A DNA stretch of 64,000 nucleotides, taken from the NCBI GenBank assembly GCA_024696945.1, contig JAILGF010000071.1:62001-126000 (forward strand), in the 5' to 3' direction. Positions within the stretch are counted from its first letter, which is position 1; each line of letters begins with the position of its first letter. The DNA is from Lachnospiraceae bacterium. Its GTDB lineage: Bacteria; Bacillota; Clostridia; Lachnospirales; Lachnospiraceae. A program made the position numbers and the translations under genes. Of the stretch, positions 1-64,000 are shown piece by piece. The notes under the pieces are model-generated. The model did not search any database and was not told the DNA's origin. It saw only the letters and a list, made by a program, of their open reading frames with translations.

Positions 1-4
1 TAAG

Positions 5-34
5 TTGACAGCTCGCAGGTGATTATGCTAAAAT
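5..34 (+). promoter_or_regulatory. Promoter of yebC
   Basis: TTGACA at 5-10 and TAAAAT at 29-34 are separated by 18 bases, a good vegetative sigma-A match. The yebC start lies 44 bases past the -10 box, with AGGGAGGA as ribosome-binding site. Confidence 0.6.
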
Positions 35-77
35 AACCCGTGAGTAAAAAAGTATAGAAAGTTTTAGGGAGGACAGT

Positions 78-806
78 ATGTCAGGACATTCAAAATTTGC
101 GAATATTAAGCATAAGAAGGAGAAGAACGATTCCGCTAAGGGAAAGATCTTCACCAGGATAGGAAGGGAAATTGCGGTAGCCGTTAAGGAAGGCGGTCCC
201 GATCCCAACAATAACTCGAAATTAAAGGATGTGGTAGCTAAGGCAAAGGCTAACAACATGCCTAACGATACCATTGACAGAAGCATAAAGAAGGCTGCAG
301 GAGACCTCGGCTCCGTTAATTACGAGTCGGTTACCTACGAGGGATACGGTCCTAAAGGAACCGCCATTATTGTTGAGGCACTTACCGACAACAAGAACAG
401 GACAGCTGCAAATATCAGAAATGCATTCACAAAGGGCTACGGAAATGTAGGAACTCCCGGCTGTGTATCCTTCATGTTCGATAAAAAGGGACAGATCATC
501 ATCGATAAGGAAGAGTGCGAGATGGATGCCGACGAGCTTATGATGGTTGCTCTGGATGCCGGTGCTGAGGATTTCAGCGATGAAGAAGAAAGCTACGAGA
601 TAATCACCGCTCCCGAGGACTTCTCTAAGGTTCTGGAAGCTCTTGAGGCTGTCAAGGTTCCCATGCTCGAAGCTGATGTCACCATGATACCTCAGACTTA
701 TGTTGAACTGACCGATGAAACCGATATCAAGAATATCAACAAGACTCTTGATCTGCTCGATGATGACGATGATGTTCAGAACGTATATCATAACTGGGAT
801 GAGTGA
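78..806 (+). CDS. yebC: YebC/PmpR family protein (transcriptional regulator or translation factor)
   Basis: The 242-residue product has the usual YebC/PmpR length and opens with the family signature [23 protein letters not shown], followed by the conserved [11 protein letters not shown] and [14 protein letters not shown] blocks. Family members are cytoplasmic three-domain proteins described as DNA-binding regulators and, more recently, as factors that relieve ribosome stalling; which applies here cannot be told from sequence. The C-terminal end is acidic ([18 protein letters not shown]), as usual. The ATG follows AGGGAGGA at good spacing. It appears monocistronic, with its own promoter upstream and a hairpin plus T-run downstream. 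Confidence 0.95.
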
Positions 807-835
807 TCGGGAAAAGAAAATTTCAGAATACAATG

Positions 836-885
836 ACTCCTTCACGGCCCTTTGCTAAGGGCTGCGGGGGAGTTTTCCTTATTTT
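836..885 (+). terminator. Intrinsic terminator after yebC
   Basis: An inner perfect stem GCCCTT/AAGGGC with loop TGCT sits inside an outer ACTCC/GGAGT pairing, followed by TTTTCCTTATTTTT. It separates yebC from the next gene. Confidence 0.7.
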
Positions 886-925
886 TCGCGAACTCTTATT
901 ATTTTTTTCTTTGCAGGTGTGAGAT

Positions 926-2368
926 ATGGATGAAAAACTTAACTGGATACCTCAGGATTTTCTTGATGAAATGAAAAAACTGCTGGGTGACGATTATGAG
1001 AAATTCCTTGATTCATACAATGAAGAACATATGAAAGGAATGAGGTGCAATACCCTTAAAATTTCTCCTTCGGAATTTGAGAAGATCGCACCCTACATTA
1101 CGGACAGGGTTTCATGGACCGAAAACGGATACTACACTAAAGAGGAGCAGCCCTCAAAGCACCCGTACTATTACGCCGGATTGTATTATATCCAGGAGCC
1201 CAGCGCTATGCTTCCGGCTCAGCTTCTTCCCGTTGCACCCGGGGACAGAGTCCTTGATCTTTGTGCCGCACCCGGCGGAAAGACGACGGAGCTCGGTGCG
1301 AAGCTAAAGGGAAAGGGAATCCTTGTTTCAAACGATATAAGCGCATCAAGAGCCAAGGCCCTTTTAAAGAACGTGGAAATGTTCGGAATAAAGAATGCGG
1401 TTGTGGTAAGTGAATCTCCGGATAAGCTCGCCGAAAGATTTGACGGGTATTTTGATAAAATACTTGTGGATGCTCCCTGTTCGGGTGAGGGGATGTTCAG
1501 AAAGGTACATGCCATTGCAAAAAACTGGGAGCAGTACGGATCGGGTTACTATGCCGACCTTCAGAGGCAGATACTTCCCTGTGCGGTAAGAATGCTCAGA
1601 CCGGGAGGATATCTGGTTTTCTCAACATGCACTTTTTCTGTAAAAGAGGATGAGGAGAGTCTGCGATTTATATTGGATAATTTCCCAGAAATGGAGTCAG
1701 TTCCCGCAATTGATTTTGAGGATGTACGATATTCCGGATTTACAAAGGGGTATTCGGGTTTTGAAAACGCTATACGTATTTATCCTCACAAGTGCATGGG
1801 TGAAGGGCACTTTGTGGCATTACTGAAGAAAAAGGATTTAGAAGGGATTGATGAAACTGCTGAGGAATATCCGGCAAACAGAACAGGTGACGTTGAAACG
1901 AATGGAGATGTATCTGTAAAGAATATCTATGATAAAAATATCAGAAAGAGATACAGACAGATTTCCGATGAGGCCTTTGATTTCTTTGAGAAGCTTGGGT
2001 TCACGGTTAAGGCAGAGAGGCTGAGGGAAAAGGACGGAAAGGTATATCTTATGCCGGAGGATATGCCCGGGATAAACGGTTTAAGAGTTTTAAGAACGGG
2101 GCTGTTCCTCGGAGAGATCAAAACAGGACGCTTCGAACCTTCGCAGGCACTCGCCTTGAGCCTAAAAAAAGAAGAATTCCCAAATGTTTTAAATCTTGAT
2201 CCGGGGGATGAAAGGGTGATCAGATATCTGAAATGCGAAAGCATAGATACGGATGCGGCTGAGAACGGCTACTGCCTGATATGCACGGGAGGCTTCCCTT
2301 TAGGCTGGGCCAAAATTGATAAGGGAAGGTTCAAGAATAAATATCTTCCTTCATGGAGAATGATGTAG
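926..2368 (+). CDS. rsmF: RsmF/NOP2-type 16S rRNA (cytosine-C5) methyltransferase
   Basis: The 480-residue protein is a SAM-dependent m5C RNA methyltransferase. The SAM-binding motif DLCAAPGGKTTEL is near residues 110-122, motif IV DAPCSGEGMFRK near 181, and the catalytic-cysteine motif FSTCTFS near 232. Unlike RsmB at 11759 it has no NusB-like N-terminus. It carries instead a C-terminal RsmF-type domain (about 335-480) with GLRVLRTGLFLGEIK, RFEPSQALAL and a PUA-like end with GFPLGWAK and KNKYLPSW. This fits an RsmF-like enzyme modifying 16S rRNA; the exact target cytosine cannot be read from sequence. The Shine-Dalgarno sequence is weak (CAGGTGTGAG). Confidence 0.88.
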   Translation: MDEKLNWIPQDFLDEMKKLLGDDYEKFLDSYNEEHMKGMRCNTLKISPSEFEKIAPYITDRVSWTENGYYTKEEQPSKHPYYYAGLYYIQEPSAMLPAQLLPVAPGDRVLDLCAAPGGKTTELGAKLKGKGILVSNDISASRAKALLKNVEMFGIKNAVVVSESPDKLAERFDGYFDKILVDAPCSGEGMFRKVHAIAKNWEQYGSGYYADLQRQILPCAVRMLRPGGYLVFSTCTFSVKEDEESLRFILDNFPEMESVPAIDFEDVRYSGFTKGYSGFENAIRIYPHKCMGEGHFVALLKKKDLEGIDETAEEYPANRTGDVETNGDVSVKNIYDKNIRKRYRQISDEAFDFFEKLGFTVKAERLREKDGKVYLMPEDMPGINGLRVLRTGLFLGEIKTGRFEPSQALALSLKKEEFPNVLNLDPGDERVIRYLKCESIDTDAAENGYCLICTGGFPLGWAKIDKGRFKNKYLPSWRMM

Positions 2369-2427
2369 GCCCCTCGGCGAAGCTGAATTCAAATGGGCCG
2401 ATGTTAAACAGAATATAATAGAGGATT

Positions 2428-3147
2428 ATGGAAAGACTTGACAAAATTCTTACAAATTATGCCGGCCTTACAAGAAGCTCCGCAAAGGAATGTCTGAAAA
2501 AAGGAAGGGTATGTCTTAACGGAGAAACGGTAAAGGACGGAAGCATAAAGGTTAACGAGACGGACACGGTAACAATGGACGGGAAAACCGTGGCTCAGTC
2601 AAGATTCAGATATTTTATGCTCAACAAGCCCGGTGGGTATGTTTCCTCGACAACAGATGAGCCCGGGGACGGGGCACCGAATGTTATTTCTCTTTTTGCA
2701 AATGAAGGAGTAAAAGGCTTGTTCCCTGTAGGAAGGCTCGATAAGGATACAACGGGACTGTTGGTGGTGACAAATGACGGAGCACTGGGACATAAGCTTA
2801 CTGCGCCTTCAAAGCATATAGATAAGGTGTATCTCGCAAGGGTAAACAAAATCCTTGGGAACGCGGATAAGGAAGCATTTGAAAAGGGCTTTGAATTTAA
2901 AGATTTTGTTTCAGCGACCGCAGGGCTGGAAATACTGGAAACGGATACCGAAAAGGGCGAATCGGTAGCAAGGGTTACCGTACATGAGGGTAAATTCCAT
3001 CAGGTGAAGCGTATGTTTTTGAAAACGGGATGTGAAGTGCTTGAGTTAAAGCGTGTTTCAATGGGCAGCCTAAAGCTTGACGAAAACTTGCCGCAGGGGG
3101 AATACAGGGAGCTTAGCGAAGAGGAAGTTAAGAGTCTTCAAAATTAA
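2428..3147 (+). CDS. RsuA/RluB-family rRNA pseudouridine synthase
   Basis: The 239-residue protein converts uridine to pseudouridine in rRNA. An S4 RNA-binding domain occupies about residues 1-60 (RLDKILTNYAGLTRSSAKECLKKGRVCLNG). The catalytic block GRLDKDTTGLLVVTNDG lies near 102-118, with the nucleophilic Asp in RLD, and KFHQVKRMF is a conserved C-terminal motif. Length and S4 architecture fit the RsuA branch (16S), but RluB/E/F relatives are hard to exclude. The ATG follows AGAGGA. It is probably co-transcribed with the methyltransferase 59 bases upstream, giving a two-gene rRNA modification unit. Confidence 0.88.
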   Translation: MERLDKILTNYAGLTRSSAKECLKKGRVCLNGETVKDGSIKVNETDTVTMDGKTVAQSRFRYFMLNKPGGYVSSTTDEPGDGAPNVISLFANEGVKGLFPVGRLDKDTTGLLVVTNDGALGHKLTAPSKHIDKVYLARVNKILGNADKEAFEKGFEFKDFVSATAGLEILETDTEKGESVARVTVHEGKFHQVKRMFLKTGCEVLELKRVSMGSLKLDENLPQGEYRELSEEEVKSLQN

Positions 3148-3156
3148 AATATTATG

Positions 3157-3221
3157 TTGCAATAAAATCTGATCTGTGGTAAAATATACTATATATAGTT
3201 GTAATTTGGCGATTTACCACA
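3157..3221 (+). promoter_or_regulatory. recN promoter with overlapping inverted repeat
   Basis: TTGCAA (3157-3162) and TAAAAT (3180-3185) with a 17-base spacer form a good promoter. A perfect 9-bp inverted repeat, TGTGGTAAA at 3175-3183 and TTTACCACA at 3213-3221, overlaps the -10 box and the likely start of transcription, as expected of a repressor site or a 5'-UTR hairpin. There is no GAAC-N4-GTTC LexA box here. Confidence 0.5.
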
Positions 3222-3257
3222 ATAAAGCCGAAATTCTTAAATTTCTTCCGGAGACTT

Positions 3258-4955
3258 ATGCTTACAAATATTCATGTAAAAAACTTTGCCATTATCGACG
3301 AGGCAGATATCGATCTTAATGATAATCTAAACATCTTTACCGGTGAAACGGGAGCAGGAAAATCCTTACTTTTGGGAGCTCTTAACATGGCCCTCGGTGC
3401 AAGGACGCCAAAGGATATCATCAGGGAAAATGCGGAAAGCGCATTGAGTGAGCTGACATTTACCGGTATCTCTAAAAAAGCCGTAAATATGCTTGAGGAA
3501 GCAGGCATTTCGGTCGAGGGCGATGAAGCGGTTATATCGAAAAAACTGCTGAATAACGGCAGAAGCATAGTCAGGGTTAACGGAGAAGCATCTTCTGCGG
3601 CATTTGTTAAGGAACTTGCGGGAGTGCTTATCGATATTTACGGTCAGAACGAACATCAGTCCCTTCTGAAGAAGGAAAGACAGATGGAAATCCTGGACGG
3701 ATTTGCGGGAGAAACGGTTAAAACACTTAAGGAAAAGGTTGGGGAAGCGTATTCTTTATTCCGGAAGCTTAAAACCGAGTCCGAAGGCCTTGACGGTGAC
3801 GAACAGTCAAGAATGCGGCGTGCGGATCTTCTGGAATATGAGATAAACGAGATTGAAAGTGCCGCATTGAAAGCCGGAGAGGAAGAGGAGCTTAAGGACA
3901 GACACAGGCTGTTGGCAAATGCCAGACTTATAGCCGAAGGGCTTTCAGAGGCATATGATTGTATAAACGGCGACGGGCGCTCTGGCGACAGCTTATCCGA
4001 AGCAATAAGGGCATTATCAAGGATAAGTGCTTTCGATGAAAAACTGCAGAGCATAGAGGACAGTCTTTCGGATATAGACGGTTATTTAAGTGACGCAGCG
4101 AGAGAAATAAACAGTTATACTGAAAACCTTCCCGACGACAGCAGCGAGCTGGAGGAAACGGAGGAAAGACTTGATCTGATATCAAGAATGAAGTCAAAAT
4201 ACGGTAATACGGTAGAACTGATAGATGAGTATTATGCCAACGCCAAGGAAGAACTCGGTAAGCTTAAGGATTACGAAGGTTATTCGGAAAAGCTAAAGAA
4301 GGATCTTCAAGCCGCTGAAAGGGAACTTGAAAAGCTAAGCGCGAAACTGACCGCAAAAAGAAAAGAGGCGGCAGGGGTTCTTTCCGGTAAGATAACGGAA
4401 GCATTAGGAGAGCTGAATTTCAATCAGGTTGAGTTTAAGATAGATATCTCGGAAAAGAAGGACTTTCATTCCGACGGCGTCGATGACTGCACATTTATGA
4501 TATCGCTTAATCCCGGCGAACCGATCAGACCGGTTCAGGACGTGGCTTCCGGCGGAGAGCTTTCAAGGATCATGCTCGGAATAAAATCCGTCATGGCCGG
4601 GAAGGACAGCGTGGGCACTCTCATATTTGACGAGATCGATGCCGGAATAAGCGGAAGAACTGCTCAGATGGTATCCGAAAAGCTGTGCAGGATAGCTTAC
4701 GATCATCAGGTAATATGCATTACGCATCTTCCACAGATCGCATCCATGGCCGACAGCCATTATGAGATATCGAAGTCCGTAGAGGACGGGAAGACAAAAA
4801 CAAGCATCAGAAGACTTGATGAGAGCGAGATAAAGAATGAGCTGGCAAGGCTTACGGGCGGTGCTGAGATTACCGAAAAGGTTTATGAATCGGCTTTGGA
4901 AATGAAAGCTCTTGCCGATAAAAGAAAAAAGGCAATTCGTCAGGACATGACATAA
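3258..4955 (+). CDS. recN: DNA repair protein RecN
   Basis: The 565-residue SMC-like ATPase acts early in double-strand break repair. The N-terminal Walker A GETGAGKS is at about 28-35, followed by YGQNEHQSLL. A coiled-coil arm spans roughly 160-370, and the C-terminal ATPase half has the ABC signature SGGELSRIMLG (about 431) and Walker B TLIFDEIDAGISG (about 454). The length is normal (550-570). The ATG follows a CCGGAG site. In many Firmicutes recN follows nadK and argR; here it follows a pseudouridine synthase, so the ancestral context has been broken. Confidence 0.95.
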   Translation: MLTNIHVKNFAIIDEADIDLNDNLNIFTGETGAGKSLLLGALNMALGARTPKDIIRENAESALSELTFTGISKKAVNMLEEAGISVEGDEAVISKKLLNNGRSIVRVNGEASSAAFVKELAGVLIDIYGQNEHQSLLKKERQMEILDGFAGETVKTLKEKVGEAYSLFRKLKTESEGLDGDEQSRMRRADLLEYEINEIESAALKAGEEEELKDRHRLLANARLIAEGLSEAYDCINGDGRSGDSLSEAIRALSRISAFDEKLQSIEDSLSDIDGYLSDAAREINSYTENLPDDSSELEETEERLDLISRMKSKYGNTVELIDEYYANAKEELGKLKDYEGYSEKLKKDLQAAERELEKLSAKLTAKRKEAAGVLSGKITEALGELNFNQVEFKIDISEKKDFHSDGVDDCTFMISLNPGEPIRPVQDVASGGELSRIMLGIKSVMAGKDSVGTLIFDEIDAGISGRTAQMVSEKLCRIAYDHQVICITHLPQIASMADSHYEISKSVEDGKTKTSIRRLDESEIKNELARLTGGAEITEKVYESALEMKALADKRKKAIRQDMT

Positions 4956-4979
4956 TACAGAGGATTGAGGTGAAGATAC

Positions 4980-6416
4980 ATGAAGAACATTTTATTTGCT
5001 GCATCGGAGGGCGTTCCTTTCATTAAGACCGGAGGTCTTGCAGATGTTATTGGATCGCTTCCAAAGTACCTCAACAAGGAAGAATTTGATGTCAGGGTTA
5101 TTTTGCCCAAATATACCTGCATTAAGGAAGAGTTAAAGGCAAGCATGAAGTATGTTACCCATTTTTACATGGATCTCAACTGGAGAAGACAGTATGTGGG
5201 TATCTTTGAGGCAGAATATGACGGAGTAAAATATTATTTTATCGATAACGAATTCTACTTCCAAGGCTTTGCACCTTACGGAAACATTTATGAGGATATC
5301 GAGAAATTCGCATTCTTCTGCAGAGCCGTGCTTTCCTCACTTCCCGTTATAGGCTTCAGACCCGACATTATCCATTGCCATGACTGGCAGACCGGTCTTA
5401 TTCCCGTATTCCTTCATGATTCGTTCCAGAGTAATGAATTCTACTGGGGAATAAAGACGATCATGACCATACACAATCTCAAATTCCAGGGAATCTGGGA
5501 TAAGAAGGTCGTAAAGGAGATAACCGGCCTGTCCGATTATTATTTCACACCGGACAAGCTTGAATATAAAGGTGATTCTAACTACCTTAAGGGCGGTATA
5601 GTTTATGCTGATTATGTTACAACGGTCAGCACCACCTATGCCGAGGAAATAAAGATGCCGTTCTACGGAGAAGGCCTTGACGGACTTATGAGGGCACGCT
5701 CCAACTGCCTTTGCGGTATAGTAAACGGTCTTGATTATGACGATTACAACCCCGAAACGGATAAGCTTATAGAATACAATTTCAACGCCATGAATTACCG
5801 TGTTGAGAAGGTGAAGAACAAGCTGGCACTCCAAAAGGAGCTCGGACTTGAAGAAAATCCGGATAAGTTCATGATCGGAATCTGCTCGAGACTTACAGAT
5901 CAGAAGGGCCTTGACCTTGTTGACTGCGTCATAGAAGAGATATGTGCAGAGGATACCCAGTTTGTAATTCTCGGAACGGGCGATCCAAAATATGAGAATC
6001 TCTTCAGACATTTTGCATGGAAGTATCCGGACAGGGTATCGGCAAATATCTTCTATTCCAACGAGCGTTCACACAGGATATACGCTTCGGCTGATGCTTA
6101 TCTTATGCCTTCGCTGTTTGAGCCCTGCGGACTCAGTCAGCTTATGAGCTTAAGATACGGTACCGTTCCTATTGTCAGGGAGACCGGCGGTTTAAAGGAT
6201 ACCGTTGATCCATACAACGAGTACGAGAATTCAGGTGACGGCTTCAGTTTCTGCAATTACAATGCACACGAAATGCTTGCAACCATAAGATATGCAAAAT
6301 CGGTATATTACGGAAAAAAGCGTGAATGGCATAAGCTGATAGACAGGGGAATGGCTGCAGATTTTTCCTGGAACAATTCAGCAAAGCAGTACGAGGAGCT
6401 TTACAGAAGGCTTTGA
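4980..6416 (+). CDS. glgA: Glycogen synthase (ADP-glucose type), GT5
   Basis: The 478-residue enzyme extends alpha-1,4-glucan chains from ADP-glucose in the cytoplasm. The hallmark KTGGLADV (residues 17-24) binds the sugar nucleotide; HCHDWQTGLIPVFL and the C-terminal EPCGLSQL near residue 380 are also present, as is ICSRLTDQKGLDL. The length is typical for bacterial GlgA. The ATG follows GAGGTGAAG. It is probably transcribed with recN (24-base gap) and is followed by a terminator. No other glycogen gene (glgB, glgC, glgD, glgP) is near, so it is a dispersed copy. Confidence 0.95.
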   Translation: MKNILFAASEGVPFIKTGGLADVIGSLPKYLNKEEFDVRVILPKYTCIKEELKASMKYVTHFYMDLNWRRQYVGIFEAEYDGVKYYFIDNEFYFQGFAPYGNIYEDIEKFAFFCRAVLSSLPVIGFRPDIIHCHDWQTGLIPVFLHDSFQSNEFYWGIKTIMTIHNLKFQGIWDKKVVKEITGLSDYYFTPDKLEYKGDSNYLKGGIVYADYVTTVSTTYAEEIKMPFYGEGLDGLMRARSNCLCGIVNGLDYDDYNPETDKLIEYNFNAMNYRVEKVKNKLALQKELGLEENPDKFMIGICSRLTDQKGLDLVDCVIEEICAEDTQFVILGTGDPKYENLFRHFAWKYPDRVSANIFYSNERSHRIYASADAYLMPSLFEPCGLSQLMSLRYGTVPIVRETGGLKDTVDPYNEYENSGDGFSFCNYNAHEMLATIRYAKSVYYGKKREWHKLIDRGMAADFSWNNSAKQYEELYRRL

Positions 6417-6427
6417 TAAACTTATAT

Positions 6428-6461
6428 GGCTGCTGCAGGTTTTTGTAGCAGCCAAATTTTT
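6428..6461 (+). terminator. Intrinsic terminator after glgA
   Basis: GGCTGCTGCA pairs with TGTAGCAGCC (one mismatch) around a T-rich loop, followed by AAATTTTTGG. It ends the recN-glgA transcript. Confidence 0.7.
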
Positions 6462-6486
6462 GGATTAAAGGAAAATCGGAGAAGAT

Positions 6487-7986
6487 ATGAAAAGGCTTGG
6501 GGAACTGATATCAAAATTTGATGATATTCTTTTATGTGATGTTGACCTTGGGGTTGGGGAAAAAGAGATCAGTGCGATAATCTATGATACAAGGACTGAG
6601 ATAACCGAGGGGTCGGCTTTTGTATGTATTGAAGGAGCAAGCTTTGACGGACATAATTTTGCGGGTGAAGCTGCTTCAAAAGGAGCAGGTGTCATATTTT
6701 CCGAAAAAGACCTTGACCTTCCTGAAGAGACCGTGGTTATCAAGGTTTCCGACAGCCGAAAGGCGCTTTCACTTCTTTCCGCAGCTTGGTTCGGATATCC
6801 TGCAGAGAAGCTTACGACCATAGGCCTCACAGGAACGAAGGGAAAATCGACAACCTGTTATATGATCCGCAATATCCTTGAAAAAGCCGGCAGAAAATGC
6901 GGTATAATAGGTACGATAGGTATCTGCATAGGCGAAAAGACCTTTGAGACACATAATACAACTCCGGAATCATATTGCATCCAGGAGTATATGAGCATGA
7001 TGGTTGATGCAGGCTGCGATACCCTCGTTATGGAGGTCTCTTCTCAGGGACTTAAGCAGTCAAGGGTTTATGGAATTGATTTTGATTATGCCGTATTTAC
7101 TAACCTTTCAAAGGACCATATCGGCGGCGCGGAGCACAAGGATTTTGAGGAATACAGATTCTGCAAGTCACTGTTGTTTAAACAGTGCAAAACTGCAGTT
7201 ATCAATACCGACGATCCGAATGCCGCATTTATGGTAAAGGATTCGAAGGCTGTTATAGAGGGCTTCGGAATGAATGAAAATTCCGGAGACGTTAAGGTTA
7301 AGGTTTATGAGAGGGCTTCGGGGCTGAAGCTTACCGCTGAGAACGGAGTAATGGGTATAGAGTTTGATTATACAGGTCATTTCTCCGGAAAGGCCGGTCT
7401 TTCAATACCCGGAAAGTTCAATGTCATGAACGCTCTTTGTGCGATAACCGTGGCATCACATTTCACGAAGGATACCACACTTATTGCAGATGCTCTTTTT
7501 AACACTCATGTAAGAGGAAGGCTTGAGCCTGTTAAGATTTCAGACATATGTACACTTCTTATCGACTATGCGCATAATGCAGTGGCTCTTACAAGTGTGC
7601 TTAACACCTTAAGGGAATATAATCCCAAGAGGCTTGTGTGTCTGTTCGGCTGCGGAGGCAACAGATCAAAGGACAGACGTTACGAGATGGGAGAGGCTTC
7701 TTCCAGATTGTCGGATCTTACGGTTGTAACCTCCGATAATCCGAGGTTTGAAAAGCCCGAAGACATAATAAGCGATATACTTATCGGCGTTAACCGTGCG
7801 GACGGAGAATACATTACTATCCCTGACCGCAGGGACGCCATCAGATACGTTATAGAGAATTCCCGGGAGGGTGATTGCATACTTCTTGCCGGGAAGGGTA
7901 ATGAGGATTATCAGGAGATCGAAGGAGTCCGTTACCATATGGACGAACGCGAGATAATCGCCGATATCCTGAGCAGTTTACATTAA
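6487..7986 (+). CDS. murE: UDP-MurNAc-tripeptide synthetase, probably meso-DAP adding
   Basis: This 499-residue Mur ligase adds the third residue of the peptidoglycan stem to UDP-MurNAc-L-Ala-D-Glu. The P-loop TGTKGKSTT is near residue 115; HNTTPESY, MEVSSQGL and NLSKDHIGGAEHKDFEEYRF are conserved substrate and ATP segments. The amino-acid selectivity loop reads SDNPRFEKPEDI near 417. A DNPR motif is the signature of enzymes using meso-diaminopimelate rather than lysine, so A1gamma-type peptidoglycan is inferred. The ATG follows CGGAGAAG. It lies far from the division cluster (33.9-42.7 kb), where it often sits. Confidence 0.92.
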   Translation: MKRLGELISKFDDILLCDVDLGVGEKEISAIIYDTRTEITEGSAFVCIEGASFDGHNFAGEAASKGAGVIFSEKDLDLPEETVVIKVSDSRKALSLLSAAWFGYPAEKLTTIGLTGTKGKSTTCYMIRNILEKAGRKCGIIGTIGICIGEKTFETHNTTPESYCIQEYMSMMVDAGCDTLVMEVSSQGLKQSRVYGIDFDYAVFTNLSKDHIGGAEHKDFEEYRFCKSLLFKQCKTAVINTDDPNAAFMVKDSKAVIEGFGMNENSGDVKVKVYERASGLKLTAENGVMGIEFDYTGHFSGKAGLSIPGKFNVMNALCAITVASHFTKDTTLIADALFNTHVRGRLEPVKISDICTLLIDYAHNAVALTSVLNTLREYNPKRLVCLFGCGGNRSKDRRYEMGEASSRLSDLTVVTSDNPRFEKPEDIISDILIGVNRADGEYITIPDRRDAIRYVIENSREGDCILLAGKGNEDYQEIEGVRYHMDEREIIADILSSLH

Positions 7987-7996
7987 AGTGGGAAAT

Positions 7997-10249
7997 ATGG
8001 ATCAAAGTTTGTTTGCTGATGTTATCATTAATGTATCCGTTGAAGCTTTGGACAGGTCATTCCAGTATAGGATACCGGAAAGCCTTGCAGACAAGATTAC
8101 GGCCGGAACGAAGGTTACGATTCCTTTCGGAAACGGAAACAGGATGACAACGGGATATGTGATAAAGGTATCTGACAAGCCTGCGATAGAGGCTTCAAGG
8201 ATAAAGGAAATTGATTCGGTATGCGAAAAGGAGATAGGTATAGACGATAGGATGATCTCACTCGCATTCTGGATGAAGGAGCAGTTCGGTTCCACTGCGA
8301 ACGAGGCCTTAAAATGCGTTATACCTGTAAAAAAGATAGTAAGAAACAAGCAGGATAAAAGGATATTGCCTGCCGTAACATTTGAAAGGCTTAAGGAGGA
8401 AAGGGAAAAGGCGGAAAAGAAACACTATACCGCGAAATTCAGACTGCTTACAGAGCTTATCTCGGAATATAAGGAAGGCCTTTCGGAAGAACTGGTAACG
8501 GGAAAATTCGGAGTATCCCGTACTACTATAAACGCTCTTGTGCGTGACGGGATCATTAAGGTTGATGAAAAGATCACTTACAGAAGCTCGCTTGGAAAAG
8601 CCGGAGAGGCTTCGGAGGAGGACGGGACCCCTTGGGTTACCTTAAATTCCGAGCAACAGGCGGTAAGCGACAGCATAATATCCGACATACGGGAAGGAAA
8701 GCATGAAAAATATCTGATCCGCGGAATAACCGGAAGCGGAAAAACCGAGGTTTACATGTCGGTAATAGATGAGGTGGTGGCATCCGGAAAAAGTGTTATT
8801 ATGCTTATACCGGAAATCGCACTTACCTACCAGACGGTCAAAAGGTTCTACAAGCGTTTTGGAGACAGCATTTCGGTTATTAATTCAAGGCTTTCCGCAG
8901 GAGAAAGATATGACCAGTATCTGAGGGCCAAAAACGGGGAAGCAAAGATAGTCATAGGACCGAGATCGGCAGTCTTTACACCCTTTGACAATCTGGGACT
9001 TATAGTTATAGATGAGGAACATGAGGGAAGTTATAAATCGGAGCTTTCCCCCAGGTACAGTACAAGAGAAGTGGCATTTCGCCGTGCCGAAACGGAGGGC
9101 GCTTTAGTCATTCTGGGTTCTGCCACACCGTCTCTTGAAAGCTACAGTGCAGTTGAAGCCGGCAGGATAAAGCTTTTCGAGCTTACCAAAAGAGCCGGAG
9201 GCGCTGAACTTCCCCGCGTTTGGATAACGGACCTCAGAGAAGAACTTAAGAACAGGAATTATTCGATTTTTTCCTTAAAACTCAGGGAACTGATGCTCGA
9301 CAGACTGCAGAAAAAAGAGCAGATCATGCTTTTTATCAACAGAAGAGGCCTGTCGGGGTTCGTAAACTGCAGGAGCTGCGGACATGTGATCAAATGTCCT
9401 CATTGTGACGTTTCTTTAAACCTGCATAACAATGGGAAACTGATATGCCATTATTGCGGATATGAGCAGGCAATGGTAAGTAAATGTCCGGAATGCGGTT
9501 CACCGTATATCAAGGCATTCGGTACCGGGACTCAGAAGGTGGAGGAACTTTTAAATAAGGAATTCCCTTCGGCAAAGGTTTTAAGAATGGATGCCGACAC
9601 CACAAGAAAAAAGGACAGTTACAGCGAGATACTGTCACAGTTTGCCAATCATGAAGCAGATATACTTGTGGGAACGCAGATGATAGTTAAGGGGCATGAT
9701 TTCCATAAGGTTACTCTGGTGGGGATACTTCTTGCCGATATGTCACTTTATTCCTCAGATTACAGAAGCGCCGAGGTTACTTTCCAGCTCCTTTCACAGG
9801 CAGCGGGACGTGCCGGAAGGGGCGGTGTAAAGGGTGATGTGGTAATACAGACCTATAACCCGGAGCATTATGCGGTTACCTGCGCTGCGCTGCATGATTA
9901 TGAAGGCTTCTATAAAGAGGAGATAACATTCAGGAGATTGATGAATTACCCTCCTTCAAGAAATATGTTGAAAATAGTTCTTTCCTCTGAAAAAGAAGAA
10001 CAGCTTTTAAAGGAGACCGGCAAGGTGAGAGGTGAGCTGTATAGGCTTATCCCTGATTCCCCGGATTCGGGAACCAAGCTGTTCGGACCGTCGAAGGCTG
10101 AAATTTATAGGATAAATGATATATACCGGATGGTTTTTTACATAAAGTCGGATGACTATTCCTTTTTGGTCAGTATTAAGGATTTTCTTTCCGAAAGGGA
10201 GACAAGGGATAGGGAAATCGGACTTCAGTTTGATTTTAATCCCGTATGA
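7997..10249 (+). CDS. priA: Primosomal protein N' (replication restart helicase PriA)
   Basis: This 3'-5' superfamily 2 helicase restarts replication at collapsed forks. The N-terminal 3'BD region is followed by Walker A GITGSGKTEVYM, DEEH near residue 338, and a zinc-binding insertion with eight cysteines (CRSCGHVIKCPHC, then CHYCGYEQAMVSKCPEC). The later helicase motifs are VGTQMIVKGHDF and QAAGRAGRG. The frame also has a GTG at 7988, but that leaves no room for a ribosome-binding site beside the murE stop; ATG 7997 behind AAGTGGGA gives 750 residues and is preferred. Confidence 0.93.
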   Translation: MDQSLFADVIINVSVEALDRSFQYRIPESLADKITAGTKVTIPFGNGNRMTTGYVIKVSDKPAIEASRIKEIDSVCEKEIGIDDRMISLAFWMKEQFGSTANEALKCVIPVKKIVRNKQDKRILPAVTFERLKEEREKAEKKHYTAKFRLLTELISEYKEGLSEELVTGKFGVSRTTINALVRDGIIKVDEKITYRSSLGKAGEASEEDGTPWVTLNSEQQAVSDSIISDIREGKHEKYLIRGITGSGKTEVYMSVIDEVVASGKSVIMLIPEIALTYQTVKRFYKRFGDSISVINSRLSAGERYDQYLRAKNGEAKIVIGPRSAVFTPFDNLGLIVIDEEHEGSYKSELSPRYSTREVAFRRAETEGALVILGSATPSLESYSAVEAGRIKLFELTKRAGGAELPRVWITDLREELKNRNYSIFSLKLRELMLDRLQKKEQIMLFINRRGLSGFVNCRSCGHVIKCPHCDVSLNLHNNGKLICHYCGYEQAMVSKCPECGSPYIKAFGTGTQKVEELLNKEFPSAKVLRMDADTTRKKDSYSEILSQFANHEADILVGTQMIVKGHDFHKVTLVGILLADMSLYSSDYRSAEVTFQLLSQAAGRAGRGGVKGDVVIQTYNPEHYAVTCAALHDYEGFYKEEITFRRLMNYPPSRNMLKIVLSSEKEEQLLKETGKVRGELYRLIPDSPDSGTKLFGPSKAEIYRINDIYRMVFYIKSDDYSFLVSIKDFLSERETRDREIGLQFDFNPV

Positions 10250-10260
10250 TAAGAAGATGC

Positions 10261-10286
10261 CGGGAACAAAACAGTATTTGTTTCCG
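10261..10286 (+). other. Intercistronic hairpin between priA and def
   Basis: CGGGAACAAA and TTTGTTTCCG form a 10-bp stem with one G-U pair and a 6-base loop. No T-run follows, so it is more likely an mRNA stability or processing element than a terminator. Confidence 0.4.
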
Positions 10287-10312
10287 ATGAATAAAAAGAA
10301 TGGAGAAAAACA

Positions 10313-10783
10313 ATGGCATTAAGAAACATCAGAACAGAGGGCGATCCCATACTTGGCAAAATTTCAAAGCCGGTTTTGGAGATGAACGAAAAAACAAAGC
10401 AGCTGATAGGTGACATGCTGGAGACAATGTATCACGCAAACGGTGTAGGATTGGCAGCAGTACAGGTCGGTGTGCTTAAAAGAGTTGTGGTGATCGATGT
10501 TTCAGAGGAAGGAAACAGTCCCATTATTCTGGTAAATCCCGAGATAATCGATAAATCAGGCTCACAGACCGGGGACGAGGGATGTCTTTCGGTTCCCGGA
10601 AAAAGCGGAGTGGTTACCAGGGCAAACCATGTAAAGGTAAAGGCATTTAATGAAAAAATGGAGCTTTTCGAACTTGAAGGAGACGAGCTTCTTGCCAGAG
10701 CCATACAGCACGAGGTTGACCATCTGGACGGAATACTGTATACTTCAAAGGTTGAGGGACCGATCAAAACGTCCGAAGACTGA
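10313..10783 (+). CDS. def: Peptide deformylase
   Basis: The 156-residue metalloenzyme removes the formyl group from nascent N-terminal methionine. All three family motifs are present: GVGLAAVQVG (about 43-52), EGCLSVPG with the metal-binding Cys (about 88-95), and QHEVDHLDG with both metal-binding His and the catalytic Glu (about 132-140). The short length and the Val in motif 1 (the usual form is GxGLAAxQVG) are normal. The next gene, fmt, performs the opposite step on initiator tRNA; def-fmt is a common conserved pair. Confidence 0.96.
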   Translation: MALRNIRTEGDPILGKISKPVLEMNEKTKQLIGDMLETMYHANGVGLAAVQVGVLKRVVVIDVSEEGNSPIILVNPEIIDKSGSQTGDEGCLSVPGKSGVVTRANHVKVKAFNEKMELFELEGDELLARAIQHEVDHLDGILYTSKVEGPIKTSED

Positions 10784-10806
10784 AAGATGATAGGTAAGGT
10801 GACAGA

Positions 10807-11739
10807 ATGCGTATAGCTTTTATGGGAACACCCGACATAGCTGCCGGGGTATTGAAATCGCTTATAGATTCCGATCATACCGTTGTATGTGCGGTTACAC
10901 AGCCGGACAAGCCCAACGGCAGAGGAAATGAGATCATATTTTCACCCGTCAAGAAGCTGGCAACGGAGAACGGTATCGATGTACTCCAACCCATCAAGGC
11001 ATCTGCGGAAGAGTTTGTGGAAACACTTAAAGGATACAACCCGGATATAGTGGTGGTTGTGGCTTTCGGACAGATACTGAAGAAAAATGTCCTGGAGCTT
11101 GCAAAATACGGATGTGTGAATGTTCATGCCTCGCTTCTTCCTAAATACAGGGGAGCGTCTCCGATCCAATGGGCCGTTATTAACGGTGAAAAGGAGACGG
11201 GTATAACCATAATGAAAATGGATCCCGGAATTGACACGGGTGATATAATACTTCAAGAAAAACTGATATTGGCTCACGATGAGACCGCAGGAAGTCTGTT
11301 CGACAGGCTTACCGTTATGGCCGGTCCGGTGCTTTTAAAAGCCCTTTCCGAGATCGAAAACGGAACCGCAACATATACACCTCAGGATAATGAAGGCGCA
11401 ACATACGTGTCCATGCTTAAAAAATCCATGGGCAAGCTGAATTTCAATAACAGCTGCATAGAACTTGAAAGACTTATAAGAGGCCTTATTCCCTGGCCGG
11501 GAGCATATACATACGTAAACGGAAAAATGCTTAAGATATGGAAGGCGGTTCCTGCAAGCGAAGATGAAAGGGTAAAGGCAGCAACCGGACAGATAAGGAT
11601 CGCAGAAAACGGATTTTTTATAGGAACCGCAGATATTCCGCTCCAGATACTTGAGCTTCAGCTTGAAGGAAAGAAAAGAATGCCTGCCTCAGATTTTATA
11701 AGGGGCACGGCAATAGCCGACGGATGCTTTACAGAATAA
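10807..11739 (+). CDS. fmt: Methionyl-tRNA formyltransferase
   Basis: The 310-residue enzyme formylates Met-tRNA(fMet) using 10-formyl-tetrahydrofolate. The start MRIAFMGTPDIA and the formyl-donor binding/catalytic block HASLLPKYRGASPIQWAVING (about 106-126), then GITIMKMDPGIDTGDII, are characteristic. The C-terminal OB-like domain has LIRGLIPWPGAYTYVNG. The ATG lies 24 bases after def, behind AGGTGACAG. Confidence 0.96.
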   Translation: MRIAFMGTPDIAAGVLKSLIDSDHTVVCAVTQPDKPNGRGNEIIFSPVKKLATENGIDVLQPIKASAEEFVETLKGYNPDIVVVVAFGQILKKNVLELAKYGCVNVHASLLPKYRGASPIQWAVINGEKETGITIMKMDPGIDTGDIILQEKLILAHDETAGSLFDRLTVMAGPVLLKALSEIENGTATYTPQDNEGATYVSMLKKSMGKLNFNNSCIELERLIRGLIPWPGAYTYVNGKMLKIWKAVPASEDERVKAATGQIRIAENGFFIGTADIPLQILELQLEGKKRMPASDFIRGTAIADGCFTE

Positions 11740-11758
11740 CGGAGACATATTACGGATA

Positions 11759-13081
11759 ATGGACATAAGGAACATAGTACTTGACGACGTGATCAGTATT
11801 CTTGAAGACAAGAATCCACTCCATAAGGTGCTTTTGAGTTCTCTCAGGGGAATTGAAGATGCAAGGGATAAAAGCTTTGCGGCAAGACTTGTAAGAGGAA
11901 CAGTTGAAAGAGCCTTGAGTCTTGACATTATCATAGACGGAGTCTCAAGCATCAAGACGGCAAAACAGAAGCCGATTATAAGAAATATATTAAGAACTGC
12001 TGTATATCAGATTGTTTTTATGGACGGGGTCACTGATTTTGCCGCGGTGAACGAAGCTGTAAAGCTTGCAGGGAAAAGAGGATTCAGATCCTTAAACGGT
12101 TTTGTGAACGGAGTGCTAAGAACCATATGCAGAAAGAAGGATGACATCATTTCTGCGCTTAATGCGGAGGGCAGAAAAAATTTCTCATTCAGATATTCAG
12201 TACCGGAATGGATAACTGGTGGATTTTGTAAGCTGTACGGAGAAGAGAAGACAGAAAATGCGTTTAAATATTTCCTGAACGAAAACCGAATTTCGATAAG
12301 AGTGAATACATCAAAGACCGGTCGGGATACCGAGTTTGTGAAGAAAATCCCGGGGACAGAACCTAATCTTTACATGGATGACTGCTTTTATATCACGGGA
12401 CAGGGAAGCATTGAAGAAAACGAGGACTTTAAAAAAGGCCTATTTACGGTACAGGATATGAGTTCGGCGCTGGCAGGATATTGCTGCAGAAGCGTTCTGA
12501 ACGGAAGGAAAACGAAGGTTCTTGATCTTTGTGCCGCTCCCGGCGGAAAGAGCATGTACCTGGCAGATTCCGGAATGGAGGTTACGGCCTGTGACATTTC
12601 GGAGTCAAAATTGTCCATTATGAGAGAAAATATGGATCGCTGCGGATTCCGGAAGGTTTCTCTCGTGATGAATGATGCTCTTGTGTTTAACAAAGAGTTT
12701 GAAGAAAGGTTTGAACTTGTTCTCTGCGACCTGCCTTGTTCGGGACTCGGGATAATCGGAAAAAAACCTGACATTAAATACAATATGACAAAGGATAAGG
12801 TTAGGGAATTGGCCCTGTTGCAGAGGAATATCCTAAAAAATGCGGTAAGATATGTTTCAAAGAACGGGTATCTTGTATATAGCACCTGTACCGTTACAAA
12901 AGAGGAAAACCTTGAAAATGCAGGATTTATCACTTCGGAACTCGGACTGAAAGGAATGCCGGTAAAAAGCTTTCTTCCCGAGAAGATCGGTGAAAAAACG
13001 GGTGAAGATCCTTTTATACAGATACTTCCCGGAGAATTCGGAAGTGACGGTTTTTTCATAAGCTGCTTTAAGAAAGCTTGA
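11759..13081 (+). CDS. rsmB: 16S rRNA (cytosine-967-C5)-methyltransferase RsmB
   Basis: The 440-residue protein pairs an N-terminal NusB-like helical domain (about 1-130; FAAVNEAVKLAGKRGFRSLNGFVNGVLR) with a SAM-dependent m5C methyltransferase. The motifs are DLCAAPGGKS near 256, DLPCSG near 324 and the catalytic STCT near 376. RsmB modifies C967 of 16S rRNA in E. coli. It sits in the conserved fmt-rsmB-rlmN order. The membrane zinc peptidase often found between fmt and rsmB in Clostridia is absent. Confidence 0.94.
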   Translation: MDIRNIVLDDVISILEDKNPLHKVLLSSLRGIEDARDKSFAARLVRGTVERALSLDIIIDGVSSIKTAKQKPIIRNILRTAVYQIVFMDGVTDFAAVNEAVKLAGKRGFRSLNGFVNGVLRTICRKKDDIISALNAEGRKNFSFRYSVPEWITGGFCKLYGEEKTENAFKYFLNENRISIRVNTSKTGRDTEFVKKIPGTEPNLYMDDCFYITGQGSIEENEDFKKGLFTVQDMSSALAGYCCRSVLNGRKTKVLDLCAAPGGKSMYLADSGMEVTACDISESKLSIMRENMDRCGFRKVSLVMNDALVFNKEFEERFELVLCDLPCSGLGIIGKKPDIKYNMTKDKVRELALLQRNILKNAVRYVSKNGYLVYSTCTVTKEENLENAGFITSELGLKGMPVKSFLPEKIGEKTGEDPFIQILPGEFGSDGFFISCFKKA

Positions 13082-13097
13082 GGAGTGTTGTTTTGAT

Positions 13098-14171
13098 ATG
13101 GATGCTAAGCCGGATCTAAGATCTTTAAACCTGACGGAACTTAAAAACGTTATTGCAGGACTTGGGGAAAAAAGCTTTAGAGCTGTTCAGGTTTATGAGT
13201 GGCTGCATAAGCGGCAGGCGGAGTCCTTTGATGAAATGACCAATCTTCCGGTACGTTTGAGGGAAATACTCGGGCAGGAATATGAGCTTTATAATCTCCG
13301 CGAGATAAAGGCACTTGAGGATCCCGAGGACGGAACCTTCAAGTATCTGTTTGCGGTAAATGACGGAAATGTGATCGAAAGCGTATTTATGAGCTACGAA
13401 CACGGATATTCCGTATGTATTTCTTCTCAGGTCGGATGCAGTATGGGGTGCAGATTCTGTGCCTCGACCATCGGAGGAAAGGTGAGGGACCTGACAGCCG
13501 GTGAAATGCTCGAACAGGTATATCTGATGCAGAAGCTTCAGGGGAAAAGAGTTTCGAACGTTGTCGTTATGGGCAGCGGGGAACCGTTTGACAATTATGA
13601 TAATTTTGTTCGTTTCTATGAAATGATCACCGACAAAGACGGCCTGAACATAAGCGGCAGGAACATTACGGTTTCAACCTGCGGAATAACCGATAAGATA
13701 AGGGAAATAGCGGATAAGCAGTATGCGCTTACTCTTGCGGTATCTCTCCATGCACCGGATGATGAGCTCAGAAAAGAGATCATGCCGTCAGCCAGGAAGT
13801 ACAGCATCGGCGAAATAATGTCGGCCTGCGATTATTTCTTTGAAAAGACCGGAAGACGCATAACCTTCGAATACAGTCTTATGGCCGGTATCAATGATTC
13901 GGAAGAATGCGCAAGGAAGCTAGGCGAGCTTTTAAAAGGCAGGAACTGTCACGTGAATCTGATCCCCGTAAACCCTGTAAAAGAGCGTAATTTTGTAAGA
14001 AGCGGGACGGTGGATATCACAAGATTTAAAAAACTACTTGAAAAAAGTAAAATAAATGTTACTATTAGAAGAGGATTGGGTATAAATATCGATGCTGCGT
14101 GCGGTCAGCTGAGAAGAAGCTACATTAAGGAGACAGGGGGTGATAAGGGTGCAGGCTTGTGCGAAAACTGA
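13098..14171 (+). CDS. rlmN: Dual-specificity 23S rRNA/tRNA A2-methyltransferase RlmN (radical SAM)
   Basis: The 357-residue radical SAM enzyme methylates C2 of adenosine in 23S rRNA (A2503) and some tRNAs. The 4Fe-4S motif is CSMGCRFC (about 114-121); the SAM-binding GSGEPFDNYDN and the C-terminal Cys in AACGQLRR (near 334), which forms the transient methyl-Cys intermediate, are present. The ATG lies 16 bases after rsmB behind GAGGAGTG. Its 3' end overlaps the next gene by 32 bases. Confidence 0.95.
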   Translation: MDAKPDLRSLNLTELKNVIAGLGEKSFRAVQVYEWLHKRQAESFDEMTNLPVRLREILGQEYELYNLREIKALEDPEDGTFKYLFAVNDGNVIESVFMSYEHGYSVCISSQVGCSMGCRFCASTIGGKVRDLTAGEMLEQVYLMQKLQGKRVSNVVVMGSGEPFDNYDNFVRFYEMITDKDGLNISGRNITVSTCGITDKIREIADKQYALTLAVSLHAPDDELRKEIMPSARKYSIGEIMSACDYFFEKTGRRITFEYSLMAGINDSEECARKLGELLKGRNCHVNLIPVNPVKERNFVRSGTVDITRFKKLLEKSKINVTIRRGLGINIDAACGQLRRSYIKETGGDKGAGLCEN

Positions 14172-14886
14172 CGTAGGTATTATGAGACAGATGAATCAGG
14201 ATTACTGTTATGTGAATTTAAAGCAGGAGGGGCTGCTTCCTAACCTTTTTATTGTAGCGGACGGTATGGGAGGACATAATGCCGGAGATTTTGCTTCGCG
14301 CTTCTGCGTGGAAAAATTTGTGGAGCTGATAAGAAATGCAGGCACAGGAGTTATCAGCAAGCTCAGCTTCCTTGAGAATGCCATACGTGAGACGAATGAG
14401 CAGCTTATCATTAAAGCAACCGAGAATCCTGAACTGGAGGGAATGGGAACCACGTTTGTTGCGGCTACCGTTTCCGAAAACAATGAGATGGATGTTTTAA
14501 ATATCGGTGACAGCAGGCTTTACCTTATTGACAGTTCGATCCGTCAGATTACCGAGGACCATTCGCTGGTAATGGAGATGGTTAAGAACGGAGAGATAAA
14601 GAAGGAGGAAGCAAGATTCCATCCTAAGAAGAATGTGGTAACGCGTGCTATCAGCGCCATAGGAGTGGTGATACCCGATCTGTTCAGGGTGCCGGTCAAG
14701 AAAGGCGACATAATACTTCTGTGTTCCGACGGCCTTTCAAATATGGTTGCAGATAATGAAATTTATGATATAATAGATGAGAACAGGGATGACCTGAACA
14801 CATGTTCGGAGATATTGGTCGACAGGGCCAACAGGAATGGCGGAAAAGACAATATAACAGTTGTTCTTATAAAAATCGAGGATTAG
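14140..14886 (+). CDS. prpC: PP2C-type Ser/Thr protein phosphatase (PrpC/Stp)
   Basis: The 248-residue metal-dependent phosphatase is the usual partner of the PASTA kinase that follows. The motifs MRQMNQDY, VADGMGGHNAGDFAS, GTTFVAA, NIGDSRLYL, VTRAISA, LLCSDGLSNMV and the terminal GGKDNITVVL carry the Mn/Mg-binding aspartates. The GTG start at 14140 sits six bases after AAGGAGA inside the end of rlmN, so translation is probably coupled. It should reverse phosphorylation set by the kinase 10 bases downstream. Confidence 0.94.
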   Translation: MIRVQACAKTDVGIMRQMNQDYCYVNLKQEGLLPNLFIVADGMGGHNAGDFASRFCVEKFVELIRNAGTGVISKLSFLENAIRETNEQLIIKATENPELEGMGTTFVAATVSENNEMDVLNIGDSRLYLIDSSIRQITEDHSLVMEMVKNGEIKKEEARFHPKKNVVTRAISAIGVVIPDLFRVPVKKGDIILLCSDGLSNMVADNEIYDIIDENRDDLNTCSEILVDRANRNGGKDNITVVLIKIED

Positions 14887-14896
14887 AGGAAGAAAA

Positions 14897-16906
14897 ATGA
14901 TTAAGACAGGAATGTACATAAACGACAGATATGAGATAATCGACAAGGTCGGTTCGGGCGGAATGGCTGATGTCTACAAGGCTTTGTGCCACAGACTTAA
15001 CCGTTACGTAGCCATTAAGATCTTAAAGCCCGAGTATTCAACGGATGCCGGATTTGTTCAGAAATTCAGAGCTGAGGCACAGTCAGTTGCGGGACTTTCT
15101 CACCCGAATATCGTAAGCGTTTATGACGTAGGTGAGGATGACGGGCTTTATTACATAGTTATGGAGCTTGTTGAGGGAATCACCTTAAAGCGTTTTATCG
15201 AAAAAAGGAAGAAACTTGATGTTAAGGAAGCAGTGGGTATAGCCATCCAGATCGCAATGGGTATGGAAGCGGCTCACACTCATCATATCATCCACCGTGA
15301 CATCAAGCCTCAGAATATTATAATCTCAAGAGAAGGAAAGGTTAAGGTTGCGGATTTCGGTATTGCTAAGGCAGCAACCTCAAATACAATTTCCCAGAAT
15401 GCCATAGGTTCGGTTCATTATCTTTCACCCGAACAGGCAAGGGGCGGTTACAGCGACGAGCGAAGCGACATCTATTCTCTTGGCGTAACCTTATACGAAA
15501 TGCTTTCCGGGCAGGTTCCTTTTGCCGGAGACAATTCCGTTTCGGTGGCACTGCTCCATATCCAGAGCGAGGCCGTTCCCGTAAGAGAGCTTAATCCAGA
15601 GGTTCCCTTGAGCGTTGACAAGATTATACAGAAATGTATGCAGAAGAAACCTGAGAGACGTTATCAGACCGCAGGAGAGCTTATAGTAGATCTTAAACGT
15701 TCGGTCCTCAATCCGGAGGGTGATTATGTAAATATTGCTTCAAATGCTATGGTGGCTTCATCACCTACAAGGAATATCACGGAAGAAGAACTGGAAACCA
15801 TAAAGAAAACTGCGGCCAGAGGACCGGAGAAACAGATATCCTATTCGGATCGTAAAACAAAGAAGAAGGTAAAACGTGAGAAGGAAGAGCTTGACACAAT
15901 GGATTCCGGACTTGAGAAGGTCCTGACGATAGTCAGTGTTCTTGCTGCTTTAGCCCTTCTGGTATTTATTTTCTGGATTGCAAAGAAGATATTCTTCTCG
16001 GAGGATGCACCTAATCCGATAGATCTAATAAATCCTCCCGCAACTACAGCTCCCGGTTCTCCTACACCTATACAGGAAACAAACAACGGAGCTCCTAATA
16101 TAAAGGTCCCGGAGAAAGAGGATCCCACACCCATACCTACATCGCCTGATTCGGTACTTGTAGAGGTTCCCGGTGTAGTGGGACTTACCGTTGAGGACGC
16201 TGAAAAGACACTGAGGGCTAAATCGGCTAATTTCCAGATAAAGTGGACCGAAGACTATTCCGACGACTATGAAGCAGGTCTGGTCGCTGCTCAATATCCC
16301 ATGAAGGAAGCAACGGTTCCTGCTACCCAGACCATCACGCTTACGGTTAGTGCCGGAGCTGAGATGAAGGAACTCAAGAATTTCAGGGGATATGATGCTA
16401 AGTCTGCAATGGAACTTCTTGAAGCCTTGGGTTACCAGCCGGGAAGTACTGAGGAATACAGTGATACGGTTGAGAAAGGCTGTGTAATTTCTACTGATCC
16501 GGAAGGCGGTACAATGCTTCCCAAGGATTCGGTCGTTATCGTACATATCAGCCTCGGACGTGAGATTAAAGAGGTTGAGTGTCCCAGTCTTGTAGGAAAG
16601 AAGCAGGCAAGGGCCGAAAAGATGCTGACCAATGCAAATCTTGAGATCGGCGATGTAACATTTGAATACAGTGATGCTTTTGATGCAGGAATTGTTATCA
16701 GTCAGGAAATAGAAGAGGATACACTTATAGAGGAAGGTTCATCCGTAAGCTTTGTTGTGAGCTTGGGACCTGAACCCACACCTACACCTGAACCCACACC
16801 CATTGATGATGATAACGGTAACGGGGGAAATGATGATGTAACAACCACACCCGAACCTACTCCTAATACTGACGAAGATGACGATTTCTGGGAAAGAGAA
16901 GAGTGA
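14897..16906 (+). CDS. prkC: PASTA-domain Ser/Thr protein kinase (PrkC/Stk type)
   Basis: The 669-residue membrane kinase senses cell-wall fragments and phosphorylates division, wall and translation proteins. The Hanks-type kinase domain spans about 11-275 (GSGGMADVYKA, the AIK lysine, HRDIKPQN, DFGIAKA, SPEQARGG). A basic juxtamembrane stretch precedes one transmembrane helix near 341-362. Three extracellular PASTA repeats follow (about 421-488, 490-556, 558-622), then a Thr/Pro-rich tail with TPTPEPTP repeats and an acidic end. Paired with the phosphatase upstream and closed by a strong terminator. Confidence 0.95.
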   Translation: MIKTGMYINDRYEIIDKVGSGGMADVYKALCHRLNRYVAIKILKPEYSTDAGFVQKFRAEAQSVAGLSHPNIVSVYDVGEDDGLYYIVMELVEGITLKRFIEKRKKLDVKEAVGIAIQIAMGMEAAHTHHIIHRDIKPQNIIISREGKVKVADFGIAKAATSNTISQNAIGSVHYLSPEQARGGYSDERSDIYSLGVTLYEMLSGQVPFAGDNSVSVALLHIQSEAVPVRELNPEVPLSVDKIIQKCMQKKPERRYQTAGELIVDLKRSVLNPEGDYVNIASNAMVASSPTRNITEEELETIKKTAARGPEKQISYSDRKTKKKVKREKEELDTMDSGLEKVLTIVSVLAALALLVFIFWIAKKIFFSEDAPNPIDLINPPATTAPGSPTPIQETNNGAPNIKVPEKEDPTPIPTSPDSVLVEVPGVVGLTVEDAEKTLRAKSANFQIKWTEDYSDDYEAGLVAAQYPMKEATVPATQTITLTVSAGAEMKELKNFRGYDAKSAMELLEALGYQPGSTEEYSDTVEKGCVISTDPEGGTMLPKDSVVIVHISLGREIKEVECPSLVGKKQARAEKMLTNANLEIGDVTFEYSDAFDAGIVISQEIEEDTLIEEGSSVSFVVSLGPEPTPTPEPTPIDDDNGNGGNDDVTTTPEPTPNTDEDDDFWEREE

Positions 16907-16936
16907 GATTAAGGCAGGACTATAAAATGCCATTTC

Positions 16937-16976
16937 GGAGAAACCCGTACAAAACAGGCTATGGGTTTCTCCTTTT
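16937..16976 (+). terminator. Strong intrinsic terminator after the PASTA kinase
   Basis: A perfect 10-bp stem, GGAGAAACCC with GGGTTTCTCC, is followed directly by TTTT. It lies between the kinase and rsgA, so rsgA depends on read-through or on a promoter I cannot see. Confidence 0.85.
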
Positions 16977-16999
16977 GCAAAAATAACGAATAAATACAT

Positions 17000-17878
17000 A
17001 TGACAGGAAAAATCATAAAAGGTGTTGCGGGAGATTATACAGTTATTTCCGAGACAGGCGTCAAGTATATCTGCAGGGCAAAGGGAATATTCAGAAAAAA
17101 CGGGATAACACCTCTTATCGGAGATAATGTTGAGATAGAGATACTTAGCCCGGAAGAAGGCAATATCCTTAAAATTCTTGAAAGAAAGAACTCTCTGATA
17201 AGACCGGCATGTGCCAATATTGACCAAGTGCTTGTAGTTTTTGCGGCAGCTTCTCCCGAACCGAATCTGAATCTGCTGGACAGGTTCCTAATAATGATGG
17301 AGAAACAGTCCGTAAAGGCAGTTCTCTGTTTTAATAAGACGGATATAGTTAAAGACGAGAGACTTAAGCTTTTAGCAGAAAATTACGCCGCATCGGGTAT
17401 GAGAGTTCTCTTCGCAAGTGTTTTAAAGGGTGAAGGAATAGAAGAGATAAGAGAAGTACTCCGAGGAAAAACAACTATTCTCGCCGGACCCTCAGGAGTC
17501 GGTAAATCTTCACTTATGAACCGCTTATTCCCCGAAGGCCGTTTTGAGGTCGGAGCTTTAAGCGAGCGTATAGGGCGCGGAAAGCAGACAACACGGCATA
17601 CGGAGCTCGTGGAAACGGAAAAGGATACTTATCTATGCGATTCTCCGGGATTCAGCTCTATTTATATAGAAGGAATAGATTACAGGAATCTTAAAGATTA
17701 CTTTCCTGAATTTGAAAATCTTAAGAGTGAATGTAGGTTCCTGACCTGTAATCATATCGATGAACCGGATTGTGCGGTCAAGGAAGCAGTTAAGAACGGA
17801 CTTTTGAGCAGAAACAGATACGAAAGCTACTGCATTCTGTTCAATGAGATGAAGAAAACTAACGGATTTAAGAAATAA
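17000..17878 (+). CDS. rsgA: Ribosome small subunit-dependent GTPase A
   Basis: The 292-residue circularly permuted GTPase helps late 30S maturation. It has an N-terminal OB fold (about 1-65) and the G motifs in permuted order: NKTD (about 111), then GPSGVGKSSLMN (about 163), then DSPGF (about 213). The C-terminal zinc site CRFLTCNHIDEPDC is near 244-257. No convincing Shine-Dalgarno sequence lies before the ATG (GAATAAATACAT), which is odd given the good sites elsewhere in this string. The order rsgA-rpe after phosphatase and kinase is conserved in Firmicutes. Confidence 0.94.
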   Translation: MTGKIIKGVAGDYTVISETGVKYICRAKGIFRKNGITPLIGDNVEIEILSPEEGNILKILERKNSLIRPACANIDQVLVVFAAASPEPNLNLLDRFLIMMEKQSVKAVLCFNKTDIVKDERLKLLAENYAASGMRVLFASVLKGEGIEEIREVLRGKTTILAGPSGVGKSSLMNRLFPEGRFEVGALSERIGRGKQTTRHTELVETEKDTYLCDSPGFSSIYIEGIDYRNLKDYFPEFENLKSECRFLTCNHIDEPDCAVKEAVKNGLLSRNRYESYCILFNEMKKTNGFKK

Positions 17879-17900
17879 CAGAAAGAGGATGGTACATATC

Positions 17901-18554
17901 ATGAATAAGCTTGCACCTTCGATACTTGCAGCTGATTTTTCAAGGCTGGGGGAACATATAAGGGAAGTTGAGGAAGCAGGGGCCGAATATCTGCATATAG
18001 ACGTTATGGACGGAAGCTTTGTTCCCAGTATTTCCTTTGGACTTCCGCTTATGACTTCCATAAGGAAGATCACCAAGCTTACGTTTGATGTTCATCTTAT
18101 GGTTACCGAACCGGAAAGGTTTGTCGATCAGTTTGTTGATGCGGGGGCCGATATCATTACCGTTCATCAGGAGGCCTGCACACATCTTAACCGTACGCTC
18201 ATGCACATTAAGGAAAGGGGAGTAAGGACAGGAGTTGCACTCAACCCGGCTACGGGCGCTGAAACCCTTAAATATCTTTATGATTATATTGATATGATAC
18301 TGGTAATGTCTGTTAATCCGGGCTTCGGAGGACAAAAATTCATTCCCGAGACGCTTCAGAAGCTTAATGACGTAAAGCAGATGGTAAGAGCAAGCGGAAA
18401 GAACATCGATATCGAGGTTGACGGAGGAGTAACTCTTGGAAATGTACGTGAGATACTGGATGCCGGAGCAAATGTTATAGTTTCAGGAAGCAGTGTTTTT
18501 GCAGGAAGCATAGGAGAAAACGTGAAGGCATTTTCCAAGATACTTCATGGATGA
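17901..18554 (+). CDS. rpe: Ribulose-phosphate 3-epimerase
   Basis: The 217-residue TIM-barrel enzyme interconverts ribulose-5-phosphate and xylulose-5-phosphate in the pentose phosphate pathway. Signatures are KLAPSILAADFSRLGEH, HIDVMDGSFVPSISFG, FDVHLMV, VNPGFGGQKFIPETL and EVDGGV with the catalytic Asp. An in-frame ATG at 17889 has no usable ribosome-binding site; ATG 17901 follows AGGATGG and matches the normal family start. Confidence 0.95.
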   Translation: MNKLAPSILAADFSRLGEHIREVEEAGAEYLHIDVMDGSFVPSISFGLPLMTSIRKITKLTFDVHLMVTEPERFVDQFVDAGADIITVHQEACTHLNRTLMHIKERGVRTGVALNPATGAETLKYLYDYIDMILVMSVNPGFGGQKFIPETLQKLNDVKQMVRASGKNIDIEVDGGVTLGNVREILDAGANVIVSGSSVFAGSIGENVKAFSKILHG

Positions 18555-18596
18555 TAGACATTACGTTGACAATTATTTATAGAATGGTTTGGTTTT

Positions 18597-19334
18597 ATGA
18601 GATTACAGGAGATTAAAATAGGATCTGTTATTGAAATACAGATTTCCAAGGGCGGATCGGAGTATAAAACTGTCAGCAAGGTTGAATACACCGATGACAG
18701 ATTTGTGGGAGTAACTCCCATTGCCAGTGTTCACGGCCTTTTCAGATTCACCGAAGAGGATATCGTGGATATCATATATCATGAGGGTGACAGATACTGG
18801 AAATGGAACAGAGTTAAGGCCGGAATTGCCAGAAGACGTGACGGCAGCAGACTGCATGTATTTTCTTCGGAAGAAGACGGAGCGGATTTCAACAGGAGAA
18901 CACAGTTTAGGTTTGAGATCGGTGAAGTGATCAAGATGAAATATGAGGTTCTCAAAGACAACAGCAAGGAACCTCAATTGAATGACAAGACACCGGGAGC
19001 CAATTTAGATAACGTGTTCCTGATGTTAAACGAACAATATGAAGAGATTGAATGCAAGGGTTACCTTAAGGATTTAAGTGAGGGCGGCGCATCGGTGGAA
19101 TCCGATGTTAAGCTTTCGAGAGGTGTTTTTGTCAGCTTTTCCATTGATTCTGAGGTGGGCCCCGTATTTTTAAGAGGCGTAATACTCAGGGTTATTGAAG
19201 ATAAGCACGGATATTTTGATTATACATACGGAGTTTCCTTTGTGGAAACGAGCAAGAACTATATGAGGTATTTCTATCTTCAGCAGAGAAAGCAGCTGTA
19301 CGAACTGAAGGATAATGATAATTCGGAGGGGTAA
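18597..19334 (+). CDS. PilZ-domain protein (probable c-di-GMP receptor, YcgR-like)
   Basis: The 245-residue cytoplasmic protein has an N-terminal beta-rich part like the YcgR N-domain (about 1-95). A PilZ domain (about 98-235) follows. The c-di-GMP-binding arginines fit NRRTQFRFEIGE (about 99-110), and the second motif D-x-S-x-x-G is DLSEGGASVES near 159-169. Such proteins usually brake flagellar motors or control exopolysaccharide. Its stop is seven bases before the HD-GYP gene start, so receptor and likely phosphodiesterase are translationally linked. TTGACA at 18566 may be a -35 box, but no good -10 follows, and no strong Shine-Dalgarno sequence is seen. Confidence 0.85.
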   Translation: MRLQEIKIGSVIEIQISKGGSEYKTVSKVEYTDDRFVGVTPIASVHGLFRFTEEDIVDIIYHEGDRYWKWNRVKAGIARRRDGSRLHVFSSEEDGADFNRRTQFRFEIGEVIKMKYEVLKDNSKEPQLNDKTPGANLDNVFLMLNEQYEEIECKGYLKDLSEGGASVESDVKLSRGVFVSFSIDSEVGPVFLRGVILRVIEDKHGYFDYTYGVSFVETSKNYMRYFYLQQRKQLYELKDNDNSEG

Positions 19335-19340
19335 GTGCTG

Positions 19341-22300
19341 ATGTTGATGAAAGGTATGAAACGGAAATTTGCGGCTGTTTTGGCAGGTATTATTCTGTCA
19401 TGTAATGTGCTGTGCATTTTTGAAAGAGAAGCTGATGCAAAGACCATTTCAGGAGTAAGCTATGATGAAATTGCCGTGAATCCTACCAATCAAGGTGACG
19501 GATTTTCATCATATCTTTATGACAATAAAAACGGACTTCCCACATCTGAGGCAAACGCGATCGCCGAAACCAGTGAAGGCTTTATCTGGATAGGCAGTTA
19601 CAGCGGTCTTATAAGATATGACGGCAATTCGTTTGAAAGGATGGATTCAACCAACGGTATTTCCAGTGTTGTAAGTCTTTTCGTGGATTCAAAGGACAGA
19701 TTATGGATAGGTACTAATGACAACGGTGTTGCCGTTATGGATAAGGGCGAATTTTTCATCTACGATCTTGAGCAGGGCTTGCGTTCTTCTTCAGTACGTT
19801 CGATTACCGAGGACAGTGAGGGAAATATATATATCGCTTCCACACATGGTTTGAATATGATCGGACAGGACATGGTCCTTAAGGACATTGACGAGGTTCA
19901 GCTTAACAACGAGTACATATGTGAGCTCCGTATGTCGGATGGCGGCACAATTTACGGCGAAACCCTCGACGGTGATATTTTTACCATAAAGAACGGAATA
20001 GTAACAATGTATCCCGGTAAATCCCTGGGGATAGACGAAGAAGTAAACTGTGTCCTCCCCGATCCGATAAACGAGGGATATGTTTATATCGGTTCGATAG
20101 AATCGACCATTTATCACGGGAAACTTGACGGAGAACTTACAGAGGTTGAAAGTATAGATGTTTCGCCTCTTAAATGTATTGCCTCCATAGAAATTTTTAA
20201 GAATCAGATATGGGCATGCGGCGATAACGGAATTTCTGTCGTAAATGAAAACGGAAAGTATTATCTTGATAACGTACAGCTCAATAATTCCGTGGAATAC
20301 ATGCTGGTAGATTACGAGGGGAATCTTTGGTTTACTTCATCAAGGCAGGGTATTATGAAAATAGTACCCAACCGTTTTACCAATCTCTTCGAAAAATACG
20401 GACTTGATACCGCGGTAGTTAATTCAACCTGCCTTTACTCCGACAAGCTTTTTATAGGAACGGACAACGGACTGGTGGTTGTCGATAGCGATGGAAAGGT
20501 TGAAGATATACCCATGACCTGTTTGGAACCCAGAAGCAAGTTTATCGGCTATACAAATCTTGTTGAACTTCTTGAGGGGTGCAGGATTAGATCCATAATA
20601 AAAGACTCCAAAGGCAGACTCCTGTTTTCTACATACAGCAACAGAGGCCTTGTGATCTTTGATGACGGCATGGTTGATTTTTATGATTATGACAGGGGGC
20701 TTCCGTCAAATAAGGTAAGGACTGTTTTCGAAAGAAGTGACGGAATAATCATGGTAGCCTGCAGCGGCGGCATGGCCATGATAGACAACGGAGAGATCAT
20801 CGAAATATATGACGAAGACTGGGGTCTCAATAATCCCGAGGTACTTTCCATTACCGAATCCGATAACAAGGATATGATAATAGGCTCGGACGGTAACGGA
20901 ATATATATAATCAACGGCCACAATGTAAGAAACCTTGGAAAGAAGGACGGTTTAAGCTCTGAGGTTGTAATGAGGATCAAGCGTGATCCCGAAAGGCATA
21001 TTTTCTGGATAGTTACTAGTAATTCAATCGGCTATATGACCGAGGACTACCAGATACATACCATAAAGAATTTCCCGTATTCTAACAATTTCGATATGTA
21101 CGAGAACAGTCAGGGCGAGATGTGGATACTGAGCAGCAACGGTATATATGTTATTCCGGTAACTGAACTGCTCGCCAATGAAGAGATCAACCCGGTGTAC
21201 TTCAGCATGTCAAACGGCCTTCCCTGTGTTGCGACAGCCAATTCATACAGCGATATGACATCAAACGGAATACTGTATATCGCAGGCACAACCGGTGTGG
21301 CAAAGGTGAATATCGAGGAAACCATGCTTGATATAAGCGAGATCAAGATGGCAGTTCCATATATCGAGGCTGACGGTGTATATGTATATCCTGATTCGGA
21401 AGGGAATTTTACGGTTCCCTCTTCGACAAACAGGCTTACCATATATAACTATATTTTTACATACTCGCTTGTAGATCCTAAGATTACTTACTGGCTTGAT
21501 GGATTTGACAAGGAATTTATTACTCTCAATCGTAAGGATATGGAGCCGGTAGTATATACGAATCTTGACGGCGGAACATATCATTTCATCATGATCCTTC
21601 AGGATGAGCTGGGAAAAGGGAACAAGCAGCTGGATATCACGATAGTCAAGACCAAGGCTTTTTATGAGATGGCCTGGTTCAGATTGCTTTTGGTTCTCGG
21701 AACGATTATTCTTATTGCGGGAGCTGTTGCATATATAGTCCGCCGCAAGACACTTACTCTTTCTAAGAAGAATGAGCAGAACCGGTTGTTCATCAATGAG
21801 ATGACACAGGCATTTGCGAAGACCATAGATATGAAGGATAAGTATACCAACGGTCATTCTCAGAGAGTTGCAGATTATACCGCAATGCTTACCAAGGAAC
21901 TCGGCTATGATGAGGAGACTGTTGAAAGATACAGAAACATCGCATTGCTGCATGATATAGGAAAGATTTCAATTCCTCCTGAGGTTCTTAATAAGGAAGG
22001 AAAACTTACGGATCAGGAGTTCAATATCATAAAATCGCATTCGGCTCAGGGTTATATGGCACTTAAGGACATAAGCATTATGCCTGAGCTTGCAGTAGGA
22101 GCCGGACAGCACCATGAACGTCCCGACGGAAAGGGATATCCTAAGGGACTTAAGGGTGACGAGATAGAGAGAGTTGCCCAGATAATCGCAGTAGCCGATA
22201 CATTTGATGCCATGTATTCTGACAGACCTTACAGAAAACGTATGAATTTTGAGAAGGCCGTTTCAATCATAAAGGAAGTATCGGGAACGCAGCTTACCGA

Positions 22301-22433
22301 GGATGTGGTTGATGCATTCTTGAGGATTGTCGACAGAGGAGGATTAAGAGCCGAGGATGACAACGGCGGAGGAAGTACCGAGGATATCGACAACATACAT
22401 AAGAAACAGGAAGCAAGCAAAAATAAAAAGTAA
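19341..22433 (+). CDS. Two-component-regulator-propeller sensor with C-terminal HD-GYP domain
   Basis: The 1030-residue protein begins with a signal-like hydrophobic stretch (KFAAVLAGIILSCNVLCIF). About 650 residues of Reg_prop beta-propeller repeats follow (for example GLPTSEANAIAETSEGFIWIGSYSGLIRYDG), then a Y_Y_Y-type Ig-like domain (about 715-768) and one transmembrane helix near 780-802. The cytoplasmic HD-GYP domain (about 825-1000) has ALLHDIGKISIP and the diagnostic HHERPDGKGYP. HD-GYP domains hydrolyse c-di-GMP. Joined to an outside propeller this is a one-component receptor-phosphodiesterase; the ligand, perhaps a glycan as for SusR-like propellers, is unknown. GTG 19335 is possible, but ATG 19341 sits 9 bases after GGAGGGG. 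Confidence 0.9.
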   Translation: MLMKGMKRKFAAVLAGIILSCNVLCIFEREADAKTISGVSYDEIAVNPTNQGDGFSSYLYDNKNGLPTSEANAIAETSEGFIWIGSYSGLIRYDGNSFERMDSTNGISSVVSLFVDSKDRLWIGTNDNGVAVMDKGEFFIYDLEQGLRSSSVRSITEDSEGNIYIASTHGLNMIGQDMVLKDIDEVQLNNEYICELRMSDGGTIYGETLDGDIFTIKNGIVTMYPGKSLGIDEEVNCVLPDPINEGYVYIGSIESTIYHGKLDGELTEVESIDVSPLKCIASIEIFKNQIWACGDNGISVVNENGKYYLDNVQLNNSVEYMLVDYEGNLWFTSSRQGIMKIVPNRFTNLFEKYGLDTAVVNSTCLYSDKLFIGTDNGLVVVDSDGKVEDIPMTCLEPRSKFIGYTNLVELLEGCRIRSIIKDSKGRLLFSTYSNRGLVIFDDGMVDFYDYDRGLPSNKVRTVFERSDGIIMVACSGGMAMIDNGEIIEIYDEDWGLNNPEVLSITESDNKDMIIGSDGNGIYIINGHNVRNLGKKDGLSSEVVMRIKRDPERHIFWIVTSNSIGYMTEDYQIHTIKNFPYSNNFDMYENSQGEMWILSSNGIYVIPVTELLANEEINPVYFSMSNGLPCVATANSYSDMTSNGILYIAGTTGVAKVNIEETMLDISEIKMAVPYIEADGVYVYPDSEGNFTVPSSTNRLTIYNYIFTYSLVDPKITYWLDGFDKEFITLNRKDMEPVVYTNLDGGTYHFIMILQDELGKGNKQLDITIVKTKAFYEMAWFRLLLVLGTIILIAGAVAYIVRRKTLTLSKKNEQNRLFINEMTQAFAKTIDMKDKYTNGHSQRVADYTAMLTKELGYDEETVERYRNIALLHDIGKISIPPEVLNKEGKLTDQEFNIIKSHSAQGYMALKDISIMPELAVGAGQHHERPDGKGYPKGLKGDEIERVAQIIAVADTFDAMYSDRPYRKRMNFEKAVSIIKEVSGTQLTEDVVDAFLRIVDRGGLRAEDDNGGGSTEDIDNIHKKQEASKNKK

Positions 22434-22457
22434 TTATATATAAGGAGATTTTCTGTC

Positions 22458-22532
22458 ATGCAATTGGGAATTGTAATTACATTTTCCACATTTTATATGT
22501 CTCCGAACCCCTACAAAGGTGCTTATAACTGA
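22458..22532 (+). other. Short ORF resembling the 5' end of ychF (possible integration scar)
   Basis: Behind AAGGAG (ten-base spacing) an ATG opens a 24-codon frame beginning MQLGIV. Intact ychF at 31289 begins MKLGIV, and the first 17 bases match at 15 positions. The likeness fades quickly afterwards. It may be the displaced native start region of ychF left at the far end of an inserted element, or chance. The first 12 coding bases plus flank contain CAATT-GGG-AATTG, a small inverted repeat. Confidence 0.4.
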
Positions 22533-22624
22533 TAAAATCGAGGTTTTGGACGTTTTTTCAAAACTCAATACACCTTCACATTTATTCTTAAAAACATTCG
22601 TTATTACTTAGAAGGCTAAAGAGG

Positions 22625-22648
22625 ATGTAACAGTAAATGTAACACCTG
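22625..22648 (+). repeat. Left copy of 24-bp direct repeat
   Basis: Identical over all 24 bases to 31202-31225. It consists of two 12-bp units, ATGTAACAGTAA then ATGTAACACCTG, so TGTAACA occurs twice at a 12-base step. A third TGTAACA lies at 22707-22713. Together they resemble arm-type binding sites of a tyrosine recombinase or iterons. Confidence 0.85.
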
Positions 22649-22817
22649 AAAAAAGCCCGAAAACAGTTGAATTTACTTGCCTTGACACCAGTTTTATGAA
22701 AAACGGTGTAACACACCACACAAAAATTAGCGTCTGCGTGAAAGCGTGGACGCTTTTTTGGTGAAAAATAACGAATACGCATCATGCAAAGTGGATACTG
22801 TTTTCTGTTTCTGTATA
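22649..22817. other. Non-coding left arm of the island with hairpins
   Basis: No gene is seen in this stretch or in 22533-22624. A hairpin at 22685-22709 pairs ACACC-(A)-GTTTT with AAAAC-GGTGT, and a terminator-like hairpin is listed separately at 22729-22759. GAGGTTTTG/CAAAACTC at 22540-22566 is a further weak hairpin to the left of the repeat. Confidence 0.45.
22729..22759 (+). terminator. Terminator upstream of the restriction operon
   Basis: AGCGTC pairs with GACGCT, extended inwards by wobble pairs to a GAAA loop, and is followed by a T6 run. It would insulate the restriction operon from transcription coming from the HD-GYP gene. Confidence 0.65.
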
Positions 22818-22847
22818 TTGACTTTATACATACGATAGATGTATAAT
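22818..22847 (+). promoter_or_regulatory. Promoter and palindromic operator of the RHH-hsdRMS operon
   Basis: TTGACT (22818-22823) and TATAAT (22842-22847) with an 18-base spacer form a strong promoter. Between and into the -10 box lies a perfect 8-bp inverted repeat, TTATACAT (22824-22831) N7 ATGTATAA (22839-22846). A protein bound there would block RNA polymerase. The small RHH protein encoded just downstream is the obvious candidate. Confidence 0.7.
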
Positions 22848-22889
22848 AGACATATAGTACAGTAATGCGCCAAAGAAAGAAGGTACAAA

Positions 22890-23045
22890 ATGAAGAAAAA
22901 AGTCACGATGTCACTTGATGAAGAAACAATAGAGAAATTGAAAGAGCTTGCGGAAGCAACTCACAGGAATGTGTCACAATGGGTGACAGAGAAAGTATGG
23001 GAAACGGTTAAAGAACAAGAAAAAAAGCAACCTAAGAAGGGATGA
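22890..23045 (+). CDS. Small ribbon-helix-helix (CopG/Arc-type) DNA-binding protein
   Basis: This 51-residue protein reads MKKKVTMSLDEETIEKL, then a helix ending in ATHRNVSQWVTEKVWE, then a Lys/Gln-rich tail. The beta strand KKVTMSLDEE, helix, turn and second helix NVSQWVTEKV match the RHH fold, which binds DNA as a dimer through the paired strands. The ATG follows AGAAGG. It is the first gene of the restriction operon (4-base gap to hsdR) and lies 42 bases after a promoter overlapped by a perfect palindrome, so autorepression and control of hsdRMS are inferred. No toxin partner of the usual small size lies next to it. Confidence 0.8.
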   Translation: MKKKVTMSLDEETIEKLKELAEATHRNVSQWVTEKVWETVKEQEKKQPKKG

Positions 23046-23049
23046 TACT

Positions 23050-25959
23050 ATGTCTAAAGTAAAATCCGAATATGAGGTCGAAACAATATTCATCGACCAG
23101 CTTGAAAATATCGGCTATCAGTATATTGATATGTCGAACTACGATGATGTGGTCGCAAACTTCCGTGAGCAGTTCTGCAAAGTGAATGAAAAAGCACTTA
23201 CAGAAGGTAAAGGTGCTGCGGAGCTGTCCGACAGCGAGTTTGAGAAGATTATGCTCCGTCTGGAGAATCACACGGTATATGAATCTGCAAAGATTCTCCG
23301 TGAGAAGTGGGTGCTGGAGCTTGACAACGGCAAGACCGTCTATGTGCAGTTCCTTACGGACGATATGGACAGAAACACCTATCAGGTCACGCATCAGGTT
23401 ACGATGGACAAGGCTCACAAGGACGATGTGGAGTACAAGAACCGCTATGATGTGACAATCCTTATCAACGGCTTGCCTCTGGTGCAGGTAGAGCTGAAGC
23501 GTTCCGGCGTGGAGCTGAATGAGGCGGTCAATCAAATCAACCGCTACCGTGCGTTCTCATTCAAGGGGCTGTTCCGGTACATTCAGATTTTCATAGTATC
23601 GAACAGCGTCCAGACTAAGTATTTCGCAAACGCCAATGAGCGTAAGGCAGACGGCACGGAGCAGCTCATTTTGAAATCCCTTGCATTCTACTGGACAGAC
23701 AGGGATAATGTCCGCATAAACCGTCTGGGCGAGTTTACGGATGATTTCCTTGACAAGTATTCCATCACGGAGATGCTGACGAAGTTCATGGTTATCAAGG
23801 AAACCGAGCCGGTCATCATGGTTATGCGCCCGTACCAGATTTATGCCGTCAAGGAATCTATGGAGCGTATCCTCGGCAGTAACCTGAACGGCTTTGTGTT
23901 CCATACTACCGGCAGCGGCAAGACGCTCACCAGCTACAAGCTCGCAAGCCTGCTCCGCGATAACCCGAATGTGGACAAGGTGTTCTTCCTGATTGACCGG
24001 AAAGACCTTGACGACCAGACTGTTGACGAATACAACAGCTTTGAGGAAGGCTGCGTGGACAATACTGACAGCACAAGACAGCTTGTAGAAGACCTGAAGG
24101 ACAGCAGCAAAACACTCGTTATCACTACCATTCAGAAAATGGCGAATGCCGTTAAGAGCGAACGCTACGCAAAGGCTATGGATGCCCTTGCAGATAAGAA
24201 GTGCGTGTTCATCATTGATGAATGCCACCGCTCGCAGTTCGGTAAGATGCACGGCGACATCAAGCGGCACTTCCGAAATGCAAATTACATCGGATTCACC
24301 GGTACGCCTATCTTCAAGGAGAACAAGGGCAGCAACAGCAGGACAACCGCTGATATGTTCTTCTCCGGCACGTTAGATGCGTGCATTCACCGCTACATGA
24401 TTAAGGAAGCTATCGCAGACGGCAATGTGCTGCGGTTCTCCGTTGAATATATGCGCTCTATTAACGCAAGCAGTGTCGGCATTGAGGGCTTTGACCCTGA
24501 TAAGATTGATGACCCTGATTACTGCAAGCGGATGAATGTCGATATTGACGGGTTGTATCATGACAAAGGACGTATTGCCATGATTGCCGAAAATATCCTT
24601 CAAACCCTTGACGCACATATCAAGCCGACCGGCAAGGACATCTATACAGCTCTGTTTGCAGTCGATAAGATTCAAACCCTCATGGATTACTACCATGTTT
24701 TCAAGGAGAAGAACGACAGGGGATACAAGATTTGCGCTATCTTTACCTTCCAGCCGAACGAAGACCTTTCTGAAGGGCAGGACGAGCATTCTGCACGGTA
24801 TCTTCAGGAGTGCATGGATGACTACAATACCATGTTCGGCACGAATTATGACCTGACAACCTTTGATGCCTACCGCAAGGACATTGCGAAACGTCTGAAG
24901 CAGAAAGACCTTCCGCAAGTAGACCTGCTTATCGTGGTGGATATGTTCCTGACCGGCTTTGACAGCAAGCCTACGAACACACTGTTCCTTGACAAGAACC
25001 TTATCTATCATTCACTTGTGCAAGCGTACAGCCGCACAAACCGTATTGATAAACCCACAAAGCAGTTCGGACAAATTGTTACCTACCGTAACATCAAGAA
25101 GGCACAGGATGCGGCTCTGAAGTTGTTCAGCGGCAGCGGAAACCCGAACGATTATCTGCTGGAGAGCTATGAATACTATGTTGCTGAATACCGCAAGCAG
25201 GTTGACCTTATCCGGAACATCTGTCCGACCGCTGCGGATTGCGGCAATCTTGTCGAAGAAGACAAGCAGAAGGAGTTCATCGTTATTTTCAGAGTGCTTG
25301 CGAAGGCTCTGGCTACCATGAAAACTTTTAGTAAGTTTGACTGGGAAGACCTCAACATTTTCATGGACGAGGAAGAATACACCGAATACAAGTCGTGGTA
25401 TCTGACCTTTTTTGACGAGCAGAAGGAAAAGCGCAAGAAGGGCATGAAGACCGCGCTTGCAGATATTGACTTCAGCATTGAGCTTGTCCGCACTGACAAA
25501 ATCAATGTGGTCTATGTGTTGAATCTGCTGAAGGAAATCAACCGCAATGACAAGGACGAGATGCAGCGGAGCATTGACCTGATTCTACGCGAGATTGACC
25601 GTTCCGATAACGAAAAGCTGCGCTACAAGTCGGGCATCATGAAAGCGTTTATCAATTCCCGCTTCTTTGACCTTGACCCTGACGAGGACATCATCAAGGA
25701 ATACGAGCAGTACGAGCGTGAGATGATGGAAGATAACATCAAGACCTTTGCTGCCGAGAACGGCATTCAGGTGGATTTCGTAGTCAATATCATGAATGAA
25801 TACTTTGTTGCAGAGGAAAATGTGACAAAAGAGCGTGTACGGCAGCAGTTGGTGGAGCGTGATGTGAAGCTCCCGCTTCTGGAGCAGACAAGGCTTATCA
25901 ACCGCATCATGGCGTATGTAAAGCAGATGTACGACATTTTCACAGCAGAAGGAGTTTGA
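23050..25959 (+). CDS. hsdR: Type I restriction enzyme, restriction/translocation subunit HsdR
   Basis: The 969-residue subunit cuts unmodified DNA after ATP-driven translocation. The N-terminal PD-(D/E)xK nuclease fits YDVTILINGLPLVQVELKRSG (about 138-157). The superfamily 2 helicase has Walker A TTGSGKT (about 286-292), DECH (about 390-393), GFTGTP, and later VDMFLTGFDSKPTN and QAYSRTNR. The C-terminal region should dock on the methyltransferase core. It appears full length. The ATG follows AAGAAGGG at the end of the RHH gene. Codon choice is unlike the core genes around it, in line with transfer. Confidence 0.95.
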   Translation: MSKVKSEYEVETIFIDQLENIGYQYIDMSNYDDVVANFREQFCKVNEKALTEGKGAAELSDSEFEKIMLRLENHTVYESAKILREKWVLELDNGKTVYVQFLTDDMDRNTYQVTHQVTMDKAHKDDVEYKNRYDVTILINGLPLVQVELKRSGVELNEAVNQINRYRAFSFKGLFRYIQIFIVSNSVQTKYFANANERKADGTEQLILKSLAFYWTDRDNVRINRLGEFTDDFLDKYSITEMLTKFMVIKETEPVIMVMRPYQIYAVKESMERILGSNLNGFVFHTTGSGKTLTSYKLASLLRDNPNVDKVFFLIDRKDLDDQTVDEYNSFEEGCVDNTDSTRQLVEDLKDSSKTLVITTIQKMANAVKSERYAKAMDALADKKCVFIIDECHRSQFGKMHGDIKRHFRNANYIGFTGTPIFKENKGSNSRTTADMFFSGTLDACIHRYMIKEAIADGNVLRFSVEYMRSINASSVGIEGFDPDKIDDPDYCKRMNVDIDGLYHDKGRIAMIAENILQTLDAHIKPTGKDIYTALFAVDKIQTLMDYYHVFKEKNDRGYKICAIFTFQPNEDLSEGQDEHSARYLQECMDDYNTMFGTNYDLTTFDAYRKDIAKRLKQKDLPQVDLLIVVDMFLTGFDSKPTNTLFLDKNLIYHSLVQAYSRTNRIDKPTKQFGQIVTYRNIKKAQDAALKLFSGSGNPNDYLLESYEYYVAEYRKQVDLIRNICPTAADCGNLVEEDKQKEFIVIFRVLAKALATMKTFSKFDWEDLNIFMDEEEYTEYKSWYLTFFDEQKEKRKKGMKTALADIDFSIELVRTDKINVVYVLNLLKEINRNDKDEMQRSIDLILREIDRSDNEKLRYKSGIMKAFINSRFFDLDPDEDIIKEYEQYEREMMEDNIKTFAAENGIQVDFVVNIMNEYFVAEENVTKERVRQQLVERDVKLPLLEQTRLINRIMAYVKQMYDIFTAEGV

Positions 25960-25961
25960 TT

Positions 25962-27509
25962 ATGTCAGATATAAGTGTAAAATCGCAGGAGCTTGCAAAG
26001 CAGCTCTGGGCTATCGCAAATGACCTGCGCGGCAGCATGGACGCTTCCAAGTTCAAGAACTACATCCTCGGTACGATTTTCTACCGCTACCTTTCAGAGC
26101 GTACCGAGAAGTATATGGACGAGATTCTGAAGAATGACGGCGTGACCTACCGCGAGGCTCTGGAGAACGAGGAACTGGCAGAAGCGGTCACGGAAATGAC
26201 TATCGACCATCTGGGCTATATCATTGAGCCGGACAATCTGTTCAATTCCCTGAATGCCAAAATCAAGGACGGCAGCTTCAGCATCGAAGATTATGAAAAG
26301 GCTATCAGCTCCCTTGTTGGTTCGACTATCGGCAAGGAGAGTGAGGCGGCTTTTGACAAGCTGTTCGATGATATGAACCTTCAGGACAAGGATTTGGGAA
26401 AGGAAGTATCCCAGAGAACGAAACTTATCAGCAAGGTCATTTCCAAAGTCTATGACATCGACTTCAACTTTGAGGATGCCGAATTTGATGTCCTCGGAAC
26501 GGCATACATGATTCTGATTGGTCTGTTTGCTTCAGATGCGGGTAAGAAGGGCGGCGAGTTCTTCACGCCTACAAAGATGTCGGAGCTTGTTGCAAGGCTC
26601 GCTACGCTCGGTCTGGATAGTGTAAAGAGCGCGTGTGACCCGTGTGCCGGTTCTGGCTCATTGCTGTTGGAAGTAAGACGGCATTGCCGTGAAAAACGTG
26701 TAGGACACTATTACGGGCAGGAAATGAACGGCACGACCTACAACCTGATGCGTCAGAATATGCTGATGCACGGCGTTCCATACAAAGAGTTCACTGTATT
26801 CAATGATGACACCATTGAGCATGACAACTTCGGTGAAAAGAAGTTTCAGGTACAGGTCGCAAATCCGCCGTACTCTGCCAAGTGGTCTGCGGATTCCAAG
26901 TTTGAGAGTGACCCGCGTTTCTCCAACTGCGGTGCGCTCGCTCCGAAGTCCTACGCCGATTTGATGTTCCTTGAACATATCGCCTATCATCTGGATAAGG
27001 ACGGCAGAGCTGCTGTTCTGCTCCCTCACGGCGTTCTGTTCAGAGGGAACAAGGAAGAAGCTATCCGCAGATACCTGATTGAGAATCAGAATGTCATTGA
27101 CGCTATCATCGGCTTGCCTGCAAACTGCTTCCACGGCACTTCTATCCCCGTATGCTGTATCGTTCTGAAGAAGAACAGGAACGGCAACAGCGGCAATATC
27201 TGGTTCTGTGACGCAAGCAAGTATTATACAGCAGGCAAGAATATGAATGAGCTTTCTGACGAGGATATTGACCGTATCGTGAACGCCTATGAACAGAGGG
27301 CAGAGATTGAAAAGTTCTCCCATATCGCAACGCTTGACGAAATCAGGGAGAACGGCTTTAACTGCAATATTCCTCGCTATGTCGATACCTTTGAGGAAGA
27401 AGCACCTATCGACATTCAGGCAGTCCGTGAGGAACTTGCGAACATCACAGAAAAGAAACAGGCGGCTATCGACAAGGTGAACGCAGGACTGAAACTGCTC
27501 GGATTGTGA
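25962..27509 (+). CDS. hsdM: Type I modification methyltransferase subunit HsdM
   Basis: The 515-residue N6-adenine methyltransferase subunit works in an M2S core with HsdS. The N-terminal helical domain (SQELAKQLWAIANDLRGSMDASKFKNYIL) precedes the SAM-binding motif DPCAGSGSLL (about 226) and the catalytic NPPYS (about 300). The C-terminal helices end in a Lys/Ala-rich coil likely to hold HsdS. An in-frame TTG at 25956 exists, but ATG 25962 lies seven bases after AAGGAG and is preferred. The start overlaps the hsdR end by context only (2-base gap), so translation is coupled. Confidence 0.95.
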   Translation: MSDISVKSQELAKQLWAIANDLRGSMDASKFKNYILGTIFYRYLSERTEKYMDEILKNDGVTYREALENEELAEAVTEMTIDHLGYIIEPDNLFNSLNAKIKDGSFSIEDYEKAISSLVGSTIGKESEAAFDKLFDDMNLQDKDLGKEVSQRTKLISKVISKVYDIDFNFEDAEFDVLGTAYMILIGLFASDAGKKGGEFFTPTKMSELVARLATLGLDSVKSACDPCAGSGSLLLEVRRHCREKRVGHYYGQEMNGTTYNLMRQNMLMHGVPYKEFTVFNDDTIEHDNFGEKKFQVQVANPPYSAKWSADSKFESDPRFSNCGALAPKSYADLMFLEHIAYHLDKDGRAAVLLPHGVLFRGNKEEAIRRYLIENQNVIDAIIGLPANCFHGTSIPVCCIVLKKNRNGNSGNIWFCDASKYYTAGKNMNELSDEDIDRIVNAYEQRAEIEKFSHIATLDEIRENGFNCNIPRYVDTFEEEAPIDIQAVREELANITEKKQAAIDKVNAGLKLLGL

Positions 27510-27517
27510 GGTGCGTT

Positions 27518-28753
27518 ATGTTAGTACCGAAATTGAGATTTAAGCGTGAGGACGGGACAGATTATCCAGAGTGGAAAGAAAAGGCACTTCAAGATTGTAC
27601 TCTGTTTATTAAGGACGGAACACATGGTACTCACAAGAATGCTAAAACAGGGTATTATCTTCTAAGTGCAAAAGATGTTTATGGTGGAATCATTCATAAA
27701 CCTAACGATTCAAGACTGATTTCGCAAGATGACTTTAATTCAATATATAAGCAGTATTCTTTAAGTGTTGGAGATGTCATACTAACTATTGTTGGAACTT
27801 TAGGAAGGACGGCGATTGTTACCGAAAATGATGTTAGTATTGCTTTTCAAAGAAGTGTGGCTATTATTCGTCCTAACAAAGAAACCAATAGTCGTTATCT
27901 CCAATATGTAATGGAAAGCAATCGTTTTCAAAATGAATTAGAGACAAGAAAAAGTAGAGGCGCACAAGCAGGAGTTTATCTTGGAACATTGTCTGAAATA
28001 TTCGTTCCTTCCCCTCACAAAGAAGAACAACAGAAAATTGCAGACTTTCTCTCCACTGTTGACGAAGTGATAGCACAGTCCGAAGCGGAAGTGCAGAACC
28101 TTGAACAGCAGAAGAAAGCGGCTATGCAGAAAATCTTTTCGCAAGAGGCTCGCTTTAAGCGTGAGGACGGAACGGAATATCCTGAATGGAAAATGGATAG
28201 TCTGAAAAACTTGTGCGATTATACAGATTACAGAGGCAAAACGCCGACCAAAACAGAAAGCGGCATTTTTTTAATCACAGCAAAAAACATCAAACAAGGA
28301 TATATTGATTACGACACATCAAAGGAATATATCGCAGAAAGTGACTATGACAATGTTATGCACAGAGGGCTTCCGCAAATAGGCGATGTGCTTATTACAA
28401 CCGAAGCACCTTGCGGAAATATCGCTCAAATAGACAGAGAAAATGTTGCATTAGCACAGAGGGTTATCAAATACCGAGGAAGGAAAGAAATTCTTTCAAA
28501 CGATTATCTCTGCTTTGCATTACAATCCGATTATTTTCAAGATGAATTAGACAAAAAAGCAACAGGCGGAACTGTTAAAGGAATCAAAGGCTCTGTTTTG
28601 CATACTTTAAGCATCTTTGTTCCCTGCCTTGAAGAACAGCGGAAAATCGCAGATTTCCTGTCTGCTTATGACGAAGCTATCAGCTACGCAAAGCAGGAGC
28701 TTGAACACTGGAAGCAGCTCAAAAAAGGGCTATTACAGCAGATGTTTGTGTGA
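27518..28753 (+). CDS. hsdS: Type I DNA specificity subunit HsdS
   Basis: The 411-residue protein has two target-recognition domains, each ended by a conserved helical spacer: first about 15-170 then EEQQKIADFLSTVDEVIAQSEAE, second about 225-375 then EEQRKIADFLSAYDEAISYAKQE. The lead-in RFKREDGTDYPEWK (about 7-20) recurs between the domains as RFKREDGTEYPEWK (about 213-226). It determines the bipartite site recognised by both cutting and methylation. ATG 27518 behind GAGGTG is preferred over GTG 27506. The domain interiors are AT-rich compared with hsdM, as expected if recognition domains are swapped by recombination. Confidence 0.93.
   Translation: MLVPKLRFKREDGTDYPEWKEKALQDCTLFIKDGTHGTHKNAKTGYYLLSAKDVYGGIIHKPNDSRLISQDDFNSIYKQYSLSVGDVILTIVGTLGRTAIVTENDVSIAFQRSVAIIRPNKETNSRYLQYVMESNRFQNELETRKSRGAQAGVYLGTLSEIFVPSPHKEEQQKIADFLSTVDEVIAQSEAEVQNLEQQKKAAMQKIFSQEARFKREDGTEYPEWKMDSLKNLCDYTDYRGKTPTKTESGIFLITAKNIKQGYIDYDTSKEYIAESDYDNVMHRGLPQIGDVLITTEAPCGNIAQIDRENVALAQRVIKYRGRKEILSNDYLCFALQSDYFQDELDKKATGGTVKGIKGSVLHTLSIFVPCLEEQRKIADFLSAYDEAISYAKQELEHWKQLKKGLLQQMFV
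27536..28192 (+). repeat. Direct repeat pair flanking the first HsdS recognition domain
   Basis: Bases 27536-27577 and 28151-28192 are near-identical 42-base segments encoding RFKREDGT(D/E)YPEWK. They bracket the first target-recognition domain and could serve as recombination sites for domain exchange. Confidence 0.75.
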
Positions 28754-28765
28754 AGGAAAATAGAT

Positions 28766-29350
28766 ATGATAAATGAAGGAAAACCAATAAAATTACAAGA
28801 AGCTCATGAGCTTTATTTTGAGAGTTCAGAAGTTTTCTCAGAGGCTTTACGAAATCAGCCTGATAAAAGCAAGGCTTTTTCCAGTTTACTAGAAAATGTG
28901 AAGTGGGGCTTGGAAGATATATTGAATGAGTATTCAGAATACGATTTCTCAAAGTTTCTAGCGATGATTGTTCGTGTGAATATGATATATGAATGTATTA
29001 GGGCTATTTTGGGAAATAAATTATGTAAAACCGATAATATGTTATATTTCAAATTTATCAGGGATACAATAAGCCATCCCAAAGAATTAAGTAATAGTGC
29101 TTATCAGCAAATGCCATATCAGCCGTATATGAAATATATTTTCGTTGATTTTAGAAATGTTGAACAAACCAAAAGGTACTTTGGATTTCCGAGTCTTATG
29201 AAGTGGTTGTTTGACGAAGAAGAAAATGAATTTGTTTTGCAAATGAATGACCACGATACTGGAGATTTGGTTTTCCTTGTTTGTCCATATTCAAAAATTT
29301 GGGGTTGCTTATACGATGTTATTAGGCAGTTAGTAGATAAAATTGGATAA
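28766..29350 (+). CDS. Uncharacterised helical protein, putative HEPN domain
   Basis: I do not recognise a named family. The 194-residue product is mostly helical, without signal peptide or transmembrane helix. Residues 96-106 read FKFIRDTISHP, giving R99-x4-H104 with Asp after the Arg. This fits the R-x4-6-H active-site motif of HEPN RNases common in abortive-infection and toxin-antitoxin modules; the motif is short, so the match is tentative. The gene is AT-rich, starts 12 bases after hsdS and probably shares its transcript. HEPN-type anticodon nucleases such as PrrC are known companions of type I systems, which makes a defence role plausible. Confidence 0.5.
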   Translation: MINEGKPIKLQEAHELYFESSEVFSEALRNQPDKSKAFSSLLENVKWGLEDILNEYSEYDFSKFLAMIVRVNMIYECIRAILGNKLCKTDNMLYFKFIRDTISHPKELSNSAYQQMPYQPYMKYIFVDFRNVEQTKRYFGFPSLMKWLFDEEENEFVLQMNDHDTGDLVFLVCPYSKIWGCLYDVIRQLVDKIG

Positions 29351-29425
29351 CAACATCCAATATTATACTCAGATTTGAAATAAGAGTTGAAACAGCAAAA
29401 AAGTATTCAAAGGATGGTGAACGAT

Positions 29426-30913
29426 ATGTACTACCTAATGAACAAGGATAATATCATTCTTATATTTAAGGCGAATCCTAAATCCGGATTGTCTGAAGAT
29501 GTTTCATTCTCCGTTATGAAGCAGGATGGATGTACCCCTTATGGCTTCCAAAGCATTACGGCATGGATAGAGAGCAGAAAGGCATCTAAGCATAATGCAC
29601 ATCTGAAGGACATTATGAAGCGTCTTGGATGTGATGACAATGAGGGCTTTATCAGGCTTACGCACGCTGTCGGGATAAACGATACCTTCTGGATTAAGAG
29701 CGATGATGAAGATGTGACTTGGAAGGATGTTTCATTGTATCAGAATCCTTTTTCAGAAGTTATCTCTCGGCTTGCATTTGAAGGAGCAGGTCTGTATGGA
29801 GAACGCTTTTCATCAACATCACCCGAACTGTCCTGCGAAGGTTCTTTCCGTAAGTGCTTCAGGAAGGAAAAGACTAAAGGCGAGTTCGGGAGCGATATAT
29901 TCCTGTATAAGCGCGGTGGAGAGCTTGGGAAAGGACTTGAACCGTATTGCGAGGTACTTGCTTCTGAAATAGCAAAGATAGTTGCTCCAGAGCTGCTTTC
30001 GGTAAAGTATGACTTGTGCTGGCTTCACGGCAGACTGGCATCAAAATGTAACGTGTTTACAAATGAAAATGTAGGATATGCTTCATATTCAAAGCTGAAT
30101 GATGCGAAATCATATACTTTCGATGATGTAAGGGAGTTCTTTACGAAAATAGGTTTGGAGCAGGGCTTCAGGGAGCTGTTGGTCGTGGATTCCCTGTGCT
30201 TCAATCAGGACAGGCACAGCGGCAATTACGGGGTTCTGTTTGATAATGATACGATGCAGATTATCGGGATGTCACCGGTATTTGACATGAACCTTTCCAT
30301 GCTGCCATATGTCGAGATGTCCGAATTTGAGCATATCGGGGACAAACTGTTCGGCTATGCTCCGAAGCTCGGAAACGATTTTACACGAATCGGACAGATT
30401 GCCATGAATGATTGTTTGCGTAACAGGCTGAAGGATATAACCGATTTCAGCTTCTCTTTCAGGGGTGACAGTAAATTCACGGAAGAAAGGGTCAAGCTCT
30501 TGGAAGAAATTGTCCGGAAGCAGGCAGCGGCAATTCTGTCAAATGAGGTACTTCAGACAAAGGATGTGTTCTTTTCACAGGAAGCCGTAATGACAGAAGA
30601 AAGAAAAGCACAGGCAGCAGAAGCAATCGCTCTGATGAACGAGTTTGATGCCCGCATTGAAGACATGAGCTTTAACGGGAACAGCTTTATCAGTGTGTGT
30701 GATGGCACGGATGCTGTTCAGCTCTATCTTGAAAATGAGTCATATCTGCTTACGGTGGATTTCCTTGAAAAGAAGGTCTTTGTGCAGCAGAACGCACAGG
30801 AAATCACGATAAAGAAGCTAAAGGAAGACGCTCCGGATTTCTATAAGGATGCTGATTCGGTTATTGCGGAACTTGCCGTATTTTTGAAAGAGAAAAACAT
30901 CGAGCCGTTCTGA
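29426..30913 (+). CDS. HipA-like Ser/Thr kinase fold protein
   Basis: The 495-residue protein has the HipA/CtkA kinase hallmarks: catalytic loop NQDRHSGNYG (about 259-268) with the DRH and Asn pair, then the metal-binding PVFDMNLSM (about 284-292). The upstream half holds YGFQSITAWIESRKASKHN and ISRLAFEG. HipA kinases phosphorylate aminoacyl-tRNA synthetases or other targets and cause growth arrest, usually held by a HipB antitoxin. No HipB-type helix-turn-helix gene is adjacent. The frame extends to a TTG at 29387, but ATG 29426 behind AGGATGGTG fits better. It follows the HEPN-like gene by about 75 bases and is closed by a terminator. Confidence 0.75.
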   Translation: MYYLMNKDNIILIFKANPKSGLSEDVSFSVMKQDGCTPYGFQSITAWIESRKASKHNAHLKDIMKRLGCDDNEGFIRLTHAVGINDTFWIKSDDEDVTWKDVSLYQNPFSEVISRLAFEGAGLYGERFSSTSPELSCEGSFRKCFRKEKTKGEFGSDIFLYKRGGELGKGLEPYCEVLASEIAKIVAPELLSVKYDLCWLHGRLASKCNVFTNENVGYASYSKLNDAKSYTFDDVREFFTKIGLEQGFRELLVVDSLCFNQDRHSGNYGVLFDNDTMQIIGMSPVFDMNLSMLPYVEMSEFEHIGDKLFGYAPKLGNDFTRIGQIAMNDCLRNRLKDITDFSFSFRGDSKFTEERVKLLEEIVRKQAAAILSNEVLQTKDVFFSQEAVMTEERKAQAAEAIALMNEFDARIEDMSFNGNSFISVCDGTDAVQLYLENESYLLTVDFLEKKVFVQQNAQEITIKKLKEDAPDFYKDADSVIAELAVFLKEKNIEPF

Positions 30914-30942
30914 TTTTCTACCTATATAAAATATTAAGATTG

Positions 30943-30980
30943 AATCCCCTTGTGAATATGCAGGGGGATTTATTCTTTTA
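30943..30980 (+). terminator. Terminator at the end of the defence genes
   Basis: AATCCCCT pairs with AGGGGGATT (one bulge) and is followed by TATTCTTTT. It ends the operon that starts at the RHH gene. Confidence 0.7.
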
Positions 30981-31078
30981 GAATCATTTTTCTGGATTAC
31001 GGTTTTTCGGATTTATACCTATTTTCACTTTTTTGAAAATTTATACCGGCGTTTTTGGTGTTTTTTCTGGCGGTGACA
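30981..31078. other. Non-coding right arm of the island
   Basis: AT-rich with no supportable gene. An ATTTTC/GAAAAT hairpin lies at about 31020-31039. The stretch from 30914 to 31288 otherwise holds only the terminator, promoter, repeat and hairpin listed separately. Confidence 0.4.
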
Positions 31079-31107
31079 TTGACTTTTATGAAAACTTCTG
31101 ATATTAT
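31079..31107 (+). promoter_or_regulatory. Outward promoter towards ychF
   Basis: TTGACT (31079-31084) and TATTAT (31102-31107) with a 17-base spacer point out of the island into ychF. This is likely the present promoter of ychF, supplied by the island's right end. Confidence 0.6.
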
Positions 31108-31201
31108 TTATCAGTTAGGTTGCTGCCGGAAGCAAAAATCACCGGAAAATGCGTATTTTAAGGCTAAAAACGGCATCAATTTGGTAAATAATTATAAGTA
31201 A

Positions 31202-31225
31202 ATGTAACAGTAAATGTAACACCTG
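31202..31225 (+). repeat. Right copy of 24-bp direct repeat
   Basis: Identical to 22625-22648; see the left copy. It ends 63 bases before the ychF start codon. Confidence 0.85.
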
Positions 31226-31242
31226 TAAAATTAGCAAATCTC

Positions 31243-31269
31243 GGAAAGCCTTGAAAATCAAGGGTTTCC
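31243..31269 (+). other. Hairpin in the ychF leader
   Basis: GGAAA-G-CCTTGA and TCAAGG-G-TTTCC form an 11-bp stem with one G-G mismatch around an AAA loop, just before the ychF ribosome-binding site GGGAGG. There is no T-run, so it is a leader or recombination-site structure rather than a terminator. Confidence 0.5.
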
Positions 31270-31288
31270 AGCGTGGGAGGAATATAAA

Positions 31289-32386
31289 ATGAAATTAGGA
31301 ATTGTGGGCCTGCCGAACGTAGGCAAAAGTACGCTTTTTAATTCGATTACCAAGGCGGGTGCCGAATCGGCAAACTACCCGTTCTGTACGATCAGCCCTA
31401 ATGTCGGAGTGGTAGCGGTACCGGACGAAAGGCTGGATGTCCTGACGGATATGTACAAATCCGAATCAAGAGTTCCTGCTGTGATCGAGTTTGTTGATAT
31501 AGCAGGTCTTGTAAAGGGAGCATCAAAGGGAGAGGGACTCGGCAATCAGTTCCTTTCACATATAAGGGAAGTAGATGCCATAGTACATGTGGTTAGATGC
31601 TTTGATGATTCAAATATCGTTCATGTTGACGGCAATGTCGATCCTGCCAGAGATATTGAGACCATCAACCTCGAACTTATATTTGCAGATCTTGAGGTCA
31701 TTGAAAAGAGAATGGCTAAGGGTGTCAAGGGAGCTGCAAACAATAAAACTCTCGCCAAAGAGGTTGAACTTTTAAAGAAGTTAAAGGAGCTTCTTGAGTC
31801 AGGAAAGCTTGCAAAGAACTACAAGACGGATGACGAAGAAGAACAGGCGATGTTCGATTCCTTTAATCTTTTAACCGCTAAGCCGGTCATATTTGCAGCA
31901 AATGTTAAGGAAGACGATCTTGCGGATGACGGAGCGTCAAACCCTTATGTACAGGCAGTCAGGGATTTCGCTGCTGAAGACGGTGACGGAGTATTTGTTG
32001 TAAGTGCTGAAATAGAGCAGGAGCTCTCCGAGCTTGAGGATGATGAGAAAAAGGCATTCTTGGAGGATCTCGGAGTTGAAAAATCGGGACTTGAGAAGCT
32101 TATAGTAGCATGCTATGATCTTTTGGGGCTCATGAGCTTCCTTACAGCAGGCCCTAAGGAGAGCAGAGCTTGGACAATAAAGAAGGGAACCAAGGCTCCC
32201 CAGGCAGCAGGAAAGATCCATTCAGATTTCGAAAGAGGCTTCATAAGAGCAGAAGTGGTGAACTATGATAATCTCGTTGCCTGCGGCGGTTACAATGCAG
32301 CAAAGGATAAAGGACTTGTACGTTCCGAAGGCAAGGAATACGTTGTTCAGGACGGTGACGTAATACTGTTTAGGTTTAATGTTTAA
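31289..32386 (+). CDS. ychF: Redox-regulated ATPase YchF (Obg-like)
   Basis: The 365-residue P-loop protein of the TRAFAC class binds ATP more than GTP and associates with ribosomes. The start MKLGIVGLPNVGKSTLFNS contains the Walker A; FVDIAGLVKGASKGEGLGNQFL is the switch region, and a coiled-coil hairpin spans roughly 130-190. The C-terminal TGS domain ends VVQDGDVILFRFNV. The length is typical. The ATG follows GGGAGGAATATAAA. It is intact although an island abuts its start codon; the promoter and ribosome-binding site come from the island side. Confidence 0.96.
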   Translation: MKLGIVGLPNVGKSTLFNSITKAGAESANYPFCTISPNVGVVAVPDERLDVLTDMYKSESRVPAVIEFVDIAGLVKGASKGEGLGNQFLSHIREVDAIVHVVRCFDDSNIVHVDGNVDPARDIETINLELIFADLEVIEKRMAKGVKGAANNKTLAKEVELLKKLKELLESGKLAKNYKTDDEEEQAMFDSFNLLTAKPVIFAANVKEDDLADDGASNPYVQAVRDFAAEDGDGVFVVSAEIEQELSELEDDEKKAFLEDLGVEKSGLEKLIVACYDLLGLMSFLTAGPKESRAWTIKKGTKAPQAAGKIHSDFERGFIRAEVVNYDNLVACGGYNAAKDKGLVRSEGKEYVVQDGDVILFRFNV

Positions 32387-32392
32387 TGTCAC

Positions 32393-32496
32393 AAGGAGGG
32401 GCCCACTGTGAAACAGTGGGAAGATACCTTATGACCAATAGTACAACACGCAAGCTTGCTTGCAGTGATATGCTTAACCAGATTGAGCGCGAATAG
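32393..32496 (+). promoter_or_regulatory. Structured leader with overlapping mini-ORFs upstream of lgt
   Basis: AAGGAGGGG at 32393-32401 is followed six bases later by GTG 32408, opening an 8-codon frame (MKQWEDTL) whose TGA overlaps ATG 32431 of a 21-codon frame ending at 32496. CCCACTGT (32402-32409) and ACAGTGGG (32413-32420) form a perfect hairpin that includes the GTG, and GCAAGC-TT-GCTTGC follows. This may be a leader-peptide control element, or remnants without function. Confidence 0.35.
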
Positions 32497-32521
32497 TAAC
32501 GGATTAATTGGAGGACTTAAT

Positions 32522-33679
32522 ATGAGTTTCTGGGGAAATGAGACTTCCGTTCGCTTTCCCAACCTCGGGATCGATCTTACGAATCTTCCGAGAGGTATTG
32601 CGATAGGGAGCTTTCATATAGCATTCTACGGAGTAATAATTGCCTGCGGAATGCTGCTCGGACTGGCTATTGCCAGAAGAAAAGCAAAGAAAACAGGGCA
32701 AGATCAGGATATATATCTTGATTTTGCATTATGGGCCATACCGTTGTCGGTTATCGGTGCAAGATTGTATTATGTAGCGTTCGCATGGGATGATTATAAG
32801 GATAACCTCCTGAAGATCATCAATATACGTGAAGGCGGTCTGGCAATTTACGGTGGTGTGATAGTTGCCGTTCTTTCCGTAATAGTTTATGCAAGGGTGA
32901 AAAAACTCAGGATCGGTCTGATGATGGATACGGCTATACTGGGTCTTATCCTCGGACAGATAATAGGACGTTGGGGTAACTTCTTTAACAGGGAAGCATT
33001 CGGAAAATATACCGATTCAATATTTGCGATGCAGATTGAGGTTACCGACAGCTCTCTCAACAGCATATATAATCCGTCAATAATCCCTGGAAGCAAGCTT
33101 CGTGCAATGTATGAAGGCAAGGAAAGGGTACTGGATAACATATTGGAAATAAGAAACAATATGGTTACCCTTGAGGACGGAAGAAAGTTTATCCAGGTGC
33201 ATCCCACCTTCCTTTATGAGTCCCTTTGGAATCTTGCGCTTCTGATCTTTATGATCGTAATATGGAAGAAAAAGAAGTTCAATGGTGAAATACTTCTTAT
33301 CTACCTGGCAGGATACGGATTCGGAAGGTTCTTTATTGAAGGACTCCGCACAGATCCGCTCTTCCTTTGGGGAACCGGACTGGCTGTTTCACAGCTGCTT
33401 TCGGCACTTCTCTTTGTTACGGCGCTGACCTTGATAATCATTCTTAGAACCAAGGCCATCAAGTCGGGAGAATATATGAATATTCCAATGACTCTGAAAT
33501 ACGTTAACGAAGAAACGAAAGATAAGGAAACTGAAGATAAAGCAGATAATGAGGAAACCGAAAACGATATAAAAGAAGAAAACGGTGAGGAAACAAAAGA
33601 CAGTGCAGATAATGAAGCATCTGAGAACGAGCCCAAAGAAACAGTAGATGTTTCGGAATCTGAGGGCAAGAAAAAATAA
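32522..33679 (+). CDS. lgt: Prolipoprotein diacylglyceryl transferase
   Basis: This membrane enzyme moves diacylglycerol from phosphatidylglycerol to the lipobox Cys of prolipoproteins. The signature GRWGNFFNREAFG and the REGGLAIYGG loop are present, and about seven hydrophobic helices can be traced. The frame is open further upstream to 32456, but ATG 32522 follows GGAGGACTTAAT and gives 385 residues starting MSFWGNETS. After the last helix there is an unusual tail of about 60 residues almost entirely Glu, Asp, Lys, Asn and Thr (KETEDKADNEETEND and similar), absent from typical Lgt and probably disordered in the cytoplasm. Confidence 0.94.
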   Translation: MSFWGNETSVRFPNLGIDLTNLPRGIAIGSFHIAFYGVIIACGMLLGLAIARRKAKKTGQDQDIYLDFALWAIPLSVIGARLYYVAFAWDDYKDNLLKIINIREGGLAIYGGVIVAVLSVIVYARVKKLRIGLMMDTAILGLILGQIIGRWGNFFNREAFGKYTDSIFAMQIEVTDSSLNSIYNPSIIPGSKLRAMYEGKERVLDNILEIRNNMVTLEDGRKFIQVHPTFLYESLWNLALLIFMIVIWKKKKFNGEILLIYLAGYGFGRFFIEGLRTDPLFLWGTGLAVSQLLSALLFVTALTLIIILRTKAIKSGEYMNIPMTLKYVNEETKDKETEDKADNEETENDIKEENGEETKDSADNEASENEPKETVDVSESEGKKK

Positions 33680-33715
33680 AGGAAACATAATATCGGATAC
33701 AGGAAAATAAGAAAT

Positions 33716-33753
33716 AAAAAAAGGGTAAGGATTATTCCTAAAACCCTTTTTTT
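33716..33753 (+). terminator. Bidirectional-type terminator after lgt
   Basis: A run of A then GGGT pairs with ACCC then a run of T, with an inner GGA/TCC pairing. The symmetrical A and T tracts would allow termination in either direction. It isolates lgt from the division cluster. Confidence 0.8.
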
Positions 33754-33782
33754 GTTTCTTTTTTAAATTCTGTTCTTGTGGT

Positions 33783-33794
33783 GAACACATGTTC
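33783..33794. promoter_or_regulatory. LexA/SOS-box-like palindrome
   Basis: GAACACATGTTC matches the Gram-positive LexA consensus core GAAC-N4-GTTC, including its R-N-R-Y centre, and is flanked to give GTGAACA-CA-TGTTCAC. A weak promoter, TTGTGG and TATATA with 19 bases between, could span it. The mraZ promoter proper begins about 77 bases further on. Confidence 0.5.
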
Positions 33795-33870
33795 ACACAC
33801 TATATATGGATATTGCACAAAAATGATAATAAAAAATATAAAAAAATATGAAAATATATACAAAAAGGGC

Positions 33871-33899
33871 TTGCAATATTTTTATAAATAGTTTATTAT
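33871..33899 (+). promoter_or_regulatory. Promoter of the mraZ division cluster
   Basis: TTGCAA (33871-33876) and TATTAT (33894-33899) are 17 bases apart in an AT-rich stretch. It lies directly upstream of the MraZ-box repeats. Confidence 0.7.
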
Positions 33900-33910
33900 T
33901 TAAACATCAG

Positions 33911-33944
33911 ATGGGTAAAAGTGGTACGAAGTGATACAAAGTGG
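33911..33944 (+). promoter_or_regulatory. MraZ-binding repeats (MraZ box)
   Basis: Four 10-base units follow each other: ATGGGTAAAA, GTGGTACGAA, GTGATACAAA and GTGGAGGACA. The TGG-type core every 10 bases matches known MraZ operators, so autoregulation of the cluster is inferred. The last unit includes the mraZ Shine-Dalgarno sequence. Confidence 0.75.
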
Positions 33945-33956
33945 AGGACAGAAATC

Positions 33957-34388
33957 ATGTTCATGGGGATATTCAATCATACGATAGATCCTAAGAACAG
34001 GATTATTGTGCCCGCAAAGTACCGTGAAGAGCTTGGTGAAGCATTTGTTGTTTCCGCCGGTCTTGATGGATGCCTGTACCTTACAAAGAAAACGGATTGG
34101 GAAGAGTTCGCAAAGAATCTGGCTGACCTTCCGATGACAAGGGAAACAAGACGTCTGAGCAGATTTTTCCTGATGAATTCTCAGGAATGTGAGCCGGACA
34201 AGCAGGGAAGGATAATAATTCCAAATACACTTAAAGAACTTGCAGCACTTGAAAAGGATGTTGTACTTGTCGGTTCCGGTAAAAGAGTGGAAATCTGGAG
34301 TAAAGACCGCCTTGATAATGAGGTTCCGGATGACAGCATGGAAGACATTGTTGAAAAACTTTCAACAGATTTCGGCTTAAAGTTCTAA
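33957..34388 (+). CDS. mraZ: Transcriptional regulator MraZ
   Basis: The 143-residue protein has two SpoVT/AbrB-like domains with the [13 protein letters not shown] and [13 protein letters not shown] blocks typical of MraZ. It forms ring oligomers and controls the division cluster by binding repeats upstream of itself, which are visible at 33911-33944. An open frame begins at GTG 33921, but ATG 33957 lies eight bases after GGAGGA and gives the family start [11 protein letters not shown]. It is the first gene of the mraZ-rsmH-ftsL string. Confidence 0.95.
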
Positions 34389-34408
34389 ATGAGGCTTCAA
34401 TACGGAAG

Positions 34409-35356
34409 ATGAGTGAAACAATACAATTTAATCATAAACCGGTTCTCCTGGAAGAAGTGATCGAGGGCCTGAATATCAGACCGGACGGGATATATGTTGA
34501 CGGAACCTTGGGAGGCGCCGGTCATTCAAAAGAGATAGTAAAGAAACTGGACGGCGGAAAGCTAATAGGAATCGATCAGGATCCCGAAGCCATCAAGGCA
34601 GCCACAGAGAGGCTTCAAATATACAGTGACAGAACGGAGATAGTAAAAAGCAACTACGAAAATATGCCTCAGATACTTAAAGAAAGAAATATTGAAAAGG
34701 TAGACGGCATACTTTTAGACTTGGGAGTTTCTTCATACCAGCTTGACACTCCTGACCGCGGGTTCTCATATATGAGCGATGCGCCGCTTGATATGAGAAT
34801 GGATACCGAAAGGGAAACGACGGCATTTGATATAGTAAACTCCTACAGTGAGCAGGAATTGTTCAGGATAATAAGAGATTACGGCGAGGATAGATTTGCC
34901 AAGAACATAGCGAAACATATCGTTGCCGCCAGAGCGGAAAAAAAGATAGAAACCACGTTTGAACTGAACGCAGTAATAAAAGCCTCGATACCCGCAAAGG
35001 TAAGGGAAACCGGAGGACATCCTTCAAAAAGAACCTTCCAGGCGATCAGGATCGAGCTAAACAGAGAACTTGAAGTGCTTCAGAACGGACTTGAAGCGAT
35101 GATAGATCTTTTAAAAGATAACGGAAGGCTGTGCATCATCACATTCCACTCACTCGAAGACAGAATAGTGAAAACAGCTTTCAACACGGCTGAAAAGCCT
35201 TGTATATGTCCTCCGGGATTTCCGGTATGTGTGTGCGGAAGAAAATCAAAAGGACGACATATCACCAAAAAAGCAATTACTCCGACGGACGAAGAAATCC
35301 TTGACAATCCAAGAAGTAAAAGCAGTAAGTTGAGGATCTTCGAAAAAATCGGGTAA
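34409..35356 (+). CDS. rsmH: 16S rRNA (cytosine-1402-N4)-methyltransferase RsmH
   Basis: The 315-residue SAM enzyme methylates N4 of C1402 in the ribosomal P site. It starts with [31 protein letters not shown] is the SAM-binding motif, and [38 protein letters not shown] and [10 protein letters not shown] are all conserved. It is the second gene of the cluster, 20 bases after mraZ. Confidence 0.96.
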
Positions 35357-35359
35357 AAT

Positions 35360-36004
35360 ATGTTCCGTGGAACGGAAGGGGAAAGCGCAAAGGGCGTCGT
35401 TTTAAAAATGGCAGAAGCTAAGAGAAACAAATTCACGTATGACAGAAATTATTATGAGAATTTGAGCAGAGGACCCGTAGAGGGATCGGTTGCAAAACAG
35501 TACGACGTTAAAGAAGAATACGAGGAGGATTTCTTTGAAGACTCCGAGCTTTTCACAGAAGAATACTCCGAATACGATTTTGAAACAACTTCCCCCAGAA
35601 AAATAGAACGCGAAAGGGTAAGGAAAACCGAAAGGTTTGTTGAAACCCGCTCCAAAGTAAAGCTTAAGAAAAAATACAACTTCGGCTTCATTGAACTGCT
35701 CATGCTTATCATAGCTTTAGGAGCTCTGGTCCGTGCTTGCTACGGATATATCGAGGCAAGAGCCGATATCATCCAGGCAAACAAAAGGATCACTTCCGCA
35801 AAGCAGGAGCTTAAGGATATCCAGAACATCAACAATTCACTTATGGGACAGCTGGATGTCGAGGTAGACAGGAATTATATCTACACTGTAGCCGTATCAA
35901 AGCTGAACATGATCTATCCTAAGGAAAACAACACCATCTATTACGAGAAGCCAGAGGACGGATATGTCAGACAGTATCATGAGATACCGGCTGTAAAAAA
36001 CTAA
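35360..36004 (+). CDS. ftsL: FtsL-like cell division protein
   Basis: The 214-residue type II membrane protein has a long charged cytoplasmic part (about 1-110, rich in Glu, Asp, Lys), one transmembrane helix (FIELLMLIIALGALVRACYGYI, about 114-135) and a short outside coiled coil (KRITSAKQELKDIQNINNSLMGQLDVE). Position between rsmH and the division PBP, plus topology, identify it as FtsL despite weak sequence conservation. ATG 35360 is three bases after rsmH; ATG 35408 (MAEAKRNKF) is an alternative start, and neither has a strong ribosome-binding site. The cytoplasmic domain is longer than in most FtsL proteins. Confidence 0.75.
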   Translation: MFRGTEGESAKGVVLKMAEAKRNKFTYDRNYYENLSRGPVEGSVAKQYDVKEEYEEDFFEDSELFTEEYSEYDFETTSPRKIERERVRKTERFVETRSKVKLKKKYNFGFIELLMLIIALGALVRACYGYIEARADIIQANKRITSAKQELKDIQNINNSLMGQLDVEVDRNYIYTVAVSKLNMIYPKENNTIYYEKPEDGYVRQYHEIPAVKN

Positions 36005-36106
36005 AAAAGAACGGGATTACTACTTTGATTATTGGGTGAGGGAACAGGGTTTCCTTCACCCATTAAACAGTTATTAAAGGATAGCAGGAAGAGGAAAAGC
36101 AACAGC

Positions 36107-38032
36107 ATGGCAAAGGAAAGATCTGAAAGAAGGAAGAGAAAAAGAAGAGAAAAAACCTTCAACGGCGTTATGAAGAACAGTCTTTATTTTGTATTCATAC
36201 TGCTGATCCTTGCATGCGCTTTTCTTATAGGAAGACTTGTATGGCTTAACAACGTAAACGGAGATGAATATGCCAGAAAGGTTCTTTCGCAGCAGGCATA
36301 CAGCAGTCAGACGTTAGTGGCCGAAAGAGGTGCCATCACTGACAGAAACGGGATCGTACTTGCGAGAAGTGAAAAAATATACAATGTAATACTTGATCCC
36401 AAGGTAATACTGAGCCATGATTATTACGTCCAGCCGACTCTTGATGCAATGTCGGAATGCCTAGGATACGACGCAGATGAGATGCTTGAGGTGATAAACA
36501 ACAACCCGGAAAGCAGATACCTTGTTTTTGAAAAGAACATTGAATATATGAGGGTTTCAAACTTTAACAAATATAAGAATTCTCACAAGTTCGTCGTTGG
36601 AGTCTGGTTTGAGGAAAACTATTCAAGGGTTTATTCGTACGGCAATTTCGCATCCCATGTGTTGGGATTTATGTCGAAGGACGGGGGCAGTTACGGACTT
36701 GAGCAGTATTATGACGAATACCTGACAGGCATCGAAGGTTTTGAATACGGGTACTACGATCCCGAACTTAACCGCCAGAAAACGGTAAAGGAAGCAAGGG
36801 ACGGATATACTCTTGAAACTACACTTGATTACAATATCCAGACGATCATCCAGAAAAAGGTGGAGAAATTCAGGGAAGAGATCGGCTGCAACAATATCGG
36901 TGTCATAGTAATGAATCCAAATAACGGTGAAATATACGGGATGACATCCAATTACGAATTTGACCTGAACAATCCCAGATCACTCGAAGGATATTGTTCC
37001 GATGAAGAGCTTGAAGAAATGACCGATGAGGAAAAAACCGCGGCTCTTTACAAAATGTGGAGAAACTTCTGTATATCGGATACCTACGAGCCCGGATCAA
37101 CCTTTAAGACTATAACGGTGGCTTCAGCCTTAGAGGAAAATGCGATAACCACAGGAGACCATTTTAACTGTGAAGGATATACTGAGAAGGGTGGTTGGAG
37201 AATAGGCTGTAACAAGAAGAGCGGTCACGGAACACTATCACTTGCCGAATCGCTTATGAAATCCTGTAACTGTGCGTTAATGGAGATCGCCGACAGGCTC
37301 GGTTCGGACGGATTCTTTAAATATCAGAACCTGTTCGGATTCGGAAACAGAACAGGAATAGATCTTACAGGTGAGGCAACCGGAATCATCATCCCGAGAA
37401 ACAAACTGAACGTTACAGAACTTGCGACAAGCAGCTTCGGTACTACATTTAACGTTACGATGATACAGATCGCTTCTGCTTACGCATCGATCCTTAACGG
37501 CGGCGAATATTATGCACCGCATGTTGTTAAGGAGATCAAGACTGCCGACGGTGTGGCAGTAAGGAAAGAAGAAAGCGCTCCAGTACGAGAGACAGTAAGT
37601 CAGACAACTTCAGATTTTATAAAGGAAGCACTCTACATGACGGTAGAAGCCGGAACGGCAACACCTGCGAAGGTGGCAGGTTATCTTATAGGCGGAAAGA
37701 CGGGAACCGCACAGAAAAGACCGAGGACAGAGAAAAAATACATCGTTTCCTTTGTAGGATTTGCACCGATCGACAATCCCCAGGTAATGACTTACGTGGT
37801 TATAGATGAGATCCATGACCCGGAAATAGCGGGGAGCAGTTCGTCCGCAACGAGAATGACATCGGAGATAATGAACGAGATACTGCCGTATCTAGGAATG
37901 TATCCCGAGGGAGATATCGTGTATACGGTTGACCTCGATCTTTTGCAGGAGCTTGAAAGCAAGCCTATGGATGAGATAAACGAAGACGCGATACCCGAAG
38001 ATTACGAGGATGTGGAACTTATTCAGGAATGA
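36107..38032 (+). CDS. Class B penicillin-binding protein (FtsI/SpoVD family transpeptidase)
   Basis: The 641-residue septal D,D-transpeptidase has a basic cytoplasmic tail and one membrane anchor (LYFVFILLILACAFLIGRLVW). The PBP dimerisation domain begins at AERGAITDRNG, and the transpeptidase motifs are STFK (Ser about 331), SCN (about 386) and KTG (about 531). There are no C-terminal PASTA domains, unlike B. subtilis SpoVD and PBP2B. The open frame reaches TTG 36032, but ATG 36107 fits the family start and lies behind an AGAGGA. It ends in a short acidic tail. The neighbours make it the division PBP. Confidence 0.9.
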   Translation: MAKERSERRKRKRREKTFNGVMKNSLYFVFILLILACAFLIGRLVWLNNVNGDEYARKVLSQQAYSSQTLVAERGAITDRNGIVLARSEKIYNVILDPKVILSHDYYVQPTLDAMSECLGYDADEMLEVINNNPESRYLVFEKNIEYMRVSNFNKYKNSHKFVVGVWFEENYSRVYSYGNFASHVLGFMSKDGGSYGLEQYYDEYLTGIEGFEYGYYDPELNRQKTVKEARDGYTLETTLDYNIQTIIQKKVEKFREEIGCNNIGVIVMNPNNGEIYGMTSNYEFDLNNPRSLEGYCSDEELEEMTDEEKTAALYKMWRNFCISDTYEPGSTFKTITVASALEENAITTGDHFNCEGYTEKGGWRIGCNKKSGHGTLSLAESLMKSCNCALMEIADRLGSDGFFKYQNLFGFGNRTGIDLTGEATGIIIPRNKLNVTELATSSFGTTFNVTMIQIASAYASILNGGEYYAPHVVKEIKTADGVAVRKEESAPVRETVSQTTSDFIKEALYMTVEAGTATPAKVAGYLIGGKTGTAQKRPRTEKKYIVSFVGFAPIDNPQVMTYVVIDEIHDPEIAGSSSSATRMTSEIMNEILPYLGMYPEGDIVYTVDLDLLQELESKPMDEINEDAIPEDYEDVELIQE

Positions 38033-38087
38033 TAATCCGAATAAGAGTTTATAAGTATACGACAGTATAAGATTAAGGAGAGGACAT

Positions 38088-39446
38088 ATGGATTTTAAGG
38101 GGAAAAAGGTACTTGTAATAGGTGCCGGAAAGAGCGGCATCTCGGCGGTTTCACTTTTAAAGGAAAAAGGAGCCGATATTATCCTTTACGATGATAAAAA
38201 ACAGGACATAAATGCTTTACTTGAAAAGATAGGACCGGGGTTTAACGGAAGAATAGAATTTGAAAAGGTTCCCGATGACGTTAAGACAGGGCTTGACTAC
38301 CTTGTTTTAAGCCCGGGGGTACCGATCGATTCTCCTCTTGTACTTGATCTGAAAAATTACGGTCCGAAAGTAATAGGCGAGGTAGAGCTTGCATATTATT
38401 ACACCAAGGGCAAGATAGTGGCGGTTACCGGTACGAACGGAAAAACAACAACCACTGCGCTTACAGGATTTCTTATCGGTAAAAAGTATAAGAACACACT
38501 TATAGGCGGAAACATCGGTATTCCCTATACAGAGATATGTCTAAAATCTACCGATGACGGTGTGACCGTTGCGGAAATGAGCAGCTTTCAGCTTGATACA
38601 ACCGACACTTTCCATCCTTATATAAGTATGATATTAAACATCACACCCGATCATCTTGACAGGCATCATACAATGGAAAATTATATAAACGCCAAGCTGA
38701 ACTGTACAAAAAATCAGACAGGCTCCGAGCTTTGTATATTAAATTACGAAGATGAAGTCTTAAGGGAAAAGGCAAAAAACATAGAAGCCAAGATATGCTG
38801 GTTTTCGTCAAGAAGAGAGCTTGAAAACGGCATGGTATACAAGGATGGCGTAATATATGAGGTCAAGGAAGGCGAGCCGAAGAAGATAATCGATGTGGAC
38901 AGGATGCAGCTTATAGGCCGTCATAATTATGAAAATGCGATGGCAGCAATAGCAGCGGCACGTTTTATGGGAGTTGACCTTGACACCATCAGAGAGGGGC
39001 TTGAGGAATTTGCTCCTGTCGAACACAGGATTGAATATGTTGATACGATCAACGGAGTAAAGTATTACAATGATTCAAAGGGTACAAATCCCGATGCTTC
39101 CATACAGGCAGTGAAGGCTATGAACGGTCCCACATATCTCATAGGCGGCGGCTACGATAAGGGTTCGACTTACGATGAGTGGATTGAAAGCTTTGAAGGA
39201 AAGATCAAAAAGCTGATCCTTATGGGCCAGACAAGGGAAAAGATAGCTGATTGTGCCGAAAAGCACGGGTTTAAGGATTACTTCTTTGTAGAGAGTATGG
39301 AAGAAGCCGTTAGATACTGTAAAGAGAATGCAGTTCCGGGAGATACGGTGCTCCTTTCACCCTGCTGTGCAAGCTGGGGTATGTTCAAGAATTATGAGGA
39401 ACGCGGAAGGATCTTTAAAGATCTTGTAAAGCAAAAGAACAAATAA
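38088..39446 (+). CDS. murD: UDP-MurNAc-L-alanine:D-glutamate ligase
   Basis: The 452-residue Mur ligase adds D-Glu to UDP-MurNAc-L-Ala in the cytoplasm. The N-terminal Rossmann motif VIGAGKSGISAVSLL, the P-loop TGTNGKTTT (about 115), EMSSFQLD, NITPDHLDRH, EHRIEYV and NDSKGTNPDA are present. LLSPCCASWGMF near the C-terminus is typical of MurD. It follows the PBP directly; mraY, which usually sits between them, is missing. Confidence 0.96.
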   Translation: MDFKGKKVLVIGAGKSGISAVSLLKEKGADIILYDDKKQDINALLEKIGPGFNGRIEFEKVPDDVKTGLDYLVLSPGVPIDSPLVLDLKNYGPKVIGEVELAYYYTKGKIVAVTGTNGKTTTTALTGFLIGKKYKNTLIGGNIGIPYTEICLKSTDDGVTVAEMSSFQLDTTDTFHPYISMILNITPDHLDRHHTMENYINAKLNCTKNQTGSELCILNYEDEVLREKAKNIEAKICWFSSRRELENGMVYKDGVIYEVKEGEPKKIIDVDRMQLIGRHNYENAMAAIAAARFMGVDLDTIREGLEEFAPVEHRIEYVDTINGVKYYNDSKGTNPDASIQAVKAMNGPTYLIGGGYDKGSTYDEWIESFEGKIKKLILMGQTREKIADCAEKHGFKDYFFVESMEEAVRYCKENAVPGDTVLLSPCCASWGMFKNYEERGRIFKDLVKQKNK

Positions 39447-39457
39447 AAGAAAGGTAA

Positions 39458-40663
39458 ATGTACGTGAAAAGAAACGCGGTTACGATTAAGATTAAAAACG
39501 TATTGAGCAATTATGATGCCATTCTTGCCATTCTTGTTCTGTTTATCTGTGTCTTCGGACTTATTATGATATACAGCGCAAGTTCTTATCGTGCCGCTTA
39601 TTATTACGGCGATTCGAAGCTGTATTTCAGAAGACAGGGCCTGTTTATTCTTGGCGGTGCGGCGCTTATGGTGGTCACCTCACTGATCGATTATAAGATA
39701 TACTTTAAAAGGATAAAAATTATACCGGTCAAGCCGGTTGTTCTTCTTTACTTTTTGTGTATAGCACTCCAGTGGTACGTTTACTTTGCAGGGTATAGCT
39801 CAGGAGGTTCCTCGAGATGGATTCAGCTCGGAGGCGGTTTTAACCTCCAGCCTTCTGAAATCTCAAAGGTATGCTTTGTTATAGGAGGCGCCTTTGTCGC
39901 AGCCAAAAAGAAAAAAATGATAAATACGGGAAGCACCCTGAAAAACATTTTCGGAGTATTTTTCCTGTTTGCGTTGTTTGTTCCTATACTTGTACCGGTA
40001 GCACTTCAGAATCTGTCAAGTGCAGTTATTCTTGCCGGGATTCTTGCATGTATTTATTTTTGCACAAGTATGGATAAGAAATACTTTGTGTTTGTTGTCA
40101 TAGCTCTTTTCCTCGGAGGAGTTGCCATGATATACGCAAAAGGATACCGTTCGGAACGTATTATGCATTTCTGGTATCCTGAGACCATGGACCCGGCAGA
40201 CCAGATAATGCAAGGTATGTATGCAATAGCATCCGGCGGATTGTTCGGAAAAGGTCTGGGCAACAGCGTTCAGAAACTCGGAAACATGCCGGAAGTACAT
40301 ACGGATATGATTTTTACGATTATCTGTGAGGAACTGGGAATAATCGGCGGAATAGCACTTATCGGACTGTTTTTGCTTCTCCTCTGGAGAATATTCAAGA
40401 TCGCGGTAAATGCTCCGGACCTGTATGGTGCTCTGATAGCAACAGGAGTATTTGCTCAGGTTGCCGTCCAGGTACTCATGAATGTTGCGGTGGTAACCAA
40501 CAGCATGCCTGCGACGGGTGTTCCGCTCCCGTTCGTCAGTTACGGAGGCAGCAACCTGCTGATCCTGATGGCGGAGATGGGGATCGTCCTAAGCGTTTCC
40601 AAGAGAACCTATGACCCGATCCCCGATGAAGAAGACGAAGAAGATTCAATGCTGTTATCATAA
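39458..40663 (+). CDS. ftsW: SEDS-family glycosyltransferase FtsW
   Basis: The 401-residue polytopic protein polymerises lipid II at the septum with the class B PBP two genes upstream. About ten hydrophobic helices can be traced. YSASSYRAAYYYGD, the catalytic-region segment SRWIQLGGGFNLQPSEISKV, and the C-terminal TGVPLPFVSYGGSNLL are SEDS signatures. The short acidic C-terminus (DEEDEEDS) is cytoplasmic. Its place in the division cluster favours FtsW over RodA or SpoVE. murG, often next to ftsW, is absent. Confidence 0.93.
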   Translation: MYVKRNAVTIKIKNVLSNYDAILAILVLFICVFGLIMIYSASSYRAAYYYGDSKLYFRRQGLFILGGAALMVVTSLIDYKIYFKRIKIIPVKPVVLLYFLCIALQWYVYFAGYSSGGSSRWIQLGGGFNLQPSEISKVCFVIGGAFVAAKKKKMINTGSTLKNIFGVFFLFALFVPILVPVALQNLSSAVILAGILACIYFCTSMDKKYFVFVVIALFLGGVAMIYAKGYRSERIMHFWYPETMDPADQIMQGMYAIASGGLFGKGLGNSVQKLGNMPEVHTDMIFTIICEELGIIGGIALIGLFLLLLWRIFKIAVNAPDLYGALIATGVFAQVAVQVLMNVAVVTNSMPATGVPLPFVSYGGSNLLILMAEMGIVLSVSKRTYDPIPDEEDEEDSMLLS

Positions 40664-40684
40664 TAAAGAAAAGAGGAGGGCACA

Positions 40685-41404
40685 ATGAGAAGAAGTCGAT
40701 GGATCGTTCTGAAAATCTTTATATTGTGCCTTATAATTGTTTTGGCAGTTCTTTATTTTGAGAAGTTTAAGCTTGAGAATCTGATAATTGAAGGCGGAAG
40801 CCATTACAGTGCAGAGGAGATAGAAGAAAAGCTTGTAACAAGCAAGGCGGACAGGTTTACCCATTTCTTCTATTTGAAATATGCGGTATTTTCGGAGCCC
40901 GATCCCATTCCTTTTGTGGAAAAGATGGATTTCGAGATTATTGACAGGAATACTATACATGTTCAGGTATACGACAAGATGATAGCCGGCTGTGTTGAGC
41001 ATATGGGACGATATATGCATTTTGACAGAGAAGGTATTGTTGTGGAAAGCGCAGAAAAACCGGATAAAGGCATACCTGTTGTAACGGGGATAGATTTTTC
41101 AAAGGTTGTCATAGGTGAAAAGATGATCATAGAGGATGACAGATTGTTCTCAGTTATCCTTAATCTGACACAGTGCCTGCAAAAATACGGTATAGATTGC
41201 GACAGGATACATTTTGACATAAGACAGAATATAAAGCTGTATATAGGTGGATCTGAGGCTTTACTCGGTGGCGATGAGATCCATGACTACCAGATAAGTG
41301 CCTTGAAAAAGGTTATGGATTCTGCCGGAGGAGTAAACTACAGGTATGATCTTAGAAATTACACCGAACAATCGGGCGAGGTTCCTGCAAAAAAAAATAA
41401 ATAA
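40685..41404 (+). CDS. ftsQ: Cell division protein FtsQ/DivIB
   Basis: The 239-residue bitopic protein has a short basic N-terminus, one transmembrane helix (LKIFILCLIIVLAVLYF), and a POTRA-like domain (FKLENLIIEGGSHYSAEEIEEKLV) followed by a beta domain. FtsQ/DivIB joins FtsL and DivIC in the division complex that activates FtsW and the PBP. The ATG follows AGAGGAGGG. The end is Lys-rich (PAKKNK). The order ftsW-ftsQ-ftsZ supports the call. Confidence 0.88.
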   Translation: MRRSRWIVLKIFILCLIIVLAVLYFEKFKLENLIIEGGSHYSAEEIEEKLVTSKADRFTHFFYLKYAVFSEPDPIPFVEKMDFEIIDRNTIHVQVYDKMIAGCVEHMGRYMHFDREGIVVESAEKPDKGIPVVTGIDFSKVVIGEKMIIEDDRLFSVILNLTQCLQKYGIDCDRIHFDIRQNIKLYIGGSEALLGGDEIHDYQISALKKVMDSAGGVNYRYDLRNYTEQSGEVPAKKNK

Positions 41405-41407
41405 TGA

Positions 41408-41434
41408 AGAATATTGAAAAATTTTTAATATTCT
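41408..41434 (+). other. Hairpin between ftsQ and ftsZ
   Basis: AGAATATT and AATATTCT form a perfect 8-bp stem whose loop is itself A5T5. No T-run follows, so it is at most a weak terminator. It sits just upstream of the ftsZ promoter. Confidence 0.4.
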
Positions 41435-41436
41435 AC

Positions 41437-41465
41437 TTGATTATTTTGCTCATTAAATGTATTAT
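41437..41465 (+). promoter_or_regulatory. Promoter of ftsZ
   Basis: TTGATT (41437-41442) and TATTAT (41460-41465) are 17 bases apart. ftsZ therefore probably has its own transcript besides read-through from the cluster. Confidence 0.65.
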
Positions 41466-41507
41466 ATTAATGTATATGATTTTTTAGATCATAAGGAGGG
41501 CAGGACC

Positions 41508-42734
41508 TTGGTTGAGATTACTAATGATGAAAGCAACTATGGAGCAAAAATTATTGTCGTAGGTGTAGGCGGCGCAGGCAACAACGTTGTCAACAGAATG
41601 ATAGAGGACGGTATTCAGGGCGTTGAATATATCTGTGTCAATACAGACAGTCAGCAGTTAAAGAAGTGTAAATGTCCCAACATTATCCAGATAGGCGAGA
41701 AGCTTACAAAGGGACGCGGTGCGGGAGGAAATCCCGAGGTAGGAAGAAATTCCGCTGAGGAGAGCAGGGAAGCTCTTACTGAGGCCATCAAGGAAGCTGA
41801 GATGGTATTTGTTACCTGTGGTATGGGAGGTGGAACCGGTACCGGTGCTGCACCTGTTATAGCACAGATCGCAAAAGAAATGAACATTCTTACCGTAGCC
41901 GTTATTTCAAAGCCTTTCAAGCATGAGGGCGATGTACGTATGGCACAGGCCATGGAAGGTATCGCTACCCTTAAGGAGCATGTTGATACCATGATCGTCA
42001 TCCCTAACGAGAAGCTTCGTGAGATCTGTGACAAGAAGGCCCGCTTCCCTGAAGTATTGAAAATGGCTGACACTGTGCTCAGACAGGGCGTTCAGGGCAT
42101 TACCGATATCATCAATAAGATGGGCGATATCAACCTTGACTTCGAAGACGTATGTACCGTTATGAGGGATAAGGGAGTTGCTCATATCGGAATCGGCAGG
42201 GCTACAGGAGATGACAGCTGTATGCAGGCCGTTCAGATGGCTATCGCATCACCTCTTCTTGAAACAAATATCGAAGGTGCCGACAATATCATCCTTCACT
42301 TCTCAGGTGACCTTGGATTTGATGATACCATCAATGCGTCCAACTACGTTAAGGAGATCGTTGGAGCCGATACAAACGTTATATTCGGTGAAGTATATGA
42401 CGATTCAGAACCTGATACATGTTCAGTTACCATTATTGCAACAGGCATCAAAAACAGTCCCGATGTAGGATTTGTTCCCGGAATGAGCCAGACAGCTAAG
42501 CCTCAGCAGGGACTTGGTTTCTTAAATCAGGGCGTAAGGAAGCCCGCAGCAGGCGCTCCTCAGCTGCAGCAGGGTCAGCAGAGGCAACAGGCTTTCAGAC
42601 CTCAGGTACAGCCTACAAAACCTGCAGCACCCGCTCAGGGACAGACAGGGTTCAGACCTAAGCAGAATCAGACACCTGATAACGGAAGCTCGATCCTGAT
42701 ACCTGAATGGATTTCAAGACAGAATAATAATTAA
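41508..42734 (+). CDS. ftsZ: Cell division GTPase FtsZ
   Basis: The 408-residue tubulin homologue polymerises into the Z ring. KIIVVGVGGAGNNVVNRMI, NTDSQQL, the GTP-binding signature GGGTGTGAAPVIAQ and the T7 loop GDINLDFEDV are present. A Gln/Pro-rich linker leads to the C-terminal binding peptide SSILIPEWISRQNNN. The frame is open to an ATG at 41457, but AAGGAGGG sits eight bases before TTG 41508. A start there gives MVEITNDESNYGAKIIVVG, so a UUG start is preferred. A terminator follows. Confidence 0.96.
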   Translation: MVEITNDESNYGAKIIVVGVGGAGNNVVNRMIEDGIQGVEYICVNTDSQQLKKCKCPNIIQIGEKLTKGRGAGGNPEVGRNSAEESREALTEAIKEAEMVFVTCGMGGGTGTGAAPVIAQIAKEMNILTVAVISKPFKHEGDVRMAQAMEGIATLKEHVDTMIVIPNEKLREICDKKARFPEVLKMADTVLRQGVQGITDIINKMGDINLDFEDVCTVMRDKGVAHIGIGRATGDDSCMQAVQMAIASPLLETNIEGADNIILHFSGDLGFDDTINASNYVKEIVGADTNVIFGEVYDDSEPDTCSVTIIATGIKNSPDVGFVPGMSQTAKPQQGLGFLNQGVRKPAAGAPQLQQGQQRQQAFRPQVQPTKPAAPAQGQTGFRPKQNQTPDNGSSILIPEWISRQNNN

Positions 42735-42742
42735 GAGGGAAT

Positions 42743-42775
42743 ATCGAGTAGGCCTTGGTTCTACTCGATTTTCTT
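42743..42775 (+). terminator. Terminator after ftsZ
   Basis: ATCGAGTAG and CTACTCGAT form a perfect 9-bp stem with a 9-base loop, followed by TTTTCTT. It closes the division cluster. Confidence 0.8.
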
Positions 42776-42802
42776 ATAAAAAGTATAATAAGGTATATAA
42801 AA

Positions 42803-43261
42803 ATGTTTGTTTTCCTTTTGATCGTATGGATCATTTTTAACGGGGCAATAACTCTTGAGATACTGCTGATAGGCGCAGCAGTAAGTGCCGCAGTATGTTC
42901 CTTTATGGTTTTTGCTGCCGGATACAGCTTTAAAAAAGAATTCGGATATCTTAAAAAATTGCCCTACATAATCGCATATCTGTTTGTTCTGATAAAGGAG
43001 ATAATCAAGGCAAACCTCATCTGTTCCGGCCTGATCATAAAAGGGAGCAAAAGTATAAAGCCGACGCTCGTTAGTTTTAAATCTCCTTTAAAAAGCCATT
43101 TTTTGGGGACTGTGCTCGCAAATTCGATCACACTTACACCAGGAACAATATCCGTATCATTGAATGAAGGACGTTTCGAGGTTCACTGTCTTGACAGCTC
43201 CTTATATGAAGGGATAGATGATTCCGTATTTGTACGTATTTTGAAAAGGATAGAGGAATAA
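42803..43261 (+). CDS. mnhE: Na+/H+ antiporter subunit E (MnhE/MrpE)
   Basis: The 152-residue membrane protein has two or three N-terminal helices (FVFLLIVWIIFNGAITLEILLIG) and the MrpE-type C-terminal domain (FLGTVLANSITLTPGTISVSL, then FEVHCLDSS). It is a subunit of the multi-subunit cation/proton antiporter. The open frame starts earlier, inside the ftsZ terminator; ATG 42803 behind AAGG is taken as the start. It heads a three-gene E-F-G set without the A-D subunits that form the transport core. Confidence 0.88.
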   Translation: MFVFLLIVWIIFNGAITLEILLIGAAVSAAVCSFMVFAAGYSFKKEFGYLKKLPYIIAYLFVLIKEIIKANLICSGLIIKGSKSIKPTLVSFKSPLKSHFLGTVLANSITLTPGTISVSLNEGRFEVHCLDSSLYEGIDDSVFVRILKRIEE

Positions 43262-43270
43262 CTATTTTAT

Positions 43271-43594
43271 ATGGAAGAAACAGTAGAGATTTTTCTGAAG
43301 GGTGCCGTGATCTTCAGCTCTGTTATAATATTTTTGTGCTTTATAAGAGCAATAATCGGCCCGAGTGTTCCCGACAGACTGATAGCAATAAATATGATAG
43401 GAACTCAGATAATTATAATAATCCTTGAGCTGACGGTTCTTTTGGGAGAAGCATGGCTTGCCGATATAGCTTCAGTATATGCACTCATAAGCTTTTTGGG
43501 AGTGGTAGTGCTTACAAAGATATATATAGGCATATATCGGAAGAAGAATGCGGATGCTTTCAATGCGGCTTCAAAGCAGGGGAGGAAAAAATGA
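43271..43594 (+). CDS. mnhF: Na+/H+ antiporter subunit F (MnhF/MrpF)
   Basis: The 107-residue protein has three transmembrane helices with the MrpF pattern: FSSVIIFLCFIRAIIGPSVPDRLIAINMIG, ILELTVLLGEAWLADIASVYALISFLG and a basic end. It lies 9 bases after mnhE and overlaps mnhG by four bases (ATGA). It is expected to join the membrane arm with MnhE and MnhG. Confidence 0.88.
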   Translation: MEETVEIFLKGAVIFSSVIIFLCFIRAIIGPSVPDRLIAINMIGTQIIIIILELTVLLGEAWLADIASVYALISFLGVVVLTKIYIGIYRKKNADAFNAASKQGRKK

Positions 43595-43920
43595 GCACTT
43601 TCAGAACTATAACGGCAATAGTCCTTATGACCATAGGTATGATATTCATACTTATATCATGCATCGGAGTTTTTCGTATGAAATTTGCCCTGAATAGGAT
43701 GCATTCAGCTTCCATAGCGGATACCTGCGGGATCCTTTTCTGCACAGTCGGATTGTGTGTGCTGTCGGGGTTTACTTTTATGACGCTTAAAATGCTTCTT
43801 GTACTGGTTGTATTTTGGCTGACAAGCCCTATTTCCGGACATCTTATAAGCAATCTTATAAAAACGACCAAGGAGAAGGAATTAAAAGAAAATGCTTTTC
43901 AAAAAGAACTTGAAAAGTAA
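43591..43920 (+). CDS. mnhG: Na+/H+ antiporter subunit G (MnhG/MrpG)
   Basis: The 109-residue protein has three helices and the conserved MrpG core FRMKFALNRMHSASIADTCGILF and LVLVVFWLTSPISGHLI. The frame runs open upstream through mnhF, but ATG 43591 lies five bases after AGGGGAGG and overlaps the mnhF stop. It is the last gene of the set; the next gene has its own promoter. Confidence 0.88.
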   Translation: MSTFRTITAIVLMTIGMIFILISCIGVFRMKFALNRMHSASIADTCGILFCTVGLCVLSGFTFMTLKMLLVLVVFWLTSPISGHLISNLIKTTKEKELKENAFQKELEK

Positions 43921-43934
43921 ACGGTTTAGGGGTA

Positions 43935-43943
43935 TGATATAAT
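43935..43943 (+). promoter_or_regulatory. Extended -10 promoter
   Basis: TGA-TATAAT is an extended -10 element located 29 bases before the GTG at 43972. No good -35 is seen at the right distance, which is normal for extended -10 promoters. It likely drives the 43972 gene and rimO. Confidence 0.55.
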
Positions 43944-43971
43944 AGAAGTTTTAGTATTAGGAGAATGAAAA

Positions 43972-44526
43972 GTGAGCAAGAAAGTTAAGATCATCGTTAT
44001 TTCAGTAGTATGTGTATTGTTGGCAGCCGTTATGACACTTATTGTTATAGAGCAGGTTGGGAAGAGAAAGGTTAAGATTGTAAACAATACCGACAGAAAT
44101 ATCACCAAGCTGCAGGTAATGTTTGAAACAGAGGAAGAAAGTACAGTAATCTGTAGTCTGTTTGATGGTGAACTTCAGAGCGGCAGATCATATTCGGGCA
44201 CATTCGAAACCCAGGATTTCTCATCCGTTCCCGCCGACCTCGGAATGCTTGTTACTTTTGAGGGCGAAGAAGAAATATTTGTTTATGACGGATACTTTGA
44301 CAGCAGATTTGACGGGTCGGTCGATATAGAATTCTTTCAGGCCGAGGGTCAGTATAGGGCTATGCTGTCTGCAACAAGCGGATTGTTCAGAAATTCCGAC
44401 AATACATACATGAAGGATGACGAAATCTTTTTTGATTTCGAGAATGCCGACTGGGATATGGTCGATTTCTGGGGTGACGAAGAAGATATGGAAGAAATGG
44501 ATGACTTTGATATCGTGGAAGAATGA
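43972..44526 (+). CDS. Hypothetical membrane-anchored protein with acidic C-terminus
   Basis: I do not recognise this 184-residue protein. It has a short basic start, one N-terminal transmembrane helix or uncleaved signal (IIVISVVCVLLAAVMTLIVIE), then a beta-rich outside domain of about 100 residues (KIVNNTDRNITKLQVMFE, SGTFETQDFSS, LVTFEGEEEIFVYDGYF). The last 35 residues are nearly all Asp, Glu and aromatic (WGDEEDMEEMDDFDIVEE). The beta-rich part resembles small cell-envelope domains in general, not a named family. The GTG start follows TTAGGAGA. Its stop overlaps the region before rimO, so the two are probably co-translated. Confidence 0.7.
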   Translation: MSKKVKIIVISVVCVLLAAVMTLIVIEQVGKRKVKIVNNTDRNITKLQVMFETEEESTVICSLFDGELQSGRSYSGTFETQDFSSVPADLGMLVTFEGEEEIFVYDGYFDSRFDGSVDIEFFQAEGQYRAMLSATSGLFRNSDNTYMKDDEIFFDFENADWDMVDFWGDEEDMEEMDDFDIVEE

Positions 44527-44528
44527 CT

Positions 44529-45857
44529 ATGAAGATAATGTTTATTTCCTTGGGCTGTGATAAGAATCTTGTCGACAGCGAGAAAATGTCTGCAGGCATT
44601 CTTGATGCGGGCTTTGAGATAACCGATGATCCCCTGGAAGCCGAAGTATGTGTAATAAATACCTGCTGCTTCATCCATGACGCAAAGCAGGAAAGCATAA
44701 ATACAATCCTTGAGACGGCTAGGCTAAAGGAAACGGGCAGATTAAAGACGCTTATCGCAACCGGATGCCTGGCCACAAGGTATGCCGAAGATATCGGAAC
44801 GCTGTTGCCCGAAGTGGATGTAATCCTTTCCTCATCGGCCTCGGATGAACTGATAAATGTCCTTAAAGCCTTGAAGAACGGAAATGCTTCGGAAAAGAGG
44901 ATAGAAAAGGATATTAACAGGGAACCTGAGCTTTCTGAGAAGCGTCTTTTTAACAATTTTAAGAATTACGCTTATCTTAAGATCGCTGACGGCTGTGACA
45001 AGCATTGTACGTACTGCGTTATTCCTTCGATAAAAGGAGCTTATAGGAGTTTCCCGATAGAAAAAATACTGAAGGAAGCCGAGATGGCCGTTAAAGCCGG
45101 AAAGAACGAGCTTATACTTATAGCACAGGAAACTACCCTTTACGGAACGGATACTTACGGGAAAAAGTCAATAGCTGTGCTTCTCGAAAAACTGAACGAA
45201 ATCGAAGGGCTGGAGTGGATCAGGCTGATGTACTGTTATCCCGAAGAAATAGACGATGAGCTTATAAAAGCCATAGCAGACCTTGATAAGGTGGTAAAAT
45301 ATATTGATATGCCGATACAGCATATCTCTGACGGTATACTTAAGAAAATGGGGAGAAGAACCTCGGGTGACGATATAAGAAATATAATCTTGAAATTAAG
45401 GAAGCAGATTCCCGGTATAGTCATAAGGACAAGCCTTATTACAGGATTTCCGGGCGAATGCGAGGAAGACCATCTTGAACTGATGGAGTTCCTTAAGGAA
45501 TTCAAGCTGAACAGGGTAGGGGTCTTTACTTATTCCAAAGAAGAAGGGACTCCTGCAGCAAAGCTAAAGCCCCAGATACTTAAAAGAGTTAAGGAAGCCC
45601 GTCGAAAGGAGCTCATGCTTACCCAGCAGAAAATTGTGTTTGATGAGAACGACAGGCTTGAAGGGCATGAGCTTGAGGCAATTGTCGAGGGTAAGCTGCC
45701 CGAAGAGAACATTTATGTGGGACGGACCTACAGAGATGCTCCTGACGTAGATGGGAGTTGTTTTATCGAATCCGACAGGGACCTTGTCCTTGGAGAAAAA
45801 ATAAAAGTATTAATAAAGAAAGCTTCAGGTTACGACCTGATAGCTACGGAGGTTTGA
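44529..45857 (+). CDS. rimO: Ribosomal protein S12 methylthiotransferase RimO
   Basis: The 442-residue radical SAM methylthiotransferase modifies the conserved Asp of ribosomal protein S12. The N-terminal UPF0004 domain has SLGCDKNLVDSEKM, CVINTCCFIHDAKQES and ATGCLATRY with three cluster cysteines. The radical SAM motif is CDKHCTYCVIP, and a C-terminal TRAM domain ends the protein. The start SLGCDKNLVDSE favours RimO over MiaB. ATG 44529 lies six bases after GGAAGA; ATG 44523 is two codons earlier and has no spacing. Confidence 0.94.
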   Translation: MKIMFISLGCDKNLVDSEKMSAGILDAGFEITDDPLEAEVCVINTCCFIHDAKQESINTILETARLKETGRLKTLIATGCLATRYAEDIGTLLPEVDVILSSSASDELINVLKALKNGNASEKRIEKDINREPELSEKRLFNNFKNYAYLKIADGCDKHCTYCVIPSIKGAYRSFPIEKILKEAEMAVKAGKNELILIAQETTLYGTDTYGKKSIAVLLEKLNEIEGLEWIRLMYCYPEEIDDELIKAIADLDKVVKYIDMPIQHISDGILKKMGRRTSGDDIRNIILKLRKQIPGIVIRTSLITGFPGECEEDHLELMEFLKEFKLNRVGVFTYSKEEGTPAAKLKPQILKRVKEARRKELMLTQQKIVFDENDRLEGHELEAIVEGKLPEENIYVGRTYRDAPDVDGSCFIESDRDLVLGEKIKVLIKKASGYDLIATEV

Positions 45858-45859
45858 TC

Positions 45860-46447
45860 GTGAATACGCCTAATAAGATCACATTATTCAGGGTTATCCT
45901 GATACCTGTATTTATTGTTGTTTTCCTTTGCGGGATACCTGACAGGAAGACCGCGGATATTATAGCGCTTGTTGTCTTTTCTGTGGCTTCCGCTTCGGAT
46001 TTCCTTGACGGATACCTTGCAAGAAAGAACAACATGGTCACCGATTTCGGAAAACTCATGGATCCTCTGGCCGATAAGCTTCTTGTATGTATCGCTCTTA
46101 TCTGCTTTGTAAAGATGAGGGGAGAGGTAGAAGTCGGCAGTTATAGCTTCCCTGCATGGTGTGCTATAATAATCGTGAGCAGGGAATTCATTATCAGCGG
46201 AATAAGGCAGCTTGCTGCCGATAAAGGTATAATAATTGCCGCAGGTATCTGGGGAAAGATAAAGACGGTTGTGCAGCTGTTCATGTGTATAGACTACATT
46301 ATCATGCCTGAGTTTATTAGCGGAGGAATGGAGTGGTTCGCAGTTGCGGGAGTTGTGCTTATGTATCTTGCTACCGCACTCACTGTAATATCATTGGCAG
46401 ATTATCTGCTGAGAAATTGGAAGGTGCTTGAGATCAGCTTTAAGTGA
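45860..46447 (+). CDS. pgsA: CDP-diacylglycerol-glycerol-3-phosphate 3-phosphatidyltransferase
   Basis: The 195-residue membrane enzyme makes phosphatidylglycerol phosphate. The CDP-alcohol phosphotransferase motif is complete: SDFLDGYLARKNNMVTDFGKLMDPLADK gives D-x2-D-G-x2-A-R-x8-G-x3-D-x3-D. The start NTPNKITLFRVILIP is typical of PgsA. The frame is open far upstream inside rimO, but GTG 45860 lies seven bases after GGAGG and just past the rimO stop. The order rimO-pgsA is a conserved Firmicutes pair. Confidence 0.94.
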   Translation: MNTPNKITLFRVILIPVFIVVFLCGIPDRKTADIIALVVFSVASASDFLDGYLARKNNMVTDFGKLMDPLADKLLVCIALICFVKMRGEVEVGSYSFPAWCAIIIVSREFIISGIRQLAADKGIIIAAGIWGKIKTVVQLFMCIDYIIMPEFISGGMEWFAVAGVVLMYLATALTVISLADYLLRNWKVLEISFK

Positions 46448-46479
46448 TGAATACATGATACGGGTGAAAGGAGGTAATA

Positions 46480-47046
46480 ATGAGAAAAGATATACGCTAT
46501 GTCGTAATTCTTGTCGTTATGATCCTCCTTGCCTTATTGTGCCTGTATTGTATTTTTGCCGACAGAGAAAAAGAGGATGACCGGAACAACACCGAGGTAA
46601 CCGGTACCGGACCGATCCCGACCGAAAGGACCATAGTTGTTCCTGACAAGGATCATAATGAGGTATTGCTCGGAACGGTCAGGTTTTATACCGTAAAGCT
46701 TTCACCGAGAAATATCGAGTCTGTAGAAGTAGCAGTGGGAAAGGAAACCGAGGTTACCGCAAAGCTGGTTTCGGAATACATCACCGACGCACTTGAGGAT
46801 GAGGAGATAGAGCTTGATATTTCCGGAATCGAAGAAAAAGACGGGATATGTATAATTAATTTTTCAAGCAGTATAAGAAAGGTTGCGGGATCGGATCCGG
46901 AGCTTGAAAAAATGATATTGGATGCATATTCAATGAGCATAGTAGACAACTGCAACGTGGACGGAGTTTCCTTCAAGATCGAAGGAAAAGCTTATTCCAC
47001 GCAGAACATAACCTTAAACGACGGAGAGGTATATCTTAAGAATTGA
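46480..47046 (+). CDS. GerMN domain-containing membrane protein
   Basis: The 188-residue protein has one N-terminal transmembrane helix (YVVILVVMILLALLCLYCIFA), a linker, and a GerMN-like domain (about 70-180): TVRFYTVKLSP, KLVSEYITDALEDE, GICIINFSSSIRKV, ELEKMILDAYSMSIVDNCNVDGVSFKIEGK. GerMN domains occur in spore germination protein GerM and in envelope lipoproteins. The anchored form suggests an extracytoplasmic structural role; a sporulation link is not proved. The ribosome-binding site AAAGGAGGT is near ideal. Its stop overlaps the TTG start of the next gene. Confidence 0.8.
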   Translation: MRKDIRYVVILVVMILLALLCLYCIFADREKEDDRNNTEVTGTGPIPTERTIVVPDKDHNEVLLGTVRFYTVKLSPRNIESVEVAVGKETEVTAKLVSEYITDALEDEEIELDISGIEEKDGICIINFSSSIRKVAGSDPELEKMILDAYSMSIVDNCNVDGVSFKIEGKAYSTQNITLNDGEVYLKN

Positions 47047-48968
47047 AAGTGATAATTATCGGAGGAGGCGCAGCCGGATTGATGGCGGCATATTCGTGTG
47101 CGAAAAACGGACATGAAGTCCTCCTTATAGAAAAGAACGAGAAGCTCGGGAAAAAGATATATATAACCGGGAAGGGCCGCTGTAATCTGACCAATTACAG
47201 CAGTGGTGCTGATGTATTAAAGAATGTGGTTTCAAATCCTAAATTTCTATATAGCAGTATGCATCAGCTTTCTCCATACGAGACTGTTGATGTTTTTAAT
47301 TCTCTGGGATTGGAAACCAAGATAGAGAGAGGAAACAGGGTATTCCCCGTATCCGATCATGCGTCTGACGTGACAAAAGCCCTTGAAAAGGGAATCCGCG
47401 CTCTGGGCGTAAAAGTATTGCTGAATACGGCTGTGACAGACATAAAAACCGAAAACGGACGCGCAAAGGGCGTAAAAACAGATAAAGCAGGATTTATCGA
47501 GGCAGATGCCGTGATAGTGGCGACCGGAGGTCTCAGCTACCCTTCGACCGGTTCTACCGGGGACGGATACGGATTCGCGGTTTCTCTTGGACACAGTATT
47601 GTTCCGACCGTTCCTTCCCTTGTCGGATTAAAGACCAAAGAGACGTTTGTCAGGGAAATGGAAGGTCTTTCATTAAAGAACATTAAGCTTAAATGTTATG
47701 TAGACGGAAAGGTAAGGTATAAGGAACAGGGGGAAATGCTTTTTACCCATAACGGGGTAAGCGGTCCTCTTATCCTTACGGTTTCCTCGCTGTTTGCAAG
47801 AGAAATGGCTTCCGGCAGCAAAATAATCCTTTCTATCGATTTAAAGCCCGGCCTTTCAGAAGAAGAACTTGACAACAGGCTTTTACGGGATATGACCGCG
47901 ATGAGCAACAAGTCCTTAAAGAATATACTGGGCGGTCTAGTACCGTCTTCAATGGTACCGGTGTTTATAAACGTTATAGGAATCGACGGTGACAAGAAGG
48001 GAAACTCGATCACTATTAAAGAAAGAAGAAGGATCGGTGCATTATTAAAGGACTTTAGGCTCGAAGCAGTAAGGGCCGGAGGTTTTAACGAAGCCGTGAT
48101 CACAAAGGGTGGAGTAAACATAAAGGAAATTGATCCCAAGACCATGGAATCGCTTAAGTGTAAAGGTGTTTATTTTGCCGGCGAGGTAATGGATGTGGAT
48201 GCCCTGACGGGAGGCTACAATCTCCAGATAGCCTGGTCTACCGGTTATCTTGCGGGAATGAGCATAAATAATACTAGTAACAGGGAGAAAAAGAAAATGA
48301 GTACTGTAAGTGTAGCTATAGACGGACCTGCAGGTGCGGGCAAAAGCACGATCGCTAAGCGTGTTGCCAGAGAACTCGGATATATCTATATAGATACCGG
48401 TGCAATGTACAGGGCAATGGGATATTTTCTTATTACAGCCTCGATCGATCTTGATGATGAGGAGAAGGTTGTTGAAGCCTGTGGGAAAATTGACCTTAAG
48501 ACAAAGTATATAGACGGACTCCAGCATGTCATATTAAACGGAAATGACGTGACAGGTTTTATAAGAACCGATGAGGTCGGTGCTGCGGCATCAAAGATAT
48601 CCGCATATAAGAAAGTAAGAGAGATACTTGTTGATCTTCAGCGTAAGATGGCGGAGAATGACAATGTTGTTATGGACGGAAGAGATATCGGTTCGGTAGT
48701 TCTTCCTAACGCAACATTAAAAATATACCTGACTGCCAGTGTTGAGGAGAGGGCAAAACGCAGATATAACGAATATGTGCTTGCCGGACAGGAATGCGAC
48801 CTTGAGCAGATAAAAAAAGACATTGAAGAAAGGGATCACAGGGATATGACAAGGGAGAATTCCCCCTTAGTATGTGTTCCGGATGCCCATGTGGTAGATT
48901 CCTCGTTCATGAATATCGATGAGGTATGTGCAGAGGTATTCAGGCTCGCAGAAGAAGCAAAGGGATGA
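47043..48968 (+). CDS. In-frame fusion: BaiN/YhiN-type flavoprotein + cytidylate kinase
   Basis: One continuous frame of 641 codons joins two normally separate proteins. Residues 1-418 are a BaiN/HI0933-family NAD(P)/FAD oxidoreductase: VIIIGGGAAGLMAAYSCAKNG binds FAD, with KKIYITGKGRCNLTN, VIVATGGLSYPSTGSTGDGY and VYFAGEVMDVDALTGGYNLQIAWSTGYLAG near its natural end. From residue 419, MSTVSVAIDGPAGAGKSTIAKR begins a full (d)CMP kinase. The 13 residues between, INNTSNREKKK and neighbours, look like a former 3' end and ribosome-binding site. Start TTG 47043 overlaps the GerMN stop. Whether the fusion is made, or Cmk is also made alone, cannot be told. Confidence 0.88.
   Translation: MKVIIIGGGAAGLMAAYSCAKNGHEVLLIEKNEKLGKKIYITGKGRCNLTNYSSGADVLKNVVSNPKFLYSSMHQLSPYETVDVFNSLGLETKIERGNRVFPVSDHASDVTKALEKGIRALGVKVLLNTAVTDIKTENGRAKGVKTDKAGFIEADAVIVATGGLSYPSTGSTGDGYGFAVSLGHSIVPTVPSLVGLKTKETFVREMEGLSLKNIKLKCYVDGKVRYKEQGEMLFTHNGVSGPLILTVSSLFAREMASGSKIILSIDLKPGLSEEELDNRLLRDMTAMSNKSLKNILGGLVPSSMVPVFINVIGIDGDKKGNSITIKERRRIGALLKDFRLEAVRAGGFNEAVITKGGVNIKEIDPKTMESLKCKGVYFAGEVMDVDALTGGYNLQIAWSTGYLAGMSINNTSNREKKKMSTVSVAIDGPAGAGKSTIAKRVARELGYIYIDTGAMYRAMGYFLITASIDLDDEEKVVEACGKIDLKTKYIDGLQHVILNGNDVTGFIRTDEVGAAASKISAYKKVREILVDLQRKMAENDNVVMDGRDIGSVVLPNATLKIYLTASVEERAKRRYNEYVLAGQECDLEQIKKDIEERDHRDMTRENSPLVCVPDAHVVDSSFMNIDEVCAEVFRLAEEAKG
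48297..48968 (+). CDS. cmk: (d)CMP kinase (internal start of the fusion frame)
   Basis: Within the fusion frame, ATG 48297 lies nine bases after AGGGAG and would give a 223-residue protein of ordinary Cmk length. VAIDGPAGAGKSTIAKRVAREL is the P-loop; IDTGAMYRAMGY, NVVMDGRDIGSVVLPNATLKIYLTAS, and RDHRDMTRENSPL are conserved Cmk segments. Cmk phosphorylates CMP and dCMP for nucleotide supply and is usually essential. cmk before ispH-S1 is a conserved clostridial order. Confidence 0.85.
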   Translation: MSTVSVAIDGPAGAGKSTIAKRVARELGYIYIDTGAMYRAMGYFLITASIDLDDEEKVVEACGKIDLKTKYIDGLQHVILNGNDVTGFIRTDEVGAAASKISAYKKVREILVDLQRKMAENDNVVMDGRDIGSVVLPNATLKIYLTASVEERAKRRYNEYVLAGQECDLEQIKKDIEERDHRDMTRENSPLVCVPDAHVVDSSFMNIDEVCAEVFRLAEEAKG

Positions 48969-48975
48969 TTATAGT

Positions 48976-50952
48976 ATGATTGTAAAAGTTGCCGAATCAG
49001 CAGGCTTCTGTTTCGGAATCGAACGGGCTGTCAGGACCGTGTACGAACAGCTGGAAAAAAATAAGCCCGTATATACCTATGGACCCATAACGCATAACGA
49101 AACCGTGTGTGATGATCTGACAGCAAAGGGGGTCCGCATCATATCGGGTGAGGATGAGATAGATAATATTTCCGGAGCCATTATTATCATCAGATCCCAC
49201 GGAGTGACCCGGCGTATCTATGAAAAACTGAAGGAAACAGAACTTGGCAGGGGCAATGAGATAGTAGATGCAACATGTACATTTGTAAAAAAAATACACC
49301 GGATAGTAAATGAGGAATCCATTTTGGGAGCCGATACCATCATAATAGGCGACGCATCTCATCCGGAGGTAGAAGGAATCTGCGGCTGGTGCGAGGGAAG
49401 GTGTACCGTACTCGATAACGAGGAAGAAGCAAGGCTTTACGAACCCGGAAAAGCTTCCAAAACCGTTCTGGTTGCCCAGACAACATTTAATATAAATAAA
49501 TTTAAAGTATTGGTTGAAATTTTACAAAAAAGAGTGTATAATATAAATGTTGTTAACTCTATTTGCAACGCTACCGAGAAAAGACAGCGTGAAACAAAGG
49601 AGCTGGCGGCATCTTGCGATGCTATGATTGTTATTGGCGGGAAACATAGTTCCAACACGCAAAAACTGGCGGAAATCTCGGAGAAGGAATGCAAAAATAC
49701 TTACCACATCCAGACAAGCGATGACTTAGACCCGGATGTTTTCAGATCTTTCCGTTGCGTAGGTATTACAGCAGGGGCTTCCACCCCAAAAACTATAATC
49801 AAGGAGGTTCAAGAAATTATGTCAGAAAAAAGTTTTGACGCGATGCTTGACGAATCAATGAAAACAATACACAACGGGGAGGTAGTCGAAGGTAAAGTCA
49901 TTTATGTCAAAGAAGACGAGATTGCTCTTGACATAGGATATAAGGCAGACGGGATCATTCCAAGAAGCGAATACACCAATCAACCCAACCTTGATCTGCG
50001 CACCGTTGTAAAAGAAGGTGATACGATTCAGGCAAAGGTACTTAAGGTTAATGATGGTGAGGGTCAGGTTTCACTGACTTACAAGAGGCTTGCGGCTGAG
50101 CGCGGAAGTGAGAAGCTCTTAAAGGCCTTTGAAAACAAAGAGATACTTAAGGCTAAGGTTACAGAGGTCCTTGGCGGCGGTATCTGTGTAGTATACGACG
50201 AGACAAGAGTATTTATTCCCGCAAGTCTTGTTTCCGATACATATGAAAGAAATCTTGACAAATATAAGGATCAGGAGATCGAATTCCTGGTTACAGAATT
50301 CCAGCCTAAGAAGAGAAGGATCATCGGCGACCGCAAGCAGATCCTTGTTGCAAGGAAGGCAGAGGCTATGAAGAAGCTCTTCGAAACCATAAAGGTTGGC
50401 GACGTTATCGAAGGTACCGTTAAGAACATTACCGATTTCGGTGCATTCATCGACATCGGCGGAGCTGACGGACTGCTTCACATTTCTGAAATGTCATGGG
50501 GCAGGATCGACAATCCCAAGAAGGTATTCAAGGTTGGCGATACAGTCAGAACATTTATTAAAGACATCCAGGGAAATAAGGTTGCGCTTTCATTGAAATT
50601 CCCTGATCAGAATCCTTGGGCTGATGCAGAAGAAAAGTTTGCAGTCGGCAACATCGTTAAGGGTAAGGTTGCCCGTATGACCGATTTCGGTGCATTTATC
50701 GAGCTTTTCCCCGGTGTTGATGCACTTCTTCATGTATCACAGATTTCTAGAGATCATATAGAAAAGCCTTCAGACATCCTGAAGGTTGGACAGGAAGTTG
50801 AAGCAAAGATCCTTGACTTAAATCTTGAAGACAAGAAGATCAGCCTGAGCATGAAGGCACTCCTTCCTCCTAAAGAGGATGAGGAGCCCGCTGCAGATGA
50901 AGAGCCTGCTGTGGCCGACCAGTCTGAGGAGAGCGCTAACGAAAACGCATAA
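48976..50952 (+). CDS. ispH: IspH (HMB-PP reductase) fused to ribosomal protein S1-like domains
   Basis: The 658-residue bifunctional protein has IspH at about 1-278. It reduces HMB-PP to IPP/DMAPP in the MEP pathway and uses a 4Fe-4S cluster on Cys12 (SAGFCFGIERAV), Cys101 (DATCTF) and Cys197 (NSICNATEKRQRE). From about 282, four S1 RNA-binding domains follow (EGKVIYVKEDEIALDIGYKADGI, then TDFGAFIDIGGADGLLHISEMSW and TDFGAFIELFPGVDALLHVSQIS), then an acidic tail. This fusion is well known in Clostridia. ATG 48976 is preferred over the open upstream frame, which lies in cmk. An internal AAGGAGG before ATG 49819 may allow S1 alone. Confidence 0.94.
   Translation: MIVKVAESAGFCFGIERAVRTVYEQLEKNKPVYTYGPITHNETVCDDLTAKGVRIISGEDEIDNISGAIIIIRSHGVTRRIYEKLKETELGRGNEIVDATCTFVKKIHRIVNEESILGADTIIIGDASHPEVEGICGWCEGRCTVLDNEEEARLYEPGKASKTVLVAQTTFNINKFKVLVEILQKRVYNINVVNSICNATEKRQRETKELAASCDAMIVIGGKHSSNTQKLAEISEKECKNTYHIQTSDDLDPDVFRSFRCVGITAGASTPKTIIKEVQEIMSEKSFDAMLDESMKTIHNGEVVEGKVIYVKEDEIALDIGYKADGIIPRSEYTNQPNLDLRTVVKEGDTIQAKVLKVNDGEGQVSLTYKRLAAERGSEKLLKAFENKEILKAKVTEVLGGGICVVYDETRVFIPASLVSDTYERNLDKYKDQEIEFLVTEFQPKKRRIIGDRKQILVARKAEAMKKLFETIKVGDVIEGTVKNITDFGAFIDIGGADGLLHISEMSWGRIDNPKKVFKVGDTVRTFIKDIQGNKVALSLKFPDQNPWADAEEKFAVGNIVKGKVARMTDFGAFIELFPGVDALLHVSQISRDHIEKPSDILKVGQEVEAKILDLNLEDKKISLSMKALLPPKEDEEPAADEEPAVADQSEESANENA
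49801..49821 (+). promoter_or_regulatory. Internal ribosome-binding site at the IspH/S1 junction
   Basis: AAGGAGG at 49801-49807 lies 11 bases before ATG 49819, which starts the S1 part (MSEKSFDAMLDESMK). It looks like the fossil start of a formerly separate S1 gene and might still be used. Confidence 0.5.
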
Positions 50953-50964
50953 TTAATTAACTCT

Positions 50965-51006
50965 GAACAGACTTAAAAAGAATTTTTTAGGTCTGTTCTT
51001 TTTTTT
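50965..51006 (+). terminator. Strong terminator after ispH-S1
   Basis: GAACAGAC pairs with GTCTGTTC, extended inwards by an A-rich/T-rich pairing, followed by about eight T. The following cheR ribosome-binding site begins at its edge. Confidence 0.9.
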
Positions 51007-51020
51007 GGGAGGAAAAGGTC

Positions 51021-51791
51021 ATAGACAACTACGAAAATTTCAAAAAATCAATTCTCCGTCTGACAGGCGTGGATCTGAACGCATACAAGGAAAACCAGAT
51101 GAAACGAAGGATAGATTCTCTGATCATGAGGAACAGGATTTCGGGATATTCGGAATATGTCAATCTTATCCGGGAAAACAAAGAAAAGTATGACGAGTTT
51201 ATGGGCTACATAACGATCAATGTATCGGAATTCTGGAGAAATGCCGATCAGTGGACTATCTTAGAGAACAAGATACTTCCTATGGTTATTAAGGATAACG
51301 GTATTAAGGTATGGAGTGCGGCGTGCTCTACGGGGGATGAGCCTTATTCCCTGGCCATGCTTTTGGCTGACCATCTTCCCATCTCTAAAATAAGGATAAT
51401 GGCAACAGATCTTGATAAACAGGTCCTTTTAAAAGCAAAATCAGGTATCTATTCCGAAAAATCCTTAGCCGGCCTGCCGGCCAGGTATAGAAACAAATAC
51501 TTTGTCAGGAAAAACGACTCTTCATTTGAAATCGTAGGAGATATAAAGAGATGTATTACCTTTAAGGAACACGATCTTTTAAACGCCAATTATCCTTCGT
51601 GCTTTGACCTGATCGTATGCAGGAATGTGCTCATTTATTTTACGGATGAAGCCAAAACAGCTGTATTTAAGCGCTTTAACAGATCGCTGAATGACGGCGG
51701 AATACTTTTCCTTGGAAGTACTGAGCAGATTCTTTACCCGAAAGAAGTGGGATTCGCACCGATTTCATCATTTTTTTATAAAAAACTATGA
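51021..51791 (+). CDS. cheR: CheR-type chemotaxis protein methyltransferase with apparent AUA start
   Basis: The 256-residue SAM enzyme methylates glutamates of chemoreceptors. Conserved parts are LTGVDLNAYKENQMKRRI, TINVSEFWRN, KVWSAACSTGDEPYSLAML, ATDLD, FDLIVCRNVLIYF and GGILFLGSTEQI. Comparison with B. subtilis CheR (MDTYSVFTTKW...LTGVDL) places the start at ATA 51021, IDNYENFKKSIL. GGGAGG lies eight bases before it, and no ATG, GTG or TTG exists in frame upstream. The next standard start is GTG 51069, which would remove 16 conserved residues and has no good ribosome-binding site. No other chemotaxis gene is in the window. Confidence 0.85.
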   Translation: MDNYENFKKSILRLTGVDLNAYKENQMKRRIDSLIMRNRISGYSEYVNLIRENKEKYDEFMGYITINVSEFWRNADQWTILENKILPMVIKDNGIKVWSAACSTGDEPYSLAMLLADHLPISKIRIMATDLDKQVLLKAKSGIYSEKSLAGLPARYRNKYFVRKNDSSFEIVGDIKRCITFKEHDLLNANYPSCFDLIVCRNVLIYFTDEAKTAVFKRFNRSLNDGGILFLGSTEQILYPKEVGFAPISSFFYKKL

Positions 51792-51800
51792 TATTTTGTA

Positions 51801-51829
51801 TTGATTTTTTAAAAGTAATAGTTTATAGT
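51801..51829 (+). promoter_or_regulatory. Promoter of plsX-acpP
   Basis: TTGATT (51801-51806) and TATAGT (51824-51829) are 17 bases apart, 24 bases before the plsX start. No FapR-like palindrome was noticed. Confidence 0.6.
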
Positions 51830-51853
51830 TAATTTTGGAAAATGGAGAAAGCT

Positions 51854-52858
51854 ATGGACAATTATGTAAAAGTGGCAATAGATGCCATGGGTGGAGACAA
51901 CGCTCCGCTTGAACTTGTGAAGGGTGCCGTTGAAGCGGTTAATGAATCTGAAAAAATAAAGTGCTTTCTTGTGGGAAAGGACGATGCCATTAAGGAAGAA
52001 CTTAAGAAGTACACCTATGACACGTCAAGGATTGAGATAGTTACCGCCGAGGAGATCATCACGAACGATGAAGCACCGGTTATGGCGATAAGAAGAAAAA
52101 AGAATTCTTCCGTGGTTGTGGGACTGAATCTCGTAAAGTCAGGCGATGCCGATGGATTTATTTCCGCCGGCAGTACGGGAGCTGTACTTGTAGGTGCCCA
52201 ACTGATAGCCGGAAGGATAAAGGGCGTTGAAAGAACACCCTTAGCACCGGTAGTACCCACACTTAAAGGATGCTCGCTTCTTATAGACTGTGGAGCAAAT
52301 GTTGACGCAAGAGCTTCCCATCTCGTACAGTTTGCAAAGATGGGTTCAATTTACATGGAAAACGTTATAGGGGTAAAGAACCCTAAGGTCGCGATCGTAA
52401 ACATCGGTACTGAGGAAGAGAAGGGCAATGCACTTGTAAAGGAAACATATCCTCTTCTTAAAAACTGCTCGGACATCAATTTCGTGGGGAGCATCGAATC
52501 ACGTCAGATTCCTTATGGAGATGCTGATGTTATAGTATGCGAAGCCTTTGTCGGAAACGTTATCCTGAAAATGTACGAAGGCGTTGCAGGTGCACTGGTT
52601 GCAAAAATAAAAGAAGGTCTTACGGCAACACCGATCAGTAGCTTTGGTGCGCTGTTATGCAAGAAATCACTTAAGAAAACCATGAAGGGCTTCAGCATGG
52701 ATGATTACGGCGGAGCTCCCATGCTTGGACTTAACGGGCTTGTTATGAAGACTCACGGAAATGCCAGATCGATCGAAGTAAAGAATTCAATACTTCAATG
52801 TGTTAAGTTCAGTGAAAGCAATATACCTGACAAGATCAGGAGAAATTTACAAGAATAA
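51854..52858 (+). CDS. plsX: Phosphate acyltransferase PlsX
   Basis: The 334-residue enzyme makes acyl-phosphate from acyl-ACP for phospholipid synthesis. KVAIDAMGGDNAPLELVKGAVEA, EAPVMAIRRKKNSSVVVGL, FISAGSTGAVLVGA, IDCGANVDARASHLVQFA and MDDYGGAPMLGLNGLVMKTHG are characteristic. ATG 51842 is four codons earlier, but ATG 51854 behind GGAGAAAGCT fits better. It is followed by acpP, its substrate carrier, a conserved arrangement. Confidence 0.95.
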   Translation: MDNYVKVAIDAMGGDNAPLELVKGAVEAVNESEKIKCFLVGKDDAIKEELKKYTYDTSRIEIVTAEEIITNDEAPVMAIRRKKNSSVVVGLNLVKSGDADGFISAGSTGAVLVGAQLIAGRIKGVERTPLAPVVPTLKGCSLLIDCGANVDARASHLVQFAKMGSIYMENVIGVKNPKVAIVNIGTEEEKGNALVKETYPLLKNCSDINFVGSIESRQIPYGDADVIVCEAFVGNVILKMYEGVAGALVAKIKEGLTATPISSFGALLCKKSLKKTMKGFSMDDYGGAPMLGLNGLVMKTHGNARSIEVKNSILQCVKFSESNIPDKIRRNLQE

Positions 52859-52882
52859 AAATCATTATACAGGAGGGTGAAA

Positions 52883-53113
52883 ATGGAATTTGAGAAATTG
52901 CAGAAAATCATATCTGAGGTATTAAATGTAGATCCGGATGAGGTTTCAATGGATACAACCTTTATCGATGACCTCGGAGCTGATTCACTGGATGTTTTCC
53001 AGATCATCATGGGCATTGAGGAGGAGTTCGATATCGAGATCTCAAACGAGGATGCCGAGAATATCGTTACAGTTAGAGATGCAGTTGAACAGATCAAGAA
53101 TGCGATAAACTGA
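52883..53113 (+). CDS. acpP: Acyl carrier protein
   Basis: The 76-residue acidic helical protein carries acyl chains on a phosphopantetheine arm attached to the Ser of DDLGADSLDVFQ (about Ser37). The rest (EEEFDIEISNEDAENIVTVRDAVEQI) is standard ACP. ATG 52883 lies behind AGGAGGGTGAAA; a GTG six bases earlier is unlikely. VFQIIMGIEEEF replaces the more usual TVELVMALEEEF. Confidence 0.95.
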   Translation: MEFEKLQKIISEVLNVDPDEVSMDTTFIDDLGADSLDVFQIIMGIEEEFDIEISNEDAENIVTVRDAVEQIKNAIN

Positions 53114-53118
53114 TTTAA

Positions 53119-53140
53119 GAGGCTGTCTGACGACAGCTTC
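53119..53140 (+). terminator. Hairpin after acpP (weak terminator or attenuator)
   Basis: GAGGCTGTC and GACAGCTTC form a 9-bp stem with one G-T pair and loop TGAC, followed by TATTTATT. The T-run is imperfect, so partial read-through into rnc is expected, giving high acpP and lower rnc-smc-ftsY. Confidence 0.5.
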
Positions 53141-53163
53141 TATTTATTACATAAGGTGAAAGA

Positions 53164-53862
53164 ATGCTATCAGAAAATAAAATACGAGAGCTTGAAGAAA
53201 AGATAGAATACACCTTCAAGGATAAGGAACTCATGACACTTGCTCTGTCACACAGTTCGTATATAAATGAACTTACGGTACGGAACAGACAGTGCAACGA
53301 GAGGATAGAGTTCTTGGGTGATGCTATTCTGGAAATGGTATCAAGCGAATACCTGTACAAGAACAGACCACAGGACAAGGAAGGTGTCCTGTCAAAGCAA
53401 AGAGCTGCGCTTGTTTGCGAGAAAGCACTTGCCGGAGCTGCCAGAGCAATAAATCTAGGAGATTATCTTCTCTTGGGAAAAGGAGAGGCTTCCAACGGAG
53501 GAGCTAACAGGGACTCCATTCTGGCAGATGCTTTTGAAGCAATGATCGGAGCTATTTACCTTGACGGCGGTTACGATGTGGTGAAGGCATTTATTATCAA
53601 AAGAGTGCTGGAAAGCGGAAACGGCACCTTTGTAGATTATAAATCGCGTTTCCAGGAGATCGTTCAGGGAAAGACAAACGCAAAAATAGTATATGAGCTG
53701 ATCGGAGAGACGGGGCCCGAACATGACAGAAAGTTCGAGGTAGCGGTCTCTATTAATGGTGTTGTACTCGGACATGGCTTTGGCCACAATAAGAAATCAG
53801 CCGAACAGAATGCCGCCATGGAGGCAATAGTAAGGACGAGGAGACAGAGCGACTGGGCTTGA
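53164..53862 (+). CDS. rnc: Ribonuclease III
   Basis: The 232-residue double-strand-specific RNase matures rRNA and processes structured RNAs. The catalytic signature NERIEFLGDAILEMV and the second acidic motif DAFEAMIGAIYLDGG are present. The C-terminal double-stranded RNA-binding domain covers about 158-228 (KSRFQEIVQGKT, GHGFGHNKKSAEQNAAMEAI). The ATG follows AAGGTGAAAG. It is the first gene of the conserved rnc-smc-ftsY string. Confidence 0.96.
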   Translation: MLSENKIRELEEKIEYTFKDKELMTLALSHSSYINELTVRNRQCNERIEFLGDAILEMVSSEYLYKNRPQDKEGVLSKQRAALVCEKALAGAARAINLGDYLLLGKGEASNGGANRDSILADAFEAMIGAIYLDGGYDVVKAFIIKRVLESGNGTFVDYKSRFQEIVQGKTNAKIVYELIGETGPEHDRKFEVAVSINGVVLGHGFGHNKKSAEQNAAMEAIVRTRRQSDWA

Positions 53863-53895
53863 TCCGGATTATCAAGTGTTGTTCAGGTGTGAAAA

Positions 53896-56800
53896 ATGTA
53901 CTTAAAAAGTATTGAAATACATGGTTTTAAATCATTTGCCAATAAAATAGTATTTGAATTCAAGAACGGAATTACGGCTATAGTAGGTCCTAACGGCAGC
54001 GGAAAGAGCAATGTTGCGGATGCCGTAAGATGGGTTCTTGGCGAACAGAGTGCAAAGCAGCTTAGAGGCTCGTCGATGCAGGATGTCATCTTCTCGGGTT
54101 CGGAAGCCAGAAAGCCCATGGGCTATGCATTTGTTGAGATAACCTTTGACAACTCTGATCATAAGCTTCCGATCGAGTATGAAGAGGTAGCCGTAGCCAG
54201 ACGCGTATACAGGTCGGGCGAAAGTGAATATCTTATAAACGGGAATGTCTGCAGACTGAAGGATGTCCAAGAGATGTTCATGGATACCGGTATCGGCAAG
54301 GAAGGCTATTCCATTATCGGACAGGGACAGATTGACAAGATCCTTAGTACAAAGCCCGAGGACAGACGTGAACTTTTCGACGAAGCAGCCGGTATCGTTA
54401 AATTCAAAAAAAGGAAAAATATCGCTGAGAAGAATCTTTTTGAGGCTGCCGACAATCTTATACGTGTAAATGATATCATCGGCGAGCTTGAAAAGCAGGT
54501 AGGTCCTCTTGAAAAGCAGTCGGAGGTTGCAAGGGAATACCTTCGCTTAAAGGAAAAACTGAAGGTCTTAGAGGTTAACAATTTCTTAAAGGAATACAGC
54601 GAGAGCGGGAAAAAGAAAAAAGAACTCGACGAAAAATGTGAAATAGCCACCGAGGAGCTCGAATCCACAAAGAGTGCCAATGAGCAGGCTGAGGCCGAGT
54701 ATAAGAGACTCGAGGAGGAAATCGCAAAAATCGATACCTCTTTAAGTGAGAAGAAGAATGAACGTCAGGAAGCACTTATCGATTCCGAGAAAAAAGAGGG
54801 AGAGGTTAAGCTTCTTATCCAACAGCTTGAAACCATAGACCAGAACAGCAAGAGGATTGAGGAGCGTATCGGTGAGATAAAAACCGATATCGATGAAAAA
54901 TATAGCGAGAGAGCTAACTTTGAGAAGAAAAAGCTTGAATTTGAGAACAAGCTTAAGGAGTGTGCTTCAAGGAAGGAAAAAGCATCCGATGAGCTTAACG
55001 GCATAAGGAAGAATATTGAAGAGCTGACAGTCTCAATAGAAGAAACAAACAATGAGATACTAAAGCTCGCTAACCTGAACGGACATGTAAAGACAAGTAT
55101 AGAGCATGCCGATACGGTTTTAGAGCAGCATACACTAAGACGTTCCGAGCTTTCATCAAGACTTCTGTCGTTAAAATCAGACGAAGCGGATGCGGCTGAA
55201 CTTGTTAGTTCTTTAGAGCAGAAATACAATACCGTTTCAAAGACCATTAAGGATAAAGAGGATGAAAGATCGGGACTTGAAAAGAAGATCCTCGATCTCG
55301 ATAAAGAAAGAAGAAGGTTTTCGGCCGATATTGACAGGTCAAATCATGAATTCCTGTCACTTACATCAAGGCTTGAGGCATTAAAACAGATATCCGAAAG
55401 ATATGAAGGATACAGCGCTCCGGTTAAGAAGGTAATGGAGAAGAAGGACGAATTTCCCGGAATCTGCGGAGTTGTTGCGGACCTTTTCTCTACGGGAAAG
55501 GAGTACGAGACAGCCGTTGAGACCGCACTCGGAGCAAGTATCCAGCATGTCGTTACCGAGGACGAAGCTACCGCTAAGGCCGTGATAGAATACCTGAAGC
55601 GTGAAAAGCTCGGCAGAGTAACATTCCTTCCCATAACTTCGATAGGGGACGGAAACAGGGGAAAAGTTGAAAATGAAGTATTCCAAGAGAAGGGCGTGAT
55701 AGGAGACGCAGCTTCTCTTGTTAGCGCAGATGAAAAGTATTCCGGTATTGTAAGACATCTGCTGAAAAGCTTTGTTGTTGTCGACAATGTAGATAACGCT
55801 TTAAAGATTGCAAGAAAGTACGATTATAACGTAAGACTTGTAACTCTGGAGGGTGAGCTTTTATCTCCGGGCGGTTCGATCGCGGGCGGTGCTTACAGGT
55901 CTAAGGGAAATCTTCTTGGACGTAAGAGAGAGCTTGAAGAGTTAAAGAAAGAGATAGAGAAGAAAAAAGAGGCGCTTGAAAGCTTAAAACAGGAGCAGAA
56001 ACAGATTTCCGAAAAAGGTAAGGATGCCGCAGCTGCACTGGATTCTTTAAGAAATGATCTGAAGGACAGATATGTCGAGCAGAATACTGCCGGTCTTGAG
56101 CTTAAAACTCAGACCAAAAACCTTGAGGATATCAGAAAAAAAATCGATGATTATAAGGCTGAGAACGCAGCATTAGAGCAGAAGTCCAGGGAGCTTAAGC
56201 AGGAAATTGAACGTGAAAAACAGAGCTTAAGCGACAATGACGGTAAGCACAAAGAATACGAAAAGAAAATAGAGGATACAGGTATCCTTATCGCGAATGC
56301 AAAGGCTGAGGAGGAAACTGCGTTAAAGAAGGTTTCCGATATTGCGATTGAGTATTCAAATATTGAGCAGGCACTTGTATATACCACAGAGAATATTTCG
56401 CGAATCGACTCGGAGATAGAGCGACTGAATTCTGACAGTGAAAGGATTAAGAGCGGCGCCGAGGACAGTGCCAGGGAGCTGACTTTAAAGCAGAAACAGA
56501 TTGACGAACTGAAGGAAAGTATATTACAGAATAAGCAGAAGACGGAAGAACTGACTAAAAATATCGATAAGCTTTCCGGTGAAAAAGAAAAGATTAATCA
56601 CGATCACAGCGAGTTCTTTAATTCATGGTCAGAGCTTACCAAAAAGATCAACAGCCTCGATAAGGAGGCCATGCGTCTTCAGGCACAGCGTGACAAGCTT
56701 TCTGAGATCCTTGATGCTCAGGTTACATACATGTGGGAGGAATACCAGCTGACTGTTTCAACGGCTGAGGATTACAGGAGCGATGACTTCAAGGCTTCAT

Positions 56801-57456
56801 CTGCTAAGAAGGATATTACCGAGTGCAAACAGGATATTAAAAAACTTGGCGATGTTAATGTTAATGCCATTGAAGAATATAAGAGCGTTTCGGAGAGATA
56901 TGAGCTTCTTACCGGTCAGAGGAAGGATCTGATCGAGTCAAAGGAGAAGATCGAAAATATCATAAAAGAGCTTGATGAGGCCATGAGAAAGCAGTTCACT
57001 GAGCGTTTTGAGCTGATCCGCAGAGAGTTCAACAATGTATTCAGGGAGCTTTTCGGAGGCGGAAAGGGTGAGCTGGAGCTTATGGAGGATGAGGATGTCC
57101 TCGAGGCCGGAATCCGTATTATCGCGCAGCCGCCGGGAAAGAAGCTTCAGAACATGATGCAGCTTTCAGGTGGTGAGAAGGCACTTACTGCCATAAGTCT
57201 TTTGTTTGCGATACAGAATCTTAAGCCCTCGCCGTTCTGTCTTCTTGACGAGATCGAGGCTGCTCTGGATGACTCGAACGTTAAACGTTATGCAAGCTAT
57301 CTGCATAAGCTGACGAATAATTCTCAGTTTATTGTTATAACCCACAGACGCGGTACCATGGCCAGTGCGGATATGCTGTACGGTATCACCATGCAGGAGA
57401 AGGGTGTTTCCACTCATGTTTCGGTGAGCCTTATTGAGGATGATCTGGAGCAGTAG
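53896..57456 (+). CDS. smc: Chromosome segregation protein SMC
   Basis: The 1186-residue condensin subunit has Walker A GPNGSGKSN (about 32-40) at the N-terminus and two long coiled-coil arms. A hinge spans roughly 510-680 (GICGVVADLFSTGKEYETAVETALGASIQHVV, LLSPGGSIAGGAYR). The C-terminal head has the ABC signature LSGGEKALTAISLLFA and Walker B PFCLLDEIEAALDDSN. The start MYLKSIEIHGFKSFANK is standard. It works with ScpA and ScpB, which are not in the window. Confidence 0.97.
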   Translation: MYLKSIEIHGFKSFANKIVFEFKNGITAIVGPNGSGKSNVADAVRWVLGEQSAKQLRGSSMQDVIFSGSEARKPMGYAFVEITFDNSDHKLPIEYEEVAVARRVYRSGESEYLINGNVCRLKDVQEMFMDTGIGKEGYSIIGQGQIDKILSTKPEDRRELFDEAAGIVKFKKRKNIAEKNLFEAADNLIRVNDIIGELEKQVGPLEKQSEVAREYLRLKEKLKVLEVNNFLKEYSESGKKKKELDEKCEIATEELESTKSANEQAEAEYKRLEEEIAKIDTSLSEKKNERQEALIDSEKKEGEVKLLIQQLETIDQNSKRIEERIGEIKTDIDEKYSERANFEKKKLEFENKLKECASRKEKASDELNGIRKNIEELTVSIEETNNEILKLANLNGHVKTSIEHADTVLEQHTLRRSELSSRLLSLKSDEADAAELVSSLEQKYNTVSKTIKDKEDERSGLEKKILDLDKERRRFSADIDRSNHEFLSLTSRLEALKQISERYEGYSAPVKKVMEKKDEFPGICGVVADLFSTGKEYETAVETALGASIQHVVTEDEATAKAVIEYLKREKLGRVTFLPITSIGDGNRGKVENEVFQEKGVIGDAASLVSADEKYSGIVRHLLKSFVVVDNVDNALKIARKYDYNVRLVTLEGELLSPGGSIAGGAYRSKGNLLGRKRELEELKKEIEKKKEALESLKQEQKQISEKGKDAAAALDSLRNDLKDRYVEQNTAGLELKTQTKNLEDIRKKIDDYKAENAALEQKSRELKQEIEREKQSLSDNDGKHKEYEKKIEDTGILIANAKAEEETALKKVSDIAIEYSNIEQALVYTTENISRIDSEIERLNSDSERIKSGAEDSARELTLKQKQIDELKESILQNKQKTEELTKNIDKLSGEKEKINHDHSEFFNSWSELTKKINSLDKEAMRLQAQRDKLSEILDAQVTYMWEEYQLTVSTAEDYRSDDFKASSAKKDITECKQDIKKLGDVNVNAIEEYKSVSERYELLTGQRKDLIESKEKIENIIKELDEAMRKQFTERFELIRREFNNVFRELFGGGKGELELMEDEDVLEAGIRIIAQPPGKKLQNMMQLSGGEKALTAISLLFAIQNLKPSPFCLLDEIEAALDDSNVKRYASYLHKLTNNSQFIVITHRRGTMASADMLYGITMQEKGVSTHVSVSLIEDDLEQ

Positions 57457-57470
57457 AGGTGTGGATTTTT

Positions 57471-57575
57471 ATGGTGCGGTGGCGACAGATAATTCCGCCA
57501 TACTCACGTGAAATCAATCAGAGGGACGGTTCTGTGATTAAAAAATATAGAGTATATAATATTTTAAAGGGGTAA
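57471..57575 (+). other. Small ORF with REP-like sequence between smc and ftsY
   Basis: A 34-codon frame opens at ATG 57471 behind AGAGGTG (ten-base spacing) and ends five bases before the ftsY ATG. It covers AGAGGGACGGTTCTGTGA, which resembles half of a GGGACGG-type palindromic repeat common in Clostridia. It may be repeat-derived rather than a gene. TATAAT at 57555-57560 may be a -10 box for ftsY. Confidence 0.3.
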
Positions 57576-57579
57576 ATAT

Positions 57580-58536
57580 ATGGGTTTATTTAGCAGATTA
57601 TTTTCAGGTCTCAGTAAGACCAGGAAGAGCATCGCCAACGGATTGAGCAGTATTTTCAGTGCATTCTCCTCGATAGATGACGATTTTTATGAGGAGCTTG
57701 AGGAGACGCTTATTATGGCGGATCTTGGCATTAATGCTACCGAGGCTATAGTGGAAAACCTTAAGGAGAAGGTTAAGGAGAATAAGATTAAAAAACCCGA
57801 GGAGTGCAGACAGCTTCTTATTGACAGTATTGAGGAGCAGATGTCGGTTCCGGAGGATGCATATGAATTTGAGAACCGTAAGTCCGTTGTTATGGTTATA
57901 GGTGTTAACGGTGTAGGTAAGACTACTTCCATCGGAAAACTTGCAGGTCAGCTTAAAGGTATGGGGAAGAAGGTTCTTGTGGCAGCTGCGGATACTTTCC
58001 GTGCAGCAGCTATAGAACAGCTTACTGAATGGACCAACAGAGCCGGCGTGGATATTATTGCTCAGTCGGAGGGGTCAGACCCCGCAGCGGTTGTTTTTGA
58101 TGCTGTTTCGGCTGCAAAGTCGAGAAAGACGGATATCCTTCTTTGCGATACCGCGGGACGTCTTCACAACAAGAAGAATCTGATGGATGAGTTAAAGAAG
58201 ATAAACAGGATCGTTGACAGAGAATACCCTGATTGTTACCGTGAGACACTTGTAGTATTAGACGGTACCACCGGTCAGAATGCGCTTGCTCAGGCAAAGC
58301 AGTTCAGCGAGGTTGCCAATATAACCGGTATTATTATCACCAAGCTTGACGGAACCGCGAAGGGCGGAATTGCCGTTGCAATACAGAAGGAACTCGGTAT
58401 TCCGGTTAAGTATATCGGTGTAGGTGAGCATATAGACGATCTTCAGAAGTTTGATCCTCATTCTTTTGTTGAAGCACTGTTTTCAACTAGAGAGACTGCT
58501 TCTGAGGATGGGGAGGACTCCGATAACCAAGAGTAA
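57580..58536 (+). CDS. ftsY: Signal recognition particle receptor FtsY
   Basis: The 318-residue SRP GTPase guides ribosomes making membrane proteins to the translocon. The N-terminal amphipathic start MGLFSRLFSGLSKTRKSIANGL substitutes for a long acidic A domain, which is short here. The NG domain has GVNGVGKTTSIGKLA, AADTFRAAAIEQL, DTAGRLHNKKNLMDEL, TKLDGTAKGG and GVGEHIDDLQKFD. The ATG follows AAAGGGGTAAATAT. It ends in a short acidic tail. The smc-ftsY adjacency is conserved. Confidence 0.96.
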   Translation: MGLFSRLFSGLSKTRKSIANGLSSIFSAFSSIDDDFYEELEETLIMADLGINATEAIVENLKEKVKENKIKKPEECRQLLIDSIEEQMSVPEDAYEFENRKSVVMVIGVNGVGKTTSIGKLAGQLKGMGKKVLVAAADTFRAAAIEQLTEWTNRAGVDIIAQSEGSDPAAVVFDAVSAAKSRKTDILLCDTAGRLHNKKNLMDELKKINRIVDREYPDCYRETLVVLDGTTGQNALAQAKQFSEVANITGIIITKLDGTAKGGIAVAIQKELGIPVKYIGVGEHIDDLQKFDPHSFVEALFSTRETASEDGEDSDNQE

Positions 58537-58573
58537 TGATGATAGTTTATAGTGAGCCTTTTCCGACTTATTT

Positions 58574-58611
58574 CGGATGTGTATGATACCAACAGGCGTC
58601 TGGTACATCCG
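58574..58611 (+). other. Hairpin in the leader of the CPBP gene
   Basis: CGGATGT (58574-58580) and ACATCCG (58605-58611) pair, flanked by TTATTT and AAAATAA. There is no T-run directly after the stem. It may be a weak terminator after ftsY or a leader structure. Confidence 0.35.
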
Positions 58612-58655
58612 GAAAATAATTAGGTTATATGGTTTTTCAAGGAGATTTAAAATAA

Positions 58656-59594
58656 ATGTCAGATAAAGAGTTAGAGGGAATCAACCAGGAATGGGGTCAG
58701 GAATGGGGTCAGACCCCGCCTCGGGGATATGTGCCTCAACAGTATAAGAACGGGAAGAATCCGGTTTTAGCCATAATCCTCACTTTTCTTATCATGTTGG
58801 CATTCCTGGCAATACAGGTAGTGGTTATTTTGCCTTTCATGGTTAAATCGGTTTCTCGTGTTGTTGTAGATTCACCGGAGCTTATGCTTGATGAACAGGA
58901 GTTTACCGATGCACTGTTGGGTTCAATTGATTATGTTGAGGTTTCGATGCTGGCAACATTTGTATCAATGGTGGTTGCCATCCTCTGGTACCGTTTTGTA
59001 TATTGCAAAGGCTATTCATTTGCAGACCTAAAGAAATCCTGTAAAAAGATAATGACGGGCAGAACGATTTTAGGATTGTTCCTGGCTGCAGTCTGCTTAT
59101 ATTATGCATCCAATTTTATTCTGCTTATTGTCTCATTGGTAAGTCCAAGCGCCATAGATGACTACAATGAGCTGATGGAATCGGCAGGACTGACCATAAT
59201 CAACTGGAAGATAATTGTTATGACGGTTATTATGGCTCCGATAAACGAAGAGTGCATAATGCGAGGCATTATTTTTACAATGTTGAAGAAAAATATTGCT
59301 CCGATAGCTGCAATTCTTATCAGTGCTCTGTATTTCGGAATTTTCCATCTAAACGTTGTTCAGGGAATATATGCCGGTCTGCTCGGTATATTTATGGCTT
59401 ATATTGCATATAAATACAAGTCGATCATAGCGTCAATGATATTCCATGCGATGTTCAATGGCTTGAATTTCCTGCTTTTGCTTACTCCCCAGGGCTTCCA
59501 GGAGAGCGTGATCCTGATGATTGCTATACCCATAATCACCGGTATCTTGTGGTTTTTCGTTGAGGGAAAAAGAAAAATTGCAGATATTGAATGA
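58656..59594 (+). CDS. CPBP family intramembrane metalloprotease (CAAX protease/bacteriocin-immunity type)
   Basis: The 312-residue polytopic protein has about seven or eight helices and the Abi/CPBP motifs: EECIMRG (E-E-x3-R, about 198-203), FGIFH (about 228-232) and HAMFN (H-x3-N, about 263-267). Such proteins cleave within membranes or give bacteriocin self-protection; the substrate is unknown. The cytoplasmic N-terminus repeats EWGQ (QEWGQEWGQTPPRG) because the DNA at 58693-58717 carries GGGGTC twice and then GACCCC, a palindromic repeat sequence in frame. The ATG follows CAAGGAGA at a long spacing. Confidence 0.88.
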   Translation: MSDKELEGINQEWGQEWGQTPPRGYVPQQYKNGKNPVLAIILTFLIMLAFLAIQVVVILPFMVKSVSRVVVDSPELMLDEQEFTDALLGSIDYVEVSMLATFVSMVVAILWYRFVYCKGYSFADLKKSCKKIMTGRTILGLFLAAVCLYYASNFILLIVSLVSPSAIDDYNELMESAGLTIINWKIIVMTVIMAPINEECIMRGIIFTMLKKNIAPIAAILISALYFGIFHLNVVQGIYAGLLGIFMAYIAYKYKSIIASMIFHAMFNGLNFLLLLTPQGFQESVILMIAIPIITGILWFFVEGKRKIADIE

Positions 59595-59600
59595 TTTTTG

Positions 59601-59629
59601 TTGATTTTACTAAAAATTAAGAGTATAAT
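59601..59629 (+). promoter_or_regulatory. Promoter of the coiled-coil gene
   Basis: TTGATT (59601-59606) and TATAAT (59624-59629) with 17 bases between are a strong match. Transcription from about 59636 would give an untranslated leader of about 137 bases. Confidence 0.75.
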
Positions 59630-59655
59630 TATTAAGAATACGATGGGTTTACTAT

Positions 59656-59766
59656 GCTGTAAGAAATTACAGCGACGGAGGTTAAGTCTGAAAGCCGGAT
59701 TTCAGACTTCCATCGGTGGTGCCGCAGGCACATCACCGGTGCGAAGGCTTGCCTGCTGCAAGGTGC
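59656..59766 (+). promoter_or_regulatory. Structured mRNA leader with four hairpins, last one covering the Shine-Dalgarno sequence
   Basis: Hairpin 1: GCTGTAA-GAAA-TTACAGC (59656-59673). Hairpin 2: AAGTCTGAAA with TTTCAGACTT, loop GCCGGA (59684-59709). Hairpin 3: CGGTG-GTGCC with GGCAC-AT-CACCG (59714-59738). Hairpin 4: CTTGC-N5-GCAAG (59748-59762). The ribosome-binding site AAGGTG (59760-59765) is partly inside hairpin 4. It matches no riboswitch class I can recall; ligand, protein or temperature control are all possible. Confidence 0.6.
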
Positions 59767-59772
59767 ATTGTT

Positions 59773-62649
59773 ATGGATAGATCAGAAAATCAGACCGCTG
59801 AGAAAAACGGAAAGGAATCCGGGAAGTCTTTGGGTGATCTTCTCAGGGCGCTTAATTCGTTTCAGGATTCACTCGGCGAAATGATGGATGAGAATGAGGT
59901 AGCAGAGTTCAAATACAAGGACAAGAATATTGTCTTTGGTTCAGGTTACCGTATCGGTATTCCCGACGGTTTCAAAATAAACCTGCAGTCCGTTAGTACC
60001 AACGGACAACCAAGGGATTTCCTCGCATGGATACCCAGCGAGAATGAAAAGCCTGACTTTATCCTGACTGATGCCGATGAAGAGAGACCTGTAGAGCTTC
60101 TTCATAACGGAAACGAAAATACGAGCGGAAAGACCGGCTATGACCTCGCCAAGGAAGTTTACGACGATATGGTAAATGGCGGTGTTAATAAGTCAAAGCT
60201 TTCCTTAAAGGAATATTCTTTTGGAAAAATTACAGGGGGTTTTATTCGACGCGTTATGTCGTCCATGTGCTGCAACTATTATATATATTTGGAGCTCAAC
60301 GGACGTGTATTAAAATTACGTGTAATTTTTAACAACAAATATTCAACCGAGAGTATGGACGGTGCGGTTACCGCATGGCTGGATACCCTCACATGGGCCG
60401 GAAACGAAGCTGCAGAGGCTGAGCGTAAAGCTGAGGAAGAAAGAAAGGTTCGTGAAGAGGCTGAACGTATAGCAGCTGAAGAAGCAGCCCGCAAGGCTGA
60501 GGAAGAAAGAAAGAGACGCGAAGAGGAAGAGCGTAAGGCAGCTGAAGAAGCAGCCCGCAAGGCTGAGGAAGAAAGAAAGAGACGCGAAGAGGAAGAGCGT
60601 AAGGCAGCTGAGGAAGCAGCCCGCAAGGCCGAAGAAGAAAGAATCAGACGCGAAGAGGAAGAGCGTAAGGCAGCTGAGGAAGCAGCCCGTAAGGCCGAAG
60701 AAGAAAGAAAGAGATGCGAGGAAGAAGAGCGTAAGGCAGCTGAGGAAGCAGCCCGTAAGGCCGAAGAAGAAAGAAAGAGACGCGAAGAGGAAGAGCGTAG
60801 GGCAGCTGAAGAAGCACGTAAGGCTGAAGAAGAAAGAATCAGACGCGAGGAAGAAGAACGTAAGGCAGCTGAGGAAGCAGCCCGCAAGGCCGAGGAAGAA
60901 AGAATCAGACGCGAGGAAGAAGAGCGTAAGGCAGCTGAGGAAGCAGCCCGCAAGGCCGAAGAAGAAAGAATCAGACGCGAAGAGGAAGAGCGTAAGGCAG
61001 CTGAAGAAGCAGCCCGTAAGGCTGAAGAGGACAGACTTGCAACTCTCGCAAAGGTTGAGGCAGCAAGAAAGATCGCTTCCGACAAAGCAAGAGAAGAAGC
61101 AGCAAGACTTGAAATAGAAAAAGCTGAAAAAGAAAAGCTTGAAATGGAAAAGGCAGCCAAGGAAGCCGAGCAGAAGGCTAAGGAAGAGGCTGTAAGACTC
61201 GCTAAGGAAGCCGAAGAGAAAGCTAAAGCAGATGCAGCAAGAATAGCCAAGGAAGAAAAGGAAGCCGAAGAAAGAGCTTTGGCAGAGAAGGCTGCAAAGG
61301 AAAAAGCAGCGGCTGAAAGGCTTGCAATGGAAAAGGCAGCGAAAGCTGCAGCAGAGCGTGCCGCAAAGGAAGCAGCAGAGCAAGCTGAAGCAGAGCGCAA
61401 AGCAAAAGAAGCAGCAGAGGCAGCTGAAGCAGAACGCAGAGCAAAGGAAGCTGAAGAGGCTGAACGCAAGGCTCAGGAAGCAGCATTGGCAGAAGCAAGG
61501 GCTAAAGAAGCCGAGCAGAAGGCTAAGGAAGCAGCAGAAGCTACAGCAAAGGCTAAGGAAGCTGAAGCTAAAGAGGCTGAAAGGATTGCAGCAGCCAGAG
61601 CGGCAGCACAGAAAGCAGCCGAAGAGCTTAAGGCTAAAGAAAATGAAAGACTTGCAGCAGCAAAGGCAGCTGCAGCTCAGTACGAAATACAGAAACAGCT
61701 TAATCCCAACGGTGCTGTAGAACCTAAGTTTGCAAATCTCGAGAAGGACGCAGAGAAGAGCGCCGTAGCCATGGCCAACAGCGTAGAGGCAGAACGTCTC
61801 GCAGAGAAGCAGCGCCGCGACGAGCTCCGTCAGCGCGAGGAACGCAGACGTGAAGAAGAGCAGCACTTAAAGCTTGAAGAAGAGAAACGCCACGCACAGC
61901 TTAAAAAGCATGCGGAGGATCTCAGACAGCAGGAGGACGAGGCAATCGGAAAACTCAAGGAAGAAAAGGAAAAGCTTATCGAACAGCGTGCCGAGGTTGC
62001 TTCAGAGATCAACGAGTGCATGCTTGAAAAGGCTGAGATAGAGAAGCAGTACGAGCTTGAACGTAATCAGTTCCTCCAGGTTGAAAATCAGGTTAATGCC
62101 ACATTGTTTAATGCTCAGGGCAGAAAGAAGGATCTTGAGGCACAGGCTCAGGAGTCCGAAAACAGGTATTCCTACAAGGAACAGACCGAGAGAAAGAGAT
62201 TGCTTAAATTAAAGGACGATTTAAGGACTGCATTTGCAGCGGTTGAGCTTGCCGGAGAGATCGAGGCAATATTCCGTGAGAAAGCAGCTTCGGGCAATCG
62301 TAAAAAGGCTCTGCTTTACAAGCAGAAGACTGAAGACAGGGAAAATGCAGAGAAAGAGCTTGACTCCATCAAGAGCCAGTTCGAGGTAGCTCAGATAAAC
62401 AGCAAGGCGACCATAGAAGAACATCAGAAGGTTAAAGAGAAATTTGACAAGGACCTTGCCGCTATCAATGAGACTATTGAGGAAAACCAGTCAGTCATAG
62501 CTGCAAAGAAAGAGAGCATGCAGGTACTTAAAGACAGAAGTAAGGCTGTAGATGACAGAAGGGCGGTAGCAAACAAGAAGATCAAGGACATTGAGGATTC
62601 AATGCGTGATATAGATATTAAGATAAGGGAAGAAGAGGCAAAACATTAA
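59773..62649 (+). CDS. Very long Ala/Glu/Lys/Arg-rich coiled-coil protein with tandem repeats
   Basis: I recognise no family for this 958-residue protein. Residues 1-40 are polar. About 45-210 form a mixed alpha/beta domain (FKYKDKNIVFGSGYRIGIPDG, DFLAWIPSENEKPDFILTD, YYIYLELNGRVLKLRVIFNN). About 215-650 is a charged helix-former with 22-residue tandem repeats (KAAEEAARKAEEERKRREEE) and then Ala-rich stretches. About 650-958 is a second coiled coil with heptad-like spacing. There is no signal or transmembrane segment, so it is cytoplasmic. The composition resembles the TolA middle region, but no TolA end domains are present. ATG 59773 behind AAGGTG is chosen over open frame to 59716. It is probably an operon with the membrane protein 23 bases downstream. 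Confidence 0.8.
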   Translation: MDRSENQTAEKNGKESGKSLGDLLRALNSFQDSLGEMMDENEVAEFKYKDKNIVFGSGYRIGIPDGFKINLQSVSTNGQPRDFLAWIPSENEKPDFILTDADEERPVELLHNGNENTSGKTGYDLAKEVYDDMVNGGVNKSKLSLKEYSFGKITGGFIRRVMSSMCCNYYIYLELNGRVLKLRVIFNNKYSTESMDGAVTAWLDTLTWAGNEAAEAERKAEEERKVREEAERIAAEEAARKAEEERKRREEEERKAAEEAARKAEEERKRREEEERKAAEEAARKAEEERIRREEEERKAAEEAARKAEEERKRCEEEERKAAEEAARKAEEERKRREEEERRAAEEARKAEEERIRREEEERKAAEEAARKAEEERIRREEEERKAAEEAARKAEEERIRREEEERKAAEEAARKAEEDRLATLAKVEAARKIASDKAREEAARLEIEKAEKEKLEMEKAAKEAEQKAKEEAVRLAKEAEEKAKADAARIAKEEKEAEERALAEKAAKEKAAAERLAMEKAAKAAAERAAKEAAEQAEAERKAKEAAEAAEAERRAKEAEEAERKAQEAALAEARAKEAEQKAKEAAEATAKAKEAEAKEAERIAAARAAAQKAAEELKAKENERLAAAKAAAAQYEIQKQLNPNGAVEPKFANLEKDAEKSAVAMANSVEAERLAEKQRRDELRQREERRREEEQHLKLEEEKRHAQLKKHAEDLRQQEDEAIGKLKEEKEKLIEQRAEVASEINECMLEKAEIEKQYELERNQFLQVENQVNATLFNAQGRKKDLEAQAQESENRYSYKEQTERKRLLKLKDDLRTAFAAVELAGEIEAIFREKAASGNRKKALLYKQKTEDRENAEKELDSIKSQFEVAQINSKATIEEHQKVKEKFDKDLAAINETIEENQSVIAAKKESMQVLKDRSKAVDDRRAVANKKIKDIEDSMRDIDIKIREEEAKH
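60469..61035 (+). repeat. 66-bp tandem repeat array in the coiled-coil gene
   Basis: Eight units and a partial ninth encode 22-residue repeats, starting near 60469, 60535, 60601, 60667, 60733, 60799, 60862, 60928 and 60994. The sixth unit is 63 bp and lacks one Ala codon. Third-position and Lys/Ile changes mark individual units, and one unit has a Cys codon (near 60715). The in-frame period suggests growth and loss by slippage or unequal exchange. Confidence 0.9.
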
Positions 62650-62672
62650 GCTAGAGAAAGGCGGATTACAAA

Positions 62673-63995
62673 ATGACTGTAGATGAAATTTTTACAAGCG
62701 AATCTGAGCATTTGTATTTCAGACTCATAGCTGCCCGTAACGCCCTAAATGCAGCCAACGATTCAGATACAATACAGGTTCTAAACGAAATACTCGATGA
62801 AACACTGAATAACATAGACAGGATCGGAACCGAAGAGGAAATAGCGGCAGCCGAGGAAATAGTTGTAAGGAAGAGCAACAAGACAGTAAAGGATTATCTG
62901 AGCTGCCAAAAGTTCAATCTTATAGCTACGGCCGTTATGTTCGTTACCGCAGTCGGTGCCGCTCTGGCTCTTCTTATGATCATCGTAGGAAGCAGTGATA
63001 AGGTTAAACCTATTGTGGCAGTTGTGATTGTTGCAGCAGGTATTATCGGTATGGCATTCTTCGTATCCAGATACATGAAGAAACGTATGGATCAGGCACG
63101 TGAAGAACTGAAAGGCAAAACAGTAATAGGTGTTAAGATCAATACCGGTGTAGCAACAACCTCTACAAAGACGACAACGTCGTCTTCGGCAAGTACTAAG
63201 AAGGAGAAGTCATCTTCATCATCATCTTCTTCAGCATCTGTCGGAAAAACAAAGGTAGTAAGGAATTACTTCGGTGTTATAAAGGTAGTCCTTTTACTGG
63301 CTATTATCGCAGTATTGGGCTTCACCGTTTACACTAAGCGTACACAGATTGTAGATTCCATCAAAATCATTATGTACAATATCGGATTATATGATCCGGC
63401 TCCCGCTGCGGACAGTGAACGTTTTGCAGAGATAAGGACAACACTGATCAATAAGAGAAAGGGCATCTACTATAATAAGGCTGAGGATCTGTTTGCAAAC
63501 GAGCAATATGCCGAGGCTGCTGAAATGTATAACCAGTGCTATGGATACAAGGATGACGTAGAGGCTAAGATTCTTCTTTCAAATAACTGCAAGTACTATG
63601 TAGAGGCAGAGGACGCCGTTGCAGATTCAATGATAAAGGCCCGTATCGCTCTTAACAATATCAAGCTTCCGTTTGATAACGTTACGATCCGCGGTAAGAA
63701 GATAAAGAATGTGGAAGTCCTTCTCGGACAGTATACGAAGTACCTTGACTATGTCGGTATTTACAGTGCAGGAGAAGAAACCTTCAACATTACAGATTTC
63801 TCTAAGGATAAGAACTTTAACGTATTTGTAGTGGAAAAGAAGCTCGGTAAGCTGGAGCTTTCCAACGCTACCGATATGGAAGATTATGATTACGCGGTAC
63901 AGAAGAAGTCCGGTGAGGATGTGATCAAGTGGTACATCGCACAGGATAATGTTCTTAAGGTTACCGCTGAAGGTGAGATCAAGCTTAGAAAATAA
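62673..63995 (+). CDS. Hypothetical membrane protein with TPR-like region
   Basis: I recognise no family for this 440-residue protein. About 1-80 is an acidic helical cytoplasmic domain. Two transmembrane helices follow (FNLIATAVMFVTAVGAALALLMIIVG and PIVAVVIVAAGIIGMAFFVS), then a linker of Ser/Thr/Lys repeats (about 160-190), a third helix (VIKVVLLLAIIAVLGFTVYT) and an outside or inside C-terminal domain. The latter begins with a TPR-like pair (YYNKAEDLFANEQYAEAAEMYNQCYGYKD). It lies 23 bases after the coiled-coil gene and likely shares its transcript, so it could be the membrane partner of that protein. It is complete, with its stop at 63993. Confidence 0.75.
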   Translation: MTVDEIFTSESEHLYFRLIAARNALNAANDSDTIQVLNEILDETLNNIDRIGTEEEIAAAEEIVVRKSNKTVKDYLSCQKFNLIATAVMFVTAVGAALALLMIIVGSSDKVKPIVAVVIVAAGIIGMAFFVSRYMKKRMDQAREELKGKTVIGVKINTGVATTSTKTTTSSSASTKKEKSSSSSSSSASVGKTKVVRNYFGVIKVVLLLAIIAVLGFTVYTKRTQIVDSIKIIMYNIGLYDPAPAADSERFAEIRTTLINKRKGIYYNKAEDLFANEQYAEAAEMYNQCYGYKDDVEAKILLSNNCKYYVEAEDAVADSMIKARIALNNIKLPFDNVTIRGKKIKNVEVLLGQYTKYLDYVGIYSAGEETFNITDFSKDKNFNVFVVEKKLGKLELSNATDMEDYDYAVQKKSGEDVIKWYIAQDNVLKVTAEGEIKLRK

Positions 63996-64000
63996 TTCCG

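Follow-up and report, generated by a model that had tools for sequence, protein, structure and literature searches.

The principle of integration at or just upstream of the start of a conserved gene is already known from the dusA islands, from SXT at prfC and from pneumococcal satellites upstream of ychF. In most dusA islands, element sequence takes the place of the target's 5' end, with the gene sequence kept intact and a remnant 5' end left behind; promoter-like sequences are described there before and after integration, and one such island carries a type I hsdS gene (excerpts of PMC4482086). ICEs of the SXT/R391 group integrate at the prfC 5' end by means of a tyrosine integrase (PMC4542580, PMC8138268; excerpted text). 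Closest in location are the pneumococcal satellite prophages, whose integration site is the intergenic stretch upstream of ychF, with int at the ychF-side end and with a published attB that is an intergenic sequence of 14 or 26 bp (excerpts of PMC10383233, PMC8637289 and PMC6375853); with a satellite between dnaN and ychF, the -35 predicted for ychF is altered, and ychF expression is lower in strains in which the prophage is fixed (PMC6375853, as excerpted). YchF is also listed among the genes of a Staphylococcus aureus prophage group (PMC8460829, in part). Cis-mobilizable elements (CIMEs) are defined in PMC5704250, the excerpts of which also deal with how they accrete with elements arriving at their site. 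In the open-licence literature that we searched, no paper was found that treats the coding start of ychF as an integration target, nor one combining YchF, Lachnospiraceae and an integrase. An earlier note on the DNA analysed here had regarded ychF as an undescribed target; in view of the pneumococcal satellites, this has to be narrowed to the coding start, for which it holds within the literature searched.

The island and the displaced start of ychF

The window, i.e. the whole 64,000-nt stretch analysed, corresponds to positions 62001-126000 of contig C44 in a Lachnospiraceae assembly (our label G000) that is 86% complete. Its family placement agrees with YchF, for which the closest named records (95% identity) belong to Lachnospiraceae assemblies, several of them of rumen origin. 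It contains an 8.8-kb island between an HD-domain gene and ychF, extending over 22458-31305 if the stranded ATG is taken as its beginning and the last base of the right-hand copy of an 8-bp core, GGAATTGT, as its end, and carrying six cargo genes, all on the plus strand (Table 1). The GC content of the island (0.434) shows no contrast to that of its flanks (0.435 and 0.427), which counts against an insertion, though GC3 is 0.61-0.64 in hsdR/hsdM versus 0.40-0.46 in three flanking genes. As the source assembly is fragmented into 232 contigs, the locus might conceivably be misassembled.

Table 1. Features of the island and its flanks (window coordinates)
Feature	Position	Strand	Basis
Chromosomal flank gene, regulator-propeller repeats and HD_5/HD domain	19335..22433	+	Pfam PF07494, PF13487; synteny in L004, L006-L010
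Native ychF leader and first three codons (AAGGAG, ATGCAATTG), putative attL side	22434..22466	+	matches empty site G008/L006 (AAGGAGATTTT, MQLGIV start)
Left copy of core GGAATTGT	22467..22474	+	common to right copy; other elements also depart from the ychF sequence at codon 6
Left putative arm-type repeat ATGTAACAGTAAATGTAACACCTG, +167 from stranded ATG	22625..22648	+	24-bp exact match to right end
Promoter-like site 5' of cargo, TTGACT-18-TATAAT	22818..22847	+	consensus match only; 2 sites found vs 2.3 in shuffles
51-aa ribbon-helix-helix protein	22890..23045	+	PF01402, PF19891; Arc-like PHROG
HsdR, type I restriction subunit	23050..25959	+	TIGR00348, PADLOC
HsdM, type I methyltransferase	25956..27509	+	TIGR00497
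HsdS, type I specificity subunit	27506..28753	+	PF01420, two stretches
194-aa orphan protein	28766..29350	+	no family match
HipA-like protein	29387..30913	+	weak: PF07804 E 0.0075, CtkA E 0.007, PDC-M03A E 1.8e-12
Terminator-like hairpin 3' of cargo genes	30941..30972	+	consensus match only
Outward promoter-like site, TTGACT-17-TATTAT with TG, candidate ychF driver	31079..31107	+	consensus match only
Right putative arm-type repeats, AGTAAATGTAAC twice in tandem, then ACCTG	31197..31225	+	sequence repeats
Palindrome GGAAAGCCTTGAAAATCAAGGGTTTCC, resembles element right ends	31243..31269	+	part of the stretch matched by the 19-right-end nhmmer profile (25.6 bits, E 1.8e-7)
Putative element-supplied ribosome-binding site and ychF codons 1-3	31275..31297	+	comparison with empty-site and element right-end sequences
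ychF, intact, 365 aa	31289..32386	+	PF06071, PF01926
Right copy of core GGAATTGT	31298..31305	+	common to left copy

At the left border (left edge AAGGAG...ATGCAATTGGGAATTGTAATTAC; right edge of the island GGGAGGAATATAAAATGAAATTAGGAATTGTGGGC), AAGGAG at 22442-22447 is followed at 22458 by ATGCAATTGGGAATTGT, which opens a 24-codon frame, MQLGIVITFSTFYMSPNPYKGAYN, and is identical to the ychF start at 31289, ATGAAATTAGGAATTGT, in 15 of 17 bases, or in 15 of 18 if the next base is counted. Direct sequence comparison bears out the earlier description of this border as AAGGAG plus ATG plus a 15/17 match to the ychF start (MQLGIV versus MKLGIV), and likewise that of the right border as an intact ychF with a different ribosome-binding site: here the leader reads GGGAGGAATATAAAATGAAATTAGG, with GGGAGG (31275-31280) instead of AAGGAG. 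A start of the degenerate form M[KQ]LGI[VI] occurs twice in the window, namely in the left start and in ychF itself, as opposed to 0.005 occurrences expected from 200 first-order Markov simulations.

What the site looks like without the island could be read from relatives. A YchF search in 61 genomes (the source genome and 60 relatives) gave matches in 59, weak paralogue matches included, and loci were taken for 30 places (the source genome and 29 relatives). In six island-free genomes of the same genus (G003, G008, G012, G016, G019, G022), the HD-domain gene, which aligns with the window's left flank, directly precedes ychF at a distance of about 15-40 bp (read by eye), just as the earlier note had anticipated for an empty site. 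The window's left edge is matched most closely in G008, which shares AAGGAGATTTT and a start encoding MQLGIV. The six empty sites and the G008 match together identify the left edge as native and place the junction inside the first codons of ychF, in line with an insertion at a 5' coding end of the dusA/prfC kind and lending support to the proposal that the island entered the ychF start and left the old one 8.8 kb upstream. In G007, the HD gene is absent and a PilZ-type gene precedes ychF.

An identical 24-bp repeat, ATGTAACAGTAAATGTAACACCTG, is present at both island ends, 167 bp downstream of the stranded start and 87 bp upstream of ychF (+167/-87); when both ends were shuffled 500 times, the best match reached 14, versus the 24 observed. 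Repeats shared by both ends were also seen in two further elements of the family, G278 (13 bp, +143/-74) and G406 (13 bp, +152/-66), each with a sequence of its own at similar positions, and none common to both ends was found in G194 and G093; the comparison leaves out G277, which is too short. The end repeats may represent arm-type integrase sites, and the crossover would have occurred within or next to the core GGAATTGT. As read by eye, a circular form would carry the core AAATGAAATTA-GGAATTG-TAATTACATTT with near-perfect inverted arms.

The right end of the island replaces the ychF start, leaving YchF intact but no longer next to the HD-domain gene. Without the island, ychF is probably cotranscribed with the HD gene located closely upstream. 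At the island, ychF is probably transcribed from an element-borne promoter, as suggested by consensus matches: the terminator-like hairpin at the end of the island is followed by a promoter-like site facing ychF, and five promoter-like sites were found in the region versus 1.6 in shuffles.

Integrase-bearing elements at ychF in the family

Tyrosine integrases encoded directly upstream of ychF were first seen in G023, of the same genus, and G025, of the same family. The G025 integrase then served as query against 397 genomes of the family, sampled evenly from a larger set. Matches at E <= 1e-45 were obtained in 69 of the 397, and loci were taken for 30 places (L172-L201). ychF lies directly downstream of the integrase in 21 of the 30 loci. 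If only the 26 loci of 49% identity or more are considered (G147:C6:59927, with 53% identity, is not among them), the number remains 21; the five of these closest loci without ychF downstream are L176, L177, L178, L184 and L195. Among 80 named-genome loci, the integrase adjoins ychF in one, L079 of Oribacterium sp. C9, at a contig edge, and the distant integrase match L094 from the same scan lies downstream of ychF. The integrase tree, drawn without support values and without the fragment L187, is illustrative only.

Between integrase and ychF, many of these elements carry, as judged by eye, tandem repeats of about 12 bp, then a palindrome resembling GAAA-CC...AAATCAAGG-TTTT, and then a ribosome-binding site and the ychF start. 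We condensed 19 right ends of integrase-bearing ychF elements into a nucleotide profile, leaving the window out of the training set, and searched 162 sequences from upstream of ychF with it (nhmmer; duplicates counted). The window was matched with 25.6 bits (E 1.8e-7), as against 6.4 bits for the best of 1782 controls (162 reversed, 1620 base-shuffled), and no match at E <= 10 appeared in seven same-genus loci without an element (L004-L010). The profile misses the integrase-bearing loci L172 (2.9 bits) and L173 (no match) and gives its own training row L174 only 0.9 bits. Since loci without a known element reached up to 9.7 bits (L080; L107, 8.8; L104, 6.9), scores below about 10 bits, including the 8.7 bits of G006, were not counted as evidence.

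Stranded starts are not confined to the window. Upon tracing nine elements upstream, a stranded ychF start was found in three, at about 9 kb in G278, 27.7 kb in G194 and 38.5 kb in G093, in each case diverging from ychF at codon 6, like the start stranded in the window; the other six showed no left start within the stretch analysed. In these three elements and in the window, the target is intact, its start is supplied by the element, and the old start lies stranded at the opposite end. Across the 397 genomes, the left-junction pattern occurs in seven (G000, G093, G194, G277, G278, G302, G406), versus none for the reversed-pattern control, so that the search for further islands bounded by a stranded MKLGIV start, a suggestion of the earlier note, did yield such elements. 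They appeared only when longer upstream stretches were used: none besides that of the window turned up on either strand of the 20 first-round loci or on the one strand scanned of the 80 named loci. The left junctions of G406, G302 and G277 are located at contig ends. In G302 and G406, an element right end lies just before the stranded start (29.9 and 25.3 bits, respectively), as tandem accretion would leave it, unlike the left start of the window, which no element right end precedes. As to gene content, G194 carries conjugation genes (coupling protein, TrbL, PrgI, MobA/VirD2-type relaxase, ArdA), and the three genes scanned in G278 encode an ABC transporter, a permease and a response regulator. 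Frames of G093 resemble those of G194 by eye.

Among the 29 relatives, seven carry an element or remnant at ychF: G023, G025, G021 (a right end at a contig edge), G036 (a broken integrase adjoining ychF), G028 (a 23-residue integrase C-terminus plus right end), G026 (a right end, with no integrase match in the 18 kb upstream) and, less surely, G006.

Cargo, recombinase search and origin of the island

The cargo, comprising a type I restriction-modification system, an orphan protein and a HipA-like protein, would presumably act in defence. For the 194-aa orphan, searches of Pfam, NCBIfam, PHROGs and PADLOC gave no family match at E<=0.001; it has no relative in 396 other genomes (397 searched, with only its own genome matching) nor in plasmids, and its single-sequence fold was unusable (mean pLDDT 43).

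Family searches revealed no integration or transfer gene among the six annotated island genes (22890-30913). PF00589 tyrosine recombinases gave nine matches in the assembly and none on contig C44. With integrase proteins of the ychF group as tblastn queries against the window, the best listed match (E 0.012) lay outside the island and no remnant was seen; the closest relative that the G023 integrase has in the source genome shows 30% identity. A site-specific integrase as in the dusA and prfC systems was thus not found in the window, and adjoins ychF in relatives. The earlier designation as a recombinase-free cargo island stands insofar as no recombinase was found in the window, and is amended in that the island belongs with tyrosine-integrase elements adjoining ychF. 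The window's arm repeat has matches in five of the 397 family genomes, none with a cognate integrase: two in the source genome, at both island ends, and others with two mismatches in four genomes, at loci where neither the G025 integrase nor YchF has a match and which, on inspection by eye, resemble coding sequence. The same repeat gave no match in IMG/VR. That no integrase associated with this arm sequence was found in the 397 genomes or IMG/VR is an observation that counts against the insertion reading. When the G023 integrase was compared with IMG/VR and phage records, the best relatives among the matches listed had 43% and 34% identity; no free attP was found, and none of the best 80 IMG/VR integrase loci shows a ychF start.

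Taking these findings together, we are confident that the island is a mobile-element-derived insertion, bounded by attL and attR, at the 5' coding end of ychF. In the mechanism that we envisage, a tyrosine integrase of the ychF group, not encoded in the island, would have recombined the first codons of the chromosomal ychF with a matching core on a circular element. The native leader and first codons would have stayed at the island's left end, and the element's right end, with its arm repeats, palindrome, ribosome-binding site and first codons, would have become the new ychF start. The alternative that the ychF-like left start is a chance likeness or a local duplication, the island having arrived by homologous recombination or transposition, could draw on the core repeat measuring only 8 bp by itself and on the fact that defence genes often occur in islands without recombinases. 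We consider it the least credible of all readings, as such a start is expected only 0.005 times per window, sits where relatives have ychF, and forms part of an anatomy that recurs in integrase-bearing elements, with matching arms and right-end model. Only slightly more credible, and still very improbable, is the converse of our reading, namely that the right-hand leader is native to the lineage and the left MQLGIV stretch arrived with the island. An island-free relative with a leader of the right-hand type had been named beforehand as a potential refutation of the insertion, and G006 fits this description in part: here, the HD gene is followed by a right-end-like sequence (79% over 119 bp) and ychF, with no island. 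However, six other same-genus genomes lack that sequence and carry a short leader at the position of the left one, none of them matching the right-end model, and the window's right end matches those of elements with an integrase. After the HD gene of G006, the short native leader is absent, as it would be after a deletion; because of this, and of the six genomes without right-end-like sequence, we read the stretch in G006 as a probable element remnant; it could also represent the native state of that lineage.

A further alternative overlaps with the insertion reading and differs only in history and present mobility: the same insertion, having lost its own integrase beside the right end by deletion, would now be immobile. 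Decay at the ychF site is indeed seen in the broken integrase of G036, in G028, which keeps just an integrase C-terminus and the right end, and in G006 with nothing but a right-end-like stretch. Yet no integrase remnant was found in the window, and its 24-bp arm repeat is identical at both ends, as expected for recent or still-used ends; we give this decayed-element history a little less than an even chance. The chances that the island is still able to move we judge to be about even. It would do so only if the integrase of another ychF element acted on its ends or if a second element accreted beside it. Judged from its sequence, the island is best read as a cis-mobilizable-type (CIME-like) element: attL and attR appear to be retained, as indicated by core, arm repeats and right-end model, and it would work like a CIME because both ends are present and the six annotated genes include no recombinase or transfer gene.

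Relation to described integrating elements

For mobile elements of this family, the locus provides a precisely defined integration site together with its empty form and a group of integrases; integrase-less defence cargo occupies the same site between intact-looking ends. It thereby becomes testable whether recombinase-free defence islands travel as passengers of neighbouring elements. A more far-reaching proposition, which we regard as rather unlikely, is that the ychF start serves as a recurrent docking site in the family, where ychF-associated integrases would swap unrelated cargo in trans, among it defence islands with preserved matching ends and no integrase, each insertion taking over promoter, leader and first codons of ychF and so coupling element status to ychF expression. 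The findings predict that ychF expression is rewired by integration, as reported for the pneumococcal satellite (PMC6375853, as excerpted).

Compared with the described systems, the island resembles the dusA islands in that the 5' end of a conserved gene is replaced and a remnant left, but its target is ychF, and the window copy contains no integrase, whereas the dusA islands have an integrase family of their own. With the SXT/R391 ICEs, it shares the 5'-end integration into a conserved gene; those are, however, large conjugative, integrase-bearing elements of 79 to 110 kb that reside at prfC in Vibrio and relatives. The likeness to CIMEs lies in the retention of both ends together with the absence of integration and transfer genes, and the G302 and G406 arrangements fit accretion; the CIME class involves descent from an ICE or IME as well as mobilisation, and the island is likened to it from sequence only. 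Published CIME examples are mostly found at gene 3' ends. Finally, integration close to the ychF start and, in the related elements, an integrase at the ychF-side end are shared with the pneumococcal satellites, yet those are phage-like elements of Streptococcus with an intergenic attB, while the junction described here lies inside codons 1-6 of ychF.

Possible stacking and decay of elements at ychF

In two genomes (L234 in G406 and L235 in G302), the right end supplied by ychF-inserted elements, comprising repeats, palindrome, ribosome-binding site and first ychF codons, lies directly before a stranded ychF start, that is, the native first codons left behind at the left end of an element, which suggests that elements at ychF accreted in tandem. 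Upstream of ychF in G028 (L036), an element right end is accompanied by only the C-terminal 23 residues of an integrase, and the rpe-ychF interval holds frames that, judged by eye, resemble a MerR regulator, an alcohol dehydrogenase and a flavin reductase. This locus is a further island at the ychF site whose integrase has mostly been lost.

The ychF-associated integrases

In L194 (G279), the integrase stop codon apparently overlaps the ychF start (ATGA), an arrangement that may couple translation of ychF to that of the integrase. In the named genome Oribacterium sp. C9 (L079), an integrase C-terminus, 91% identical across its last 58 residues to a ychF-associated integrase, abuts ychF at a contig edge. 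A non-ychF start, ATGAAATTAGAAAGTGTGG, follows an integrase of the ychF-associated group in L177 (G063), hinting at a sister lineage with another target.

Cargo of the window's island

The single restriction operon has a mosaic composition, with GC3 values of 0.64 for hsdR, 0.61 for hsdM and 0.34 for hsdS.

Coordinates of island genes in the window
Feature	Length	Position
Restriction operon		23050-28753
Orphan protein	194 aa	28766-29350
HipA-like protein	508 aa	29387-30913

No HipB-like gene adjoining the HipA-like gene was recognised among the annotated genes; elsewhere, the same genome (G000) encodes a relative, 50% identical, at G000:C29:1208-2506. A search for relatives of the orphan in the 396 other family genomes and in plasmids found none. 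Its sequence contains RDTISH, a candidate counterpart of the Rx4-6H motif of HEPN RNases.
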